A stretch of DNA of 64,000 bases. It comes from an uncultured Oscillospiraceae bacterium (GTDB lineage Bacteria > Bacillota > Clostridia > Oscillospirales > Oscillospiraceae). Shown one piece after another: positions 1 through 64,000 of the stretch (position 1 is its first letter; each line of letters begins with the position of its first letter). Both the position numbers and the translations under genes were made by a program. Under the pieces are notes generated by a model that searched no databases, had not been told where the DNA came from, and saw only the letters and a list, made by a program, of their open reading frames with translations. The stretch is taken from positions 1 through 64,000 of the forward strand of contig CANRLZ010000001.1 of NCBI GenBank assembly GCA_947631595.1. Direction: 5' to 3'.

Positions 1-422
1 GCGGCGGAGAGGCGGGAGACGGTGAGGATGGTGCCCTCGGCGGGCTTCATCACCGCCTTGTAGGCGGCGGCCACGCCAAAGTCCAGGGCGATGGCAAAGT
101 CCCGGCCGTCCACCGTGTCCTTGTCCTTCACGCCCTTGGAGAAGCCCCGGAACAGCAGGGAGAGGATCACCCCCGAGTTGCCCCGGGCGCCACGGAGCAG
201 GGCGCTGGCCACCGCGGAGGCGGCGGCGGGGAGGTTGGGGTAGGTCTTGCCCCGCAGCTCGGCGGCGGCGGCGTTGATGGTCATGGACATATTGGTGCCG
301 GTGTCCCCGTCGGGCACGGGGAAGACGTTGAGTTCATTGATCTGCTGCTTGTTGGCGGAGATGGCCGCGGCGCCGTGAAGAACCATGGAGCGGAAGGCGG
401 CGGCGTCAATGGTGGTGATCAT
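1..422 (-). CDS. DAK2-domain fatty-acid kinase-like protein (FakA/YloV family), N-terminal part, truncated by window start
   Basis: Reverse-strand translation MITTIDAAAFRSMVLHGAAAISANKQQINELNVFPVPDGDTGTNMSMTINAA...LLRGARGNSGVILSLLFRGFSKG; NVFPVPDGDTGTNM and ARGNSGVILS are DAK2/FakA signatures; next to an Asp23-like gene. Confidence 0.9.
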   Translation of the reverse strand, partial: MITTIDAAAFRSMVLHGAAAISANKQQINELNVFPVPDGDTGTNMSMTINAAAAELRGKTYPNLPAAASAVASALLRGARGNSGVILSLLFRGFSKGVKDKDTVDGRDFAIALDFGVAAAYKAVMKPAEGTILTVSRLSA

Positions 423-437
423 TTCCGTCCCCTCCTT

Positions 438-785
438 TTAGTTGGTCATCGAGTCGATGCACACGTCCACATTGCGTACCGCCACGCCGGTGAGGCGGGA
501 AACATTGTAGCTCACCTCGTTCATGATGGAGCGGGAGACCGCCATCAGGTTCACCCCGGCGTCCACGATGATGTGGAGCTGGATGGAGACGGTGCCGTCC
601 TCGTTGCACAGGACCTTGACCCCCTTGGACATGGACTCCCGGCGCAGCAGGTGTACCAGCCCGTCCCGCTTGGAGCGGAAGGCCATGCCCTTGACGCCGA
701 AGCAGTTGGTGGCGGCAGCGCCGGTGAGGTTGGTGAAGACATCGGTGGAGATGCGGATCTCGCCCTTGTCGTTGACGATCTTCAT
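438..785 (-). CDS. Asp23/Gls24 family envelope stress protein
   Basis: Translation from MKIVNDKGEIRISTDVFTNLTGAAATNCFGVKGMAFRSKRDG...VQLHIIVDAGVNLMAVSRSIMNEVSYNVSRLTGVAVRNVDVCIDSM; typical Asp23 pattern and usual position upstream of DAK2. Confidence 0.85.
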   Translation of the reverse strand: MKIVNDKGEIRISTDVFTNLTGAAATNCFGVKGMAFRSKRDGLVHLLRRESMSKGVKVLCNEDGTVSIQLHIIVDAGVNLMAVSRSIMNEVSYNVSRLTGVAVRNVDVCIDSMTN

Positions 786-982
786 AGCAAGCATTCCTTT
801 CTGTGGGCGCTGCGCCGTCCCAGGACCCGGAAGGGGCACGAACAGCTCAGGCGGAATGGATGTGGACATTCTTCCTATCTTCCTATTGTAGTCCATATCG
901 ATGGAAATTACAAGAAAAAAAGCGCCGGGCAAGTATTTTTTTCGAAAATACCGCAAACTAGCGGGTACAAGGGGGCGTTTTC

Positions 983-1444
983 ATGGAGCTGGTGGGGGTT
1001 TGGAGCGGCCGGGCTGCCCTGGCGGAGGCGCTGGAGGCCCGGTTGGGGCGGCAGTATACCTTCTTCTCTGGGGCGCACCCCGGGGAGTTCGCCCTGCGGC
1101 CGCCCGGCCTGCTGGTGATTGCCCCGGACGCCATGGGCCTGGCCGGAGCGGGGGTGATCCGCCCCCGGGTGGCACTGGTGCCCGGGGACAGCGTGGACCT
1201 GGCCGGCCGGGTACGGGCGGCGTCGGCGGTGAGCTACGGCCTGGGGCGGCGAAACACCCTGACCCTGTCCAGCCTGGAGGGGGGCAGCGTGTCCGTGGCG
1301 CTCCAGCGGGAGCTGATGACCCTCTCCGGCGCGGGGGTGGAGCGGCAGGAGTGGGTGCTGCCCTACGATCGGGAGCGGCAGAGCCCGGAGGAATTTTTGT
1401 GCCTGGTGGGCGCGCTGCTCCTGCTGGACCAACAGCTGGGTTAG
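983..1444 (+). CDS. hypothetical protein (153 aa)
   Basis: ORF between divergent asp23-like and convergent dnaC-like genes; high-GC third-position coding character; no recognised family. Confidence 0.6.
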   Translation: MELVGVWSGRAALAEALEARLGRQYTFFSGAHPGEFALRPPGLLVIAPDAMGLAGAGVIRPRVALVPGDSVDLAGRVRAASAVSYGLGRRNTLTLSSLEGGSVSVALQRELMTLSGAGVERQEWVLPYDRERQSPEEFLCLVGALLLLDQQLG

Positions 1445-2451
1445 GGGCGCTGCTGGCGCTCCTCTTTTTGCTGCAAGCGGATATCCCGGCCAAAGAAGGG
1501 CAGCTCCTGGAACTCCCCCTCCAGCCGGGAGGCCACCTGGGGTGTGTAGCGGCCCCGGACGGCGTCCATATCCAGGTTGGAGGAGATGACCATGTGCCGT
1601 CCGGCCAGGAGCCGCTGGTTGAGGAGCTGGTAGAGGGCGGACTGGACGAAGGGGGTGGTCATCTCGCTGCCCAGGTCGTCCAGGACCAGAAGGTCGCAGT
1701 TCTCGTACCGCCGCACGTCCTCCCGGCCGGAGCCATCCCCGTCCCGGTTGAACTTTACATCTTCGTATTGCCGCACCAGGTCGCCGGCGGTGGCGTACAC
1801 CGTCCAATAGCCCTGCCCGGCCACCGCCTTGGCGATGCAGGCGGAGAGGAAGGTCTTGCCCAGGCCGGTGCCGCCGTAGAGGTAGAGGTTTTTGGCGGGG
1901 CAGCGGGGGAAGGTCTCGGCGTAGTCCCGGCAGACCTCTGCCACCGCCTCCATCAGACTCCTGTGGGAGGCGCCCAGAGCGGGGTCTACCCCGGCGTCGT
2001 ACCACCGGAGCTGGAAGCGGTCAAAGTCCAGGCGCTCCAGATTCAGCTGTCGGCCCAGCTCCTTCAGGTTCTCCTCCGCGCACAGCCCGGTGACGCAGGA
2101 GCAGGGCTTGCCGTCGTGCCGCCCGGTGTCTCCGCACAGGGGGCACAGCGGGGCGTCCTCCAGCGTCTGGGGGTCGATCCCGGCGGAGCGGAGCAGCTCC
2201 AGGCGGGTCTGCTGGAGCGCCAGGTTCTCCCGCCGGGCGCTCTCCACCGCCGCGGAGGGGTCGGAGCCGTGTTGCAGCGCGGCGGCCACCGCCTGGGCCA
2301 CGGTGCCCTGGATGGCCCGGTCCAACTGCTCCAGCCGGGGGAGCTTCTGGTAGCACTCCCGTGTGAGCGCCGCGTGCCGGGCGGTCTTCTCCTCCCGGGC
2401 GGCGGCCAGACGGCGGTTGGCCTCCCGCCAGTGTTTGGGGTCAAAGGACAT
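1441..2451 (-). CDS. DnaC/DnaI-like helicase loader ATPase
   Basis: YLYGGTGLGKTFLSACIAKAV (Walker A), LLVLDDLGSEMTTPFVQSALYQLLNQRLLAGRHMVISSNL (Walker B/sensor); zinc-finger-like CPLCGDTGRHDGKPCSC; next to a DnaD-like gene. Confidence 0.88.
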   Translation of the reverse strand: MSFDPKHWREANRRLAAAREEKTARHAALTRECYQKLPRLEQLDRAIQGTVAQAVAAALQHGSDPSAAVESARRENLALQQTRLELLRSAGIDPQTLEDAPLCPLCGDTGRHDGKPCSCVTGLCAEENLKELGRQLNLERLDFDRFQLRWYDAGVDPALGASHRSLMEAVAEVCRDYAETFPRCPAKNLYLYGGTGLGKTFLSACIAKAVAGQGYWTVYATAGDLVRQYEDVKFNRDGDGSGREDVRRYENCDLLVLDDLGSEMTTPFVQSALYQLLNQRLLAGRHMVISSNLDMDAVRGRYTPQVASRLEGEFQELPFFGRDIRLQQKEERQQRP

Positions 2452-2457
2452 GGCGCA

Positions 2458-3411
2458 TCACCTCTTTCCGGGGTCGTCCCCGCCGGTGTGTTGGGCCGCC
2501 CGGCGCAGGGCGGCGATGTTCCGGGCGGTGCGGGCGTCCCGCGCGGCCCGGTTTTGGCCGGAGTCGGCCGGGGCGGCGGGGGAGCCGTCCCCGGCGCGGA
2601 CTTCCTCCAGGGAGTGCAGCCCGCGCTCGTGCCACCGGCGCAGGATGGAGTTCAGGTAGGGCCAGGACATGGACTGCTTTTTCATCAGCGTCTTCTGGTA
2701 GGCAAGGTCGATGGTCTCGTCGGGAAAGCCCCAGTCCACCCAGGCGGCGATGTACTCCCGCTCGCGATCCAGGGGCTGGCGGTCCCGGATGCCCAACAGG
2801 GGCAGCAGCGTCCGCTCCCGCCGGTTCAGGCCCTTTTGCGCCTTGAGGAACGCCTCCGCCGCAGGGAGGGTGTCCACCCCGCGGTCGTGCCAGCGGTAGG
2901 CCTCCTTTTTCACCTGGGACATCCGGGGGCGGCGCCCCGGGCCGCTCTTGCGCTCGGTCTCCTCCACGCACCAGCCGGTGAGGAGGTAGATCACCTCCGC
3001 CGGCAGGCCCAGGTAGTCGTAGATGGAGTAGAGGGTCTTCAGGTCGGCGGGGGAGAGCTTCGCCCCCAGGGAGCGCTCCACCTGGCGCTGGAGGGCGGCA
3101 AAGTCGCCGTCCTGGGTGAGCGCCTGGGTCACGTCCTGGGTGTTGTACTCCGGCGGCCTGTCGTCCCGGAGGGGCCGCCCGGGGGCGGCCGGGGCGGGGG
3201 CGACCAGCCCGGCGTTCTGGAGGGCGGCGTAGGCCGCGTCCAGCCGGCCCTGGCTCCAGTCCAGCGCCTGTCGGGCCTGGGCCAGCTCTCCGCCGTGGCG
3301 GAGCAGCGCCAAATAGAGCAGGCCGGCGTCGCCGCTTCCCAGCGCCAAGAGCTTGTCGGCGGTCTCCGCCGTGAGCGATACCACCCCGCCGGGCAGCGCT
3401 ACCGTGGCCAT
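2458..3411 (-). CDS. DnaD domain replication protein
   Basis: MATVALPGGVVSLTAETADKLLALGSGDAGLLYLALLRHGG...; YIAAWVDWGFPDETIDLAYQKTLMKKQSMSWPYLNSILRRWHERGLHS is the DnaD C-terminal motif. Confidence 0.85.
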   Translation of the reverse strand: MATVALPGGVVSLTAETADKLLALGSGDAGLLYLALLRHGGELAQARQALDWSQGRLDAAYAALQNAGLVAPAPAAPGRPLRDDRPPEYNTQDVTQALTQDGDFAALQRQVERSLGAKLSPADLKTLYSIYDYLGLPAEVIYLLTGWCVEETERKSGPGRRPRMSQVKKEAYRWHDRGVDTLPAAEAFLKAQKGLNRRERTLLPLLGIRDRQPLDREREYIAAWVDWGFPDETIDLAYQKTLMKKQSMSWPYLNSILRRWHERGLHSLEEVRAGDGSPAAPADSGQNRAARDARTARNIAALRRAAQHTGGDDPGKR

Positions 3412-3517
3412 GGAACTCCCTCCTTTCCCCCGATTTTCCCAAACTTCCACAGTTACCACCATTATACATGATTTTCCGCCCCAGGTAAACGGTAAATTTT
3501 TTTGCCCGCCCGCCCGG

Positions 3518-3546
3518 TTGACAAGGGCGAGGCCGGGGGATATAAT
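3518..3546 (+). promoter_or_regulatory. Consensus sigma-A promoter upstream of tatD
   Basis: TTGACA (3518-3523), 17-nt spacer, TATAAT (3541-3546). Confidence 0.85.
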
Positions 3547-3594
3547 CGGCCACAGCGGGAAATTTCCCGGTTTTCACGAGGGGAGGGTCCAGGA

Positions 3595-4365
3595 TTGCGC
3601 CTTTTTGACACCCACGCCCACTATGTTTCCGGCGCCTTCAACGCCGACCGGGACGAAGTCGTGGCCGCCCTGCCGGAGCGGGGGGTGACCCGCACCGTCT
3701 GCCCCGGGGACGACCTGGACGCGTCTGCCCGGGCGGTGGAGCTGGCCGCCAAGTACCCCCACGTCTACGCCGCCGTGGGCGTCCACCCGGAGGAGTGCGA
3801 AGGCTGGGGGGCGGAGATGATGGAGGCGGTGCGCGCCCTGGCCCGAAAGCCCAAGGTGGTGGCCATCGGGGAGATCGGCCTGGACTACCACTGGCCCAAC
3901 AACCCGCCCCGGGAGCTGCAAAAGCGCGCCTTCCACGACCAGCTCGCCCTGGCCGGGGAGCTGGGCCTGCCCGCCATCGTCCACGACCGGGAGGCCCACG
4001 GGGACAGCCTGGCGGTGGTGCGGGAGCACCCCGGCGTCCGGGGGGTGTTCCACTGCTACTCCGGCTCGGCGGAGGACGCCAAGACCCTCCTGCGCCTGGG
4101 GTGGTATCTGTCCTTCACCGGCGTCATCACCTACAAAAATGCCCGGAAGGCCCTGGAGGTGATCCAGGCCGTTCCCCTGGAGCGGATCATGGTGGAGACG
4201 GACTCCCCCTACCTCACCCCGGAGCCGTACCGGGGCCGCCGCAACGACTCGGGGTACGTCCATCTGGTGGCGGAGAAGATCGCCCAGGTGAAGGGCCTCA
4301 CCGTGGAGGAGGTGGCGGAGGCCACCTACCAAAACGCCCTCGCCTTTTTCGCCATTTCGGAGTAA
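3595..4365 (+). CDS. tatD: TatD family metal-dependent hydrolase (DNase)
   Basis: LRLFDTHAHYVSGAFNADRDEV...VGVHPEE...IGEIGLDYHW...FHCYSGSAEDA...ETDSPYLTPEPYRGRRN; TTG start inferred. Confidence 0.93.
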   Translation: MRLFDTHAHYVSGAFNADRDEVVAALPERGVTRTVCPGDDLDASARAVELAAKYPHVYAAVGVHPEECEGWGAEMMEAVRALARKPKVVAIGEIGLDYHWPNNPPRELQKRAFHDQLALAGELGLPAIVHDREAHGDSLAVVREHPGVRGVFHCYSGSAEDAKTLLRLGWYLSFTGVITYKNARKALEVIQAVPLERIMVETDSPYLTPEPYRGRRNDSGYVHLVAEKIAQVKGLTVEEVAEATYQNALAFFAISE

Positions 4366-4419
4366 ACGAAGGTGGGCCTGGACAGAGCCAGACCCACCGG
4401 ATCAAAGGAGCGATGTACC

Positions 4420-5037
4420 ATGATGACCATTTCCTACGAGTACGAAGGGGCGCTCTACGTCAACCTCACCAACCGCTGCGACTGCGCCTGCGTCTTCTGC
4501 CTGCGCCACAACGGCCACAAGGGCAGCATCTACGCCGACGACCTGTGGCTGGATCACGAGCCCACGGTGGAGGAGGCCCTGGACGACCTCCTCGCCCGGG
4601 ATCTCCCCAGCTACCGGGAGCTGGTGTTCTGCGGCTTTGGCGAACCCATCTTCCGCTGGGACGACATCGCCCGGATCGTGGACGCGCTGAAGGCGAAGGT
4701 GCCGGGGCTGCCCCCGGTGCGGATCAACACCAACGGCCACGGCAACCTCATCCACGGCCGGGACATCACCCCGGAGATGGCCGGGCGGATCGACACCCTC
4801 TCCATCTCCCTCAACGGCTCCACCGCGGAGGAGTACTGCGCCGTCACCCAGCCCCGTGACGGGGCGGCGGCCTGGGAGGCCATGCTGGAGTTCACCCGCC
4901 TAGCCGCCCGGCACGTCCCCCATGTGGTGATGACCGTGGTGGACAAGGACAAGACCCCGGCGGATATCGCCGCCGACCGCGCCCTGGCCGAGCGCCTGGG
5001 GGCGACCCTCCGGGTGCGGGCGTACATCCCCGATTAA
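4420..5037 (+). CDS. TatD-associated radical SAM protein
   Basis: MMTISYEYEGALYVNLTNRCDCACVFCLRHNGHKG has CxxxCxxC; GFGEP; directly downstream of tatD, matching the known TatD-linked rSAM arrangement. Confidence 0.88.
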   Translation: MMTISYEYEGALYVNLTNRCDCACVFCLRHNGHKGSIYADDLWLDHEPTVEEALDDLLARDLPSYRELVFCGFGEPIFRWDDIARIVDALKAKVPGLPPVRINTNGHGNLIHGRDITPEMAGRIDTLSISLNGSTAEEYCAVTQPRDGAAAWEAMLEFTRLAARHVPHVVMTVVDKDKTPADIAADRALAERLGATLRVRAYIPD

Positions 5038-5153
5038 GCCGCCTCGTCGATCTCCTTCCGCGCCTCGGCCTCGTTGTCCGCGGAGAACTGAAACGCCCCC
5101 GCCAGATAGACCTCCACGTGCCCGTTCACATACCGAAGTTCATACCCGTTCAT
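5034..5153 (-). CDS. Small ORF, 39 aa
   Basis: MNGYELRYVNGHVEVYLAGAFQFSADNEAEARKEIDEAA with strong SD (GGATAGGAGG) 7 nt upstream of ATG. Confidence 0.6.
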   Translation of the reverse strand: MNGYELRYVNGHVEVYLAGAFQFSADNEAEARKEIDEAA

Positions 5154-5157
5154 AACA

Positions 5158-5211
5158 AAACCTCCTATCCGTCCGTACCGCTTCCTTACGGTACTTTAGG
5201 ATAGGAGGTTT
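5158..5211 (-). promoter_or_regulatory. Stem-loop (13-bp outer stem plus 6-bp inner stem) containing the SD of the 39-aa ORF; may also terminate the permease transcript
   Basis: On - strand: AAACCTCCTATCC TAAA GTACCG TAAGGAAG CGGTAC GGAC GGATAGGAGGTTT, then TGTTATG. Arms 5199-5211/5158-5170 and 5189-5194/5175-5180 are perfectly complementary. Confidence 0.8.
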
Positions 5212-5247
5212 GCTGTCCCATAAAACGGACTATTTAGAATGCAGGGA

Positions 5248-6615
5248 TCAATATTTGCCCAGGTTGCCGGAGTCGCCGCCGCCCTGGAACTCGTAGTCCT
5301 TGCCGGGGAGGATGGCGTTGAGCAGGATGCCGGCGATGGCGGCGATGGCCAGGCCGGTGAGGGTGATGGAGGCGCCGCCCACCTGGAAGGTGAGGCCGCT
5401 GGAGAAGCCCAGGCCGCAGACCAGGACGGTGGCGGCGATGATGAGGTTCCGGGACTTGGTGAAGTCCACCCGGTTCTCCACCAGGTTCCGCACGCCGATG
5501 GCGGAGATCATACCGTAGAGGATGAAGCTCACGCCGCCGATGATGGCGGAGGGGATGGAGCCGATGAAGGCGGCGAACAGGGGGGAGAAGGAGAGGATCA
5601 GGGCGTAGAGGGCGGCCAGGCGGATGACCCTGGGGTCATACACCCGGCTGAGCACCAGCACGCCGGTGTTCTCGCCGTAGGTGGTGTTGGCCGGGCCGCC
5701 GAACAGACCGGCCAGGGAGGTGGCAAGGCCGTCGCCGATGAGGGTGCGGTGCAGGCCGGGGTCGGCCAGGTAGTTCTCGCCCACGGTGGCGGAGATGGCG
5801 GACATATCGCCGATGTGCTCCATCATGGAGGCGATGGCGATGGGGGCCATCACCAGGATGGCGGAGAGGTCGAACTTGGCGATGGAGCCGGTGAAGTCGG
5901 TGAAGAAGGGCTGGAGGCCCAGCACCTGGGAACCCTGCATGCCGGAGAAGTCAATGAGCTGGGGACCGCCGGCCAGGGTGACGATGAGGGCGACTACGTA
6001 GCTGCCCACCACGCCCAGGAGGATGGGGATGATCTTCACCATGCCCTTGCCCCAGATGTTGGCCACGATGATGATGGCCATGGCCACCAGGGCCAGCCAC
6101 CAGCAGGAGGAGGCGTTGTTGATGGCGGAGGGCGCCAGGTTCAGGCCGATGCAGATGATGATGGGGCCGGTGACCACCGGGGGCAGGAAGCGCATGACCT
6201 TGTTCACGCCCACCAGCTTGACCAGCAGCGCCAGAACCAGGTAGAGAAGTCCGGCCACCACGATACCGCCGCAGGTGTACTGGAGCTTTTCCGCCGGCTC
6301 CATGGTGGCGTAGATGCCGTCGCTGAGCTTGCTCATGGTCTCAAACCCGCCCAGGAAGGCGAAGGAGGAACCCAGGAAAGCGGGCACCTTCAGCTTGGAG
6401 CAGACGTGGAACAGCAGCGTGCCGAACCCGGCGAAGAACAGGGTGGTCTGGATGGACAGGGGCAGGCCGTAGCCCTGGACCAGGATGGGCACCAGGATGG
6501 TGGCGCCGAACATGGCGAACATGTGCTGAAGCCCCAGGATCAGCATCTTGGGCACGCCCAGCGCCCGGGCGTCCCGGACAGGCTCGGCGCCCACGTTTTT
6601 GACCTTCTCGCTCAT
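5248..6615 (-). CDS. Uracil/xanthine permease (NCS2 family, UraA/PyrP-like)
   Basis: MSEKVKNVGAEPVRDARALGVPKMLILGLQHMFAMFGATILVPILVQGYGLPLSIQTTLFFAGFGTLLFH...GENTGVLVLSRVYDPRVIRLAAL; LQHMFAMFGATILVP is typical of uracil permeases. Confidence 0.92.
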   Translation of the reverse strand: MSEKVKNVGAEPVRDARALGVPKMLILGLQHMFAMFGATILVPILVQGYGLPLSIQTTLFFAGFGTLLFHVCSKLKVPAFLGSSFAFLGGFETMSKLSDGIYATMEPAEKLQYTCGGIVVAGLLYLVLALLVKLVGVNKVMRFLPPVVTGPIIICIGLNLAPSAINNASSCWWLALVAMAIIIVANIWGKGMVKIIPILLGVVGSYVVALIVTLAGGPQLIDFSGMQGSQVLGLQPFFTDFTGSIAKFDLSAILVMAPIAIASMMEHIGDMSAISATVGENYLADPGLHRTLIGDGLATSLAGLFGGPANTTYGENTGVLVLSRVYDPRVIRLAALYALILSFSPLFAAFIGSIPSAIIGGVSFILYGMISAIGVRNLVENRVDFTKSRNLIIAATVLVCGLGFSSGLTFQVGGASITLTGLAIAAIAGILLNAILPGKDYEFQGGGDSGNLGKY

Positions 6616-6642
6616 TTTACCGTTCTCCTTTCTCATTTGAGC

Positions 6643-6667
6643 AAAAAAATACCGGCTCTAAGCCGGT
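6643..6667 (-). terminator. Leader terminator (attenuator) upstream of uracil permease
   Basis: On - strand ACCGGCT-TAG-AGCCGGT followed by ATTTTTTT; 7-bp GC-rich stem, TAG loop. Confidence 0.85.
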
Positions 6668-6747
6668 GACAGAGAAAAGGAAAGGAAACGGGAAAAGACG
6701 ACCATGCCCGGCCGCGACAGCGTGACGTTCTCGCTCTTGGTAAACAT
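6658..6747 (-). CDS. Putative 29-aa leader peptide of the uracil permease gene
   Basis: MFTKSENVTLSRPGMVVFSRFLSFSLSPA; SD GGGAGGGG upstream; TAG stop falls in the loop of the leader terminator. Confidence 0.7.
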   Translation of the reverse strand: MFTKSENVTLSRPGMVVFSRFLSFSLSPA

Positions 6748-6778
6748 GGCGCTCCCCTCCCTTCACTCACTTCCAGGT

Positions 6779-6807
6779 ATTCTACCACACTCCCCGGAAA
6801 AAGGCAA
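6779..6807 (-). promoter_or_regulatory. Sigma-A promoter of leader peptide/uracil permease
   Basis: On - strand TTGCCT (6807-6802), 17-nt spacer, TAGAAT (6784-6779). Confidence 0.75.
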
Positions 6808-6841
6808 TACCGAAAAAACCCACAAATCCCCCGCCACGCAC

Positions 6842-7012
6842 TCACTCCCCCTTGTCCATATGGCTCAGAGCGAACAGGATGCACTGGTTGATGAGTTCGT
6901 TGCGGCTGATGTCGAACTCCGCCGCCCGGCGGTCCACCTCCGCCAGAAGATCCAGGGGGAGGCGCATGGAGATGACTTCCTTTTCCGGCTTTTTGGGCAA
7001 AAATTTTTCCAT
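6842..7012 (-). CDS. Ribbon-helix-helix (CopG/Arc-like) regulator, 56 aa
   Basis: MEKFLPKKPEKEVISMRLPLDLLAEVDRRAAEFDISRNELINQCILFALSHMDKGE; beta-strand ISMRLP followed by two helices with SRNELI. Confidence 0.75.
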   Translation of the reverse strand: MEKFLPKKPEKEVISMRLPLDLLAEVDRRAAEFDISRNELINQCILFALSHMDKGE

Positions 7013-7036
7013 GGCAGATCCCTCCTCTTGACAAAT

Positions 7037-7088
7037 TATATTCGATATGCTACCATCACAACATATTCTAATTATGATATCGAATATA
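7037..7088. promoter_or_regulatory. 12-bp perfect inverted repeats (operator-like) in divergent promoter region
   Basis: TATATTCGATAT (7037-7048) and its exact reverse complement ATATCGAATATA (7077-7088), centres 40 bp apart. Confidence 0.75.
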
Positions 7089-7116
7089 GAATACATACGC
7101 AAAAGGAGGCACCACC

Positions 7117-8604
7117 ATGAAAAAACGTCTGTTGTCCCTGGCCTTGGCCCTCTGCTTGTCTCTGGGCCTGGCCGCCCCCGCCCTGGCGCTGAGCTACGGG
7201 GAGGAGTACGCCGGTTACACCGCCGACGTCGCCCAGCTCTACCGGGATGTGCCCAGTGACCACTGGGCCGCCCAGTCCATCGCCACCTGCTCCCAGCGCA
7301 CCTGGTTCAACGGCTACCCCGACGGCACCTTCCGCCCCACCAGCCTCATCACCCGGGAGGAGGCCGCCAAGGTCTTCGCCGTGGCCATGGGTCTGGAGCT
7401 GGAGGAAAACCCGAAGGCGTCCTTCACCGACACCGCCGACAACTGGGCCAAGGCCTACATCGAGGCCGCCAAGTCCCTCTTCCCCAACGTGACCAACCTC
7501 CAGGGCACGGCCAGTTTTCGCCCCACCCAGACCATCACCCGGGAGGAGACCATCTACGCCCTGGTGGTCGCCTGGGGCTACGGCTCCAAGGCCACCAACG
7601 CCGACCTGTCGGTGCTGAATATGTTCTCTGACACTAACAGCATCTCCGTGGGCGTGAAGCCCTATATGGCGGTGGCGGTGTCCGAGGGGCTGGTGGCCGG
7701 TCTGCCCGACGGCACCATCGCCGCCCAGAAGGGCCTCACCCGGGCGGAGTTCGCCACCCTGCTGGCCCGGGCGCTGAGCCACGGCTACGGCCCCGACGTC
7801 ACCCAGACCCCCGCCGCCGCCACGCCCAAGCCCACCGCCGCGCCGCAGCCCACGGCCGCCCCCACGCCTAAGCCCACGCCGACGCCCGCTCCCACGCCCA
7901 CCCCCAAGCCTACTCCCACTCCTGCGCCCACTCCCACGCCTACGCCCAAGCCCACGCCTACGCCTGCGCCGACGCCCAAGCCTACTCCCACGCCCACCCC
8001 GGAACCCGAGCAGGAGGAGGACGCCGCCCCGGAGCAGTGGATCGACCCCGACCGCACGGCGGTGAACGCCGGAAAATGCGGAGAGGATCTATACTGGATC
8101 CTCTATGAGGACGGAGAATTGGAAATCACTGGGACTGGGGAGATGGATCACTACGGCGGCTGGAGCTGGTATGACGGAAACCGGCCATGGGAGAAATACC
8201 TGGATCAGATCACGACCGTCACGATCGCGGAAGGGGTAAAGGCGGTAGGCTGTTATGCGTTTGACAGTTGCAAAAATCTGAAACAAGTCACGATCCCCAG
8301 CAGCATGAGGCGCATCGACGGCTCTGCGTTTTCTGGAACGGCGCTGGAGAGCGTCACCATCCCAGAGGGTGTGGAGGAAATTGGATGGCGTGCGTTCAAT
8401 GAGTGCAAGAAGCTGACGTCGGTGCATCTTCCCAGCACGCTTGAGGTGGTCGAGGACTTTGTGTTTGACGGTTGCAAACGTCTGACGAATGTCTACTATG
8501 CTGATGGACCCTTCCAATGGGCAGATGTGGAAATTTACGACAATGGGAACGGAAATGACCTGTTGCGAAACGCGGACATTCAATTTTATTCGGCAGAGAA
8601 ATAA
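7117..8604 (+). CDS. Secreted SLH-domain protein with Pro/Thr linker and BspA-like leucine-rich repeat C-terminus
   Basis: Signal peptide [27 protein letters not shown] motifs [15 protein letters not shown]...[17 protein letters not shown]; (T)[11 protein letters not shown] linker; [52 protein letters not shown]. Confidence 0.92.
7858..8004 (+). repeat. Low-complexity [10 protein letters not shown]-coding repeat
   Basis: Reiterated cccacgcc(t/c)aagcccac / gcgcccactcccacgcc units encoding [23 protein letters not shown]. Confidence 0.9.
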
Positions 8605-8606
8605 TC

Positions 8607-8640
8607 AAAGAGGGCTGTGCCAAGCGGCACAGCCCTCTTT
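8607..8640 (+). terminator. Intrinsic terminator
   Basis: AAAGAGGGCTGTGCC-AAGC-GGCACAGCCCTCTTT plus T run. Confidence 0.9.
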
Positions 8641-8694
8641 TTCAACTTATTCAATACCGGCGGATGACAGTGACCGCACGGCTTGAGAGCTTGC

Positions 8695-9693
8695 TTACTT
8701 CAAACTCTCCGCCACGGCGACGGCCACGGCGACGGTGGCGCCCACCATGGGGTTGTTGCCCATGCCCAGGAAGCCCATCATCTCCACGTGGGCGGGGACG
8801 GAGCTGGAGCCGGCGAACTGGGCGTCGGAGTGCATCCGGCCCATGGTGTCGGTCATGCCGTAGCTGGCGGGGCCGGCGGCCATGTTGTCCGGGTGGAGGG
8901 TGCGGCCGGTGCCGCCGCCGGAGGCCACGGAGAAGTACTTCTTGCCCTGCTCGATGCACTCCTTCTTATAGGTGCCGGCCACGGGATGCTGGAAGCGGGT
9001 GGGGTTGGTGGAGTTGCCGGTGATGGACACGTCCACCCCCTCCAGGTGCATGATGGCCACGCCCTCGCGGACGTCGTCGGCGCCGTAGCAGCGGACGTTG
9101 GCCCGCTCGCCCTCGGAGTAACGGGTCTCCTTGACCACGTTCACCTTGCCGGTGGCGTAGTCGAACTGGGTCTGGACGTAGGTGAAGCCGTTGATGCGGG
9201 AGATGATCTGGGCCGCGTCCTTGCCCAGGCCGTTGAGGATGACCCGCAGGGGTTCCTTCCGGGCCTTGTTGGCGTTGCGGACGATGCCGATGGCCCCCTC
9301 GGCGGCGGCAAAGGACTCGTGCCCGGCCAGGAAGGCGAAGCACTTGGACTCGTCGCTCAGGAGCATGGCGCCCAGGTTGCCGTGGCCCAGGCCGACTTTG
9401 CGGTCGTCGGCCACGGAGCCGTCGATGCAGAAGGCCTGGAGGCCCTCGCCGATGGCGGTGGCGGCCTCGGCGGCGGTCTTGACGCCCTTCTTCAGGGCGA
9501 TAGCCGCGCCCACGCAGTAGGCCCAGCAGGCGTTTTCAAAGCAGATGGGCTGGATGCCCTTGACGATCTCGTAGGGGTCGAAGCCCGCGGCCTGGCAGAT
9601 CTCCCGCGTCTCCTCCACGCTCTTGATGCCGTACTGACTGAGGACGGAATTGATCTTGTCAATGCGGCGCTCGTAACTTTCAAATAAAGCCAT
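8695..9693 (-). CDS. GGGtGRT family protein
   Basis: 332 aa with ASGGGTGRTLHPDNMAAGPASYGMTDTMGRMHSDAQFAGSSSVPAHVEMMGFLGMGNNPMVGATVAVAVAV. Confidence 0.85.
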   Translation of the reverse strand: MALFESYERRIDKINSVLSQYGIKSVEETREICQAAGFDPYEIVKGIQPICFENACWAYCVGAAIALKKGVKTAAEAATAIGEGLQAFCIDGSVADDRKVGLGHGNLGAMLLSDESKCFAFLAGHESFAAAEGAIGIVRNANKARKEPLRVILNGLGKDAAQIISRINGFTYVQTQFDYATGKVNVVKETRYSEGERANVRCYGADDVREGVAIMHLEGVDVSITGNSTNPTRFQHPVAGTYKKECIEQGKKYFSVASGGGTGRTLHPDNMAAGPASYGMTDTMGRMHSDAQFAGSSSVPAHVEMMGFLGMGNNPMVGATVAVAVAVAESLK

Positions 9694-9712
9694 TTCTCAA
9701 TTCCTCCTTTAA

Positions 9713-10405
9713 TTACTGCTTCCGGGGGTCGATATACTCAGCCGCGCCGTCGAACTGGCCGTAGTGGCCCTTGGCCTTCTCCAGGGCCTCGTTGGCGTCC
9801 ATGCCGCCCTTGATGAAGTCCATCATCTTACCCAGGCTGACGAACTCGTAGCCCACGATCTCCTTGTCCTTGTTCAGGGCCACGCGGGTGCAGTAGCCCT
9901 CGGCCATCTCCAGGTAGCGCGGGCCTTTCTCCTTGGTGGCGAACATGGTGCCCACCTGGGAGCGCAGGCCCTTGCCCAGGTCCTCCAGGCTGGCGCCCAC
10001 CACCAGGCCGCCCTCGGAAAAGGCACTCTGGGTGCGGCCGTAGACGATCTGGAGGAACAGCTCCCGCATGGCGGTGTTGATGGCGTCGCACACCAGGTCG
10101 GTGTTCAGCGCCTCCAGCAGGGTCTTGCCGATGAGGATCTCGCTGGCCATGGCGGCGGAGTGGGTCATGCCGGAGCAGCCGATGGTCTCCACCAGGGCCT
10201 CCTCAATGACGCCGTCCTTCACGTTCAGGGTGAGCTTGCACGCGCCCTGCTGGGGGGCGCACCAGCCGATGCCGTGGGTGAAGCCGGAGATGTCGCCGAT
10301 CTGCTTGGCCTGGACCCACTTCCCCTCCTCGGGGATGGGGGCGGGGCCGTGGTAGGCGCCCTTGGCCACGGGACACATGTGCTGTACTTCGGTGGAATAG
10401 ATCAT
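9713..10405 (-). CDS. NifU/IscU-like iron-sulfur cluster assembly scaffold protein
   Basis: MIYSTEVQHMCPVAKGAYHGPAPIPEEGKWVQAK...VIEEALVETIGCSGMTHSAAMASEILIGKTL; adjacent to the GGGtGRT gene. Confidence 0.8.
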   Translation of the reverse strand: MIYSTEVQHMCPVAKGAYHGPAPIPEEGKWVQAKQIGDISGFTHGIGWCAPQQGACKLTLNVKDGVIEEALVETIGCSGMTHSAAMASEILIGKTLLEALNTDLVCDAINTAMRELFLQIVYGRTQSAFSEGGLVVGASLEDLGKGLRSQVGTMFATKEKGPRYLEMAEGYCTRVALNKDKEIVGYEFVSLGKMMDFIKGGMDANEALEKAKGHYGQFDGAAEYIDPRKQ

Positions 10406-10570
10406 CCGTGTTTTCCTCCTCTTATGATATTCTGCGGTCAAATCCGAGGGATATTATATGACAGGCTCAGCCAAAAGTAAAGTGGTATTCGGGGGATTTT
10501 TATCCTTGTGTATTAAGGTGGAATTTGATATAATGTAGGGTGTACACCTTTTTGGGAGGTGAAAAACGCC

Positions 10571-12577
10571 GTGAAAATGAACAGAAACCGGGTGCTGGAC
10601 CCCGGATTTCAGCTCTCTTTCGTCTTTTTGTTCCTCTTCGCCATCCTCAGCGCCCTGCTGGGGCAGACCCTTCTGGCGGTGGCGGAGGCGGCGGCGGGGC
10701 TGCTGTGCTGGCTGGGCTTTCGCCGGGACAGCCACCGGCGGAAGAAGGCCATCGTAAAATTCATGAACTCCCTGAGCGGGGACATCGACGTGGCGGCCAA
10801 GGACTCGGTGGTGAACTCCCCCATGCCCATGGCCATCTTCCGCCCCGAGTCGGGGGAGATCATCTGGACAAACGACCGCTTCCTCCACCTGGCCGGGGAG
10901 CGGGATCACCTCTTTGACACGAAGCTGGAGGGCTTGGTGGAGGGCTTCTCCACCCGCTGGCTCATGGAGGGCAAGAGCGTCTGCCCCCAGGAGGTCACCC
11001 TGGGCCGGCGGCGGTTCCAGGTCTTCGGCCACCTCGTCCGCACCGAGGAGTCCGACCGCTCCAGCGGCTATCTGGCCACCACCTACTGGGTGGACATCAC
11101 CGACCTGGCCCAGACCAGGGATATCTACCAGGCCACCCGTCCGGTGGTGGCGCTGGTGGTGCTGGACAACTACGAGGAGGTGCTGAAAAACGTCTCCGAC
11201 TCCGCCCGCAGCGCCCTGCTCAGCGAGGTCAATCAGCGGCTGGCCGACTGGGCGGAACCCTGCGGCGGCCTCTTCTGCGCCATCGACCGGGACCGATACC
11301 TCTTCCTCTTTGAGGAACAGTACCTCCAGGGTTTCATCGACGAGAAGTTCTCCATCCTCCGGGATATGCACCAGGTCACCAGCCCGGACGGCAGTCCGGT
11401 GACCCTCTCCATCGGCGTGGGCCAGGACGGGGACGGCTTCCAGGAGCTGTACCGCTACGCGGCGCTGTCGGTGGAGATGGCGCTGAGCCGCGGCGGCGAC
11501 CAGGCGGTGATCCGCAACCGCACCGGCTTTGGCTTCTACGGCGGCCAGGTCAAGGAGATGGAAAAGCGCACCAAGGTGCGAAGCCGCGTGATGGCAAACG
11601 CCCTGAAGGCCCTCATCGCCGACTCCTCCGCCGTGATGGTCATGGGGCACAAGGCCCCGGACATGGACGCCGTGGGCGCCTGCGCGGGGGTATGCGCGGT
11701 GGCCCGGAAGCTGGGCGTCCCGGCCTACATCGTCCGGGAGCCGGGCTACACCCCCGGCAAGGTGATGGCCGACCGCCTCATGGCCCACGAGCGCTACAAG
11801 GGGCGGTTCCTCTCCCCCCAGGACGCCCTGGCGGAGGCGGACGCCTCCACGCTGCTGGTGGTGGTGGACACCAACCGGCCCGACCAGGTGCAGTCCCTGC
11901 CGCTCTTGGAGGCGTGCAGCAAGGTGGCGGTGATCGACCACCACCGCCGGGCGGCGGAGTACATCGAGGGCGCGGCCCTGAACTTCCACGAACCCTACGC
12001 CTCCTCCGCCTGCGAGCTGGTGACCGAGCTTCTGCAATACCTGCTGGACTCGGCGGACCTTCTCCGGGTGGAGGCGGAGGCGCTGCTGGCCGGTATCATG
12101 CTGGACACCAAGAACTTCACCATGCGCACCGGCGGCCGGACCTTTGAGGCCGCGGCCTTCCTCCGCCGGGCGGGGGCGGACACCGCCGAGGTGCGGAAAT
12201 TCTTCCAGACCGACCTGGCCGGCACCTTCGCCAAGCTGGAGCTTATCCGCTCGGCGCGGATGTACCGGGACGGGGTGGCCCTGGTGGCGGTGGAGGACTC
12301 CGTGGGCCGGGTCACCGCCGCCCAGTGCGCCGACGAGCTGCTGAACATCTCCGGGGTGGAGAGTTCCTTCGTGGTCTACCCTGGGCCGGACGGGGTGACC
12401 ATGATCTCCGCCCGGAGCCTGGGCCAGACCAACGTCCAGATGGTCCTGGAGGACCTGGGGGGCGGGGGGAACGCCGCCGCGGCCGGGGCGCAGCTCCCCG
12501 GCAAGAGCGTCGCCCAGGCCGCCGACGAACTGAAAACCGCCATCGACCGCTACTTTGCGGAACAGGAGAACGCGTAG
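10571..12577 (+). CDS. gdpP: GdpP/YybT-type cyclic-di-AMP phosphodiesterase (TM, degenerate PAS/GGDEF, DHH-DHHA1)
   Basis: Two N-terminal TM segments; VMGHKAPDMDAVGACAGVCAVA, VVDTNRPDQV, VAVIDHHRRA (DHH); C-terminal GGGGNAAAAGAQL; upstream of rplI-dnaB. Confidence 0.93.
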   Translation: MKMNRNRVLDPGFQLSFVFLFLFAILSALLGQTLLAVAEAAAGLLCWLGFRRDSHRRKKAIVKFMNSLSGDIDVAAKDSVVNSPMPMAIFRPESGEIIWTNDRFLHLAGERDHLFDTKLEGLVEGFSTRWLMEGKSVCPQEVTLGRRRFQVFGHLVRTEESDRSSGYLATTYWVDITDLAQTRDIYQATRPVVALVVLDNYEEVLKNVSDSARSALLSEVNQRLADWAEPCGGLFCAIDRDRYLFLFEEQYLQGFIDEKFSILRDMHQVTSPDGSPVTLSIGVGQDGDGFQELYRYAALSVEMALSRGGDQAVIRNRTGFGFYGGQVKEMEKRTKVRSRVMANALKALIADSSAVMVMGHKAPDMDAVGACAGVCAVARKLGVPAYIVREPGYTPGKVMADRLMAHERYKGRFLSPQDALAEADASTLLVVVDTNRPDQVQSLPLLEACSKVAVIDHHRRAAEYIEGAALNFHEPYASSACELVTELLQYLLDSADLLRVEAEALLAGIMLDTKNFTMRTGGRTFEAAAFLRRAGADTAEVRKFFQTDLAGTFAKLELIRSARMYRDGVALVAVEDSVGRVTAAQCADELLNISGVESSFVVYPGPDGVTMISARSLGQTNVQMVLEDLGGGGNAAAAGAQLPGKSVAQAADELKTAIDRYFAEQENA

Positions 12578-12592
12578 AAAGGGGTACTATCC

Positions 12593-13042
12593 ATGAAAGT
12601 GATCTTACAGCAAGACGTGAAGGGCCAGGGCAAGAAGGGCCAGCTCATCGAGGCCAGCGACGGCTACGCCCGCAACTTCCTTCTGCCCCGGAAGCTGGCG
12701 GTGGAGGCCACCGCCGACAACGTCCATAAGATGGAAAAGCAGGACCAGGCCAAGCGGGAGCGCCAGGCCGCCGAGAAGGCGGAGGCGGAGCGTGTGGCCA
12801 AGGAACTGGAGTCCCTCCAGGTGATCGTCCGCGCCAAGGGCGGCGACGGCGGCAAGCTCTTCGGCTCGGTGACCTCCAAGGAGGTCTCCGACGCGCTGAA
12901 GGCCCAGCACGGCATCGACCTCAACAAGAGCAAGATCGTCCAGGACGAACCCATCAAGGCCTTTGGCTCCTATACGCTCAAGTGCAAGCTGGGCTACGAG
13001 GTCACCGGCGCCATCCACGTCACCGTGACCGAGCAGAAGTAA
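12593..13042 (+). CDS. rplI: 50S ribosomal protein L9
   Basis: MKVILQQDVKGQGKKGQLIEASDGYARNFLLPRKLAVEAT. Confidence 0.98.
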   Translation: MKVILQQDVKGQGKKGQLIEASDGYARNFLLPRKLAVEATADNVHKMEKQDQAKRERQAAEKAEAERVAKELESLQVIVRAKGGDGGKLFGSVTSKEVSDALKAQHGIDLNKSKIVQDEPIKAFGSYTLKCKLGYEVTGAIHVTVTEQK

Positions 13043-13082
13043 GAAACGACCCTTTTTCAGGCCGGAAGGAAGGTGAACCGCC

Positions 13083-14456
13083 TTGGACGAGCTGCTATCC
13101 TATCAGCTGCCCCACTCTGTTGAGGCGGAGCAGTCGGTGCTGGGCGCCATGCTCATCGACGAGAACTGCATCCCCCAGGTCATCGAGCGGCTCAAGCCGG
13201 AGGACTTCTACCTGCGCCAGCACCGGGAGCTGTATGAGGCCATCTACTCCATGTTCAACTTCTCCCAGAAGATCGACCTGGTGACCATTCTGGAGAAGCT
13301 GCGGCAAAACGGCGCCTACGACGAGCAAACCTCCGCCGCTTTTTTGAAGCAGCTCATGGAGATCACCCCCACCGCGGCCAACGTGGGGATCTATCTGGAC
13401 ATCGTCAAGGACAAGTCCCTCCTGCGCGCCCTGGCCCAGACCTGCGGCGAGGTGGAGGGGATGGTCCGGGAGGGCACCGAGTCCGGCGCCCAGCTCCTGG
13501 AGGTGGCCGAGCAGCGGGTGTACGCCCTGCGCCAGGGCCGCGGCACCGCCGGGCTGGAACCGCTGGCCGGGGTGGTGCCCCGGCTGCTGGAGCGTTTGGG
13601 CGAGCTGGCCGCCGCGGGGGATCAGCTGCCCGGCATCTCCACCGGCCTGAAGGTGCTGGACCGGGCGCTCACCGGCCTGAATAAGTCCGACCTCGTCATC
13701 CTGGCCGCCCGCCCCGGCATGGGCAAAAGCTCCCTGGCCATGAACATGGCGATCCACGCCGGAAAGTTCTCCGGCAAGGCGGTGGCGGTGTTCTCCCTGG
13801 AGATGTCCAAGGAGCAGCTGGGTATGCGGCTGCTGTCCGGGGAGTCCCTCATCGAGAACCGCACCCTGGCCACCGGCCGCCTCAACGACGACGAGTGGGC
13901 GCGGGTGGCCACGGCGGCCAACGTCCTGAGCCACACCAACCTCCTCCTGGACGACGACCCCTCCCTGACGGTGGCGGATATGAACGCCAAGTGCCGCCGG
14001 GTGAAGGACCTGGGACTGGTGGTGGTGGACTACCTCCAGCTGATGACCTCCGCCGGGGGGAAGCTGGGGTATGAGAACGAGAGCAGACAAAACGCGGTGA
14101 GCAGTATCACCCGCGCCTTAAAGATCATGGCCAAGGAGCTGCAGGTGCCCATTTTGTGCCTCTCCCAGCTCTCCCGCGCCAACGAGAAGGACAAGACCAC
14201 CGTCCGCCGCCCCCGGCTGTCCGACCTCCGGGACTCCGGCGCCATCGAGCAGGACGCGGACATCGTGATCTTCCTCCACCGGGAGGACTACTACAACGAC
14301 GACGACTCCAACCCGGATATCGACCCCAACCTGGCGGAGTGCATCGTGGCGAAAAACCGCCACGGAGAGACCGGCATCCTCCACCTGGGCTGGCGGCCGC
14401 AGTTCACCTCCTTCATCGACCCGGAGGACCTGGACCTCATCCACGAGGAGCCGTAA
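13083..14456 (+). CDS. dnaB: Replicative DNA helicase DnaB
   Basis: LPHSVEAEQSVLGAMLID...LVILAARPGMGKSSLAMNMA...VVDYLQLMTS...LSQLSRANE...RRPRLSDLRDSGAIEQDADIVIFLHRE. Confidence 0.98.
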   Translation: MDELLSYQLPHSVEAEQSVLGAMLIDENCIPQVIERLKPEDFYLRQHRELYEAIYSMFNFSQKIDLVTILEKLRQNGAYDEQTSAAFLKQLMEITPTAANVGIYLDIVKDKSLLRALAQTCGEVEGMVREGTESGAQLLEVAEQRVYALRQGRGTAGLEPLAGVVPRLLERLGELAAAGDQLPGISTGLKVLDRALTGLNKSDLVILAARPGMGKSSLAMNMAIHAGKFSGKAVAVFSLEMSKEQLGMRLLSGESLIENRTLATGRLNDDEWARVATAANVLSHTNLLLDDDPSLTVADMNAKCRRVKDLGLVVVDYLQLMTSAGGKLGYENESRQNAVSSITRALKIMAKELQVPILCLSQLSRANEKDKTTVRRPRLSDLRDSGAIEQDADIVIFLHREDYYNDDDSNPDIDPNLAECIVAKNRHGETGILHLGWRPQFTSFIDPEDLDLIHEEP

Positions 14457-15530
14457 ATGGAACACATCTTGCCCTTCGCGTCCCAGCACGGCCTGCTGCC
14501 CGCCGGCGGGCTGATCCTCTGTGCCGTCAGCGGTGGGCCGGACTCGGTGGCCCTGCTGCACTTTCTGAAGACCCAGGGCTTCTCCGTGGCGGCGGCCCAC
14601 TTCGACCACCACCTCCGCCCCACCTCCGGCCGGGACCGGGCCTTTGTAGAGGCCCTGTGCCGGGACTGGGGGGTGCCCTGCTATATAGGGGAGGGGGAGG
14701 ACTTGGCCGCCGCGCCGGGGAATTTGGAGGAAAACGCCCGCCGGGCGCGTTACGCCTTTCTGGAGCGCACCGCCGCCCAGGTGGGCGCCGCCCGGATCGC
14801 CACCGCCCACAACGCCAACGACAATCTGGAGACGGTGCTGCTCCACCTCACCCGTGGCTGCGGCCTCCAGGGCCTCCAGGGCATCCTGCCCCGCCGGGGC
14901 ATTCTGGTCCGGCCCATGCTCCACACCACCCGCCGGGCCATCGAGGCGTATCTGGCCCAGGAGGGGCTGGAATTTATGCTGGACGAGACGAACGGCGACG
15001 ACCACTTTGCCCGCAACCGCCTGCGCCATCAGGTGATCCCCGTGCTGGAGACGCTGAACCCACGGGCGGTGGAGGCCGCCGCGCGGATGACCGACCGGCT
15101 CCGGGAGGACTTTGCCCGCCTGGGGCCGTGGACGCCCCCCGCGCCCCAGGTGGACTTGCCCCCGGTGGAGCCGCGGGTGGTGGCGGTGGGGGAGACGGTG
15201 GACACCCCCCTGTGGCGGCTGACCACCCGCCCCGCCCGGTGTCCGGACGCGCCCCCCACGCCCAGCGCCTTTTACCTCAAGCCCCTGGGGCCGCTGGCCC
15301 TGCGCCCCCGGCAGACGGGGGACTTCCTCCACCCGCCTTTCCGCACGGGGAAGACGGTGAAGAAGTGGATGATCGAGGCGAAGGTCCCCCGGCAGGAGCG
15401 GGCGGCCACCCCGGTCTTGACCGCGGGGGAGACCCTGGCGGCGGTGGCCGGGATCGGCCCTCAGCGGGACTGCCTGGCCGCGCCGGGAGAGGACGCCGTA
15501 TTTGTCACGTGGGCCAGACGACCGATATAG
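14457..15530 (+). CDS. tilS: tRNA(Ile)-lysidine synthase TilS
   Basis: LILCAVSGGPDSVALLHFL (PP-loop), FDHHLRP, TAHNANDNLETVLLHLTRGCGLQGLQGI. Confidence 0.95.
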   Translation: MEHILPFASQHGLLPAGGLILCAVSGGPDSVALLHFLKTQGFSVAAAHFDHHLRPTSGRDRAFVEALCRDWGVPCYIGEGEDLAAAPGNLEENARRARYAFLERTAAQVGAARIATAHNANDNLETVLLHLTRGCGLQGLQGILPRRGILVRPMLHTTRRAIEAYLAQEGLEFMLDETNGDDHFARNRLRHQVIPVLETLNPRAVEAAARMTDRLREDFARLGPWTPPAPQVDLPPVEPRVVAVGETVDTPLWRLTTRPARCPDAPPTPSAFYLKPLGPLALRPRQTGDFLHPPFRTGKTVKKWMIEAKVPRQERAATPVLTAGETLAAVAGIGPQRDCLAAPGEDAVFVTWARRPI

Positions 15531-15548
15531 AGAGAGGAGAGATGGATC

Positions 15549-16097
15549 GTGTCCTACGCGGAAAAAGACATTTTGAAGGTGCTGTTTACCCAGAAGGAGA
15601 TCGAGGCCAGGGTGGCCCAGATGGGGGCGCAGATCACCCGGGACTACCAGGGGAAGAACCTGGTGCTGGTTGGGATCCTCCGTGGGGCGTACATCTTCAT
15701 GGCCGACCTCACCCGGCACATCGACCTCCCCTGCCAGGTGGACTTTATGAGCGCGTCCTCCTACGGCAAGGGCACCACCTCCTCCGGCCAGGTGCGCATC
15801 ATCAAGGACCTCTCCGAGCCGGTGGACGGCAAGGACCTGCTGCTGGTGGAGGACATCCTGGACTCGGGCAACACCCTCTACTACCTGCGGGATATGCTCT
15901 CCGCCCGGAAACCCGCCTCCATCTCCATCTGCACCCTGCTGGACAAACCGGAGCGGCGGAAAAAGGACATCAAGGCCGACTACTACGGCTTCCAGATCCC
16001 CGACGCCTTTGTGGTGGGCTACGGCCTGGACTACGCCGAGGGCTACCGCAACCTGCCCTACATCGGCATCGTCAAGCCGGAAGTGTACGGCGGCTGA
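15549..16097 (+). CDS. hpt: Hypoxanthine phosphoribosyltransferase
   Basis: [21 protein letters not shown]...[10 protein letters not shown]...[14 protein letters not shown] (PRPP motif)...[19 protein letters not shown]. Confidence 0.95.
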
Positions 16098-16113
16098 GAA
16101 AGGACTGAGGCTT

Positions 16114-17967
16114 TTGAACGAACAGCCCACGCGGCGGTTCCCCGCGGGGAGCCTTTTCTACTATCTGCTCATCGCCCTGGCCATCGTGGGGGTGGTCTTC
16201 CTCCTCAACCGGGAGGCGGCCGGCCAGGAACCCAGCTACGCCCAGGTCTGCCGCCTCTTTTACCAGGAGAAGGTGGACGCCTTCACCGTGGAGGGGGACG
16301 GCACCCTCCTGCTGCGGTTGAAGGAGGCGGACGGGGAGGGGAACGTCATCCTCTCCCACAAGCTGGCCTCGGTGGACCGGTTCCACGAGGACCTGGGCGA
16401 CCTCATCGCCGCGCAGCTGGCCAAGGGCACCCTGACCGACGGCGACTACGAGGCGCCCTTCTCGCCGCCCTGGTGGCTGGTGGCGGTGGTGCCGGCGCTG
16501 GTGGTGATCGCGGCGCTGTTTCTCATGACCCGCCTGTCGCGCCCCAGCGGCATGGGCGGCGGCGTGGACGAGCGGATGAATAAATTCGGCAAGGCGCGCA
16601 CCCGGACGCTCCAGGAGAGCGACAACCGCGTCACCTTTGCCGACGTGGCCGGGGCGGACGAGGAGAAGGCCGAGCTTCAGGAGCTGGTGGACTTCCTCAA
16701 GGACCCGGAGCGGTTCACCCGCATGGGCGCGCGGGTGCCCAAGGGGGTGCTGCTGGTGGGGCCTCCGGGCACGGGCAAGACGCTGCTGGCCAAGGCGGTG
16801 GCCGGGGAGGCGGGGGTGCATTTCCTCTCCATCTCCGGGTCGGACTTCGTGGAGCTGTACGTGGGCATCGGCGCCAGCCGGGTTCGCGACCTCTTCCAGC
16901 AGGCCAAGGCGGAAGCCCCCGCCATCGTCTTCATCGACGAGATCGACGCCGTGGGCCGCCAGCGGGGCGCCGGCCTGGGCGGCGGGCACGACGAGCGGGA
17001 GCAGACCCTCAACCAGCTCCTGGTGGAGATGGACGGCTTCGCCCAGAACTCCGGGGTCATCGTCCTGGCCGCCACCAACCGCCGGGACATCCTGGACCCC
17101 GCCCTCCTGCGCCCCGGCCGGTTCGACCGGCAGATCTACGTGGGCGTGCCGGATATCAAGGGCCGGGAGGAGATCTTGAAGGTCCACGCCAAAAATAAGC
17201 CCCTGGCCGAGGACGTGTCCCTGCGCCAGACCGCCCAGTCCACCGCCGGGTTCACCGGGGCGGATCTGGAAAACCTGCTCAACGAGGCGGCCCTGCTGGC
17301 CGCCCGGGCGGGCCGTCCCTACCTGAACCAGGGCGACCTCCACGAGGCCATGCTGAAGGTCATCGCCGGGCCGGAGAAGCGCAGCAAGGTCATCTCCCAG
17401 CAGGCCAAGCGCCTCACCGCCTACCACGAGGCGGGTCACGCCGTCGTCATCCACGACCTGCCCACCGCCGACCAGGTTCACCAGATCACCATCATCCCCC
17501 GTGGCGGCGCGGGGGGCATGACCATCTCCCTGCCCCAGGAGGATCGCACCTACCGCTCCCGGACGGAACTGTTTGAGGAGATCGTCTCCCTGCTGGGCGG
17601 CCGGTGCGCCGAGGAGCTGGTGCTGGGGGATATCTCCACCGGCGCCTCCAACGACCTGGAGCGGGCCACCGCCATCGCCCACGCCATGGTCGCCCGGTAC
17701 GGCATGAGCGAGACCCTGGGCGACGTGGTCTTCGACACCGGCCACGACGAGGTCTTCCTGGGCCGCTCCATGGCCCAGACCAAGCCCTACTCCGAGGAGG
17801 TCGCCGGGCAGATCGACCGGGAGGTCCGGGCCATCATCGACCAGGCTCGCGCCAGGTGCGCGGACATCCTCCAGACCCGCCGGGCGGTGCTGGACCAGGT
17901 GGCCGGCTACCTCCTGGAACACGAGACCATGGACGGGGAGACATTTAAAACCTTCTTCCAGGACTGA
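16114..17967 (+). CDS. ftsH: ATP-dependent zinc metalloprotease FtsH (copy 1)
   Basis: [52 protein letters not shown]; canonical tilS-hpt-ftsH order. Confidence 0.95.
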
Positions 17968-17974
17968 GACAAAT

Positions 17975-18010
17975 AAAAAATCCTTCCGGCGAGAGCCGGA
18001 AGGATTTTTT
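17975..18010. terminator. Bidirectional intrinsic terminator
   Basis: AAAAAATCCTTCCGGC-GAGA-GCCGGAAGGATTTTTT. Confidence 0.93.
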
Positions 18011-18027
18011 TGCGCCGCAACCGGGGC

Positions 18028-18264
18028 TTACTTGCCCAACAGGCCCTTGATGGCGTCCACGGCGCCGCCGGCGGCGTTCTTCACCGCGTCGCCGGCCAGC
18101 TTGGCCTTGACGCCGTCCACGATGGCCTTCACCTGCTCGTCGGGCAGGTCCACGCCCAGGACCTTCTCCACGGCCTGGATGGGGTTCTGCTGGAACAGGG
18201 TCTTGAGTTCCTCGTCTGTGGTGACCTTCTTTACCAGCTCTTCGATCTTTGCCTTGACATCCAT
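18028..18264 (-). CDS. Small 78-aa protein with weak Nif11/NHLP-leader resemblance
   Basis: MDVKAKIEELVKKVTTDEELKTLFQQNPIQAVEKVLGVDLPDEQVKAIVDGVKAKLAGDAVKNAAGGAVDAIKGLLGK; RBS upstream. Confidence 0.75.
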   Translation of the reverse strand: MDVKAKIEELVKKVTTDEELKTLFQQNPIQAVEKVLGVDLPDEQVKAIVDGVKAKLAGDAVKNAAGGAVDAIKGLLGK

Positions 18265-18314
18265 GGGGAAATGCCTCCTTTTATTTTTTTACCCGCGCGT
18301 CCGCGGTTGGGGGA

Positions 18315-19754
18315 TCAATACGCCACGCCCCAGTAGACCATGTGCTTGGCGGGTTTGCCGCAGATGGGGCAGACGTCGCCCAGATGCTCCTGGGCGAAGG
18401 GGATGCACCGGGAGGACATTCCGGCCTCGGCCTTCATCCGGTCCTCGCAGGCCTCGTCGCCGCACCACATGGTCTTGATGAAGCCGCCCTTTTCCTCCTG
18501 GATGGCCTTGGCCTCCTCCAGGGAGAAGGCGGGGTAGCAGTGTTCCTCCAGGTTGCGCTTGGCCTTTTCAAAGAGGCCCTGGTGGATGGCCTCCAAAGCC
18601 TCCGCCACGGCGCTCTCCAGGCCGTCCAGGGAGACGAAGGTCTTCTCCCCGCTGTCCCGGCGCGCCAGGACGCACTGGTTTTTCTCCATATCCTTGGGGC
18701 CAAGCTCCAGGCGCAGGGGCACGCCCTTCATCTCGTACTCGGCGAATTTCCACCCCGGCGCCTTGTCCGAGTCGTCCATCTTCACCCGGAACCCGGCGGC
18801 GGTGAGGCGCTCCACCACGGCGCGGTTGGCGTCCAGAACGCCCTCCTTGTGCTGGGCCACGGGGATGACCACCACCTGGATGGGCGCCACCTTGGGTGGC
18901 AGGACCAGACCGTTGTTGTCGCCGTGGGTCATGATGATGCCGCCGATGAGGCGGGTGGAGGAACCCCAGGAGGTCTGGTGGGGGTGGTGGAGCTGGTTGT
19001 CCGCGCCGGTGAAGGTGATGTCAAAGGCGCGGGCAAAGCCGTCGCCAAAGTAGTGGCTGGTGCCGGCCTGGAGGGCTTTCTTGTCGTGCATCATGCACTC
19101 CACGGTGTAGGTCTCCTCCGCGCCGTTGAACTTCTCCTTGTCCGTCTTGCGCCCCTTCACCACCGGCATGGCCAGCACGTTCTCCATGAAGTCGGCGTAG
19201 ACGTTGAGCATCCGCTGGGTCTCCTCGCGGGCTTCGGCCTCGGTGGCGTGCATGGTGTGGCCCTCCTGCCAGAGGAACTCCCGGTGGCGCAGGAAGGGAC
19301 GGGAGGTCTTCTCCCAGCGCAGGACGCTGCACCACTGGTTGTAGAGCTTGGGCAGGTCCCGGTGGGAGTGGATGACGGTCTTATAGTGCTCGCAGAACAG
19401 GGTCTCGGAGGTGGGGCGGATGCAGTAGCGCTCCTCCAGCTTCTCGCTGCCCCCCATGGTGACCCAGGCGCACTCCGGGGCGAAGCCCTCCACGTGGTCC
19501 TTCTCCTTCTGGAGCAGGCTCTCCGGGATGAGCATGGGCAGGTACACGTTCTCGTGGCCCAGGCGCTTGAACTCCGCGTCCATGAGGTGCTGGATATTCT
19601 CCCAGATGGCGTAGCCGTAGGGACGGTAGATGAACATACCCTTGATGGAGGAGTAGTCGATCAGCTCCGCCTTTTTGCACACGTCGGTGTACCACTGGGC
19701 GAAGTCCACCTCCATGTCGGTGATCTGCTCCACCTGTTTTTTGTTTTCAGCCAT
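18315..19754 (-). CDS. proS: Prolyl-tRNA synthetase
   Basis: [55 protein letters not shown]...[37 protein letters not shown]; short archaeal-like ProS type. Confidence 0.95.
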
Positions 19755-19826
19755 GTATCGATCCATCCTTTACGATAGAAATAACGTCTTCAGCGCCCCC
19801 TATTATAGCGCAACGCACCGGGAGCG

Positions 19827-22118
19827 TCAATATCGGTTGGCCCATCCGGCGACCAGGGCGGCGGGGACCGCCCAGAGGAGCAAAAAGACCAGCATCGCCC
19901 CTGGGGACAGGGCCGCGAAGGCGCGGGCGAGGCAGAGGTAGAAGGACAGCGCCAGCCCCGCCGCCGCGCCCAGAAGGTCGAACACCAGACCCCAGCGCAC
20001 CGCGCCCAACAGCCGCTTGGCGCCCACCACCGCGTCGGCGTAGGCGGTCAGGCCCTCCCGGCAGAGTACGGCGGTGAGGGTGCTGTTGTGGACGTAGCGC
20101 TTGGAGGACAGCTCCCGCCGCCGGTCCAGGCTGGGGAACTCCATCTTGTCCACCGGCAGCTTGAAGCGCTGGCGGAGCATCTCCGGGATGATGAGGAGAT
20201 CCCGGGTGGCCAGGATGGGGTCCAGGCCGTTTTCCACCAGCACGTCCACCGCCTGGGCAATGGCGGGGTGGAGGGTGTAGTTGAGGACAAAAATGGCGGT
20301 GAGCACGCCGTCCACGGCGCAGAACACGGCGTTTTTCACGTTCAGCCCCTGGGGCAGCTCCACGTGCATCAGCTCCATGAACGCCCCGGAGCCAACGGTG
20401 ACCGACTGGCCGTTGATGACGCCGGTGACGCCGCCCTCGTGGCACATCACCTGGCCGGCCTGGCGGCGCAGGCCGCCCTTGGCCCGCAGGAGGTCGGAGA
20501 AGGGCTTGGAGAGGCCGCTGCCCGTCTCCCGGATGAGGGTGGCGGTGTAGGACAGGGCGGACTCCAGCGAGGCGTCGCCCACCAGCTTGATGCCGTTGAG
20601 GGTGACGCTGCCGGGGGGGAAGAGGTCGGTATCGGTGAGGATGACCCCCCGCTTGCGCCCCACCCAGGCCACGCCCTCCCAGCCGCCCAGGGCGGCGCCC
20701 AGGTTGGCCAGCCGCCGGCTCAGGGCGGAGAAGGGGAGGGAGAAGGTGAGGAAGGAGGAGAGGCCGCACCCGGCGGTGAGGCCGGCGGAGAGGCACCAGA
20801 GAAAGAGCTGGGGTTCCTTCCGGCCCACCGAGGCCAGCAGGGCGAACAGCAGCGCGCACAGGAGGATCAGGGGGGAGGCCAGGTGGTAGACGCGCTGGAC
20901 GCCGTCCGGCTCCTGGATCTGGCTGCCGAAGCCCGTCACCTCGCCGGACCACTTGGTAAAGCTGTCCCGGCCGTTCCACATCCGCTCGTCCAGGGTCACC
21001 AGATACGGCTCCGCCGCCCCGGCGGCCGCCCGGCAGGACCGCCGCAGCGCCTGGCGCTTCAGCAGCCGCCCCCACAGGGCGAAGAAGAGGCACAGGGAGA
21101 CCACCGCGCAGAAGTTCCCGTTCCCCGCCCGGCCGCCCAGCAGGGGCACGGTGAGGGCGTCCGCCGCGGCGGCGATGACGGCGAAGAGGGCGATGGTCTC
21201 GCCCTCCAGCCGCAGCCGCACCAGGCACACAGCCCCATAGGCCAGCACGTCGGCGCACAGCAGGGCGCTGACGCACAGCGCCCCGGCGGCGACCTGGTAG
21301 AGCAGGGCCGTCTGCCCGGCCAGCAGGGCGGGCAGGGGGAGGTTCATGCCGGGCGCCAGGGCCAGGTAGAGCTGGGGCAGGCACCACAGCAGGGCGAACA
21401 GCACCCGCACGTGGAGAAAGGCCAGCCCCCTCTTATAGGTCTTGGCCAGCTGGGCCGGGGGGATATCCGGGCTGGGCTTGCGCCGCTCCCGGCGGTGGCG
21501 CAGGGTGGGGGCGTGGGTGGGTTCCGTCTCCCAGTCCACGCCGGGGAGCAGCCGTTCCCGCCGGGTGCGCTCCGGGTCCTCCGGGGCGTCGCCCTCAAAC
21601 ATGGTCTGGGCGTAGCGGTCGCCCTTCTCGATGAGCCGGCCGATGCGCCCGGTGACGGAGTTGTCCGGCTGGGGCATGGAGATGACCTTGGGGTTGTCCG
21701 GGTCGCGCACCGGGACGCTGGGCTTTCCCCGCTTCCACCAGGGCAGTTTTTTCTCCGCCGGCCCGGCGGGGCGCTCCCCCTCGCCAGGCGCTTCCTCCGG
21801 CTCCGGTTCCGGTTCCTCAACGGGAACTTCCTCTGCCTCCGGTTCTTCAACAGGTGCTTCTTCCGCCTTCGGCTCCGGTTCTGGTTCTTCAACGGAGGTT
21901 TCCTTCGGCCCTGCTTCTTCAACAGGCGCTTCCTCCGCCTCCGGTTCTTCAACAGGGGGTTCCTCCGGTTTCGCCTCCTCCACGGGCGTTTCCTCTTTCT
22001 CAGAGGCTTCCTCTTCCACGGGGATCCCCGCCGGGGGCTGGTCGCCGTCGGGGACGGGGGCGAACTCCGCCAGGATCTCCTCCAGCTCAGGCAGGTCGTT
22101 GTTGTCCACGCCGCTCAC
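19827..22118 (-). CDS. Multi-pass membrane protein resembling a catalytically degenerate P-type ATPase, with Pro/Glu-rich N-terminal tail
   Basis: GRKRGVILTDTDLFPPGSVTLNGIKLVG (position of VVFDKTGTLT.G), SYTATLIRETGSGLSKPFSDLL, INGQSVTVGSGAFM, AVDGVLTAIFVLNYTLHPAIAQAVDVLVENGLDPILATRDLLI; several TM segments. Confidence 0.65.
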   Translation of the reverse strand: MSGVDNNDLPELEEILAEFAPVPDGDQPPAGIPVEEEASEKEETPVEEAKPEEPPVEEPEAEEAPVEEAGPKETSVEEPEPEPKAEEAPVEEPEAEEVPVEEPEPEPEEAPGEGERPAGPAEKKLPWWKRGKPSVPVRDPDNPKVISMPQPDNSVTGRIGRLIEKGDRYAQTMFEGDAPEDPERTRRERLLPGVDWETEPTHAPTLRHRRERRKPSPDIPPAQLAKTYKRGLAFLHVRVLFALLWCLPQLYLALAPGMNLPLPALLAGQTALLYQVAAGALCVSALLCADVLAYGAVCLVRLRLEGETIALFAVIAAAADALTVPLLGGRAGNGNFCAVVSLCLFFALWGRLLKRQALRRSCRAAAGAAEPYLVTLDERMWNGRDSFTKWSGEVTGFGSQIQEPDGVQRVYHLASPLILLCALLFALLASVGRKEPQLFLWCLSAGLTAGCGLSSFLTFSLPFSALSRRLANLGAALGGWEGVAWVGRKRGVILTDTDLFPPGSVTLNGIKLVGDASLESALSYTATLIRETGSGLSKPFSDLLRAKGGLRRQAGQVMCHEGGVTGVINGQSVTVGSGAFMELMHVELPQGLNVKNAVFCAVDGVLTAIFVLNYTLHPAIAQAVDVLVENGLDPILATRDLLIIPEMLRQRFKLPVDKMEFPSLDRRRELSSKRYVHNSTLTAVLCREGLTAYADAVVGAKRLLGAVRWGLVFDLLGAAAGLALSFYLCLARAFAALSPGAMLVFLLLWAVPAALVAGWANRY
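21770..22040 (-). repeat. Imperfect PVEEPEAEE / PEPEPKAEEA coding repeats
   Basis: ETPVEEAKPEEPPVEEPEAEEAPVEEAGPKETSVEEPEPEPKAEEAPVEEPEAEEVPVEEPEPEPEEAPGEGE with matching DNA units (ttcttcaacaggtgcttcttccgcc...). Confidence 0.85.
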
Positions 22119-22891
22119 CCCTTTCCAAGGCGCTGGCGCACCGCCTCATAGAGCAGGATGGCGGCGGCGGCGCTGGCGTTCAGCGAGTTGAGCTGCCCGG
22201 CCATGGGGATGGAGACCCGCACATCGCAGGTCTCCTCCACCAGCCGGGACATCCCGAAGCCCTCGCTGCCGATGACGATGGCGGCGGGGCCTTTCAGGTC
22301 GGCCTGGTAGAGCAGGGTATCCCCCGCGGCGGTGGCGCCGAAGACCCACAGGCCCTTGGCCTTCAGGTCCTTCAGGCAGGCGGTGAGGTTGGGCACCCGG
22401 GCCACCGGCACATAGCTCACCGCCCCCGCGGAGGTCTTGGCCACCACGGCGGTGAGGCCGGCGGAGCGGCGCTTGGGGATGATGACCCCGTGGGCGCCGG
22501 CGCACTCGGCGGTGCGGATCACCGCCCCCAGGTTGTGGGGGTCGGACAGCTCGTCGCAGACCACGATGAGGGGGGGTTCCCCCTTCTCCCGGGCCACGTC
22601 CAGGATGTCGTCCACGTCGGCGTACTCCCGCACGGCGGTGAGGGCGATGACCCCCTGGTGGGCGTGGGTGACGCTCATGGCGTCCAGCTTGCGCCGGTCG
22701 CACTCCACCACCACCGCGCCCTGGCTCCGGGCGATGGAGGCCAGCCGCCCCAGGGCGGGATCCACCTCGCCCTTGGCCAGGTACACCTTGTCCAGGGTCG
22801 TCCCCGCCCGCAGGGCCTCCGAAACGGCGTTGCGGCCCTCGATGACGCCGTCGGCGCGCTCCTGCCGGGTCTGGTAGTCCTCCCGTGCCAT
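22115..22891 (-). CDS. rlmB: 23S rRNA 2'-O-ribose methyltransferase RlmB (SpoU family)
   Basis: VIEGRNAVSEALRAG...LDKVYLAKGE...DPHNLGAVIRTAECAGAHGVIIPKRRSAGLT...IVIGSEGFGMSRLVEETCDVRVSIPMAGQLNSLNASAAAAILLYEAVRQR. Confidence 0.95.
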   Translation of the reverse strand: MAREDYQTRQERADGVIEGRNAVSEALRAGTTLDKVYLAKGEVDPALGRLASIARSQGAVVVECDRRKLDAMSVTHAHQGVIALTAVREYADVDDILDVAREKGEPPLIVVCDELSDPHNLGAVIRTAECAGAHGVIIPKRRSAGLTAVVAKTSAGAVSYVPVARVPNLTACLKDLKAKGLWVFGATAAGDTLLYQADLKGPAAIVIGSEGFGMSRLVEETCDVRVSIPMAGQLNSLNASAAAAILLYEAVRQRLGKG

Positions 22892-23075
22892 CCCGCCGCC
22901 TCCTTTCCGCCTACGCTGGGTTGGTTTTTCCTAACAAAACATCATAGCACAAATTCCCCAAGATGAAAAGAGGGCGGTCACAGAAAGTTTACAGGCCCTG
23001 TCCTTGTATTCCAGGGGACATTGTGTTAGAATACCTTCGTGTCCGTTTGTCCCCTTTTGGAAAGGAGGGACTTTT

Positions 23076-25100
<2,025 letters not shown>

Positions 25101-25109
25101 ATTTTCGCG

Positions 25110-25147
25110 AAAAACATCCCCGGCCCACCTGGGCCGGGGATGTTTTT
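25110..25147. terminator. Terminator copy, left flank of dispersed repeat A
   Basis: AAAAACATCCCCGGCCCACCTGGGCCGGGGATGTTTTT. Confidence 0.93.
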
Positions 25148-25354
25148 CAGCTTGTCAAAAAAGCCTCGCAGAGTTTCGCGCCGCAGGGCGCGAAAGACTC
25201 ATAAGAAATTTTTTCCGGCGGCGTGTACGTCGGAAAAAATACATCTCGGCCCGCAAACGTGCGAGCCGGCCGCCCTCGCGGCGGCCGGGGAGTGCGCTGC
25301 AGCGGGCCGTAAAAAATGTCAAAGAAGCGGCCCTGCCGCTTCTTTGACAGTCTC
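25148..25354. mobile_element. Dispersed 207-bp structured repeat, copy A (MITE-like, non-coding)
   Basis: CAGCTTGTCAAAAAAGCCTCGCAGAGTTTCGCGCCGCAGGGCGCGAAAGACTCATAAG...TTTGACAGTCTC; ~97% identical to 32074-32280 by eye; several internal hairpins. Confidence 0.85.
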
Positions 25355-25392
25355 AAAAACATCCCCGACCCGCCTGGGCCGGGGATGTTTTT
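25355..25392. terminator. Terminator copy, right flank of dispersed repeat A
   Basis: AAAAACATCCCCGACCCGCCTGGGCCGGGGATGTTTTT, 36/38 identical to 25110-25147. Confidence 0.93.
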
Positions 25393-25398
25393 GTGCGG

Positions 25399-26691
25399 TC
25401 ATGCCTCCGCGGTTCCCAGCAGGAACCCGTCTCCGGCGGACTGGATCCGCACCGGCAAGACCCGGTTGTGGAGGTCCCGCCCCGGGGCTTTCACCAGCGT
25501 GTAGTTGGGAGCGTGGCCCTGGTAAAGCCCGTCCCGCTCCTCTTCAAAGAGCACGTCCAGCACCTTGCCCACCTGCCGCTCCAAATACGCCTGGCGCAGG
25601 GTGTGGGCCAGGTCGCCCGCCCGCTTTGCCCGGCGCTTTTTCTCCGCCGCGGGCACCTGATCGGGCATCCGCGCCGCCGGGGTGCCCGGCCGCCGGGAGT
25701 AGGGGAAGACGTGGAGGGCGGAGAAGGCGCACCGCTCCACAAAGTCCAGGCTCTCCCGGAAGTCCTCCTCCGTCTCGCCGGGGAAGCCCACGATGAGGTC
25801 GGTGGTGAGGCCGGGGTCGTCGAAGGTCCGGCGCAGCAGCTCCACGGATCGGAGATACCCCGCCGGGTCGTACCGGCGGTTCATGGCCTTCAGCGTCCCG
25901 GCGCAGCCGGACTGGAGGGAGAGGTGGAAGTGGGGGCAGAGGTTGGGGAGCTTGGCCGCCCGGCGGCAGAAGTCCTCCGTCACCGTCCGCGGCTCCAGGC
26001 TGCCCAGGCGCAGCCGCACCTCCGGCGCGGCCTCCGACAGGGCCTCCAGCAGGTCCATAGGTTCCGGCTTGCCGGGCAGGTCCCGGCCCCAGGAGGAGAG
26101 TTCGATGCCGGTGACCACCATCTCCCGGTAGCCCTCCGCCGCCATGTGCCTGGCCTGGGCCACCGCCCGACCCAGGGGGAGGGAGCGCACCGGCCCGCGG
26201 GCGTAGGGGATGATGCAGTAGGAGCAGAAGTTGACGCAGCCGTCCTCCACCTTGAGCATACACCGGGTCCGACCGGTCAAGCCCCCGGCGGGCAGCTCCT
26301 CAAAGGCCCGGCGGGCAAAGGCGTCGTCCACCGCCGTCACCGGGCCGGAGCGGTGGGCCAAGGTCTGTTCCAGCAGCGCCCAGAACCGCTCCCGGCCCCC
26401 GGTCCCGGCCACCAGGTCGGCGCCCAACTCCTCCGCCGCGCCGGGGTGGGTCTGGGGGAAACAGCCGCAGACGGCCAGCACCGCCTCCGGCCGCTCCCGC
26501 CGGACGCGGCGGATGACCTGGCGGTTTTTTTGGTCGCTGACGGCGGTGACGGTGCAGGTGTTGATGATGTAGGCGTCCGCCTCCGCCTCAAAGGGAACCT
26601 GGGTGTGCCCCCGGGCCGCCCCCTGCCGCTCCAGGGCCTGGGACTCGTATTGGTTGACCTTGCAGCCCAGGGTGTAGATGGCAAACCGCAT
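25399..26691 (-). CDS. mtaB: tRNA methylthiotransferase MtaB (MiaB-like radical SAM)
   Basis: MRFAIYTLGCKVNQYESQALERQ; VKVEDGCVNFCSYCIIPYARGPVRS (CxxxCxxC); DLIVGFPGETEEDFRES. Confidence 0.93.
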   Translation of the reverse strand: MRFAIYTLGCKVNQYESQALERQGAARGHTQVPFEAEADAYIINTCTVTAVSDQKNRQVIRRVRRERPEAVLAVCGCFPQTHPGAAEELGADLVAGTGGRERFWALLEQTLAHRSGPVTAVDDAFARRAFEELPAGGLTGRTRCMLKVEDGCVNFCSYCIIPYARGPVRSLPLGRAVAQARHMAAEGYREMVVTGIELSSWGRDLPGKPEPMDLLEALSEAAPEVRLRLGSLEPRTVTEDFCRRAAKLPNLCPHFHLSLQSGCAGTLKAMNRRYDPAGYLRSVELLRRTFDDPGLTTDLIVGFPGETEEDFRESLDFVERCAFSALHVFPYSRRPGTPAARMPDQVPAAEKKRRAKRAGDLAHTLRQAYLERQVGKVLDVLFEEERDGLYQGHAPNYTLVKAPGRDLHNRVLPVRIQSAGDGFLLGTAEA

Positions 26692-26783
26692 GGAAAGACC
26701 CCCTTGCGCTTTGGGCGAGAGTTTGGTAAAATAGTCGCAATTATTGTACACGCCCACACTTGAATTTGCAAGGAGATAGTCCC

Positions 26784-27362
26784 GTGAGTGACAGCTTTTT
26801 TGCCTATCTCTCCCGGATGCGGTACATCGACCGCTGGGGCCTCATGCGAAACACCTTCCAGGAGAACATCCAGGAGCACTCCCATGCGGTGGCCGTCCTG
26901 GCCCACGCCCTGGCGGTGATCGGCCGGGAGAAGTTCGGCTCGACGGTGGACCCCAACGAGGCCGCCGTGGCCGGACTCTACCACGACGCGCCGGAGATCC
27001 TCACCGGCGACCTGCCCACCCCCGTGAAGTACGACAACCCCGCCATCAAGGACGCCTACAAGGCGGTGGAGCGGGTGGCCGCGGACAAGCTGCTGTCCAT
27101 GCTGCCCCCGGAGCTGGCGCCGTCCTTCGCCCCCTATGTGCGGGAGGAGCTGGAGCCGGAGCTGCTGGCGGTGGTGAAGGCCGCGGATAAGCTGGCGGCC
27201 TACCTCAAGTGCGTAGAGGAGCTGAAGGCGGGCAACGACGAATTCCGCCAGGCCGCCCAACAGACCAGGGCGGCGCTGGAGAAGATGGGTCTGCCCGCCC
27301 TGGACTACTTCCTGGAGCGGTTCCTGCCCGCCTTCCACCTCACTTTGGACGAATTGCGTTAA
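26784..27362 (+). CDS. YfbR-like 5'-nucleotidase (HD domain)
   Basis: YIDRWGLMRNTFQENIQEHSHAVAVLAHAL...AGLYHDAPEILTGDLPTPVKYDNP. Confidence 0.9.
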   Translation: MSDSFFAYLSRMRYIDRWGLMRNTFQENIQEHSHAVAVLAHALAVIGREKFGSTVDPNEAAVAGLYHDAPEILTGDLPTPVKYDNPAIKDAYKAVERVAADKLLSMLPPELAPSFAPYVREELEPELLAVVKAADKLAAYLKCVEELKAGNDEFRQAAQQTRAALEKMGLPALDYFLERFLPAFHLTLDELR

Positions 27363-27375
27363 GGGGGATTTGACT

Positions 27376-27645
27376 ATGAGAGCCATCGTCACCGTCATCG
27401 GCAAGGACACCGTGGGCATCATCGCCGCCGTCTGCTCCCTGCTCAGCCGGCACAAGGTCAACGTCCTGGACATCAGCCAGACCGTCTTGCAGGAGTATTT
27501 CACCATGATCATGCTGGTGGACGCCGGGGAGAGCGACCTGCCCTTTGCCGACCTGGCCGAACTCCTGAAGCAGAAGGGGGAGGCCCAGGGTCTGGACATC
27601 CGCATGCAGCGGGAGGACATCTTCAACGCCATGCACCGCATCTGA
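27376..27645 (+). CDS. ACT domain protein (UPF0237)
   Basis: [49 protein letters not shown]. Confidence 0.93.
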
Positions 27646-27691
27646 AGCCCCGCGCCCGGCCCGGACGCGGTCAAAAACAGGGGGAAACGCC

Positions 27692-29056
27692 ATGCCCATG
27701 TTCAATAAGAGCGAAATTCTGGACACCATCCGCATGATCGACCAGCAGCACCTGGACGTGCGCACCATCACCATGGGCATCTCCCTGCTGGACTGCTGCG
27801 ACGCGGACGCCAAGACCGCCTGCGGGAAAATTTACGACAAGATCGTCCGCTCCGCCCAGGACCTGGTGAAGACCGGGGAGGACATCGAGCGGGAGTTCGG
27901 CATCCCCATCGTCAACAAGCGCGTCTCCGTCACCCCCATGGCCCTGGTGGCCGGGGCGTCCGACACGGAGGACTACCTCCCCTTCGCCCAGGCCATGGAC
28001 GAGGCGGCCAAGGCGGTGGGGGTGAACTTCATCGGCGGTTTCTCCGCCCTGGTGCAGAAGGGGATGACCCCGGCGGACCGGCGGCTCATCGCCGCCATCC
28101 CCCAGGCCCTGGCCCAGACCGACCTGGTCTGCTCCAGCGTGAACGTGGGTTCCACCAAGGCGGGGATCAACATGGACGCGGTGGCCCTCATGGGCCGGAC
28201 GGTGAAGGAGGCCGCCCAGTTGACCGCAGACCGGGACGGCTTCGGCTGCGCCAAGCTGGTGGTCTTCTGCAACGCCGTGGAGGACAACCCCTTTATGGCC
28301 GGGGCGTTCCACGGCGTAGGGGAGGGCGACCGGGTCATCAACGTGGGCGTCTCCGGCCCCGGCGTGGTCCACCACGCCCTCCAGGCGGTGAAGGGCCAGA
28401 GCTTCGACGTGGTGGCCGAGACGGTGAAAAAGACCGCCTTCCGGGTCACCCGCATGGGCCAGCTGGTGGCCCAGGAGGCCAGCCGCCGGCTGGACGTGCC
28501 CTTCGGCATCGTGGACCTCTCTCTCGCCCCCACTCCGGCGGTGGGGGACAGCGTGGCGCGCATTTTGGAGGAGATGGGCCTGGAGACCTGCGGCACCCAC
28601 GGCACCACCGCCGCCCTGGCCCTGCTCAACGACGCGGTGAAGAAGGGCGGCGTCATGGCCTCCTCCAGCGTGGGCGGGCTGTCCGGGGCGTTCATCCCGG
28701 TGAGCGAGGACGAGGGGATGATCGCCGCCGCCCAGAGCGGGGCGCTCACCCTGGACAAGCTGGAGGCCATGACCTGCGTGTGCTCGGTGGGGCTGGACAT
28801 GATCGCCGTCCCCGGGGACACCCCGGCGGAGACCATCGCCGCCATCATCGCCGACGAGGCCGCCATCGGCATGGTCAACTCCAAGACCACCGCCGTGCGG
28901 CTCATCCCGGCGCCCGGCAAGGGCGTGGGGGACAGCGTGGAGTTCGGCGGGCTGCTGGGCAGCGCCCCGGTGATGCCCGTCCACGCCCCGTCCAGCGCGG
29001 ACTTCATCGCCCGGGGCGGCCGCATTCCCGCCCCCCTCCAGAGCCTGAAGAACTGA
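27692..29056 (+). CDS. PFL family protein (UPF0210/DUF711)
   Basis: [30 protein letters not shown]...[20 protein letters not shown]...[21 protein letters not shown]; paired with ACT gene. Confidence 0.93.
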
Positions 29057-29060
29057 GCGT

Positions 29061-29101
29061 AAAAAAAGAGCCGGACGCCATTGGCGTCCGGCTCTTTTTT
29101 T
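29061..29101. terminator. Bidirectional intrinsic terminator
   Basis: AAAAAAAGAGCCGGACGCCATTGGCGTCCGGCTCTTTTTTT. Confidence 0.93.
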
Positions 29102-29112
29102 GTAGGGATGTA

Positions 29113-29337
<225 letters not shown>

Positions 29338-29457
29338 CTAAGGCTATTCTACCACAGATTTTGAAAATTGCAACGGTTTTTTTCGCGACTTTGCCGGGGT
29401 ATAACCCCCCACCCCTTTGGCAACAATGGAAGGGACAGCCAAAGGAGGCGTTGCAGC

Positions 29458-31470
29458 ATGTCCATCTACCCGGAGTCCAACCGCTATCCCGGCGGAAATC
29501 CCTACCGCACCCCCCGGCCCAAGGGGGAGGGGAGCGACACCCGCCTCACCGACCAGTTCACCCGGGACCTCACCGCCCTGGCGCGGCTGGGGCAGCTGGA
29601 CCCGGTGATCGGCCGGGAGAAGGAGCTGGCGCGGGCCATCCAGATCCTCTCCCGGCGCACGAAAAACAACCCCGCCCTGGTGGGGGAGCCGGGGGTGGGC
29701 AAGACCGCCGTGGCCGAGGCGCTGGCCCAGGCGTTGGCGGACGGTCGGGTGCCGGAGGACCTCAAGGGCAAGCGGCTGCTGAGCCTGGACATCGCCTCCA
29801 TGGTGGCGGGCACCAAGTACCGGGGGGAGTTTGAAGAGCGCATCCGCAACATCCTCAGCGAGCTGCGCCGGGCGGGGGATGTGATCCTCTTTCTGGACGA
29901 GCTGCATACCGTGGTGGGCGCGGGCAGCGCCGAGGGGGCCATCGACGCGGCAAACCTGCTCAAGCCCGCCCTGGGCCGGGGGGAGCTGCGGGTGGTGGGC
30001 GCCACCACCCTGGAGGAATACCGCCGCTACATCGAAAAGGACGTGGCCCTGGAGCGGCGGTTCCAGCCGGTGACGGTGGAGGAGCCGGACCCGGCGCGGA
30101 CGCTGGAGATCTTGAAGGGCCTGCGCCCCCGGTACGAGGCCCATCACGGCCTCGCCATCCCCGACGAGGCCCTGGCCGCGGCGGTGGAGCTGGCGGGGCG
30201 GTATCTCCCCCAGCGGCGTTTCCCGGACAAGGCGGTGGACTTGATGGACGAGGCGGCGGCCCTGGAGCGGCTGGAGCCGGGCGGCCGGGAGGAGGAGGTG
30301 GCGGAGCTGGAGCGCCGCGCCCGACAGGCGGCCGCCGAGCGGGAGCGGGCGGTGGCCCAGCGGGACTACCACCGCTGCCTTATGCTCCGGGAGGCGCAGC
30401 AGAGCTTTGAGCAGCAGGCCCAGGAGCTGCGCCGTCGCCGCCGCCGGAGCGACCGGGGTTCGGTGCGCCCGGAGACGGTGGCGCGGGTGGTGAGCGCCTG
30501 GACGGGCATCCCGGTGAGCCGCCTCACCGGCCCGGAGCGGGAGCGCCTGGCCTCTCTGGAGGCGGAGCTGGCCCGGGAGGTGGTGGGTCAGGCCGGGGCG
30601 GTGCGGGCGGTGGCCCAGGCGGTGCGCCGGGGGCGGCTGGGCCTGCGGGACCCGGACCGGCCCGCCGGCTCTTTCCTCTTCCTGGGGCCGACGGGGGTGG
30701 GGAAGACCCAGCTGTGCCGCGCCCTGGCCGCCCACCTCTTCGGCAGCCCCCGGCGGCTCATCCGCTTCGATATGTCCGAGTATATGGACCGCCACACCGC
30801 CGCCCGGTTGGTGGGCGCGCCGCCGGGGTACGTGGGCTACGACGACGGCGGCCAGCTCACCCGCCGGGTGAAGAGCCAGCCGTACAGCCTCATCCTCTTT
30901 GACGAGGTGGAGAAAGCCCACCCGTCGGTGGCCGACCTGCTGCTTCAAATCATGGAGGAGGGGGTGCTCACCGACGGCCAGGGGGGCAAGGCGGACTTCC
31001 GCAACGCCGTGGTGGTGCTCACCTCCAACCTGGGCGCCCAGCGCGCCTCCGGGGCGAAAGGCCCCCTGGGCTTCGGTGCGGAGAGCGGAGTCCAGGCCGC
31101 CCGCCGGGCGGCGCTGGAGGCGGCGAAAAATTTTTTCCGCCCGGAGTTTTTGGGGCGGCTGGACGAGATCGTGTACTTCGACCCCCTGGGCCGGGCGGAG
31201 CTGACCGCCATCGCCCGTACCATGCTGGCCCAGGCGGGGGAGCGGCTGGCCGCCCACGGGGTACGCCTGGAGGCGCCGGAGGCGGCGGTGGAGCGCCTGG
31301 TGGAGCGGGCCATGGGCGAGCAGGGCGGCGCCCGGCCCCTGCGGCGGCTCATCGCCCGTGAGGTGGAGGACCCGGCGGCGGAAGGGCTGCTCAGCGGGCG
31401 GCTGCTGCCGGGGAGCTGTTTTTGCCTGGCGGTGGAAAAGGGGGAACTTTCCGGCAAAGTGGCCGTCTAA
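29458..31470 (+). CDS. Clp/HSP100 ATPase subunit (two AAA+ domains, no Clp N-domain)
   Basis: [18 protein letters not shown]...[16 protein letters not shown]...[27 protein letters not shown]...[15 protein letters not shown]...[32 protein letters not shown]. Confidence 0.92.
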
Positions 31471-31502
31471 AGGGGCAGCCGAGAAAAAAGGAGAGAAAAA
31501 TC

Positions 31503-32027
31503 ATGAAAAAAATCCGCGTCCTGTCCCTGCTGCTGTCCGCCGCCCTGTGCCTGTCCCTGGCCGCCTGCGCCGGGGGGAAGAAGGGCGACGCGTCCGACCC
31601 CGCCGCGCTGGCCGACGCCTACGCCCAGGCCATCACCGGCGCCCGTGACCTGGAGTACAACGAGGCCTACCCCGTGCTCACCAGCGCCGACCAGGCTGAC
31701 GCCCAGGAGCGGGAGATGTACTTCGCCACCCTGGGGGTGGAGCCGGCGGACGTGCAGGCCTACGCCATGAGCGTGTCCCTGATGAACGTCCAGGCCTACG
31801 CCATCGTGGCCATGCTGCCCGCCGACGGCGCCGCGGACGCGGTGCGCGCCGGGCTGGAGGGGTATGTGGAAAACCAGAAGAACGGCTTTGAACACTACCT
31901 GGAGGACCAGTTCCAGGTGGCCTCCAGCGCCAAGCTGGAGACCCTGGACGACGGCACCATCCTCCTGGTGATGTGCCCCGACCAGGACACGGCGCTGGAC
32001 AGCATCAAAAGCGCCCTGGCGGGCTGA
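31503..32027 (+). CDS. DUF4358-like lipoprotein
   Basis: Lipobox MKKIRVLSLLLSAALCLSLAAC; C-terminal VMCPDQDTALDSIKSALAG. Confidence 0.75.
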   Translation: MKKIRVLSLLLSAALCLSLAACAGGKKGDASDPAALADAYAQAITGARDLEYNEAYPVLTSADQADAQEREMYFATLGVEPADVQAYAMSVSLMNVQAYAIVAMLPADGAADAVRAGLEGYVENQKNGFEHYLEDQFQVASSAKLETLDDGTILLVMCPDQDTALDSIKSALAG

Positions 32028-32040
32028 CCTTCGGGCAGAA

Positions 32041-32073
32041 AACGCGCCCTCTCCCACGGGAGAGGGCGCGTTT
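32041..32073. terminator. Terminator copy, left flank of dispersed repeat B
   Basis: AACGCGCCCTCTCCCACGGGAGAGGGCGCGTTT. Confidence 0.92.
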
Positions 32074-32280
32074 CAGCTTGTCAAAAAGCCTCGCAGAGTT
32101 TCGCGCCGCAGGGCGCGAAAGACTCATAAGAAATTTTTTCCGGCGGCGTGTACGTCGGAAAAAATACATCTCGGCCCGCAAACGTGCGAGTCGGCCGCCC
32201 TCGCGGCGGCCGGGGAGTGCGCTGCAGCGGGCCGCAAAAAATGTCAAAGAAGCGGTCCGACCGCTTCTTTGACAGTCTCC
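32074..32280. mobile_element. Dispersed 207-bp structured repeat, copy B (MITE-like, non-coding)
   Basis: CAGCTTGTCAAAAAGCCTCGCAGAGTTTCGCG...TTTGACAGTCTCC; differs from copy A by about 5 substitutions and small end/homopolymer indels. Confidence 0.85.
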
Positions 32281-32313
32281 AACGCGCCCTCTCCCACGGG
32301 AGAGGGCGCGTTT
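32281..32313. terminator. Terminator copy, right flank of dispersed repeat B
   Basis: AACGCGCCCTCTCCCACGGGAGAGGGCGCGTTT (33/33 identical to left copy) followed by TTT. Confidence 0.92.
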
Positions 32314-32314
32314 T

Positions 32315-34636
32315 TTACACCGGGGCGGCGGGCGATCCGGCGCGGAGGCCCAGGCGGAGGATGAGGGCGGTCTTGTCGTCCTGGGCCTCCGGGTCGTGAT
32401 CCACCATAGCCTGGGCCAGGGCGGCGGGGGAGCCGCCGTCGAAGGCCAGGAGCGCGTCCCGGACCCACTGGTCCTCCCCGGTTACCACCCCGTCGGTGAG
32501 CAGGGCCAGACAGTCCCCCGGGCCGACCTGGAATTCCAGCCGGTCGCACCGGTTGGGGCCGGGGTCGGGAAGGCCCGCGGGCAGCGACCGGCCGGACAGG
32601 CACTTCACCGTGCCCCCCTGCCGGAGGTAGCTGGGGCTTGCCCCCAGCTTGTAGAGCGTGCCGTGGCCGCCGTAGAGGTCGATCTCCAGCAGGTCCACCG
32701 TGGAAAATCCCCCCGTGGCCTCCCCCCGGAGAACCAGGGCTTGATCCAGGGTCTTCAGGGCGTTGGAGGCGGTCACCCCCGCCCGGAGGAACTGCTCCAG
32801 CAGCTTCAGGCACAGCTCGCTCTCCGCCCTGGCCTCCTGGCCGGAACCCATGCCGTCGCACAGCAGGACGTAGAGGGTGCTGTTGGCGCTTTTGAACCAG
32901 GTGAAGGCGTCGCCGCTGACGCTCTGGCCCTGCCGCCGCCGCCCCGCCGCCCCGGCCAGGGCGGTGAGGGGTTCCAGCTGGACAAAGAGCACCTGGTTCT
33001 CCCCGGCGGTGGGCGGGGAGAGGGGCAGATCCATCAGGTCGGACAGGGCCTTGCGCCCCGGCTCGTCGGCCAGCTTTTTGGCGTCCCAGCCGTCCAGCTG
33101 GAGCTGGAGGTGGCCCTGGGGGTCGGCGAACACCAGCCCCCGGCAGCTCAGCTCCCGCCCGATGAGAAATTGCCGCAGCCGCCGGGTGCGCAGGTCGTCC
33201 ACCGCCACCGGGGCGGCCATGGCCGCCGCCGTGTCCTGGAGGAGGCGCGCCATGTCGCCGTACTGGTCGGCCACCGCCCGGCGGCTCTGGCTCACCTGGC
33301 GCTGGTAGCGCCGGCGCAGGAGGTGGGCGGCCAGCTCCTCCTCCACCGCGCCGAGAAACGCCCCGAAGCGGCAGCACTTGTCCCGAAAGCGCTGGGGAAA
33401 GTCATCGGCCAGCGCCTGGCGGCGCTCCAGCATGGGCGGCAGGGCGGCGTTCAAAAGGTCGTAGGTCTCCTGGTAATCCCGCTGCCAGCACCGCTCCCGG
33501 AGGGCGCACCGGGCGCAGACCCGGTTGGCGCAGCGGTCGAAGATAACGCTGGGGTCCTCCCCGTTGTCCGCGCCGGGGCCGAAGGCGCCGCGCAGGGCGG
33601 AAAAGACCTGGTCAAAGGCGTCGGCCGCCCGGCGCAGGCGGCGGGAGGCGGCCTGGTAGGCCCATCGGCCCCGATCCCGCCGGTCGTCCGGGGCGAAGAG
33701 CACCGCCGCCTGGTCCAGCAGCCGCTGGGGGATGAGCAGGAACAAGAGGGCGGCCAGCACCGCCTCCCAGAGCGCCGCCGCGCCGCCCCTCCGGCTCCAC
33801 AGCGCCGCCCACGCCCCGGCCAGGGCAAACCCGGCGGCGGAGACGCCCCGGCGGTGACCCTTCAGCAGTCCGGCCACCAGGGCGGCCAGGGCGTAGCACA
33901 CGGTAAAGGTGCCCGCCGTGCCGGAGGCCAGGTCCATCATCAGCCCGGCGCACGACCCAACCGCCGCGCCCGCGCCCGGCCCGGCGGTCCACCCGGCGCA
34001 CAGGCTCAGCCCCGCCGCGCACAGCCGCCCCAGGGACACCCGTCCGGGCAGCTCCAGTTGGGCCAGGGACAGCAGCACCGCCAGCGCCAGGGCGATCAGC
34101 CCCAGGCGCTGGGGAAAGCCCGCCTCCTTGGGGGCCTCTCCGCTGTCCCAGAGGGAGAAGGCCAGGCGAAAGGCGTACACCGCCCCCGCCGTCACAACGC
34201 ATTCCCCCGCCAGGGCCATTACCCCGGCGGAGGTGGGGTCCAGCAGGGTCACAAGGCCGGTGACGGCGCAAAAGCCCCCGGCCACCAGGGGCATGAAGAG
34301 GCGCTTTTGGTAGAGGCGCAGGTCGAAAAAGGCCAGGGCCACGGAGAAGATGAGGATGGCGCAGGCGGCGTACCGCAGTCCGGCCTCCACCCCCCGGTTC
34401 AGCAGATAGCCCAGCACCGCCCCGCCCAGGGCGGCGAAGCCCTCCGGCCCCACCCCGGAGGCGCCCACCAGGGCCAGGGCAAAGGGGGCGTGGCCGGGAG
34501 CCAGCTCCCCCGTGGCCAGAACGGCGGCCAGGAGGAAGCGGATCGCCCCCTGGATGAACCCCGCCAGGGCGGAGGCGCGCTCCGTGCCCGGCTTTTCGAC
34601 CTCCTTTTTGCCTGTTCCCCACCGTTTCCACACCAT
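32315..34636 (-). CDS. spoIIE: Stage II sporulation protein E (PP2C phosphatase)
   Basis: Many N-terminal TM segments; C-terminal PP2C: SGDAFTWFKSANSTLYVLLCDGMGSGQEARAESELCLKLLEQFLRAGV...STVDLLEIDLYGGHGTLYKLGASPSYLRQGG. Confidence 0.93.
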   Translation of the reverse strand: MVWKRWGTGKKEVEKPGTERASALAGFIQGAIRFLLAAVLATGELAPGHAPFALALVGASGVGPEGFAALGGAVLGYLLNRGVEAGLRYAACAILIFSVALAFFDLRLYQKRLFMPLVAGGFCAVTGLVTLLDPTSAGVMALAGECVVTAGAVYAFRLAFSLWDSGEAPKEAGFPQRLGLIALALAVLLSLAQLELPGRVSLGRLCAAGLSLCAGWTAGPGAGAAVGSCAGLMMDLASGTAGTFTVCYALAALVAGLLKGHRRGVSAAGFALAGAWAALWSRRGGAAALWEAVLAALLFLLIPQRLLDQAAVLFAPDDRRDRGRWAYQAASRRLRRAADAFDQVFSALRGAFGPGADNGEDPSVIFDRCANRVCARCALRERCWQRDYQETYDLLNAALPPMLERRQALADDFPQRFRDKCCRFGAFLGAVEEELAAHLLRRRYQRQVSQSRRAVADQYGDMARLLQDTAAAMAAPVAVDDLRTRRLRQFLIGRELSCRGLVFADPQGHLQLQLDGWDAKKLADEPGRKALSDLMDLPLSPPTAGENQVLFVQLEPLTALAGAAGRRRQGQSVSGDAFTWFKSANSTLYVLLCDGMGSGQEARAESELCLKLLEQFLRAGVTASNALKTLDQALVLRGEATGGFSTVDLLEIDLYGGHGTLYKLGASPSYLRQGGTVKCLSGRSLPAGLPDPGPNRCDRLEFQVGPGDCLALLTDGVVTGEDQWVRDALLAFDGGSPAALAQAMVDHDPEAQDDKTALILRLGLRAGSPAAPV

Positions 34637-34733
34637 AGGCTTGTCCTCCTTGCGGCTTTTTGGGACAAGCATAGCGGAAACGGCGGAAAAAGGCAGTCGA
34701 AAACAAAGGCCGGGCAGGGATTTGTCCGGCGGG

Positions 34734-35864
34734 TCAGACCACCGCCGGGGAGTGGCGCCACTCCTCCCCGCAGGGCAGGGGGTGGGGGGCGCACAGGGAG
34801 AAGAGATCGGTGAGTCGGCTCTCGGTGGCCAGCGCCTCCCGGTGGTCGGCGGGCTTGGTGATGACGGGCAGGGGACAGCGCCCCCGGAGGGCGGCCAGGT
34901 GGGACGCCCCCCGCCTGGTCATGGCCAGCACCCGCAGATACTCCGGCGCGGCGGGGCGGTCCCCGGCGGTGAGACCCAGGGCGGCCCACAGCGCCACCCG
35001 GCGGATGCGGGCGGCGGTGAGGCGGCGGGTCTTGGCCAGGGCGTACAGCTCCTCCAGGCTCCCCGCCTTCCGGGCGGAGCGCCAGAGGCGCCGGGCCAGG
35101 CCGTCCGACCCGTCGGGCAGGGCGGCCAGCGCCTCCGGGGAGCGCTGCCGGAGCGCCCAGAGGATGGCCCCCTCCTGCCGCTCCAACCGGTAGATCGGCC
35201 CGTCCCAGGCCCCGGCCAGGTAGGGCCGGGCGGCCTCCGGGCCGTCCCGGCGCAGGAGGGCGCGCAGGGCGGAGGCGGAGGGGTACTCCCGCTCCAGCGG
35301 CCCGTCGTGGGCGCCCAGACGGGGGATGGGCAGGGGGGCGACCCCCTCGGGCAGGGCGGCCAGGTACTCCACGGCCAGGTTGTTGTTGGGTTCTTCCACC
35401 AGCGCCGCCGTCTCCCGCCCCACCAGGTCGGCCAGCGCCCGCTGCCGGGCGGCGGGGTAGGAGAGGCCGCGGGAGAGGTGGGGCGCCAGGGCGGCGTCAA
35501 AGCGGGGACTTTTCAGCGCGGCGGCCAGGGCCTGGAGGGCGGGGAGGTCCGGCGTCTCGCACCCGAAACTCATGGTCTCCGCCCCCGCGGCGGCCAGGAT
35601 CGCCACCCCCGCCCGGGCGAACACCTGGGCGGAACCCAGGGCGAAGACGGAGGGCAGCTCCACCACCAGATCGGCCCCCGCCTGGGCCGCCCACCGGGCG
35701 CGGCGCCACTTGTCGGTCACGGCGCACTCCCCCCGCTGCACCCAGTTGCCCGACAGACACACCACCACCGCCGCGTCCGGGCAGGCCGCCCGGGTGAGGG
35801 AGAGGTGGCGCAGATGTCCGGCGTGGAGGGGGTTGTACTCCGCCAAAATGCCCACCGCTTTCAT
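34734..35864 (-). CDS. tmcAL: tRNA(Met) cytidine acetate ligase (TmcAL) / nucleotidyltransferase
   Basis: MKAVGILAEYNPLHAGHLRHLSLTRAACPDAAVVVCLSGNWVQRGECAVTDKWRRARWAAQAGADLVVELP. Confidence 0.92.
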   Translation of the reverse strand: MKAVGILAEYNPLHAGHLRHLSLTRAACPDAAVVVCLSGNWVQRGECAVTDKWRRARWAAQAGADLVVELPSVFALGSAQVFARAGVAILAAAGAETMSFGCETPDLPALQALAAALKSPRFDAALAPHLSRGLSYPAARQRALADLVGRETAALVEEPNNNLAVEYLAALPEGVAPLPIPRLGAHDGPLEREYPSASALRALLRRDGPEAARPYLAGAWDGPIYRLERQEGAILWALRQRSPEALAALPDGSDGLARRLWRSARKAGSLEELYALAKTRRLTAARIRRVALWAALGLTAGDRPAAPEYLRVLAMTRRGASHLAALRGRCPLPVITKPADHREALATESRLTDLFSLCAPHPLPCGEEWRHSPAVV

Positions 35865-36006
35865 GTTCCAGCCTCCTTTCCGGCAAAGGCGTAAAAAAAC
35901 CCTTGCCCTGCCGGGGAAAAAGAGTTACAATATACTTTGCATTATAGTACACCCCGACCCCCGCCGCAAGAGGCGGCGAGATACTTGAGTTAAGGAGAGA
36001 TGTAGT

Positions 36007-37209
36007 ATGAAGATCCTGGTCATCAATGCGGGCAGTTCCTCTTTGAAGTATCAGCTGCTGGACTCCGAGACCCACGAGGTCTTGGCCAAGGGCCTGTGCG
36101 AGCGCATCGGCATCGACGGCCACCTGAAGCACACCCCCGGCAACGGCAAGCCCGTCTTTGACCAGGACGTGGCCATGCCCACCCACTCCGAGGGCATCCA
36201 GAAGGTGCTGGAGCTGCTCACCAGCGCCGACCACGGCGTCATCGCCTCCACTGCGGAGATCGGCGCGGTGGGCCATCGGGTGGTCCACGGCGGGGAGAAG
36301 TTCGCCGCCTCCACCCTCATCGACGACGACGTCATCAAGGCCATCGAGGCGTGCATCCCCCTGGCGCCCCTCCACAACCCCGCCAACATCACCGGCATCC
36401 AGGCCTGCCAGAAGGTCATGCCCGGCGTGCCCATGGTGGCCGTGTTCGACACCGCCTTCCACCAGACCATGCCCAGCCGCGCCTACGTCTACGCCCTGCC
36501 CTATGAGTACTACGAGAAGGACGCCGTGCGCCGCTACGGCTTCCACGGCACCTCCCACCGCTTCGTCACCGCCGAGGCCGCCAAGCTGCTGGGTAAGCCG
36601 GTGGAGGAGCTGAAGCTCATCTCCTGCCACCTGGGCAACGGCTCGTCCATCGCCGCGGTGAAGGGCGGTAAGTGCGTGGACACCACCATGGGCTTTACCC
36701 CCCTGGCCGGTCTGCCCATGGGCACCCGCTGCGGCGACATCGACCCGGCCATTTTGGAGTACCTGATGAACAAGTACGACCTCTCCATCGGGGAGATGCA
36801 GAACATCCTCAACAAGAAGTCCGGCGTGCTGGGCGTCTCCGGCGTCAGCTCCGACTTCCGCGACCTGGACGAGGCGGCTGCCCAGGGCAACCAGCGCGCC
36901 GCCCTGGCCCTGGAGGTCTTCCAGTACGCCGTGGCCAAGTACATCGGCTCCTACGCCGCCGCCATGGGCGGGGTGGACGCGGTGATCTTCACCGCCGGCG
37001 TGGGGGAGAACTCCGGCTCCACCCGCATGGGCGCCTGTAAGGACCTGGGCTTCATGGGCATCAAGGTCGACCCAGAGAAGAACAAGCAGCGCGGCCAGGC
37101 CCTGGACATCTCCGCCGACGGCGCCACCGTCCGTACCCTGGTCATCCCCACCAACGAAGAGCTGATGATCGCCATGGACACCGCCGAGATCGTGGCGGCT
37201 AAGGCGTAA
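36007..37209 (+). CDS. ackA: Acetate kinase
   Basis: [19 protein letters not shown]...[11 protein letters not shown]...[10 protein letters not shown]...[13 protein letters not shown]...[40 protein letters not shown]. Confidence 0.98.
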
Positions 37210-37240
37210 CCGGAGCTTCGTTTCGTCCAGAACGACCTTC

Positions 37241-37269
37241 GGGCGGGGACTTTGCGGTCCCCGCCCTTT
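37241..37269 (+). terminator. Intrinsic terminator after ackA
   Basis: GGGCGGGGAC-TTTGCG-GTCCCCGCCC-TTT. Confidence 0.75.
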
Positions 37270-37297
37270 CATCTTCTCAGGAAGGAGAGATGTCCCG

Positions 37298-40200
37298 ATG
37301 AACGCAGCGCCCGCCGGACAAGAGGGCCAGAACAAGAAGCCGGAGGAGACCATCATCCTCAACACCGGCCTCATCCAGATGGCCTTTGAAAAGAAGAAGG
37401 AGAGCGACGCCCAGGAACTCCACGAACTCCAGGAGCGGGCTGACCTCGCCGACCTGGAGGCCCAGCGCCGGCTGGGCCTGCGCTACGCCGCCGGCGACGG
37501 GGTGGAGCGGGATATGGACAAGGCCATCTCCTACCTCACCCAGGCCAGCGACGCCGGGGATATGCAGGCCCAGGACGCCCTGGCCGGATGCTACCGCGCC
37601 CTGGGCAACGAGAGCAAAGACCCCGCCCGGCGGGAGGAGTACTACCGCCGGGCCTTTGAGCTGTATTCCCAGGGCGCGGAGGCGGGCTACCCCCCGTCCA
37701 TGTACAACCTGGGTCTGGCCTACGAGAACGCCGCCGGGGTGGAGGAGGACTTGGAACGGGCGGCGGAACTCTACCGCCAGGCCGGCGAGGCGGACTATCT
37801 GCCCGGCGACTGCGCCCTGGCCGTGTGCTACCTCAACGGAAACGGCGTGGAGCGGGACCTGGATCAGGCGCTGGAGCTGCTTGCCCGCTGCGCCCAGGGG
37901 GGCTATCCCCGCGCCCAGTGCATCCTGGGGAATTTCTTTATGACCGGCGAGGGCGTGGAGCAGGACGCCGGCCACGCCCTGGAACTCTACCGGGAGGCGG
38001 CCAAGGAGGACTACCCGCCCGCCCTGGAGAAGCTGGGCCTGGCCTACGAGAACGGCGACGGGGTGGAGGTGGACATCGTCCAGGCGGTGGCGTACTACCG
38101 CCAGGCCAGCGACATGGGCTACGCCCCCGCCACCTGCGACCTGGCCGTGTGCTACCTCAACGGAAACGGCGTGGAGATGGAGGAACAGGAGGCGGTGCGC
38201 CTGCTGGAGCTGGGCGCGGCGGAGGAACACCCCCGCTCCATGTGCATCCTGGCCGACTGCCTGCGCTGGGGCACCGGGGTGGCCAAGGACCCCGACCGGG
38301 CGGTGGAACTCTACCGCAAGGCCGCCCAGGAGGGCTACCTCCCCGGCCTGCGGCAGCTGGGCGTGTGCTATGAGGTGGGCGACGGGGTGGAGCAGGACCA
38401 GGCCAAGGCCCTGGAACTCTACACCAAAGCCGCCGAACAGGGGGATGGCGCCGCCATGTGCAACATCGGCGTGTGCCACCTGACCGGCATCGGCGTGCCC
38501 GCCGACCCGACAAGAGCGGTGGAGTGGTTTGAAAAGGCGGTCCAGACCGGTTCCATCCGGGCGCTGGACTGCCTGGGCGACTGCTATAAGGACGGCCAGG
38601 GCGTGGCCAAGGACGGGGCGAAGGCCATGGAGTGCTACCAAAAGGCCGCCGACGCCGGATATGTGCCCGCCCTGTGCTCCATCGGCCTGTGCTATGAGCT
38701 GGGCGAGTGCGTGGAGCGGGACGCCCGCCGGGCCACCGACTACTACCGCCAGGCCGCCCAGCTGGGCCACGCCCCGGCCCAGTGCAACCTGGCCTACTGC
38801 TACCTCCAGGCCATCGGCGTGGAGCGGGACTTTGACCAGGCGGTCTACTGGCTGCAAAAGGCGGTGGACCAGGGCTGGCTCCGGGCCATGGACCTGCTGG
38901 GGGATTGTTACCAGCGGGGCCACGGCGTACCCAAGGACAGCAAGAAAGCTTACGAACTCTACAAGCGGGCTGCCGACGCCGGTTACCCCTCCGGCATCTG
39001 CTCGTTGGGGCTGTGCTTCGAGTTTGGCGACGGGGTGGCCATGGACAAGGCCGAGGCGGTGCGCCAGTACCGCCGGGCGGCCGGTCTGGGCCACGCCCCG
39101 GCCCAGTGCAACCTGGGCTTTTGCCTGATGCGGGGCATCGGCGTGGAGCAGAATTTTGAAGAGGCGGTACAGTGGTTGGAACAAGCCGCCGACCAGGACT
39201 GGCCCCGGGCGATGGACCTGCTGGGGGATTGTTACCAGCGGGGCTGGGGCGTGGCCGAGGACAGGGCAAAGGCGGCGGAGTACTATCAGCGCGCCGCCGA
39301 CCGGGACTACCCCACCGCCATCTGCTCCCTGGGCCTCTGTTACGAGATGGGCGACGGGGTGGAGGAGGACCTGCCCCGCGCCGTGGCGCTCTACCGCCGC
39401 GCCGCCCAGATGGGGGATGCCTGCGCCCAGTGCAACCTGGGCTTCTGCCTCAGCCGGGGGATCGGCTGCGAGGAGGACGAGGCGCAGGCGGCGGAGTGGT
39501 TCCAGAAGTCCGCCGACCAGGGCTGGCCGCGCGCCATGGACCTGCTGGGCGACTGCTACCGGCACGGCTGGGGGGTACAGCGTGACCTGAAGCGGGCGGC
39601 GGAACTCTACCGCCAGGCCGCCCAGCGGGAGTACGCCCCCAGCCAGTGCAGCCTGGGGGTGTGCTACGAGTGCGGCGACGGGGTGGAAAAGGACGCGAAA
39701 CAGGCCGCCGCCTGGTACGCCGCCGCCGCCAAGCAGGGTTACCCCGGCGGGCAGTGCAACCTGGGCGTGTGCTACCTCAACGGCATCGGCGTGGAGCGCT
39801 CGCCGGAGAAGGCGGTGGAGTGGCTGCGCAAGGCCGCCGACCAGGACTGGCTCCGGGCTGTGGATATTTTAGGGGAGTGCCACGAGCGGGGCGACGGGGT
39901 GAAAAAGGACCTGAAGGCCGCCGTGGAGTTCTACCGCCGCGCCGCCCACGGGGGCTATCCCCCCGCCCTGTGCAACCTGGGGCTGTGCTACGAGTACGGA
40001 AAAGGGGTGGCCCAGAACAAGGCCCAGGCGGCAGAGTTCTACCGCAAGGCCGCCGAGCTGGGCGACCGGTACGCCCAGTGCAACCTGGGGTACTGCTACT
40101 ACACCGGCATCGGCATGGGGGTCAACTACGAAGAGGCCGCCCGGTGGTTCACCGAGGCCGCCAAACAGGGCCACCCCCGGGCCATGAGCCTGTTGGGGGA

Positions 40201-40474
40201 TTGCTACCGCCTGGGCCAGGGCGTGCCCACGGACGAGAAGCGGGCGTTCTCCCTCTACCAGGCCGCCTACGCCAAGGGCCACGCCTACGCCTGCGTCGGC
40301 ATCGGCATCTGCCTCTACCACGGCATCGGCACCCAAAAGGACCGGGAGAAGGCCAGGCCCTTCCTGGAGGAGGCGGCCGGGAAGTTCAAGGACGAGAAGT
40401 GCAAAAAGCTGCTGGAGACCTACGGGAAGAAGCCCAAGGGCGGGCTGTTCGGCAAGTTCTTCGGCGGGAAATGA
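37298..40474 (+). CDS. Giant cytoplasmic Sel1-like repeat (SLR/TPR) protein, 1058 aa
   Basis: Dozens of ~36-aa repeats such as CNLGVCYLNGIGVERSPEKAVEWLRKAADQDWLRAVDILGECHERGDGVKKD; no signal peptide. Confidence 0.95.
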   Translation: MNAAPAGQEGQNKKPEETIILNTGLIQMAFEKKKESDAQELHELQERADLADLEAQRRLGLRYAAGDGVERDMDKAISYLTQASDAGDMQAQDALAGCYRALGNESKDPARREEYYRRAFELYSQGAEAGYPPSMYNLGLAYENAAGVEEDLERAAELYRQAGEADYLPGDCALAVCYLNGNGVERDLDQALELLARCAQGGYPRAQCILGNFFMTGEGVEQDAGHALELYREAAKEDYPPALEKLGLAYENGDGVEVDIVQAVAYYRQASDMGYAPATCDLAVCYLNGNGVEMEEQEAVRLLELGAAEEHPRSMCILADCLRWGTGVAKDPDRAVELYRKAAQEGYLPGLRQLGVCYEVGDGVEQDQAKALELYTKAAEQGDGAAMCNIGVCHLTGIGVPADPTRAVEWFEKAVQTGSIRALDCLGDCYKDGQGVAKDGAKAMECYQKAADAGYVPALCSIGLCYELGECVERDARRATDYYRQAAQLGHAPAQCNLAYCYLQAIGVERDFDQAVYWLQKAVDQGWLRAMDLLGDCYQRGHGVPKDSKKAYELYKRAADAGYPSGICSLGLCFEFGDGVAMDKAEAVRQYRRAAGLGHAPAQCNLGFCLMRGIGVEQNFEEAVQWLEQAADQDWPRAMDLLGDCYQRGWGVAEDRAKAAEYYQRAADRDYPTAICSLGLCYEMGDGVEEDLPRAVALYRRAAQMGDACAQCNLGFCLSRGIGCEEDEAQAAEWFQKSADQGWPRAMDLLGDCYRHGWGVQRDLKRAAELYRQAAQREYAPSQCSLGVCYECGDGVEKDAKQAAAWYAAAAKQGYPGGQCNLGVCYLNGIGVERSPEKAVEWLRKAADQDWLRAVDILGECHERGDGVKKDLKAAVEFYRRAAHGGYPPALCNLGLCYEYGKGVAQNKAQAAEFYRKAAELGDRYAQCNLGYCYYTGIGMGVNYEEAARWFTEAAKQGHPRAMSLLGDCYRLGQGVPTDEKRAFSLYQAAYAKGHAYACVGIGICLYHGIGTQKDREKARPFLEEAAGKFKDEKCKKLLETYGKKPKGGLFGKFFGGK

Positions 40475-40480
40475 CCCGCC

Positions 40481-41158
40481 CTAGGCGCAGAAGCGGTGCT
40501 TGCCGATGACCTTCAGCAGCGGCCGCGACCAGATCCAGCCGGAGGTGGCCGTGCTGGGGTTGAAGTAGTAGATGGCGCCGCCGGAGGGGTCGGAGCCGTT
40601 GAGCGCCTCCTGGGCCGCCCGCCGGGCGGACTCCGCCACCGGCTGGTCGATCTGCCCGTCCGCCATGCAGGAGAACGCCCCGGGCTGGTAGATCACCCCC
40701 GCCAGGGTGGAGGGGAAAGAGGGGTGCTCCACCCGGTTGAGGATCACCGCCCCCACCGCCACCTGACCGGCGTAGGGTTCGCCCCTGGCCTCGGCGGAGA
40801 TGACCTTGGCCAGCAGCGCCGCGTCCTTGCTCTGGGGGGAGGTCCCGGCGCCACTGGCGCCGCCGACGGGCATCCCCAGGGCCTGGAGGGTGTTGGCGCC
40901 CACCACGCCGTCGGCGGTCAGACCGTTGGTGCGCTGGAACTTCACCACCGCCGCCCGGGTGCGGGAGCCAAAGACGCCGTCCACCGCGCCGTCGTAGTAG
41001 CCCCAGCGCTTCAGCTTCTCCTGGATGGTCACCACCTGGTCGCCGGAGTCGCCCTGGCGGTACACCGCCGCCTCCGCGCCTCCGCCGCACACCAGCGCCA
41101 GGGCCAGCACCCAGGCCGTCAGGACGGGGAGGCGAATACGCGCTTTTTTCATGCCCAT
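40481..41158 (-). CDS. sleB: Spore cortex-lytic enzyme SleB (peptidoglycan-binding + hydrolase_2)
   Basis: Signal peptide; YRQGDSGDQVVTIQEKLKRWGYYDGAVDGVFGSRTRAAVVKFQRTNGL; LLAKVISAEARGEPYAGQVAVGAVILNRV...GAIYYFNPSTATSGWIWSRP. Confidence 0.93.
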   Translation of the reverse strand: MGMKKARIRLPVLTAWVLALALVCGGGAEAAVYRQGDSGDQVVTIQEKLKRWGYYDGAVDGVFGSRTRAAVVKFQRTNGLTADGVVGANTLQALGMPVGGASGAGTSPQSKDAALLAKVISAEARGEPYAGQVAVGAVILNRVEHPSFPSTLAGVIYQPGAFSCMADGQIDQPVAESARRAAQEALNGSDPSGGAIYYFNPSTATSGWIWSRPLLKVIGKHRFCA

Positions 41159-41296
41159 TCCCCCTTTTTTCCTAGCATTTCCCCCGCCGCCGGGGGATAT
41201 GCGGAAAATGTAAGAAAATCGTTAGAATTTTTCCAAACAAAAGTAAGGGAAAGTGGTGTAGAATAGACCCCAGAAAAGTGTGAGGAGGCCAGAGGC

Positions 41297-42385
41297 GTGG
41301 ACATCCTGATCTTGACTGGGAAATTTGGCATGGGCCACTACTCGGCGGCCCTTTCCCTGGCGGCCCGGCTGCGCCGGGAGATCCCGGAGGCCAAGGTGGA
41401 GGTGGAGGACTTTTTCTCCTACGCCCTCCCCGCGGGGAGCCAGGCGGCCTACAAGTGCTTCGAGCTGCTGGTGAGCCGGGGCAGCGGGATCTACAACGCC
41501 TTTTACCGCATGACGGAAAACGGCCGGGGAGACGCCCTGCCGGTGTACGCCCTGCCTCTGGTGGAGCGGATGGAGGACCTGCTGGACGCCCGGCGGCCCC
41601 AGGCGGTGATCGCCACCCACCCCGTCTGCGCCCAGCTGGTGAACCGCTGCAAGGAGGAGGGGTGGTACGGGGGCGCCTTCGCCACCTGTGTCACCGACGT
41701 CACCGCCCACAGCGAGTGGCTCACCTCCCGGTGCGACGCCTATCTGGTGGGCGCGCCCCAGATCAGGGACGGCTTTCTGCGCAAGGGGGTGCGCCCTGAC
41801 CGCGTCTTCGTCACCGGCGTCCCCGTCTCCTCGAAATTCCGGCCCGCCCGGCGCGCCCAGGGGGCGGAGCGCCATCTGCTGGTCATGGGCGGCGGCCTGG
41901 GTCTGCTGCCCCGGCAGCGGGAGTTTTACCACAGGCTGGACGAGCTGCCCGGAGTGAAGACCGTGGTCATCACCGGGGGCAACCAGCGGCTCTACCACCA
42001 GCTGGCGGGGCAGTACCGGAACATCACCATCCTGGGCTACACCGACCGGGTGTGGGAGTATATGGCCTGGGGCCACCTCATGCTCTCCAAGCCGGGGGGC
42101 GTCACCCTCTTTGAGGCCATCGCCTCCCGCCTGCCCATGCTGGCCTGGGAGCCATTTTTGGAGCAGGAGCGGCGCAACGCCCAGTTCCTGGTCCAGGCCG
42201 GGGTGGGGCGGATCGCCCCCAGAGATCCGGGGGCGTGTCTGGAGGCCGTCAAGAGCCTGCTCTTCGACCGCCGCACCCTGGCGGAGATGGGCCGGGCCAT
42301 GGAGGACCTCCAGGGGGAGCTTGCCGCCCACGACCTGGGGGCGGTGGTGGGCCGGTTGGAGTCCGCCGGCGTCCGCTGTGGATAA
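41297..42385 (+). CDS. MGDG synthase-like (UgtP-type) glycosyltransferase
   Basis: MDILILTGKFGMGHYSAALSLAARLRREIP...CVTDVTAHSEWL...LLVMGGGLGLLP...YMAWGHLMLSKPGGVTLFEAIASRLPML. Confidence 0.9.
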   Translation: MDILILTGKFGMGHYSAALSLAARLRREIPEAKVEVEDFFSYALPAGSQAAYKCFELLVSRGSGIYNAFYRMTENGRGDALPVYALPLVERMEDLLDARRPQAVIATHPVCAQLVNRCKEEGWYGGAFATCVTDVTAHSEWLTSRCDAYLVGAPQIRDGFLRKGVRPDRVFVTGVPVSSKFRPARRAQGAERHLLVMGGGLGLLPRQREFYHRLDELPGVKTVVITGGNQRLYHQLAGQYRNITILGYTDRVWEYMAWGHLMLSKPGGVTLFEAIASRLPMLAWEPFLEQERRNAQFLVQAGVGRIAPRDPGACLEAVKSLLFDRRTLAEMGRAMEDLQGELAAHDLGAVVGRLESAGVRCG

Positions 42386-43400
42386 GCGCAGGAACATCGC
42401 CGGCACGGCCTTTGTGCTGGCCGTGGCCGCAGCCACCCTCTGGGTGGTCTTCCGGGGCAGGGACTGGGGGGAGGTCTGGGCCGCCCTGGGCCGGGCGAGG
42501 GCCGGCTGGCTGGCCTTTGGCGCGGCGCTGGCGGGGTGTTTCATCGCCCTGGAGGCGCTGGGCACCTGCCTGATCCTGCGGACGTTGGGCCGCCCCACCC
42601 CCATGGCGCACTGCCTGGGCTTTTCCGCCGCGGGGTTCTACTTCAGCTCCATCACCCCCTCCGCCACCGGCGGCCAGCCCGCCCAGGTCTTCTACATGGC
42701 CCGCCGGGGCGTTCCCGCCGCGCTGGGGACGCTGGATATGCTGTTGCTCACGGTGAGCTACCAGGCCGCGGCGGTGCTCCTGGCCCTGGCCGCCTGGCTG
42801 TTTCGGCCCGGCATCGTGCCCGCCCTGGGCGTCGGCCTCGGGGTGCTGCTGCTGTGGTCGGGGTCTGTCAACCTCCTGTTGACCGCCGGCGCGGCGGCCT
42901 TTCTCTTTCGCCCCAAGGCCGCCCGGCGGATGGGCCTGTGGGTCATCCGCCTGGGGGAGAGGCTGCATTTGCTCCGGGATCCGGCGCGGATCCGGGAGAA
43001 GCTGGAGGCGCACCTGGCCGAGTACCGCCGTGGCTCTGAACTTCTGGGGCGGCGGTGGTGGCTTTTCGTTCTGGTGATGGGCGTCACCGTCGGCCAGCTC
43101 CTGTGCCAGTACCTCATCCCCTGGACGGTGTACCGCGCCCTGGGCCTCTCCGGCGCGGGGGCGCTCCAGATCGCCGCCACCCAGGCCCTGGTGTCCCTGG
43201 CGGTGGGCGCGCTGCCCATCCCCGGCGCGGTGGGGGCGTCTGAGGCCGCCTTTCTGACCGCCTACCGAAACACCTTCGGCGCCCCGTTGGCGCCGGCGGC
43301 CATGGTGCTGTGCCGGGGACTGTCCTTCTACCTGCCCCTGGCGGTCACCGGGGCCTCCACCGCGCTCTTGCACCTGCGCACGCGGCCAAAAAGCAGTTGA
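42378..43400 (+). CDS. Lysylphosphatidylglycerol synthase TM-like (UPF0104) membrane protein
   Basis: Multi-TM; GFYFSSITPSATGGQPAQVFYMARRGVPAALGTLDMLLLTV...GALPIPGAVGASEAAFLTAY. Confidence 0.85.
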   Translation: MDKRRNIAGTAFVLAVAAATLWVVFRGRDWGEVWAALGRARAGWLAFGAALAGCFIALEALGTCLILRTLGRPTPMAHCLGFSAAGFYFSSITPSATGGQPAQVFYMARRGVPAALGTLDMLLLTVSYQAAAVLLALAAWLFRPGIVPALGVGLGVLLLWSGSVNLLLTAGAAAFLFRPKAARRMGLWVIRLGERLHLLRDPARIREKLEAHLAEYRRGSELLGRRWWLFVLVMGVTVGQLLCQYLIPWTVYRALGLSGAGALQIAATQALVSLAVGALPIPGAVGASEAAFLTAYRNTFGAPLAPAAMVLCRGLSFYLPLAVTGASTALLHLRTRPKSS

Positions 43401-43425
43401 CCGTTTAGAACAAGTGTGCTATAAT
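43397..43425 (+). promoter_or_regulatory. uvrA promoter (-35/-10) with overlapping LexA-like box
   Basis: TTGACC (43397-43402), 17-nt spacer, TATAAT (43420-43425); GAACAAGTGTGC at 43408-43419 (GAACNNNNGTTC with one mismatch). Confidence 0.8.
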
Positions 43426-43438
43426 AACTAGCACACTT
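43412..43438. other. 9-bp inverted repeat centred on the uvrA -10 (possible terminator of the upstream gene or operator)
   Basis: AAGTGTGCT-ATAATAACT-AGCACACTT followed by TTT. Confidence 0.7.
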
Positions 43439-43470
43439 TTTCTATACTCTTTTCACCTGGGAGCGGTAGT

Positions 43471-46302
<2,832 letters not shown>

Positions 46303-46307
46303 CGAGC

Positions 46308-46799
46308 GTGGAACTGTTGACTTGGCTCAACCAGACCGCCTTTGGAGAGGTGGTGTTCACCGCCCTGGTGTCCATGCTCCCGGTGGTGGAGCTGCGGGGC
46401 GGCATCCCCTTCGGGGTGGCCGGGCTGGGCCTGCCCCACTGGACCGCCTTCTGGGCCGCGGTGGTGGGCAGCATTCTGCCCGCGCCGCTGATCGTCACTT
46501 ACGTCCGCCGGGTGTTCCAGTGGATGCGCCGCCGGATGCCCCGGTTCAACGGGGCGGTGGACCGCCTGGAGAGAAAGGCCCACCTGAAGGGGCAGAAAAT
46601 GCAGCGCTACAAGGGCCTGGGGCTTTACCTCTTCGTCGCCATCCCCCTGCCGGGCACGGGGGTGTGGACAGGTTCCCTGGCGGCGGCGTTTCTGGATATG
46701 CCCCTGCGCCGGGCGCTGCCCAGCATCGCCCTGGGGACGGTCACCGCCGGGCTGCTCATGACCGGCCTCACCGCCATGGGGGTACATATCCTAGGCTGA
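46308..46799 (+). CDS. Small multidrug export family membrane protein (Sm_multidrug_ex)
   Basis: VSMLPVVELRGGIPFGVAGLGLPHWTAFWAAVVGSILPAPLIVTYVRRVFQW...AIPLPGTGVWTGSLAAAFLDM. Confidence 0.88.
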   Translation: MELLTWLNQTAFGEVVFTALVSMLPVVELRGGIPFGVAGLGLPHWTAFWAAVVGSILPAPLIVTYVRRVFQWMRRRMPRFNGAVDRLERKAHLKGQKMQRYKGLGLYLFVAIPLPGTGVWTGSLAAAFLDMPLRRALPSIALGTVTAGLLMTGLTAMGVHILG

Positions 46800-46852
46800 C
46801 CGCCGCACCGCGCGGACCCGTCCCGGAATAGACTGGGGCGAGGTGATGGCGC

Positions 46853-47056
46853 GTGTTGACGGCGGCGTTGGAGGTGGTGGGAGCCTTGGCGATCTCCTAT
46901 CTTCTCGTCTATCCGATCTGGTGGTTTCTCTACGGCCCGCGGCCCCCGAGAGACGGGGGAGCCGGGGCGGAAAGGCGGACGCATGGATCAGATGCCAAAC
47001 AAGCTGGAAGGGCAAGTGGATCAGGTCGTTTTCCGAAACGAGGAAAACGGCTATAG
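46853..47056 (+). CDS. Possible small membrane protein overlapping recD2 start (doubtful 3' end)
   Basis: MLTAALEVVGALAISYLLVYPIWWFLYGPRPPRDGG...; one hydrophobic helix, but its last ~74 nt overlap recD2 in another frame. Confidence 0.35.
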   Translation: MLTAALEVVGALAISYLLVYPIWWFLYGPRPPRDGGAGAERRTHGSDAKQAGRASGSGRFPKRGKRL

Positions 47057-49199
47057 CGTCCTGCGCCTCCGGGTGGAGGAGCGGGAGGAGCCGGTGACGG
47101 TGGTGGGCTGCCTGCCGGGGGTGTCCCCGGGGGAGGGGCTGAGCCTCACCGGGGCGTGGAGCCACCACCCCGCCTATGGGGCGCAGTTCAAGGCCAAGAC
47201 GGTGGAGCGGAAGCTGCCCACCGGGGCGGCGGGCATTTTGGAGTATCTGTCCTCCGGGGCGGTGAAGGGCATCGGCGCCATCACCGCCCGGCGGCTGGTG
47301 GAGGAGTTTGGGGAGCAGACCCTTCGCGTGCTGGAGGACGAGCCGGAGAAGCTGACCCGGATCAAGGGCATGACCCCCAAGCGGGCGCAGACCCTCTCCC
47401 AGGCGTTTCGCGCCCAGATGGGCATGGGGCGGCTGATGGAGTTTCTGCGCCGGTACGAGCTGCCCGCGGACCTGGCCCTGCCCCTCTACCGGCTCTACGG
47501 GGAGGAGGCGCTGGAGGAGATCAAGGCCAACCCCTATCAGCTCACCCGGCCGGAGCTGGAGGTGCCCTTCCTCCGGGCGGACGCCCTGGCCGTCTCCCTG
47601 GGGGTGGACGCCACCGACCCCCAGCGGTTGGAGGCCGCGCTGCTGTTCGAACTGCGCCACAACGCCGGGAACGGGCACACCTTTTTGACGGCGGACAAGC
47701 TCCTGCGCGCCACCGCCCAACTCCTCTCCCTGGAGAGTCCGGAGAGCCTGACCGGCGCCCTGGAAGACCTGGGCCGGAGCCGCCAGGTGGCGCGGGAGAC
47801 GGTGCGGGGTCTGGACTGCGTCTACCTCTGGGAACTCCACGAGGCGGAGTGCTATGTGGCCCAGCGCCTGGAGGAGATGGCCCGGATGGAGATGGCCGCG
47901 CCCAAGTCGCTGGGGCGGGTGTTGGAGACCATCCAGGCCCGGCAGGGCATCACCTACGCCCCCCAGCAGGTCCAGGCGGTGGAACTGGCCGCGAAAAGCC
48001 AGGTGATGCTCCTCACCGGCGGGCCGGGCACCGGCAAGACCACCTCCCTGCGGGGGGTGCTGGCCCTCTTTGAGCACCTGGGGTTGGAGACCGCCCTGGC
48101 CGCTCCCACCGGCCGGGCGGCCAAGCGCCTGGGGGAGCTGTGCGGCCAGGAGGCGTACACCATCCACCGCCTCCTGGAGACCCACTTTGACGACAAGACC
48201 GGCAGGCTCATCTTCACCCATGACCAGTCCGAGCCGCTGAAAGAGGACGCGGTCATCGTGGACGAGACCTCCATGGTGGACGTCTCCCTCATGGCCGCCC
48301 TGCTGGCCGGACTGCGGGGCGACGCCCGGCTGGTGCTGGTGGGCGACCCCAACCAGCTGCCCTCGGTGGGGCCGGGGGCGCTGCTGGCCGACCTCTTGAA
48401 GAGCGGCGTTCTCCCCTCGGTGTCGCTGGAGACGGTGTTCCGCCAGGCCGCCCAGAGCGCCATCGTCCGCAGCGCCCACGAGATCCACCACGGCATCCTC
48501 CCCCCGCTGAAAAACCGGGGGGAGGGGGATTTCTTCTTCCTCTCCCGGCTGAAGAGCGACCAGGCGGTGGAGACGGTGGTGGACTTAGTCGGCCACCGCC
48601 TGCCCCAGCGCATGGGCATCCCCTCCGCCCAGGTTCAGGTGCTCAGCCCCACCCGGAAGGGGCCTATGGGCACCGTGGAGCTGAACCGCCGCCTTCAGGA
48701 GGCGCTGAACCCCCCGGCGGAGGACAAGCCCCAGCGGCCCTTCGGCGCCCAGGTCTTCCGCCTGGGGGATCGGGTGATGCAGGTGAAGAACAACTACGAC
48801 GCCATGTGGCTGGACCGGGCGAAAAACGAGTCCGGCCTGGGGGTGTTCAACGGGGATATCGGCCGGATCGTGGACGTCTCCGCCGACGGGGGCGGGCTGA
48901 CGGTGGACTTCGACGGCCGCCAGGTCTTCTACCCCGGCGACGCCCTCAATGAGCTGGAGCTGGCCTACGCGGTCACCGTCCACAAGGCCCAGGGCAGCGA
49001 GTACCCCGCGGTGGTCTTCGCCTGCCTGGACGCCCCGCCCGTGCTCCTCACCCGCAGCGTGCTCTACACCGCCGTCACCCGCGCCCGGAGCCTTTTCATC
49101 ACCGTGGGGGATAGGCGCGTCTTCGCCCGGATGGTGGAAAACGACCGCCCCCAGCGGCGCTACTCCGCCCTGGCCGCCCGGCTCAACGGGGAAGCGTGA
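46983..49199 (+). CDS. recD2: ATP-dependent RecD2-like DNA helicase
   Basis: GQVDQVVFRNEENGYSVLRLRV...LLTGGPGTGKTTSLRGVLALF...VDETSMVDVSLM...GDPNQLPSVGPGALLADLL...TVHKAQGSEYPAVVF. Confidence 0.96.
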   Translation: MDQMPNKLEGQVDQVVFRNEENGYSVLRLRVEEREEPVTVVGCLPGVSPGEGLSLTGAWSHHPAYGAQFKAKTVERKLPTGAAGILEYLSSGAVKGIGAITARRLVEEFGEQTLRVLEDEPEKLTRIKGMTPKRAQTLSQAFRAQMGMGRLMEFLRRYELPADLALPLYRLYGEEALEEIKANPYQLTRPELEVPFLRADALAVSLGVDATDPQRLEAALLFELRHNAGNGHTFLTADKLLRATAQLLSLESPESLTGALEDLGRSRQVARETVRGLDCVYLWELHEAECYVAQRLEEMARMEMAAPKSLGRVLETIQARQGITYAPQQVQAVELAAKSQVMLLTGGPGTGKTTSLRGVLALFEHLGLETALAAPTGRAAKRLGELCGQEAYTIHRLLETHFDDKTGRLIFTHDQSEPLKEDAVIVDETSMVDVSLMAALLAGLRGDARLVLVGDPNQLPSVGPGALLADLLKSGVLPSVSLETVFRQAAQSAIVRSAHEIHHGILPPLKNRGEGDFFFLSRLKSDQAVETVVDLVGHRLPQRMGIPSAQVQVLSPTRKGPMGTVELNRRLQEALNPPAEDKPQRPFGAQVFRLGDRVMQVKNNYDAMWLDRAKNESGLGVFNGDIGRIVDVSADGGGLTVDFDGRQVFYPGDALNELELAYAVTVHKAQGSEYPAVVFACLDAPPVLLTRSVLYTAVTRARSLFITVGDRRVFARMVENDRPQRRYSALAARLNGEA

Positions 49200-49244
49200 C
49201 CGCCCCCTCTGGACATTTGCGAAGTTTGTGCTATACTATACACT

Positions 49245-50252
49245 GTGCCGATATGGGGCACAAAAATAAATACCTTGATACATAGGGGGAATTTGTCCGT
49301 GGACGACCGATCGTGGCTTGTGTTGACCATAGTTCTTGTTGTGCTGAACCTCTGCACCGCGTCTGTGCTGTGGTTCCATCTCACCCCCAGCGATAACCCC
49401 TTCAAGCGCTTCCTCATCCGCCTCACCGGCCACGGTGGGGAGAAGGTCTCCGAGGAGGAGATCATGCAGATGGTGGACGCGGGGGAGGAGCTGGGCGCCA
49501 TCCAGCAGGAGGAGCGGGAGATGATCGAGAACATCTTTCAGTTCAACAACACCACCGCCGAAGATGTGATGATCCACCGCACCGACATGGTCCTGCTGGA
49601 CCGGGAGTCCACGCCCCAGGAGATTTTGGAGACCATCGAGACCTCCGGCCTCTCCCGTCTGCCCGTCTACGGCGAGGACACCGACGACATCGTGGGCATC
49701 CTCAACGTCCGGGACTATCTGCTCAACACCCAGCGCCCCGACCCCAAGCCCCTGGGGGAGCTGCTGCGGGAGGCGTATTTTGTCCCGGAGACGGTGCGCA
49801 CCGACGTGCTCTTCCGGGATATGCAGGCCCGCAAGATCCACATCGCCATCGTGGTGGACGAGTACGGCGGCACCGCCGGGCTGGTCACCATGGAGGACTT
49901 GCTGGAGGAGATTGTGGGCAACATATACGACGAATTTGACCCCGCCGACGAGCAGGAGATCATCCCCGTGTCCGAGAACGTCTGGCGCGTGGCCGGCGGG
50001 GTGGAGCTGGAGGAGCTGGAGGAGGCCCTGGGCGTGACCTTCCCGGAGAGTGCCGAGGCGGACTACGACACCCTGGGCGGCCTGGTGTTCGCCCATGTGG
50101 ACGTGATCCCGGAGGACGGCAGCCAACTGGAGCTGAAGCTGGGGGATGTGACCATCCACGTGGACTCCATCGTGGACCATCGGGTGGAGTGGTGTACCCT
50201 CACCAAGACCGTCCCCGGCCCCATGGAGGTCCTTGCTCCCGCCGAGGAATAA
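49245..50252 (+). CDS. CBS-domain hemolysin/CorC-type transporter family protein (start uncertain)
   Basis: VSEEEIMQMVDAGEELGAIQQEEREMIENIFQFNNTTAEDVMIHRTDMVLLD...IVVDEYGGTAGLVTMEDLLEEIVGNIYDEFD. Confidence 0.9.
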   Translation: MPIWGTKINTLIHRGNLSVDDRSWLVLTIVLVVLNLCTASVLWFHLTPSDNPFKRFLIRLTGHGGEKVSEEEIMQMVDAGEELGAIQQEEREMIENIFQFNNTTAEDVMIHRTDMVLLDRESTPQEILETIETSGLSRLPVYGEDTDDIVGILNVRDYLLNTQRPDPKPLGELLREAYFVPETVRTDVLFRDMQARKIHIAIVVDEYGGTAGLVTMEDLLEEIVGNIYDEFDPADEQEIIPVSENVWRVAGGVELEELEEALGVTFPESAEADYDTLGGLVFAHVDVIPEDGSQLELKLGDVTIHVDSIVDHRVEWCTLTKTVPGPMEVLAPAEE

Positions 50253-50264
50253 GGAGAAGATGGG

Positions 50265-52622
50265 ATGACCGAGCGTTTTCGCAAGTCCATGGAGACCCTG
50301 GAACTGCCCCGGGTGCTGGAACTTCTGGCCCAGGAGGCGGTGACCCAGGAGGGCAAGGAGAAGGCCCTGGAACTCCTGCCCGAGACCGATCTTGCCGGCG
50401 TCGAGCGCCTCCAGGAGGAGACGGCGGCGGCGTTTACCATGCTCACCCTTCACGGGACACCCGCCCTGTCCGGCGTCCGGCCGGTCAGGGCGTCTTTGCG
50501 GCGCGCCGACCGGGGCGGCAGCCTGAACACCCGGGAGCTGCTGGACGTGGCCGGGGTGCTGCGCTGCGCCCGGAGCGTGAAGGAGTACGGCGACGCGGCC
50601 AAGGACGCCGTCATCGCCCACCTCTTCCGCTCCCTGGCGGTCAACCGCTATCTGGAGGAGAAGATCACCGGCTCCATCCTCAGCGAGGACGAGATCGCCG
50701 ACGCGGCCAGCCCGGAACTGGCCGACATCCGCCGCCACAAGCGGGCGGCGGCGGCCAAGGTCCGGGAGGTCTTGAACCGCCTCATCTCCTCCAATCAGGC
50801 GAAATATCTCCAAGAGGCCATCATCACCCAGCGGGGCGGGCGCTACGTCGTCCCCGTGAAGAGCGAGCATAAAAACGACGTCCCCGGCCTGGTCCACGAC
50901 GTATCCGGCTCCGGCGGCACCTTCTTCATCGAACCCATGGGGGTGGTAAAGGCCAACAACGAGCTGCGGGAGTTGGAGGCCAAGGAGGAGAAGGAGATCG
51001 AGCGCATCCTGGCCGCCCTCTCCGCCGAGTGCGCCTCCTTCCAGGAGGACGTCTCCATGGACTACGACCTGCTGGTCATTCTGGACGGCATCTTCGCACG
51101 GGCCAAGCTGGCCGCCCGGATGAACGCCATGCGCCCCAAGCTCACCCAGCGGGTCACGTCGCTCAAAAAAGCCCGCCACCCCCTCTTGGACCCCAAGCGG
51201 GCGGTGGCCAATGACCTGCGCCTGGGCGACGGGTTTGACACCCTGGTGGTCACCGGCCCCAACACGGGGGGCAAGACGGTGACGCTGAAGACCATCGGAC
51301 TTCTCACCCTCATGGCCCAGTGCGGCCTGCACATCCCCTGCGCCGACGACTCCGCCATCGCCGTCCGCGCCCAGGTGCTGGCCGACATCGGCGACGAGCA
51401 GTCCATCGACCAGAACCTCTCCACCTTCTCCGCCCACATGACCAACATCGTCGGCATCCTGGCGGACGCCGACCCGGACAGCCTCATCCTCTTCGACGAA
51501 CTGGGCGCCGGGACAGACCCGGTGGAGGGCGCCGCCCTGGCCGCCGCCATTTTGGAGCGGGCGCGGGAGCTGGGCGCCCTGGTCTGCGCCACCACCCACT
51601 ACGCCGAGCTGAAGCTCTACGCCATGACCACCCCGGGGGTGGAGAACGCCTCCTGTGAGTTCGACGTGGACTCCCTGGCGCCCACCTACCGCCTGCTCAT
51701 CGGCGTGCCCGGCCGCTCCAACGCCTTCGCCATCTCCCAGCGCCTGGGTCTGGACCCGGCGGTGATCGACCGGGCCAGAGCGCGGGTGGACAGCGAGAAC
51801 GTCCGCTTTGAGGAGGTGCTGGACCGCCTGGAGACCCAGCGCCGGGCCATGGAGGAGGAGACCGCCCAGGCCGCCCGGCTGCGCCGGGAGATGGAGGAGA
51901 CCGCCCAGGCCGCACGGGACTACCGCGAGACCCTGGAGCGGGAGCGGGAGAAGGCCGCCCAGCAGGCGCGGAGCGAGGCCCAGGAGATCGTGGACGAAGC
52001 CCGCCGCGCCGCCGACGAGGTGTTCCGGGAGCTGAACAAAATGAGAAAGAGCGCCCAGGCGGACACCAACGAGGCCAGGGTGGCGGTGCGCTCCAAGCTG
52101 AACCGGGCGGACGAGGCGGTACACGCCGCCGCCCCGGACCTCCCCGCGCCGCCGCCCACCCGGCCGGCCCAGGCGGGCGACCGGGTGGAGGTGCTGGCCA
52201 TGGGCGTCCAGGCGGAGGTCACCGCCGTCCGCCCCGACGGCACGCTGGAACTCCAGGCGGGCATTTTGAAGCTCACCGCCCAGCAGGAGGAAGTCCGCCT
52301 CACCGTGGCCGGAGACGGCCCAAAGGCCAAGCCCAAGCCCCGGCCCGTATCCGTCTCCCGCCCCCTGCGGCTGGAGGCCGCCGTTCGGGAGCTGGACCTG
52401 CGGGGGATGACGGTGGACGAGGCGCTGGTGCGCCTGGACAACTTCCTGGACAGCGCCCTGCTGGGCAAGCTGGAGAGCGTCACCATCATCCACGGCAAGG
52501 GCACCGGCGCGGTGCGCAAAGCGGTGCGGGAACACCTGAAGCGCAGCCGCTATGTGAAGTCCTTCCGACCCGGCCGGTTCGGGGAGGGAGAGGACGGCGT
52601 CACGGTGGTGGAGCTGAAATAG
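50265..52622 (+). CDS. mutS2: Endonuclease MutS2
   Basis: LVVTGPNTGGKTVTLKTIGLLTLMAQCGLHIPC...FDELGAGTDPVEGAALAAAILE...C-terminal Smr domain LDLRGMTVDEALVRLDNFLDSALL...IIHGKGTGAVRKAV. Confidence 0.97.
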   Translation: MTERFRKSMETLELPRVLELLAQEAVTQEGKEKALELLPETDLAGVERLQEETAAAFTMLTLHGTPALSGVRPVRASLRRADRGGSLNTRELLDVAGVLRCARSVKEYGDAAKDAVIAHLFRSLAVNRYLEEKITGSILSEDEIADAASPELADIRRHKRAAAAKVREVLNRLISSNQAKYLQEAIITQRGGRYVVPVKSEHKNDVPGLVHDVSGSGGTFFIEPMGVVKANNELRELEAKEEKEIERILAALSAECASFQEDVSMDYDLLVILDGIFARAKLAARMNAMRPKLTQRVTSLKKARHPLLDPKRAVANDLRLGDGFDTLVVTGPNTGGKTVTLKTIGLLTLMAQCGLHIPCADDSAIAVRAQVLADIGDEQSIDQNLSTFSAHMTNIVGILADADPDSLILFDELGAGTDPVEGAALAAAILERARELGALVCATTHYAELKLYAMTTPGVENASCEFDVDSLAPTYRLLIGVPGRSNAFAISQRLGLDPAVIDRARARVDSENVRFEEVLDRLETQRRAMEEETAQAARLRREMEETAQAARDYRETLEREREKAAQQARSEAQEIVDEARRAADEVFRELNKMRKSAQADTNEARVAVRSKLNRADEAVHAAAPDLPAPPPTRPAQAGDRVEVLAMGVQAEVTAVRPDGTLELQAGILKLTAQQEEVRLTVAGDGPKAKPKPRPVSVSRPLRLEAAVRELDLRGMTVDEALVRLDNFLDSALLGKLESVTIIHGKGTGAVRKAVREHLKRSRYVKSFRPGRFGEGEDGVTVVELK

Positions 52623-52751
52623 CAATAGAACAGGGCGCTTTCCGGCCCTGAACTTTGTGTAAAATGCCGTTGACGGTGGCGCGAAAATTTGATATCCTAT
52701 CAAAAGAATTTCTATGGGTACCAGTACGCAAGCATAGGAGGACGATCGTCT

Positions 52752-53015
52752 ATGTATGTGAAGGAAGTCACCATCAACAACCAGGTGGGTCTCCACGCCC
52801 GTCCTGCCACGTTCTTTATCCAGAAGGCCAACGAGTTCAAATGCTCCATCTGGGTGGAGAAGGAGGAGCGCCGTGTGAACGGCAAGAGCCTGCTGGGCGT
52901 GCTTTCCCTGGGCATCGTCAAGGGCACCACCGTCTCCCTGGTGGCCGATGGCGCCGACGAGAAGGAAGCCGTGGAGAAGCTCTCCGAGCTTGTCAACTCC
53001 GACTTCACCGAGTAA
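52752..53015 (+). CDS. ptsH: HPr family phosphocarrier protein
   Basis: MYVKEVTINNQVGLHARPATFFIQKANEF; His15 in GLHARPA and Ser46 in NGKSLLGVLSLG. Confidence 0.9.
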   Translation: MYVKEVTINNQVGLHARPATFFIQKANEFKCSIWVEKEERRVNGKSLLGVLSLGIVKGTTVSLVADGADEKEAVEKLSELVNSDFTE

Positions 53016-53035
53016 CTCATCCCCCGCAGTCCCCT

Positions 53036-53072
53036 CCAGCTCCCGGAAGCCGCTTCCGGGAGCTGGTTTTTT
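53036..53072 (+). terminator. Intrinsic terminator after HPr
   Basis: CCAGCTCCCGGAAG-CCG-CTTCCGGGAGCTGG-TTTTTT. Confidence 0.93.
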
Positions 53073-53115
53073 ATGCCCTGCCTGTCACCTTCACCCGCAA
53101 GCGCGTGTTCGCGCC

Positions 53116-53147
53116 GCCCCCTGTTGGCTTGCCAACGGGGGGCTTTT
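53116..53147 (+). terminator. Second terminator-like hairpin upstream of uvrC
   Basis: GCCCCCTGTTGGC-TT-GCCAACGGGGGGC-TTTT. Confidence 0.75.
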
Positions 53148-53190
53148 CTGCTAGAATGGGGTAAGATATTACGGAAGGGGGCGAGGGCAG

Positions 53191-55041
53191 GTGACCTTTG
53201 ACGAGCTGAAGGAAAAAGCCCACGCCCTGCCCCTGAAGCCGGGCGTGTATATCATGCAGAACGCCGCCAACGAGGTCATCTACGTGGGCAAGGCCAAGGC
53301 GCTGAAAAACCGGGTGAGCCAGTACTTCGCCCACCTGGCCTCCCACACGGAGAAGACACGGGCCATGGTGAGCGCCATCGACCACTTCGACGTGATCGTG
53401 GTGGGCAGCGAGTTCGAGGCCCTGGTGCTGGAGTGCGCCCTCATCAAGCGCCACCAGCCCAAGTACAACATCCTCCTGAAGGACGCCAAGGGCTACCCCT
53501 ACCTCCGCCTGAGCGTGAAGGAGGAATACCCCCGCTTCTCCGTGGTCAACCGCGCCGCCGAGGACGGGGCGCGGTACTTTGGCCCCTATGGCTCCCGAGG
53601 CGCCACCTTCGCCATTGTGGACTCCCTTTTGGAGACCTTCCGCCTGCCCTCCTGTTCCCGGAAGTTCCCACGGGACATTGGCAAGGGCCGCCCCTGTCTC
53701 AACTACCACATGGGCAAGTGCGACGGCTACTGCCGCCGGGAGATGGACCAGAGCCGCTACCGGGAGGCCATGGAGCAGATCGTCCGCCTCCTGGAGGGCA
53801 AGGGGGGCGAGGTGGTGGACGAACTCACCGCCGAGATGGAGCGGGAGGCGGAGGCGCTGCGCTTTGAGCGGGCTGCCGCCCTGCGCGATCGCATCCGCTC
53901 GGTGGAGCTGCTCTCCCAGCGCCAGCGGGCGGTGGGCCGACTGGCGGACACCGACGTGGTCGGCTACTTCCGGGGCCAGGCCAAGAGCTGCTTTGTGGTG
54001 CTCCACTTCGCCGACGGCGAGTTGGCCGCCAAGGACATGGAACTGGTGGAGACCCCCGTGGAGGGGGAGGAGGCGGAGGCGGTCTCCGCCCTGGTGAGCC
54101 AGTACTACACCGCCCGTGGGGAGTCGCCCAGGACCATCCTGCTCCCCTGCGAGCTGCCCGACGAAGTCCCCCTGGCCCGGCTTTTGTCCCAGCAGGCCGG
54201 CCGCCGGGTGGAGCTGCTCACCCCCCAGCGGGGCGCCAAGCTGGACCTCATCCGCCTGGCCCACACCAACGCCGTGGAGGAGGTGGAGCGGGCCACCACC
54301 CGGGAGGAGCGCCAGAGCAAGCTCATGGAGGCCCTGGGCAAGCTGTGCGCCCTGGAGACGCCCCCCCGGCGGCTGGAGAGCTACGACATCTCCAACCAGG
54401 GCGCGGAGGACATGGTGGCCTCCATGGTGGTCTACGAGGACGGCCGACCCAAGCGCGGCGACTACCGCCGCTTTGCCCTCAAAGACATGGACGGCCCCAA
54501 CGACTACGCCGCCATGGAGCAGGTGCTCACCCGCCGCTTCCGCCGCTATTTGGACGGGGACGAGAACTTCGGCGCCCTGCCCGACCTGCTGCTCATCGAC
54601 GGCGGCGCGGAGCACGCCCAGGTGGCCGCGTCGGTGGAGGCGCGGCTGGGGCTTCACATCCCGGTGTTCGGCATGGTGAAGGACGACCGCCACCGCACCC
54701 GGGGCCTGGTCACCCCCACCGGCCAGGAGTTGGGACTCCAGCGCATCCCCGCCCTCTTCGCCCTCATCGGCCAGATCCAGGAGGAGACCCACCGCTTCGC
54801 CATCACCTTCCACCGCCAGCGCCAGGCCAAGCGGGTGCGGGGTTCCGCCCTGGACGCCATCCCCGGCGTGGGGGAGCGCCGCCGGGCCATGCTGCTGCGG
54901 CAGTTCAAGAGCGTCAAAAACATCAAGGCCGCCTCGGTGGAGGAGCTGGAGGCGGCGGTGGACCGCCGGACCGCCCAGGCGGTGTACGACCACTTTCACG
55001 CCGACCCCCGCGGGGAGACGGCCAGCACAAAGGAGGAGTGA
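53191..55041 (+). CDS. uvrC: Excinuclease ABC subunit C
   Basis: ALPLKPGVYIMQNAANEVIYVGKAKALKNRVSQYF (GIY-YIG); ESYDISNQGAEDMVASMVVYEDGRPKRGDYRRF; C-terminal HhH. Confidence 0.98.
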   Translation: MTFDELKEKAHALPLKPGVYIMQNAANEVIYVGKAKALKNRVSQYFAHLASHTEKTRAMVSAIDHFDVIVVGSEFEALVLECALIKRHQPKYNILLKDAKGYPYLRLSVKEEYPRFSVVNRAAEDGARYFGPYGSRGATFAIVDSLLETFRLPSCSRKFPRDIGKGRPCLNYHMGKCDGYCRREMDQSRYREAMEQIVRLLEGKGGEVVDELTAEMEREAEALRFERAAALRDRIRSVELLSQRQRAVGRLADTDVVGYFRGQAKSCFVVLHFADGELAAKDMELVETPVEGEEAEAVSALVSQYYTARGESPRTILLPCELPDEVPLARLLSQQAGRRVELLTPQRGAKLDLIRLAHTNAVEEVERATTREERQSKLMEALGKLCALETPPRRLESYDISNQGAEDMVASMVVYEDGRPKRGDYRRFALKDMDGPNDYAAMEQVLTRRFRRYLDGDENFGALPDLLLIDGGAEHAQVAASVEARLGLHIPVFGMVKDDRHRTRGLVTPTGQELGLQRIPALFALIGQIQEETHRFAITFHRQRQAKRVRGSALDAIPGVGERRRAMLLRQFKSVKNIKAASVEELEAAVDRRTAQAVYDHFHADPRGETASTKEE

Positions 55042-55044
55042 CCC

Positions 55045-55587
55045 ATGCGGATCGTCGCGGGCACGGCCCGGGGCCGGAAGCTCAAGGAGCTGCCCGGCCT
55101 GGACACCCGACCCACCACCGACAAGGTGAAGGAGTCCATGTTCAACATCGTCCAGTTCGACATCGAGGGCCGCCGGGTGCTGGACCTGTTCGCCGGCACC
55201 GGCCAGCTGGGGTGCGAGGCCCTGTCCCGCGGGGCGGCCTACGTCACCTTCGTGGACCAGTCCAGGGAGGCGGTAAAAGTGGTGAAGGAGAACGCCGCCC
55301 TGGTGGCCGACCCGGACGCCTTCGAGGTGCTTCAGCGGGATGCCCTGGGCTACGTGGAGTCCCGGCCGGGCAAATTCGGCCTGGTGTTCCTGGACCCCCC
55401 CTACCGCACCGGGCTGATGGAAAAGGCCCTTCGCGCCATAAGTCTCATTGACATTGTGGCGGAACATGGTATAATTGTATGCGAGACCGGGCTGGACGAG
55501 GCCCTGCCCACCCTGGACCCGCCCTACGAGATGGGCCGGGAGTACCGCTACGGCAAGATCAAACTCACACTCTACCACCGGAGGTGA
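55045..55587 (+). CDS. rsmD: 16S rRNA (guanine(966)-N(2))-methyltransferase RsmD
   Basis: MRIVAGTARGRKLKELPGLDTRPTTDKVKESMFNIVQ...VLDLFAGTGQLGCEALSRGA...FLDPPYRTGL. Confidence 0.96.
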   Translation: MRIVAGTARGRKLKELPGLDTRPTTDKVKESMFNIVQFDIEGRRVLDLFAGTGQLGCEALSRGAAYVTFVDQSREAVKVVKENAALVADPDAFEVLQRDALGYVESRPGKFGLVFLDPPYRTGLMEKALRAISLIDIVAEHGIIVCETGLDEALPTLDPPYEMGREYRYGKIKLTLYHRR

Positions 55588-55593
55588 ACGGGG

Positions 55594-56088
55594 ATGAAAA
55601 CCGCCATCTACCCCGGCAGCTTCGACCCCGTCACCCTGGGCCACCTGAACATCATCAAGCGGGCGGCCCGGTGCTTTGACAAGCTCATCGTCTGCGTCAT
55701 GGTCAACTCGGAAAAGCCCGCCGGGCTGTTCACCCCGGACGAGCGGGTGGATATGCTCCGCCGGGTGTGCGAAAAGCTCCCCAATGTGGAGATCGACCAG
55801 TCCTCCTCCCTGGTGGCGGACTACGCACGGGAACACCGGGCCTGCACCCTCATCAAGGGCCTGCGGGCGGTGAGCGACTACGAGAAGGAGGTTCAGATGG
55901 CGCTGATCAACCGCCAGCTGAACCCCCGGCTGGACACCATGTTTCTCCCCTCCAGCCCCAAGTACAACCACCTCAGCTCCAGCGTGGTCAAGGAGATGGC
56001 GCGCTACGGGGCGGAGCTGGGCGATTTTGTTCCCAGAGAGATCATAGAAGAAGTGCAAACTAAAATCCATGACGGGAGGAATGGGTAA
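55594..56088 (+). CDS. coaD: Phosphopantetheine adenylyltransferase
   Basis: MKTAIYPGSFDPVTLGHLNIIKRAARCFDKLIVCVMVNSEK...LIKGLRAVSDYEKEVQMALINRQLNP. Confidence 0.98.
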   Translation: MKTAIYPGSFDPVTLGHLNIIKRAARCFDKLIVCVMVNSEKPAGLFTPDERVDMLRRVCEKLPNVEIDQSSSLVADYAREHRACTLIKGLRAVSDYEKEVQMALINRQLNPRLDTMFLPSSPKYNHLSSSVVKEMARYGAELGDFVPREIIEEVQTKIHDGRNG

Positions 56089-56089
56089 A

Positions 56090-56635
56090 ATGGCTATGAG
56101 CGTGGACGAATTGCTGGACGCCCTCTACGAGATGATCGAGGACGCCAAGGGTCTGCCCCTCAGCGGGGATAAGTGCCTGGTGGAGCGGGATAAGGCCCTG
56201 GATCTGCTGGACGACATCCGGGCGCAGTTCCCGGTGGAGTTTGCCGAGGCGCGCAAGCTTCTGTCCACCCGCAACGAGTACCTGGCCGCGGCCAAGCGGG
56301 AGGCCGAGCTGGTGCGCAAGCAGGCGGAGGAACAGGCCAAGCACATGGTAAACGAGACCCAGCTCATGACCCAGGCGCGCCAGCAGTCCGGCGAGATGAT
56401 GCGCCAGACCGAGCAGAAGACCTCCGAGCAGGTGCGCGCCGCCGACGAGCAGGCACGGGAGCTGAAGCGGGCCGCCGAGCAGTACTGTGACGATCTTCTC
56501 CGCCGGGCGGAGGAGGCGGTGGCCGAGGCGGGAAAGGAGCTGGCCCAGTCCCGGGCCGCCTTCCGCAGCGCCGCCGGCGTGGGCGGCAGCCAGAGCCAGG
56601 GCAAGCCGGTCTACGACGTGGACGTGGACGAGTAA
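56090..56635 (+). CDS. Coiled-coil protein (DivIVA/ATP-synthase-b-like), 181 aa
   Basis: MAMSVDELLDALYEMIEDAKGLPLSGDKCLVERDKALDLLDDIRAQFPVEFAEARKLLSTRNEYLAAAKREAELVRKQAEEQ..., long charged helix; downstream of coaD. Confidence 0.8.
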   Translation: MAMSVDELLDALYEMIEDAKGLPLSGDKCLVERDKALDLLDDIRAQFPVEFAEARKLLSTRNEYLAAAKREAELVRKQAEEQAKHMVNETQLMTQARQQSGEMMRQTEQKTSEQVRAADEQARELKRAAEQYCDDLLRRAEEAVAEAGKELAQSRAAFRSAAGVGGSQSQGKPVYDVDVDE

Positions 56636-56656
56636 GACCCCATCCCTTTTTGCCGC

Positions 56657-56690
56657 AAACCGCCTATCCGGGTTCGGATAGGCGGTTTTT
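56657..56690 (+). terminator. Intrinsic terminator
   Basis: AAACCGCCTATCCG-GGTT-CGGATAGGCGGTTTTT. Confidence 0.92.
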
Positions 56691-56803
56691 CGCGCCCTGC
56701 CCGCCGCCGGGAAAAAAGGATTGCGGCCACTTCGGGAATGTGGTATCATTAATCTGTTAAACTATCGACGGAAGAAAAGCCCGTTTGGGCGAGGAGGGTC
56801 GCT

Positions 56804-57781
56804 ATGTTTCAGTATCAAAACTACCGAGGCCGCAAGCCCATGGGGCGGCGCATCCTCACCGCCATCGTCATCGCCCTGGCGGTGGCGCTGGTGCTGGCGC
56901 TCATCGCCATGGTGGTGCTGCCCAACTACGTGACCTATACCGCGGACGGGGCAAAATTCGACCTGCCCTTCTTCGGCGGGAGCCGCGGCGAGGTGGAGCC
57001 GGAGGCGCTGGACAGCCTGGAACCCCAGGTGATCGTGGACAGCGCCGAGCCGCCCGTGGCGGCCGCCAGCGCCGCCCCCGGCGCCGGAGCGGGAGCCGGG
57101 CGCGGCCCTGGGGCGAGCGCCCAGCCGGGCGCTGTGGTGAGCGCCGCGCCGGTGAGCGCCGCGCCTCTCGCGGTAGACCTGTCCGGCCTGACGCGCCGGG
57201 AGGCGCCCCTGGGCCTGTCCGTGACCCCCGGGGCGGGGCAGGGCGGCATCGTGGATCAGACCATCGGCCTGTCCATCCCCGGCCAGGTCCCCGCCATCGA
57301 CCGGGACGCCTTCCGGGCGACCTGCCAGAGCCTGCCCTACGCCGCGGCCTGGCTGGCGCCGGACTGGAACGCGCTGCTGGCTCGGGAGGGCGGCGCCGAC
57401 GACCTGACCCGCTGGTGCCTGACCCTGGCCGACGGCGGCTACGATGAGATCCTCTTCTCCGAGGCGGCGCCCGCGGATAACGGCGCCGCGTTGGCCCAGA
57501 CCTACCAGAGCGTGAAGGCCGCTCTGGCCGAGGCGGGCTGGCAGGGGCGGCTGGGCCTGGTGCTGGACCAGGGCCTGACGGGGTCCAACTACGACCCCTC
57601 CCTGCTCCCCGCCATCGCCCAGAGCTTTGAGCGCCTCTACTTCCGCTCCGCCCTCCAGAACGGCGTGCGCGACGCCCTGACGGCCCAGGGCTTCAACGGC
57701 CAGAACGCCAACATCGTCACCGTCTACGCCGGCGCGGTACCCGGAAACGTGCGCTGGGCCTGGGCGGTGCTGCCCCAGTAA
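56804..57781 (+). CDS. Membrane-anchored hypothetical protein with Ala/Gly/Pro linker
   Basis: N-terminal TM ILTAIVIALAVALVLALIAMVVL; low-complexity AAASAAPGAGAGAGRGPGASAQPGAVVSAAPVSAAP; C-terminal globular domain. Confidence 0.75.
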   Translation: MFQYQNYRGRKPMGRRILTAIVIALAVALVLALIAMVVLPNYVTYTADGAKFDLPFFGGSRGEVEPEALDSLEPQVIVDSAEPPVAAASAAPGAGAGAGRGPGASAQPGAVVSAAPVSAAPLAVDLSGLTRREAPLGLSVTPGAGQGGIVDQTIGLSIPGQVPAIDRDAFRATCQSLPYAAAWLAPDWNALLAREGGADDLTRWCLTLADGGYDEILFSEAAPADNGAALAQTYQSVKAALAEAGWQGRLGLVLDQGLTGSNYDPSLLPAIAQSFERLYFRSALQNGVRDALTAQGFNGQNANIVTVYAGAVPGNVRWAWAVLPQ

Positions 57782-57815
57782 GTTTTTGCCTATCGAACCG
57801 AAAAAGGAGTACGTT

Positions 57816-58493
57816 ATGCCCGGAAAACACATCCCCTCTTATGAGGGCAACCTCCGTTCCCACATGATCACCATCCCCGCCTGCATCAGCCAGTGTTCCG
57901 GCATCCGGGTGTTTGGGCGGCGGATCAAATCCCTGGTCTTCACCACCGACGTGGCCATCCTGCGCAACGTCAACGCCGACGCGGTGATCGCCGTCTACCC
58001 CTTCACCCCCCAGCCCATCATCACCAGGGCCATCCTGTCCTGCGCGGATATGCCGGTGTTCGTGGGGGTGGGCGGCGGCGTCACCCGGGGCCATCGGGTG
58101 GTGGGCCTGGCCATAGGCGCGGAGCGGGATGGCGCCTTCGGCGTGGTGGTGAACGCCCCCACGGAGAATAAAGTCGTCTCCGACCTGAAGCGGGTGGTGG
58201 ATATCCCCGTGGTGGTCACGGTGGTCTCCCGGCGCACCGACGTGGCCGCCCGGCTGGCGGCCGGGGCGGACATCCTCAACGTCTCCGGCGCGGCGGAGAC
58301 CCCGGACATCGTGGCGGCCATCCGGGCGCAGTTCCCCAAGGTGCCCATCATCGCCACCGGCGGCCCCACCGACGAGACCATCCGGGCCACCATCGCCGCC
58401 GGGGCCAACGCCATCACCTACACGCCCCCCACCAACGGCCAGCTCTTCGCGGTGTCCATGGACAACTACCGCCGCGCGGAGAATGTGATCTGA
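57816..58493 (+). CDS. TIM-barrel-like conserved protein (hydrolase-annotated family)
   Basis: AVYPFTPQPIITRAILSCADMPVFVGVGGGVTRGHR...AARLAAGADILNVSGAAETPDIVAAIRAQFPKVPIIATGGPTDETIRATIAAGANAITYTPP. Confidence 0.7.
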   Translation: MPGKHIPSYEGNLRSHMITIPACISQCSGIRVFGRRIKSLVFTTDVAILRNVNADAVIAVYPFTPQPIITRAILSCADMPVFVGVGGGVTRGHRVVGLAIGAERDGAFGVVVNAPTENKVVSDLKRVVDIPVVVTVVSRRTDVAARLAAGADILNVSGAAETPDIVAAIRAQFPKVPIIATGGPTDETIRATIAAGANAITYTPPTNGQLFAVSMDNYRRAENVI

Positions 58494-59533
58494 TGGAGGC
58501 GACAAAAACCGACCGCCTGGTCTACGGGGACGTTCTGCGGTGCCTGGCCGCCTTCGCGGTGGTGCTGCTCCACTGCGCCGGGGCGAGCCTGGCGGCGGAG
58601 GACCCGGCCTCCACCCGCTTTTTGGTCTTGAACGTCCTGGACGGCGCCTGCCGCTGGGCGGTCCCCATGTTCGTGATGATCTCGGGGGCCTTCCTGCTGG
58701 ACCCGGAGAAGCCCATGGGCAGGAAAAAATGGCTGGGGTATGTGAAGCGGGCGGCCCTGCTCCTGGTGTTCTGGAGCTTTTTCTACGCCTTTGTGGACAC
58801 CTATGGGACCTACGCGGGGGCGGAGTGGTGCCTGGCGGCGCTGAACCGGGTGGTCACCGGACAGCTCCACTACCACCTGTGGTATCTGCCCGCGCTCCTG
58901 GGTCTCTACCTCCTGATCCCCCCGCTGCGCGCGCTGATCCGGGGGGCCTCCCGGCGGACGCTGTGGTATCTGGCGGGGCTGTGGGGCGCGGTGGCGCTGG
59001 GGGCGCACACCCTGGCCAGCCTCCTGCCCGGATGGCTGGGGCAGCCCTGGGTGGAGCTGCTGCGGCTGAGCGCCCTGACCGACCTCTGGGGCTTTCTGCT
59101 CCTGGGCTATCTGCTGAAGACCTGCGCCCTTGACCCCCGCCGGGAGTGGATCTGCTACGCCCTGGGGGCCCTGGGACTGGCGGTCACCTGGGGCGGCACC
59201 TGGCTGCTCTCCCTGCGCCAGGGCGGGCTGGACATGCGGCTCTATGGATACCTGACGCCCAACGTGGCCCTGACCGCCGCGGCGCTGTTTTTGGCGGCCC
59301 GGCGGCGGCGCTGGGGCGGCGGAGCGGTGTGGGCCGCCGCAGCCCCCGCCACCCTGGGGGTCTATCTGCTCCACCCCCTGTTGCTGCTGGTGTGCCAGAA
59401 CCATGGCCTGCCCCGGCCGGGCTGGGGCGTCTGGTGGGCGGTGCCGGCGGAAGCGGCGATCCTGTTCGCCGTCGCCCTGGGGGGGAGCCTCATTTTGCGC
59501 CGCATCCCCAAGGTGGGGAAGATATTATTCTAA
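58493..59533 (+). CDS. Acyltransferase family 3 membrane protein
   Basis: DRLVYGDVLRCLAAFAVVLLHCAG...PMFVMISGAFLL; multi-TM; HLWYLPALLGLYLLIPPLRAL. Confidence 0.88.
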   Translation: MEATKTDRLVYGDVLRCLAAFAVVLLHCAGASLAAEDPASTRFLVLNVLDGACRWAVPMFVMISGAFLLDPEKPMGRKKWLGYVKRAALLLVFWSFFYAFVDTYGTYAGAEWCLAALNRVVTGQLHYHLWYLPALLGLYLLIPPLRALIRGASRRTLWYLAGLWGAVALGAHTLASLLPGWLGQPWVELLRLSALTDLWGFLLLGYLLKTCALDPRREWICYALGALGLAVTWGGTWLLSLRQGGLDMRLYGYLTPNVALTAAALFLAARRRRWGGGAVWAAAAPATLGVYLLHPLLLLVCQNHGLPRPGWGVWWAVPAEAAILFAVALGGSLILRRIPKVGKILF

Positions 59534-59551
59534 AGGAGACGCGCCTGAGCC

Positions 59552-60982
59552 ATGCTGTTTTCCAGCGACCTGTTTCTCTTCGTCTTTCTCCCGGTGGTAT
59601 TGCTGGTCTACTACTGCCCCCTGCGGTCCACCCGCCGGGGGCAAAACTGGTTTCTCCTGGCCGCGTCCCTGTTCTTCTACGGCTGGGCCGAGCCGGTGTT
59701 CGTGCTGGTGATGCTGGGCAGCGTCCTCTATAACTACCTCCTGGGCCTGTGGGTGGCCGCCCGGATGGGGCGGGGGAGGAGGACCACCCTGCCCGTGGCG
59801 CTGGCGGTGGCGGGGAATTTGTCGCTGCTGTTTGTCTTCAAGTACCTGACCTTCACCCTGGTCAACCTCCGGGCGGCCGGCCTTTCCGCGCCCCTTGTGA
59901 ACGTCGCCCTGCCCGTGGGCATCTCCTTTTTCACCTTCCAGGCCCTGAGCTATGTGCTGGACGTTGCCCGAGGCGACGCGGAGGTGCAGAAAAACCCCCT
60001 GAACGTGGGCCTCTACATCGCCTTTTTCCCCCAGCTCATCGCCGGGCCGATCGTGAAGTACCGCACCGTGGCCCACCAGATCCAACACCGCCAGGAGTCC
60101 TGGGAGATGTTCTCCCAGGGCTGTTGGCGGTTTTTGATCGGCCTGGGGAAGAAGGTCATCCTGGCCAACCAGCTGGCCGTGATTGCCGACGCCGCCTTTG
60201 ACGCCGGCGTGCCCGGGTCGGTGGCCATGGCCTGGGTGGGTTCGCTGTGTTACACCCTGCAAATTTACTTTGACTTCGGCGGCTACTCCGACATGGCCAT
60301 CGGCCTTGGCAAGATGTTCGGCTTTCAATTTCTGGAGAACTTCCGCTACCCCTATCTGGCCTCCTCCTGCCGGGATTTCTGGAAGCGCTGGCACATCAGC
60401 CTCACCACCTGGTTCCGGGACTACCTCTACATCCCCCTGGGGGGTAACCGCATGAAGAGCCGGTGGGGCGTGTGGCGGAATATGCTGGTGGTGTGGCTGT
60501 TCACCGGGATCTGGCACGGGGCGAACTGGACCTTCCTCACCTGGGGGCTGGTGTGGTTCGTGCTGTTGAGCGCGGAGCGGCTGTGGCACCCCCTGGAGCG
60601 CTGCCCGCTGTGGCTGCGCCGGGCGGTGACCTTCCTGGTGGTCAACTTCACCTGGGTTCTCTTCCGGGCGGACAGCCTGGAGCGCGCGGCGGGCTTTCTG
60701 GGCGCCATGTTCGGGGTGGGCGTCCCGGCGGTGTGGAGTCCGGAGGCGGGGTACTACCTGACCCAGAACTGGGCGGTGCTGGCCCTGGCCATCGCCGCCT
60801 GCGGCCCCGCCGCCACCTGGCTGCGGGGGCGGCTGACGCGGTTGGCCCAGCGGGCGGAAAAACCCTGGCTCATGCCCGCCTGGGACGCGGTGTGCGCGGT
60901 GAGCTTGGGCGCTGTCTTCCTCGTCTCCGCGGCGTTTTTGGTCAAGGGGAGCTACAACCCCTTCATCTACTTCAACTTCTGA
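59552..60982 (+). CDS. MBOAT family O-acyltransferase (AlgI/DltB-like)
   Basis: LFVFLPVVLLVYYCPL...LPVGISFFTFQALSYVLDV...FFPQLIAGPIVKY...FRYPYLASSCRDFWKRWHISLTTWFRDYLYIPLGGNR...TGIWHGANWTF. Confidence 0.96.
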   Translation: MLFSSDLFLFVFLPVVLLVYYCPLRSTRRGQNWFLLAASLFFYGWAEPVFVLVMLGSVLYNYLLGLWVAARMGRGRRTTLPVALAVAGNLSLLFVFKYLTFTLVNLRAAGLSAPLVNVALPVGISFFTFQALSYVLDVARGDAEVQKNPLNVGLYIAFFPQLIAGPIVKYRTVAHQIQHRQESWEMFSQGCWRFLIGLGKKVILANQLAVIADAAFDAGVPGSVAMAWVGSLCYTLQIYFDFGGYSDMAIGLGKMFGFQFLENFRYPYLASSCRDFWKRWHISLTTWFRDYLYIPLGGNRMKSRWGVWRNMLVVWLFTGIWHGANWTFLTWGLVWFVLLSAERLWHPLERCPLWLRRAVTFLVVNFTWVLFRADSLERAAGFLGAMFGVGVPAVWSPEAGYYLTQNWAVLALAIAACGPAATWLRGRLTRLAQRAEKPWLMPAWDAVCAVSLGAVFLVSAAFLVKGSYNPFIYFNF

Positions 60983-61023
60983 GGCGGCCACCACCCCAGA
61001 CAAAGAGAAAGGAGGGCTTCGCC

Positions 61024-62424
61024 GTGTCCTGGAGCGATCGGTTCAGACGAAAATTTGGCAACCGCTACGCGCTGACGGCGGTGCTCTTCCTGCTCATCAT
61101 GCTGTGGGGCGCGGGGACGGTCTTTTTCGGCATCCTCAACGAGGCCACCGCCTGCGCGGGCTACGAGCTGCCCGACCTCCCGCGAAAGACCGATCTGTCC
61201 GTTCCCGGCCGGGAACGGGCGGGGGCGCTTCCCAGCGCCCCCGCTGATCTGACCCTGCCCGCCCAGGTGCCCGCCTGGCCGGAGCGGGTGGGCCGGCAGA
61301 CCGCCGCGGCCCAGGCGGCGGTGACCCAGGCGCTGGAGGACGACCACAGCCTGATCGAAGTCTACGGGGCGTTCCAGGCCCTGTGCGGCCGGACGGCCAT
61401 TGAGGACGCGGCGGAGCCGGAGTACGGGGTGGTGCGGCTGAAAGACGGCTCCCTGTCCTTTGTGGGCCAGGGGGAACCCGACCCCCAGGTCCAGGCGGGA
61501 GAGCTGAAGCGGCTCCAGACCGCCCTGGCCCAGCGGGATATCCCCCTGCTCTACTGCCAGGCGCCCTCCAAGCTGGAGCCGGGGGCGGAGGGGCTTCCAT
61601 ACGGGGTGGAGGACACCTCCAACGCCTGCGCCGACCGCCTCCTGGCCGCCCTGGACGAGAAGGGGGTGGCCACCCTGGACCTGCGGCAGACCCTGAAAGA
61701 CGCCGGAGGCGACTGGGGCGACTGGTTCTACCGCACCGACCACCACTGGAACCAGGACGCCGCCTTTGTGAGCTTTCAGGCGCTGGCGGAGCGCCTGGGC
61801 CAGTACACCCAGACCGTCTCGGTGGGCGGCAACACCCGCCGCCAGGCCATCCACATCGACCCCATCTACACCGACGCCAACTCCTACGACCGCCAGACCC
61901 TCTCCCGGTTCTTCCTGGGCAGCCAGGGCAAGCGGGTGGGCAGCACCTACGCCGGGGTGGACGACTTCGTCCTCTGGACGCCCACCTTCCCCACCCTTCT
62001 GCGCTACACCGGCGCCTCCGGCGGCGACCGCTGGGGGGACCTGGAGGAGACGGTGCTCTACCCCCAGCGGGTGGCCCAGCGGGATCTGTATGGCGGCAAC
62101 CCCTATACCTACTACGCCGGCGGGGACTACCCCTTCGCCCAGGTCACCAACTACTACAACCGCCAGGGGCCGAAGGTGCTGCTCATCCGGGATTCCTACG
62201 CCTGTGCCATGACCCCCTACCTGGCCCTGGCCTGCTCCCAGCTCTCCACCATCGACCCCCGCTCCTTTTCCGACGATCTGCTCACCTACGTGGACTGGAC
62301 CCGGCCGGACGTGGTGGTGGTGCTCTACTCCTCCGGCATGGTTCGGGAGGAGGAGCCATACCGGCTGCTCTCCCAGGCGCCGGAACCGGCCAAGGGCGAC
62401 GCCCTGCGGCGGGTGGAAAAGTAA
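61024..62424 (+). CDS. DHHW-family (AlgX/DltD-like) protein, partner of MBOAT acyltransferase
   Basis: WFYRTDHHWNQDAAFVSFQALAERLG; N-terminal TM; KVLLIRDSYACAMTPYLALACSQLSTIDPRSF; immediately follows MBOAT gene. Confidence 0.9.
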   Translation: MSWSDRFRRKFGNRYALTAVLFLLIMLWGAGTVFFGILNEATACAGYELPDLPRKTDLSVPGRERAGALPSAPADLTLPAQVPAWPERVGRQTAAAQAAVTQALEDDHSLIEVYGAFQALCGRTAIEDAAEPEYGVVRLKDGSLSFVGQGEPDPQVQAGELKRLQTALAQRDIPLLYCQAPSKLEPGAEGLPYGVEDTSNACADRLLAALDEKGVATLDLRQTLKDAGGDWGDWFYRTDHHWNQDAAFVSFQALAERLGQYTQTVSVGGNTRRQAIHIDPIYTDANSYDRQTLSRFFLGSQGKRVGSTYAGVDDFVLWTPTFPTLLRYTGASGGDRWGDLEETVLYPQRVAQRDLYGGNPYTYYAGGDYPFAQVTNYYNRQGPKVLLIRDSYACAMTPYLALACSQLSTIDPRSFSDDLLTYVDWTRPDVVVVLYSSGMVREEEPYRLLSQAPEPAKGDALRRVEK

Positions 62425-62441
62425 AAAAATTGTAAACCCCC

Positions 62442-62470
62442 TTGCATTTTGGCCCGAGATGGGGTATCAT
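62442..62470 (+). promoter_or_regulatory. htpG promoter
   Basis: TTGCAT (62442-62447), 17-nt spacer, TATCAT (62465-62470). Confidence 0.8.
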
Positions 62471-62475
62471 ACGGG

Positions 62476-62502
62476 TTAGCACTCGGAGGAAAAGAGTGCT
62501 AA
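62476..62502 (+). promoter_or_regulatory. Perfect CIRCE element (HrcA operator)
   Basis: TTAGCACTC-GGAGGAAAA-GAGTGCTAA, exact consensus with N9 spacer, just downstream of the -10. Confidence 0.96.
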
Positions 62503-62545
62503 CCCTTTGTTTTCTCAAAAAATTTTTCATATAGGAGCGAGAAGT

Positions 62546-64000
62546 ATGGCAAAGAAGCAGTTCAAAACGGAGTCCAAGCGGCTGTTGGATCTGATGGTGA
62601 ACTCCATCTACACCCACAAGGACATCTTCCTGCGGGAGTTGATCTCCAACGCCAGCGACGCCATCGACAAGCTGGCCTACAAAGCCCTCACCGACGACAA
62701 GGTGGGCCTGAACCGGGGGGACTTCCAGATCGCCATCGTCCCGGACAGAGAAAGCCGCACCCTGACCATCTCGGATAACGGCATCGGCATGACCGCCGAG
62801 GAGCTGGAGAAGAACCTGGGCACCATCGCCCGGAGCGGCTCCCTCCAGTTCAAGAAGGAGATGGACGAGGGCAAGGGGGAGGACGTGGACATCATCGGCC
62901 AGTTCGGCGTGGGGTTCTACTCCGCCTTCATGGTGGCCGACCAGGTCACCGTGCTCTCCCGGGCCTACGGGGAGGATGCCGCCTACCGCTGGGCCTCCAC
63001 CGGCGCGGACGGCTACACCATCCAGGAGGACAGCCGGGAGGCGGCGGGGACGGACGTGATCCTCCACATCAAGCCCCAGGGGGAGGGGGAGGACTACGAC
63101 AGCTACCTGGATCCCCAGTACCTGGCCGCCCTAGTGAAGAAGCACTCCGACTACATCCACTACCCCATCCGCATGGAGCTGGAGCACACCCACCTCAAGC
63201 CCGCCCCCGACCCCAAGCCGGAGGACTACAAGCCCGAGTACGAGACCCACCGGGCGTGGGAGACGCTGAACTCCATGGTGCCCCTGTGGAACCGGCCCAA
63301 GAAGGACGTCACCGCGGAGGAGCAGAACCAGTTTTACAAGGAGAAGTTCGGCGACTGGCAGGACCCCCTGTCCTGCGTCCAGGTCTCGGCGGAGGGGGCG
63401 GTGAACTACAAGGCCCTGCTCTACATCCCCGCTCAGGCGCCCTACGACTTCTTCACCCGGGACTTCCAGAAGGGATTGCAGCTCTACTCCTCCGGGGTGC
63501 TCATTATGGACAAGTGCGCCGACCTGCTGCCCGAGCACTTCCGCTTTGTCCGGGGGGTGGTGGACTCCCCCGACTTCTCCCTGAACATCTCCCGTGAAAT
63601 TTTGCAGCACGACCGCCAGCTGAAGGTCATCGCCGGGAATTTGGAGAAGAAGATCAAGTCCGAGCTGGAGCGTCTGCTGAAGGACGAGCGGGAGCGCTAC
63701 CTCACCTTCTGGAAGGCCTTTGGCCCCCAGCTCAAGTACGGGGTGGTCAGCGACTTCGGCCAGAACAAGGAGCTGCTGCGGGATCTGCTGCTCTTCTGGA
63801 GTTCCAAGGGGGAGGAGATGGTCACCCTGGCCGAGTACCAGGCCCGGATGCCGGAGAGCCAGCCCTTTGTCTACTACGTCCGGGCGGAGAGCCGGGACAA
63901 GGCCGCCGCCCTGCCCCAGACCGAGCGCATCCTGGACGCGGGCTACGAGGTGCTCTACCTCACCGAGGACATCGACGAGTTTGCCATCCAGGTCCTGGAG
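62546..64000 (+). CDS. htpG: Molecular chaperone HtpG (Hsp90), truncated by window end
   Basis: [48 protein letters not shown]...[25 protein letters not shown]...[17 protein letters not shown]; no stop before 64000. Confidence 0.98.

Follow-up and report, generated by a model that had tools for sequence, protein, structure and literature searches.

The uracil permease gene of an uncultured Oscillospiraceae bacterium is preceded by a leader whose parts follow the order of the enterobacterial pyrBI attenuator, and we consider it probable (about 0.62) that this gene is under the control of a pyrBI-type transcription attenuator that depends on coupling and needs no regulatory protein. The case is built from sequence comparison and combines a leader ORF of conserved frame and stop position, a tract enriched specifically in U, an intrinsic terminator, complementarity between the tract and the leader's own Shine-Dalgarno (SD) sequence, a near-exclusive association with the permease gene and the apparent absence of PyrR. 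A first-pass annotation of the same DNA had proposed a coupled UTP-sensing attenuator outside the enterobacteria, and our results support this interpretation, in which we infer that UTP is the signal. Coordinates refer to the window, the whole stretch of 64,000 nucleotides that was analysed, unless another locus is named.

Organization and conservation of the permease leader

All parts of the leader lie on the - strand. The proposed controlled gene (5248..6615, ATG at 6615, SD at 6630-6625) encodes a uracil permease of the NCS2 family, with a TIGR00801 score of 301 bits against a curated cut-off of 292. A candidate sigma-70-type promoter, TTGCCT-17-TAGAAT with an extended -10 TG (6779..6807; -35 at 6807-6802, -10 at 6784-6779; 9/12 in a consensus scan), is followed by a strong SD, AAGGGAGGGGAG (6752..6763), and by a leader ORF of 29 codons, MFTKSENVTLSRPGMVVFSRFLSFSLSPA (6658..6747), running from an ATG at 6747 to a TAG at 6660-6658. 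The ORF contains a U-rich tract with 29 pyrimidines in 31 nucleotides (6668..6698) and ends within an intrinsic terminator, ACCGGCT-TAG-AGCCGGT, A, T7 (6643..6667), whose 7-bp stem-loop (6667-6651) has the TAG stop as its 3-nt loop and whose T7 run occupies 6649-6643. Promoter, SD, 29-codon ORF, 29/31 tract, terminator and permease SD are all present as the first-pass annotation had described them. The conserved leaders also have a strong SD and a terminator in the same place, and an AT-rich -10-like hexamer is found at the equivalent position in many orthologous leaders.

Some of these parts are near chance when taken singly. A simple pattern scan for the terminator alone found 2 sites where 2.3 were expected from shuffles, the promoter pattern alone is likewise near chance, and the fold of the window leader (z = -1.55) is not unusually stable as a single-species structure. 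The case rests on the order of the parts and on their conservation.

To follow this conservation, permease loci were sampled from 101 and then 401 genomes of the family, plus GTDB genomes, giving 67 non-identical permease leaders with a terminator preceded by at least 20 pyrimidines in 36 nucleotides. In 61 of the 67, the SD-led ORF has its stop in the terminator stem region, compared with 4 and 10 in the +1 and +2 shifted frames (Fisher 1e-30). The first leader set, with ORFs of 18-38 codons, had given 28/32 in the same test, against 3 and 5 in the shifted frames. The ORF is open as far as the stem in 65/67 leaders; the two that close early (L040 and L318) probably reflect misassigned start codons, and an alternative start in L040 places the stop at -2 or -3. 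A few ORFs, such as those of L035 and L041, run through the stem as that of E. coli pyrL does.

Orthologous leaders thus keep both ORF and tract, as had been expected, and they do so without keeping the peptide: what is conserved is the frame, the position of the stop and the tract, and not the amino acids. The middle of the ORF could not be aligned among 28 leaders with MAFFT. Between the window and its congener L002, every ORF difference that we read alters an amino acid or the stop, and the tract shows no difference over 28 nt. The placement of the TAG in the terminator loop is correct for the window but not as a general feature. It is peculiar to the source species; L002 has a TAA at -2 in place of the loop TAG, and most relatives stop at -2 to 0 (39/67 leaders at -2, -1 or 0 of the stem).

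Variants of the permease leader that have no pyrimidine tract were seen in genus g23 (L003, L296, L306) and in L009. The terminator hairpin of L009 seems to have the SD and a 9-codon ORF inside it; L003 and L296 have another hairpin, GGCGTTTG/CAAACGC, around a different short ORF. The same permease with its attenuator was also found in metagenome-assembled genomes labelled Spirochaetales (L037 3001-4359 and L084 1141-2268, each with its leader), which may represent either horizontal transfer or mislabelled bins.

Composition of the tract and its predicted pairing with the leader SD

With the leaders aligned on the stem, pyrimidine content climbs from about 0.5 to 0.78 towards it. Across leaders, T makes up 51% of the tract, against 20% expected from locus GC (attenuator genomes have about 59% GC), and C shows no enrichment (26%, 30% expected). 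C content tracks GC (r = 0.54), a dependence that is nearly absent for T (r = -0.18). At codon positions 1, 2 and 3 of the tract, T reaches 47, 48 and 59%. The third codon position of GC-rich genomes is usually G or C, so that a maximum of T at this position suggests that U is selected for as a nucleotide. Enrichment confined to U suits the need of a UTP sensor; neither an amino-acid sensor nor a C-rich anti-SD strand would produce it. The motifs TTTCCC and TTTC are over-represented in the tracts beyond composition, and TTNTTT, a NusG pause motif, is in slight excess (58% of tracts, 46% of shuffled tracts).

The first-pass annotation had missed one element: the tract is also the predicted anti-SD strand of a hairpin that would close the leader's own ribosome-binding site. 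In the window, the 5' arm of this helix (6750..6768) comprises the SD and its upstream flank and the 3' arm (6672..6690) lies within the tract, with a predicted duplex energy of -26.3 kcal/mol. Pairing between the SD and tract regions recurs in nearly all of 32 minimum-energy folds that we inspected, usually with the whole ORF enclosed, and is also seen in the fold of the window leader. This complementarity is the new element of our analysis, and a hairpin of this kind would probably alter how the device works.

As a purine SD always pairs to some extent with pyrimidines, we tested whether the pairing is specific to cognate partners; gaps in the MAFFT alignment of the 28 leaders stood in the way of a formal covariation count, and cognate and non-cognate pairings were compared instead. 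Mean duplex energy was -19.8 kcal/mol for cognate and -17.0 for swapped pairs, or -3.8 and -1.3 relative to composition-matched shuffles. None of 20000 permutations reached the cognate mean (p<5e-5), and an excess remained when shuffling was confined to pyrimidines among themselves and purines among themselves (p = 0.00015), both p values being indicative since they are uncorrected for relatedness. Transcription of the tract is predicted to close the leader SD, whose opening falls from 0.51 before the tract is transcribed to 0.13 after. Shuffled tracts give 0.19, indicating that predicted closure is mostly compositional, with a smaller specific part. About 18% of the SD-tract pairs are wobbles between G of the SD and U of the tract, as if U-richness had been kept at the expense of helix strength.

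Association with the permease gene and search for PyrR

We assessed how specific the arrangement is in 0.9 Mb of fetched loci, which contain 361 terminator-like sites, 37 of them preceded by an SD-led ORF that stops at the stem. Those that also have at least 22 pyrimidines in 36 lie nearly all directly upstream of the permease, with one stray (L103). It is the combination, together with its conservation, that exceeds chance. A scan of 2 Mb of a relative's genome (G074), taken in stretches, returned the permease leader as the only convincing copy. A second candidate there (L208, around position 5841) was rejected, as it lies inside an apparently degraded coding region that resembles catalase by reading.

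Several observations count against the attenuator reading. A leader of this type is missing from some relatives of the permease, and that of genus g23 has no tract. No leader element was found within the 1.5 kb scanned upstream of pyrB and pyrD in the attenuator genomes, where a leader further up the operon is possible; this suggests that the element does not serve a general pyrimidine regulon.

The permease is linked to pyrimidine metabolism by its NCS2 family and also by its neighbourhood, as it adjoins pyrR in PyrR-bearing relatives (G073, G076, G004, G051, G084). The first-pass annotation had singled out pyrR as a gene to look for, and no PyrR gene above the curated cut-off was found in the 14 attenuator-bearing genomes, including that of the congener G077, compared with 21/87 of the others (p = 0.038; p = 0.043 among permease-bearing genomes). 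The anticorrelation between PyrR and the attenuator is modest, with p about 0.04. The source assembly is 79% complete and that of G077 100% complete; their best scores with the PyrR model, 29.6 and 36.7 bits, fall well below the cut-off of 138. The sole weak match in the source genome, at 15579-16004 (+) of the window, presumably encodes another phosphoribosyltransferase.

The Rfam PyrR element RF00515 has no match in the window or in the source genome, a silence that carries little weight because the model also failed on PyrR-bearing relatives. No Rfam family, riboswitches and T-boxes included, matched the window, with nothing relevant in the relatives, and no antiterminator overlapping the terminator stem appeared in the folds that we inspected.

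Proposed mechanism, alternative explanations and known systems

Based on the arrangement of the parts, we infer a sequence of events in which the leader SD would be open while RNA polymerase transcribes the leader. With an ample supply of pyrimidine nucleotides, chiefly UTP, polymerase would cross the U-rich tract fast, base pairing of the tract with the region of the SD and start codon would keep the leader untranslated, and the terminator would form, leaving the permease off; uracil would in this way repress the gene. At low UTP, polymerase would dwell in the tract and a ribosome could load while the anti-SD strand is still unfinished. This ribosome would trail polymerase closely and close up during the pause until, on the last codons, which are the tract and abut the stem, it would by geometry cover the 5' arm of the stem. 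Once polymerase resumes with the ribosome on the stem, the terminator could not fold, and readthrough would allow the permease to be made.

More tentatively, and at somewhat below even odds, we propose a joint reading of the element as a kinetic gate: the pause tract would double as the anti-SD strand, so that the time polymerase spends at the U's decides whether a ribosome loads on the leader. The same reading takes the leader to be a conditional coupling signal in a lineage with uncoupled transcription, to have an origin independent of enterobacterial pyrBI and to stand in for PyrR.

The cognate preference in SD-tract pairing and the over-represented TTTCCC and TTTC would also fit a tract that is only an anti-SD strand, in an RNA switch where leader translation, and thereby termination, responds to something else, be it a ligand, a protein or an RNA helicase, and not to polymerase pausing at low UTP. 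Such a switch should however favour a C-rich strand, yet only U is enriched and wobbles are tolerated; it also finds no conserved loop or aptamer to act through, the middle of the ORF being unalignable and Rfam without a match, and we regard it as unlikely. An ordinary leader peptide that stalls ribosomes in response to an amino acid, a drug or a general slow-down of translation seems less likely still. Phe and Ser are the commonest residues encoded by the tract and drug-sensing leader attenuators exist in Firmicutes, but the peptides are not conserved, the tract is a mixture of F/S/V/L/P/I codons with no run of any one, U is enriched at all codon positions, and the uracil permease is the only gene found downstream.

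We give very little probability to control by PyrR or another protein through an unrecognised binding site. The position of the permease next to pyrR in relatives and the poor sensitivity of the Rfam model speak in its favour, and against it stand the 14/14 attenuator genomes without PyrR above cut-off, the large shortfall of the two best scores and folds in which no antiterminator overlaps the terminator stem. It is just as improbable that the ORF means nothing and that the terminator behind it is partial and constitutive: although the unremarkable stability of the single-species structure would suit it, frame, stop position and U tract have been kept in dozens of diverged species. The pyrBI-type attenuator accordingly remains our preferred explanation of the leader.

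In E. coli and Salmonella pyrBI, termination is avoided only if transcription and translation are coupled across pyrL (PMC5021804, PMC4824070). The permease leader shares with pyrBI a short leader ORF reaching into an intrinsic terminator, a pyrimidine-rich tract just upstream, a pyrimidine gene downstream and no regulatory protein. Run through the same script, E. coli K-12 pyrL shows the same order of parts, with 28/36 pyrimidines upstream of the stem. In the predicted fold of this locus (L280, 2900-3034, -), the SD CGGGAGGA pairs with CTTCCCG of its own tract. The two systems differ in their target, uracil uptake here and aspartate transcarbamoylase there, and in their ORFs, which usually have 18-38 codons and end at the stem here, whereas the 44-codon pyrL runs through the terminator. 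Here the tract directly abuts the stem, and the predicted SD-tract helix is more extensive. The phylum is different, no sequence relationship was seen, the target operon is not pyrBI, and the pyrB neighbourhoods that we fetched have no such leader. We therefore classify the Oscillospiraceae leader as one that works like pyrBI and is not its homologue.

With the PyrR-controlled attenuators of Firmicutes, the leader has in common transcription attenuation of pyrimidine genes, including the pyrR-adjacent permease of relatives; there, however, PyrR binds an anti-antiterminator, while here neither pyrR nor such an element was found. Several other attenuators of Firmicutes respond to leader translation, most of them via a short ORF, namely those of bmrCD, yxjB, vmlR and the his leaders of hisS/hisZ (PMC4191407, PMC6851288, PMC9226507, PMC2965389). 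These sense ribosome-targeting drugs or amino acids via the ribosome, whereas the proposed sensor of the permease leader is the speed of RNA polymerase in the U-rich tract. Naville and Gautheret regarded regular leader peptides in Firmicutes, for histidine, as a notable finding, and we found no report of a pyrBI-like system in this phylum in the open-access literature, to which our search extended.

Should the attenuator work as proposed, UTP sensing by ribosome-polymerase coupling would not be an enterobacterial speciality and would have arisen separately in a major gut family of Firmicutes, taking the place of PyrR there. The leader would also be a direct test case for coupling, since it belongs to the phylum of B. 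subtilis, whose transcription runs ahead of the ribosomes (PMC9226507). As a proxy for uncoupling, we measured the distance from stop codon to terminator stem, which is below 12 nt for 40% of 116 terminators in G074 and for 2/14 in 204 kb of E. coli (p = 0.08). A single tract acting both as pause site and as anti-SD strand would be a simple design, open to test, and E. coli pyrL may use it too.

Two further features flank the permease and its leader on the - strand of the window. Just 3' of the permease, an inverted repeat at 5159-5210 (AACCTCCTATCC...GGATAGGAGGTT) would also mask the SD of a small ORF that begins near 5153 (MNGYELRYVNGHVEVYLAGAF...), and may be either the permease terminator or an SD-closing hairpin for this ORF. 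On the 5' side of the promoter, 6842-7102 encodes a small protein, presumably of the ribbon-helix-helix type, whose similarity to the BrnA antitoxin family is weak (24 bits, with a cut-off of 60).

Follow-up and report, generated by a model that had tools for sequence, protein, structure and literature searches.

A putative IS1182-family MITE flanked by duplicated terminator hairpins in an Oscillospiraceae genome

The ftsH-mtaB locus and the copies of the repeat

The window analysed here is a stretch of 64,000 nucleotides from an uncultured Oscillospiraceae bacterium, and all coordinates without an accession refer to it. Between ftsH and a convergent open reading frame of the MiaB/MtaB methylthiotransferase type, which we take to be mtaB-like (the name rests on the preliminary description and on general knowledge), lies a 207-bp repeat, copy A, with a copy of the same terminator hairpin abutting it on each side without a gap. 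A second copy, copy B, is bracketed by a different hairpin and has one additional base on its right side relative to its left (Table 1). The coordinates and the 36/38 identity reported for copy A in the preliminary description are exact. Its further claim that the hairpin does not belong to the element agrees with the unrelated hairpins of copy B and with the locus-specific hairpins elsewhere, and its claim that the element has no transposase is also correct, as the 207 bp hold no transposase gene. The terminal inverted repeats of copy A match each other imperfectly. On the minus strand, the right-end hairpin with its six T forms a terminator-like site reading inward, as is frequent at IS ends.

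Table 1. Coordinates of copies A and B of the element, their parts and their neighbours in the window.
Feature	Position	Strand	Basis or remark
ftsH, convergent upstream neighbour of copy A	23004..25100	+	
Left terminator hairpin copy, copy A	25110..25147	.	target-site duplication, 38 nt
Copy A, IS1182-type MITE, 207 bp	25148..25354	+	copy search of the source genome
Left terminal inverted repeat of copy A, CAGCTTGTCAAAAAAGC	25148..25164	+	end type of IS1182-family transposons (CAGNCTGTC[A/G]AA[A/G]AA)
Conserved structured core (CCTCGCAGAGTT, P1, P2 with RCRYGYR loop)	25164..25255	+	covariance-model score 107.7 bits
P3, long hairpin GGCCCGC...GCGGGCC, distal arm variable	25246..25309	+	outer stem covaries among relatives
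Right-end hairpin of copy A, terminator-like stem then six T	25317..25349	-	layout as for the hairpin inside the IS1182 transposon end
Right terminal inverted repeat of copy A, reverse complement GAGACTGTCAAAGAAGC	25338..25354	-	
Right terminator hairpin copy, copy A	25355..25392	.	36/38 identical to left copy
ORF, presumably mtaB-like, convergent downstream neighbour of copy A	25399..26757	-	
Left copy of 33-nt terminator hairpin, copy B	32041..32073	.	unrelated to copy A hairpin
Copy B of the element, 206 bp	32074..32279	+	
Right 33-nt hairpin, copy B	32281..32313	.	33/33 identical to left copy

The source assembly (1.73 Mb, 79% complete) contains at least 27 full-length copies of the element with 93-100% identity, plus fragments, several of which lie at contig ends. 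Both neighbouring genes could be read for 19 copies, and 16 of these are located between convergent genes. Neighbours were chosen and oriented by GC3 bias, since in DNA this rich in GC the longest open frame assigned orientations that made no sense.

IS1182-type ends and a conserved structured core

The ends of the element match those of IS1182-family transposons of the same lineage (related Clostridia), and the element thus qualifies as an IS1182 derivative. For example, at its left end a hairpin precedes CAGCTTGTCAAAAAAGCCTCGC, just as a hairpin precedes TCAGCCTGTCAAAAAACCTCGCC at the left end of a remnant IS1182-type transposon in the source genome. In congener G001 a hairpin with AGTTTGTCAAAAAA stands ahead of a transposase frame, and in G025 the right-end type of the element, GAGACTGTCAAAAAAG, lies between a hairpin and the transposase frame. 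A full transposase of a related genus (476 aa) scores 388.6 bits against the NCBIfam IS1182 model NF033551 (cut-off 270) and also matches PF05598, PF13751 and PF01609; within the terminal repeat region of its transposon lies a hairpin, a feature shared with the right end of the element. A search of the source assembly (1.73 Mb, 79% complete) and of five congeners gave no intact IS1182 transposase gene, only internally deleted, truncated or distant forms. Short, without a transposase gene, bounded by terminal inverted repeats and dispersed in multiple copies that have target-site duplications, the element is by its sequence an IS1182-family MITE. Mobilization in trans by an IS1182 transposase is inferred from sequence alone.

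A 92-nt core and the hairpin that follows it are conserved in other genera, and neither this core nor the copies in those genera were noticed in the preliminary description. In an alignment of 29 sequences, 96.5% of the cells of the predicted structure pair, and 28 of the 47 predicted pairs have changes on both sides; none of 500 shuffles reaches the observed values, and sliding the partners by 1-3 columns destroys the covariation signal. It should be noted that this last control favours the structure somewhat, because the structure was predicted from the same alignment. With a covariance model, the core was detected in 32 of 300 genomes and 18 of 148 genera of the order. This survey used stricter filters and scored at most 14 candidates per genome, so copy counts are lower bounds. 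Neither the element nor the core has a match in Rfam (Rfam 15) at the gathering score, nor any credible match at low scores, and the core was absent from the autonomous IS1182 transposons at about 80 loci checked.

It is possible, although we hold this only tentatively, that the core is itself the functional unit, a structured RNA gene that has spread by means of borrowed IS1182 ends, with terminator duplication as a side effect. The two-sided changes, the shuffles and the occurrence of the core in 18 genera, with ends that vary between genera, all support such a role. So does the excess of G.U over A.C cells on the plus strand (96 to 8 by hand count, and 28 to 8 without the three columns in which G.U is commonest), which suggests selection on a plus-strand RNA, with the reservation that counts from related copies are not independent. 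Against it, a scan of 25000-25500 found no promoter-like site, the terminators on both sides should block read-through, there are no expression data, and conserved structure without a known function is common among MITE families. This possibility is compatible with the explanation preferred below, since the latter concerns how the element moves. In its fuller form, which we likewise regard as no more than a tentative proposal, the core would be an undescribed structured RNA or strand-specific folded element, carried across the order as cargo of IS1182-type ends and inserted by hairpin duplication, so that each copy is insulated between two terminators; the RNA function is inferred. The core offers a definite candidate for a new RNA family, one that occurs in a sequenced, named species, Vescimonas fastidiosa.

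Duplicated hairpins, empty sites and autonomous transposons

When the copies in the source genome are turned to one orientation, a full hairpin abuts the element on its left in all 27, and the same locus-specific hairpin is present on the right in 26, the exception being L020, in which the right copy is truncated. Hairpin sequences vary from locus to locus. The duplication is 17-40 nt long in these 26 copies (median 32.5), and its two arms differ in length by no more than 1 nt in at least 22 of them, so the cut points are symmetric about the hairpin dyad. The right copy at L005 has apparently collapsed within the hairpin; its 17 nt is therefore a minimum, and the shortest duplications need caution. 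The duplicated stretch starts with A in all copies but one and ends with T in nearly all. As a control for chance, a flanking duplication of at least 17 nt across a 207-bp gap was found at none of 20,000 random window positions, and a hairpin foot on a given side occurs at about 2% of window positions.

The preliminary description had asked whether every copy is flanked by a locus-specific duplicated hairpin, which is the case for 26 of the 27, and had proposed that the target is chosen by structure and not by sequence. The latter is supported by hairpins that differ at each locus and by a duplication whose length tracks the hairpin at each locus, as expected of a structure-directed reaction and not of a fixed stagger. 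The proposal of an unusually long duplication stands insofar as the duplication is long and structure-directed, but not as a fixed length of 33-38 bp. Direct repeats of the IS1182 family may reach about 60 bp.

Orthologous sites without the element are consistent with insertion into a single terminator at most loci examined. At both the ftsH-mtaB and the L012 locus, two congeners lacking the element have one terminator, and at the L008 locus two congeners carry the homologous terminator once, beside another, unrelated hairpin. The L026 locus is ambiguous: in congener G001 (L336, G001:C24:18700-18900) two related hairpins stand about 40 bp apart with no element, an arrangement that is unexplained and could be the scar of a lost copy or of independent origin. 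The earlier idea that the element entered a terminator and left a copy of the hairpin on each side is thus upheld by the duplications and by empty sites that are mostly single, with L026 as the one unresolved locus.

The same data bear on a scenario in which insertion is random and copies survive only at terminators, the hairpin pairs being pre-existing or products of gene conversion. An intergenic insertion does least harm between convergent genes, and the two hairpins without an element at L026 are what such a scenario would allow. Purging by itself, however, makes no duplications, and each locus has its own duplicated hairpin, in mostly identical copies that adjoin the element and match the insertion point, with a length that follows the hairpin at each site. 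Together with the relatives that show a lone terminator at two loci and, at a third, the homologous terminator only once, this leaves survival without target choice very unlikely.

In other genera, exact direct repeats of 16 nt or more flank 30 of the 71 core copies examined, and 22 of these 30 repeats contain a hairpin of at least 6 pairs. Only counts from real copies are used here, since the random-position null was contaminated by real copies in the same loci. The ends of the element vary between genera yet resemble IS1182 ends. On the 861-kb replicon of Vescimonas fastidiosa, similar, partly diverged hairpins were seen by eye on both sides of three of the five copies displayed. This plasmid-labelled record (pMM35_01, NZ_AP023416.1; L352, 438830-478934) has 22 places similar to the element, and looks like a chromid or a part of the chromosome because it carries ftsH, dnaB, rplI, rpsR, ssb, argS and proS.

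Three further arrangements were seen among the related copies. One copy (L092, G004:C18) is flanked by two different terminator hairpins. Two others (L056, G005:C83, and L097, G001:C45) are interrupted directly past P2 by a GC-rich insertion longer than 100 bp. This insertion is a second repeat family that also lies beside other copies (L083 and L093).

The same behaviour is observed in autonomous transposons. Of 50 IS1182-type transposons whose two ends and flanks could be read, including loci in the complete genomes of Chakrabartyella piscis and strain CCNA10, 32 are bracketed by duplications of 20-41 nt, with hairpins at both feet in every case. The remaining 18 lack a matching duplication by the test of the script; most of these are flanked by a hairpin on at least one side, and the hairpins often differ.

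Proposed mechanism and relation to known systems

DDE transposases join the 3' ends of a transposon to 5' phosphates of the target, and the stretch between the joints is duplicated by repair. The explanation that we consider highly probable as a whole is that the element is an IS1182-family MITE moved in trans into terminators chosen by shape. An IS1182-type DDE transposase would recognize the ends of the MITE and join them to the palindrome of an intrinsic terminator, most commonly a bidirectional terminator between two convergent genes. Each strand would be attacked at the 5' side of the hairpin, equidistant from the dyad, as for an extruded cruciform. With joints at the 5' feet of both hairpins of such a cruciform, gap repair would copy the whole hairpin onto both sides of the element, and each neighbouring gene would retain one hairpin. 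The sequences themselves show the copy number, the matching ends, the exact and symmetric duplication of hairpins, the empty sites and the like outcome in autonomous IS1182 transposons. Movement in trans by a specific enzyme and the extrusion of a cruciform, for which there is no experiment, are inferred, as are the retained terminator function of the two hairpins and the harmlessness of the insertion to its host. Counting against this explanation, besides the lack of an intact transposase gene in the assemblies searched and the 18 IS1182-type loci without a matching duplication, many copies in G004 and in other genera have lost the duplication or never had it.

Attack at the 5' feet has been drawn as a model (pathway b of PMC5678879), in a paper that reports another route for IS1272 itself, one that removes the stem-loop. 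The duplications described here fit pathway b, as far as can be judged from sequences alone, and provide many natural examples of an outcome that had previously been theoretical, the duplication of a whole target stem-loop. IS1272 and TnSha1 of Staphylococcus also belong to the IS1182 family and also target stem-loops without sequence preference, several of them confirmed terminators (PMC4923244, PMC5678879). In IS1272 the stem-loop is replaced or deleted without duplication, and the target stem-loop of TnSha1, for which several targets were confirmed as terminators, is likewise lost (PMC4923244). Replacement of the IS1272 type was rejected for the 207-bp element, which is flanked by a duplicate of the entire hairpin at 26 of its 27 sites.

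The IS1182 family has previously been reported to include palindrome-targeting members, and according to a summary target duplication is not universal among its members, which may recognize a DNA structure (PMC12056078). The system of the element has its end type and its transposase family in common with other IS1182 transposons, and differs from what was found described for them in the systematic duplication of whole terminators, seen here in 32 autonomous and 26 MITE copies. The suggestion of a possibly undescribed terminator-targeting mobile element needs amending to the extent that the kind of element, an IS1182 MITE, is known. Neither systematic duplication of whole terminators in this family on such a scale nor the conserved core was found described in the literature searched, which left out most subscription papers. 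To our knowledge, bacterial MITEs have short duplications. RUP, BOX, Correia and ERIC are likewise short, non-coding, structured, multi-copy and intergenic (review PMC10969869 and general knowledge), in contrast to which the duplication at the 207-bp element is as long as a hairpin and its core occurs in five families of an order. For a short, gene-less element of a gut bacterium, insertion into a terminator, with a copy of it remaining on either side, suggests a way into a compact genome that does little harm.

We give very little credence to a retroelement resembling a group IIC intron instead of a DNA transposon. Such introns are generally known to prefer terminator hairpins as insertion sites, by a different mechanism, and the element is highly structured. 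No intron family appears even among its low-score Rfam matches, and its terminal inverted repeats and long target duplication suit a DDE transposon; ends held in common with IS1182 transposons already contradict this origin. The identification was rejected, as neither group II intron RNA domains (Rfam) nor reverse-transcriptase features were found. That the terminator copies arose by misassembly around the repeat can practically be dismissed: the assembly is fragmented and several contigs end inside the element, but the flanks differ at every locus and the pattern recurs in the complete genomes CP092441 and AP018533 and in the Vescimonas record NZ_AP023416.

The duplicated hairpins also offer a view of exchange between copies. 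In CCNA10 (AP018533), the IS1182-type copies L177 and L191, separated by about 3.3 Mb in record coordinates, have one hairpin in common, on the right of L177 and on the left of L191, which suggests recombination between the two. Among the 18 unduplicated cases at least this one pair fits exchange between copies, and locus-specific duplicated hairpins could act as barcodes for tracing such rearrangements.

Follow-up and report, generated by a model that had tools for sequence, protein, structure and literature searches.

The element inserted between a DUF4358 protein gene and spoIIE is very probably a non-autonomous MITE that is moved by an IS1182-family DDE transposase and that duplicates bidirectional terminators recognised by their palindromic form. 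This insertion is copy B of two found in the window, which is the whole 64,000-nucleotide stretch of DNA that was analysed; the duplicated hairpin of copy A differs from that of copy B. The features of the two sites are as follows.

25110..25392, + strand: copy A of the element (element at 25148-25354), lying between two copies of a 38-bp terminator of its own
31503..32027, + strand: DUF4358 protein gene, upstream and convergent (E 2e-12)
32040..32073, no strand assigned: left terminator-hairpin copy (target-site duplication, 34 nt, bidirectional)
32074..32279, + strand: non-autonomous mobile element (MITE), 206 bp
32074..32085, + strand: left terminal inverted repeat CAGCTTGTCAAA, an end in common with the IS1182 remnant L060 of the same genome
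32268..32279, - strand: right terminal inverted repeat, GAGACTGTCAAA on the - strand
32280..32313, no strand assigned: right terminator-hairpin copy, 33/34 identical to the left copy
32315..34672, - strand: spoIIE, downstream and convergent (SpoIIE matches E 1e-20 and 4e-33)

The initial annotation had placed copy B between convergent genes and perfect 33-nt copies of a terminator, and both statements hold. Profile matches support DUF4358 (+) and spoIIE (-), and identical hairpins lie at 32041-32073 and 32281-32313, spaced 240 bp apart. Extended by one base, the duplication is 34 nt long with one mismatch (AAACGCG.../CAACGCG...). No third locus in the window matches the hairpin pattern with up to three mismatches allowed, and none is expected (0 in 100 shuffles). 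The AAAA run on the left and the TTTTTT run on the right are likewise intact on the outer sides and shorter on the element-facing sides, as first described. With 206 bp the element is too short for a transposase and has no long ORF of its own; its terminal repeats agree at 9/12 positions.

The genome of origin is a MAG of 1.73 Mb in 105 contigs (79% complete), in which 27 near-full-length copies at 94-100% identity were found, together with one diverged copy (~28 near-full-length copies in all), fragments and 35 matches to RNA model R1. These copy numbers are lower bounds because several contigs end inside the element. Copies A and B differ within the element by 5 substitutions and 1 indel, in line with the original estimate of about 5 substitutions plus small indels. 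The copies are short, numerous and without a transposase ORF, with terminal inverted repeats and a flanking target duplication, as is usual for a MITE.

In the genome-wide survey, the duplication was measured on the 26 copies with exact ends CAG[CT]TTGTCA...TTTGACAGTCTC, and all 26 are flanked by a duplicated hairpin. The duplicated stretch is 17-40 bp long (mean 31.3) and ends at the hairpin base, leaving 0-2 unpaired nucleotides on either side of the dyad; its first base is A in 22/26 and its last base T in 21/26. Target hairpins have a mean folding energy of -27.8 kcal/mol. With a T-tract taken as at least 4 T in 8, 22/26 hairpins are followed by one on each strand, and 25/26 on one strand or more. 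Convergent-gene intergenes hold 16 of the 21 sites that could be scored with a crude choice of ORFs. Hairpins with U-tracts, mostly between convergent genes, identify the targets as bidirectional intrinsic terminators. The hairpin differs at each site in this MAG and the sequences are unrelated, so the feature that targets have in common is their shape.

Transposase genes of the IS1182 family accompany the element in its own and related genomes. The MAG contains one broken IS1182-family transposase gene (NF033551) in remnant L060, whose left end CAGCCTGTCAAAAAACCTCGC adjoins a hairpin and is identical to the MITE left end at 19/21 positions; no intact IS1182 element was found in this 79% complete genome. 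Related genomes carry intact IS1182 elements with MITE-like termini CAGnnTGTCrAAAAA (ends CAGTTTGTCAAAAA, CAGTCTGTCAAAAAAG and others), the terminal match to the MITE being short. An intact 473-aa transposase (L379/L068) scores 384.6 bits against an NCBIfam cut-off of 270 and contains Pfam domains DDE_Tnp_1_6 and DDE_Tnp_1, and transposases above this cut-off occur in 17/151 genomes of the family. Duplications of the entire hairpin flank the IS1182 elements whose transposase frame is long and open: L379 (31/31), L385 (29/29), L386 (30/30) and L382 (33/35, with the loop inverted between copies). L387 has a left hairpin followed by the contig end, and L381 is bordered by a hairpin at just one of its ends. 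The perfect hairpins that bound the IS1182 element L388 (genome G527) differ from each other, perhaps through recombination between two copies.

Shared ends and shared target behaviour suggest that IS1182-family transposases mobilise the MITE. The MITE interior was not found within IS1182 elements, with which it has only the ends in common, and an origin by internal deletion of an IS1182 element was rejected, as a search for the core inside those elements found none. IS1634 and IS1549, known for long variable duplications, were the initial lead as a source; this lead found no support in the literature search and was dropped once IS1182 matched.

These observations are consistent with a mechanism in which the target would be recognised by its palindrome rather than its sequence, probably as an extruded cruciform. 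Cutting would take place on each strand at the hairpin's 5' foot, so that the stagger would match the hairpin in length (17-40 bp); this span of duplication lengths excludes a fixed ruler. The 3' ends of the element would join at the cuts, and gap repair would copy the hairpin to leave a complete terminator on each side, so that both convergent neighbours would retain one. Insertion is plausibly nearly harmless because each neighbour keeps a terminator, which could in turn account for the high copy number. We infer the cruciform recognition, the order of cuts and the neutrality for the host.

Most of the interior of copy B belongs to a core with the features of a structured RNA.

32084..32238, + strand: conserved structured RNA core (model R1, 151.6 bits)
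32096..32125, + strand: RNA hairpin P1
32133..32165, + strand: RNA hairpin P2, a U6...A6 stem with a conserved G-U pair
32172..32234, + strand: RNA stem P3, with conserved tandem G-U pairs and a variable hairpin P3b
32242..32274, no strand assigned: terminal hairpin P4, followed by TTTTTT on the - strand (terminator-like)

In aligned copies from about 26 genera, the core of ~150 nt is better conserved than the ends. Standard pairs occupy 97.1% of paired cells in 97 distinct sequences, compared with 77.0% after shuffling and 38-60% when the pairing is slid by 1-3 columns. Both-side changes (covariation) are seen in 33/35 pairs of this 97-sequence alignment, which was fitted to the RNA model, and already in 23/35 pairs of the unfitted alignment A1; 0/500 shuffles reach any of these measures. 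Since G-U pairs outnumber A-C pairs on the + strand (311 versus 21), the constraint acts on this strand in single-stranded form, for which RNA is the easiest reading and folded ssDNA the alternative. Retention of the fold across genera points to selection on it, for the benefit of either element or host. A scan of the element found no promoter-like site, and transcription of the putative RNA core is presumed. RNA variants with one loop, mostly that of P2, larger by some 30-100 nt and holding extra hairpins were seen at L274:1653-1882, L266:6473-6670, L330:5209-5391, L299:820-1064 and L269:3591-3838.

The strong strand-asymmetric fold would also suit a route in which the folded + strand, as ssDNA or RNA, is itself the intermediate, in the manner of HUH elements, integron cassettes or group IIC introns, and insertion at terminators resembles what is established for the last of these. 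This route is nonetheless improbable given the terminal inverted repeats, the large duplication and the existence of DDE-encoding elements that share its ends and target. Scans with Rfam 15 gave no match to the element core at the gathering threshold, whether to a group II intron or another family, and only chance matches at permissive thresholds; group II ribozyme domains were not detected in the element. With DDE-mediated transposition as the preferred route, a bolder interpretation is that the core belongs to a novel class of small structured RNAs spreading in gut Clostridia as a DNA transposon, that this RNA has a function of its own, either in transposition or for the host, and that copies are auto-insulated by the duplicated host terminators; we offer it tentatively, at somewhat below even chances.

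Element-free orthologous sites give the state before insertion. In G077, a genome of the same genus that was read in stretches covering about 2 of 2.3 Mb, the convergent spoIIE/DUF4358 pair is free of the element and separated by a single hairpin, GACGCGCCCTCTCCCACGGGAGAGGGCGCGTTTTTTT, with the same stem and loop as the duplicated one. L004, L010 and L019 likewise have element-free sites in this genome, each with one conserved hairpin, in agreement with the spoIIE site, and at the empty sites of L014, L020, L024, L025 and L027 there is just one terminator each, unrelated in sequence. The initial annotation named an empty-site ortholog with a non-matching terminator as its refutation, and the match found in G077 upholds it. 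Its proposal, a single bidirectional terminator split with duplication of the core, is thus borne out for the duplication and revised for the cut, which was not made mid-hairpin: the ends fall at both hairpin feet and the whole palindrome is doubled. Neither a transposase to move the element nor the covarying RNA fold figured in that annotation. Elsewhere, the spoIIE 3' intergene of G430 (L155) holds a decayed element copy beside another terminator, probably an independent insertion, and in two congeners (L156:990-1442 in G432, and L153) degenerate ~32-bp repeats resembling GCAGGACTAGACGGTG replace the element at this position.

The same sites weigh against transposition of the IS1272/TnSha1 type, in which the element replaces part or all of the hairpin and duplicates nothing. 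Such a mode would involve the same transposase family and the same kind of target, terminators included (PMC4923244, PMC5678879), and would fit the one-sided hairpin of L381. It is very unlikely for the MITE, since 26/26 intact copies are hairpin-flanked at both ends, whereas only a single hairpin stands at each empty site where it is conserved.

The two hairpin copies at a site sometimes differ, by an inverted loop (CTTTG/CAAAG) or by paired stem changes (L002, L052, L135, L371 and L067), and an inverted loop also separates the two species at the L010 site, empty in G077. Its occurrence between species at an empty site makes the inversion look like ordinary template switching in palindromes, and was the reason to reject it as a trace of transposition. 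Template switching in palindromes, with the inverted loops of L002, L052, L135, L067 and the L010 empty site, could be taken to mean that the duplication post-dates insertion, gene conversion or recombination having copied the terminator across the element. Such copying would be required at all 26 sites with breakpoints at the hairpin base, as well as in IS1182 elements of other genera, and its probability is accordingly very small. An assembly or binning artefact, for which one could cite the fragmented MAG and its contig ends within the element, is extremely unlikely because hairpin and flanks are unique at each site, the empty site lies in an independent genome and the same anatomy recurs in many genomes.

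The motif was detected by DNA search in 66/151 genomes of the family, and also in several other families of the same order (gut Clostridia). Four genomes examined in detail had 17-78 matches each, and among 394 genomes sampled across the class there was no match outside the order. Pattern matches identify records of Flavonifractor, Pseudoflavonifractor capillosus, Oscillibacter and Intestinimonas as carriers, in part with model matches, and BLAST adds a Vescimonas record. Plasmid and phage collections gave weak, partial matches only. Diverged copies were seen on two unannotated fecal 'bacteriophage' scaffolds (L400, L401; MT836293.1, MT838656.1), which may be bacterial fragments. The duplication is also seen in other genera and in another family, and 22/108 copies from named genome records score at least 18 for it, compared with 0.2% of mismatched pairs. 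Many copies in other genomes lack a duplication; we read these as probably decayed.

Target duplications are normally fixed in length by the transposase, whereas here the length tracks the hairpin (17-40 bp). A hairpin-length duplication naturally records structure-guided cutting and opens cruciform targeting to direct tests, and a terminator kept for both neighbours is a simple reason for tens of copies. The element would be a MITE of a known transposase family, with the duplication behaviour, which we have not found described, as its apparently new part. The covarying RNA core is the part with the most room for novelty: its fold is strongly supported, uncatalogued in Rfam 15 and present in common gut bacteria.

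Several known systems resemble this one in part. In CRISPR repeat duplication by Cas1-Cas2, and in casposons, an integrase cuts both ends of a palindromic repeat and repair doubles the repeat; the analogy is formal only, as those systems use a fixed repeat or ruler and another enzyme. HUH elements (IS200/IS605) differ in being defined without terminal inverted repeats or target duplication, both of which the present element has. BOX, RUP, SPRITE, Correia, REPIN and QMITE elements are similarly short, non-coding, high-copy, intergenic and folded. Their duplications are short or absent, and to our knowledge no terminator-hairpin requirement has been reported for any of them and none has this RNA fold. 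QMITEs are a source of small RNAs (PMC10969869).

The closest likeness is to the IS1182 family, whose members in the relatives of this bacterial family exceed the NCBIfam cut-off and have termini in common with the MITE. Direct-repeat lengths listed for this family in ISfinder are very variable. Palindromic targets are mentioned in the review of Siguier et al., as cited in PMC5678879 and PMC4923244. ISCaa15 differs from the present element in having 4-bp repeats (PMC3196728). Our literature search returned no description of a terminator-long duplication set by a hairpin, nor of an IS1182-family MITE. For IS1272 of Staphylococcus, also of the IS1182 family, the hairpin target is replaced or deleted (PMC4923244, PMC5678879); TnSha1 insertion deletes the hairpin (Furi et al. 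2016, PMC4923244), and Wan et al. (2017) drew duplication of a whole stem-loop only as a hypothetical pathway b beside IS1272 replacement (PMC5678879). IS1272, TnSha1 and the present element are alike in the IS1182-family transposase and in hairpin targets of unrelated sequence that are often terminators. They differ in the outcome: IS1272 and TnSha1 targets lose part or all of the hairpin without duplication, whereas here the entire hairpin is doubled.
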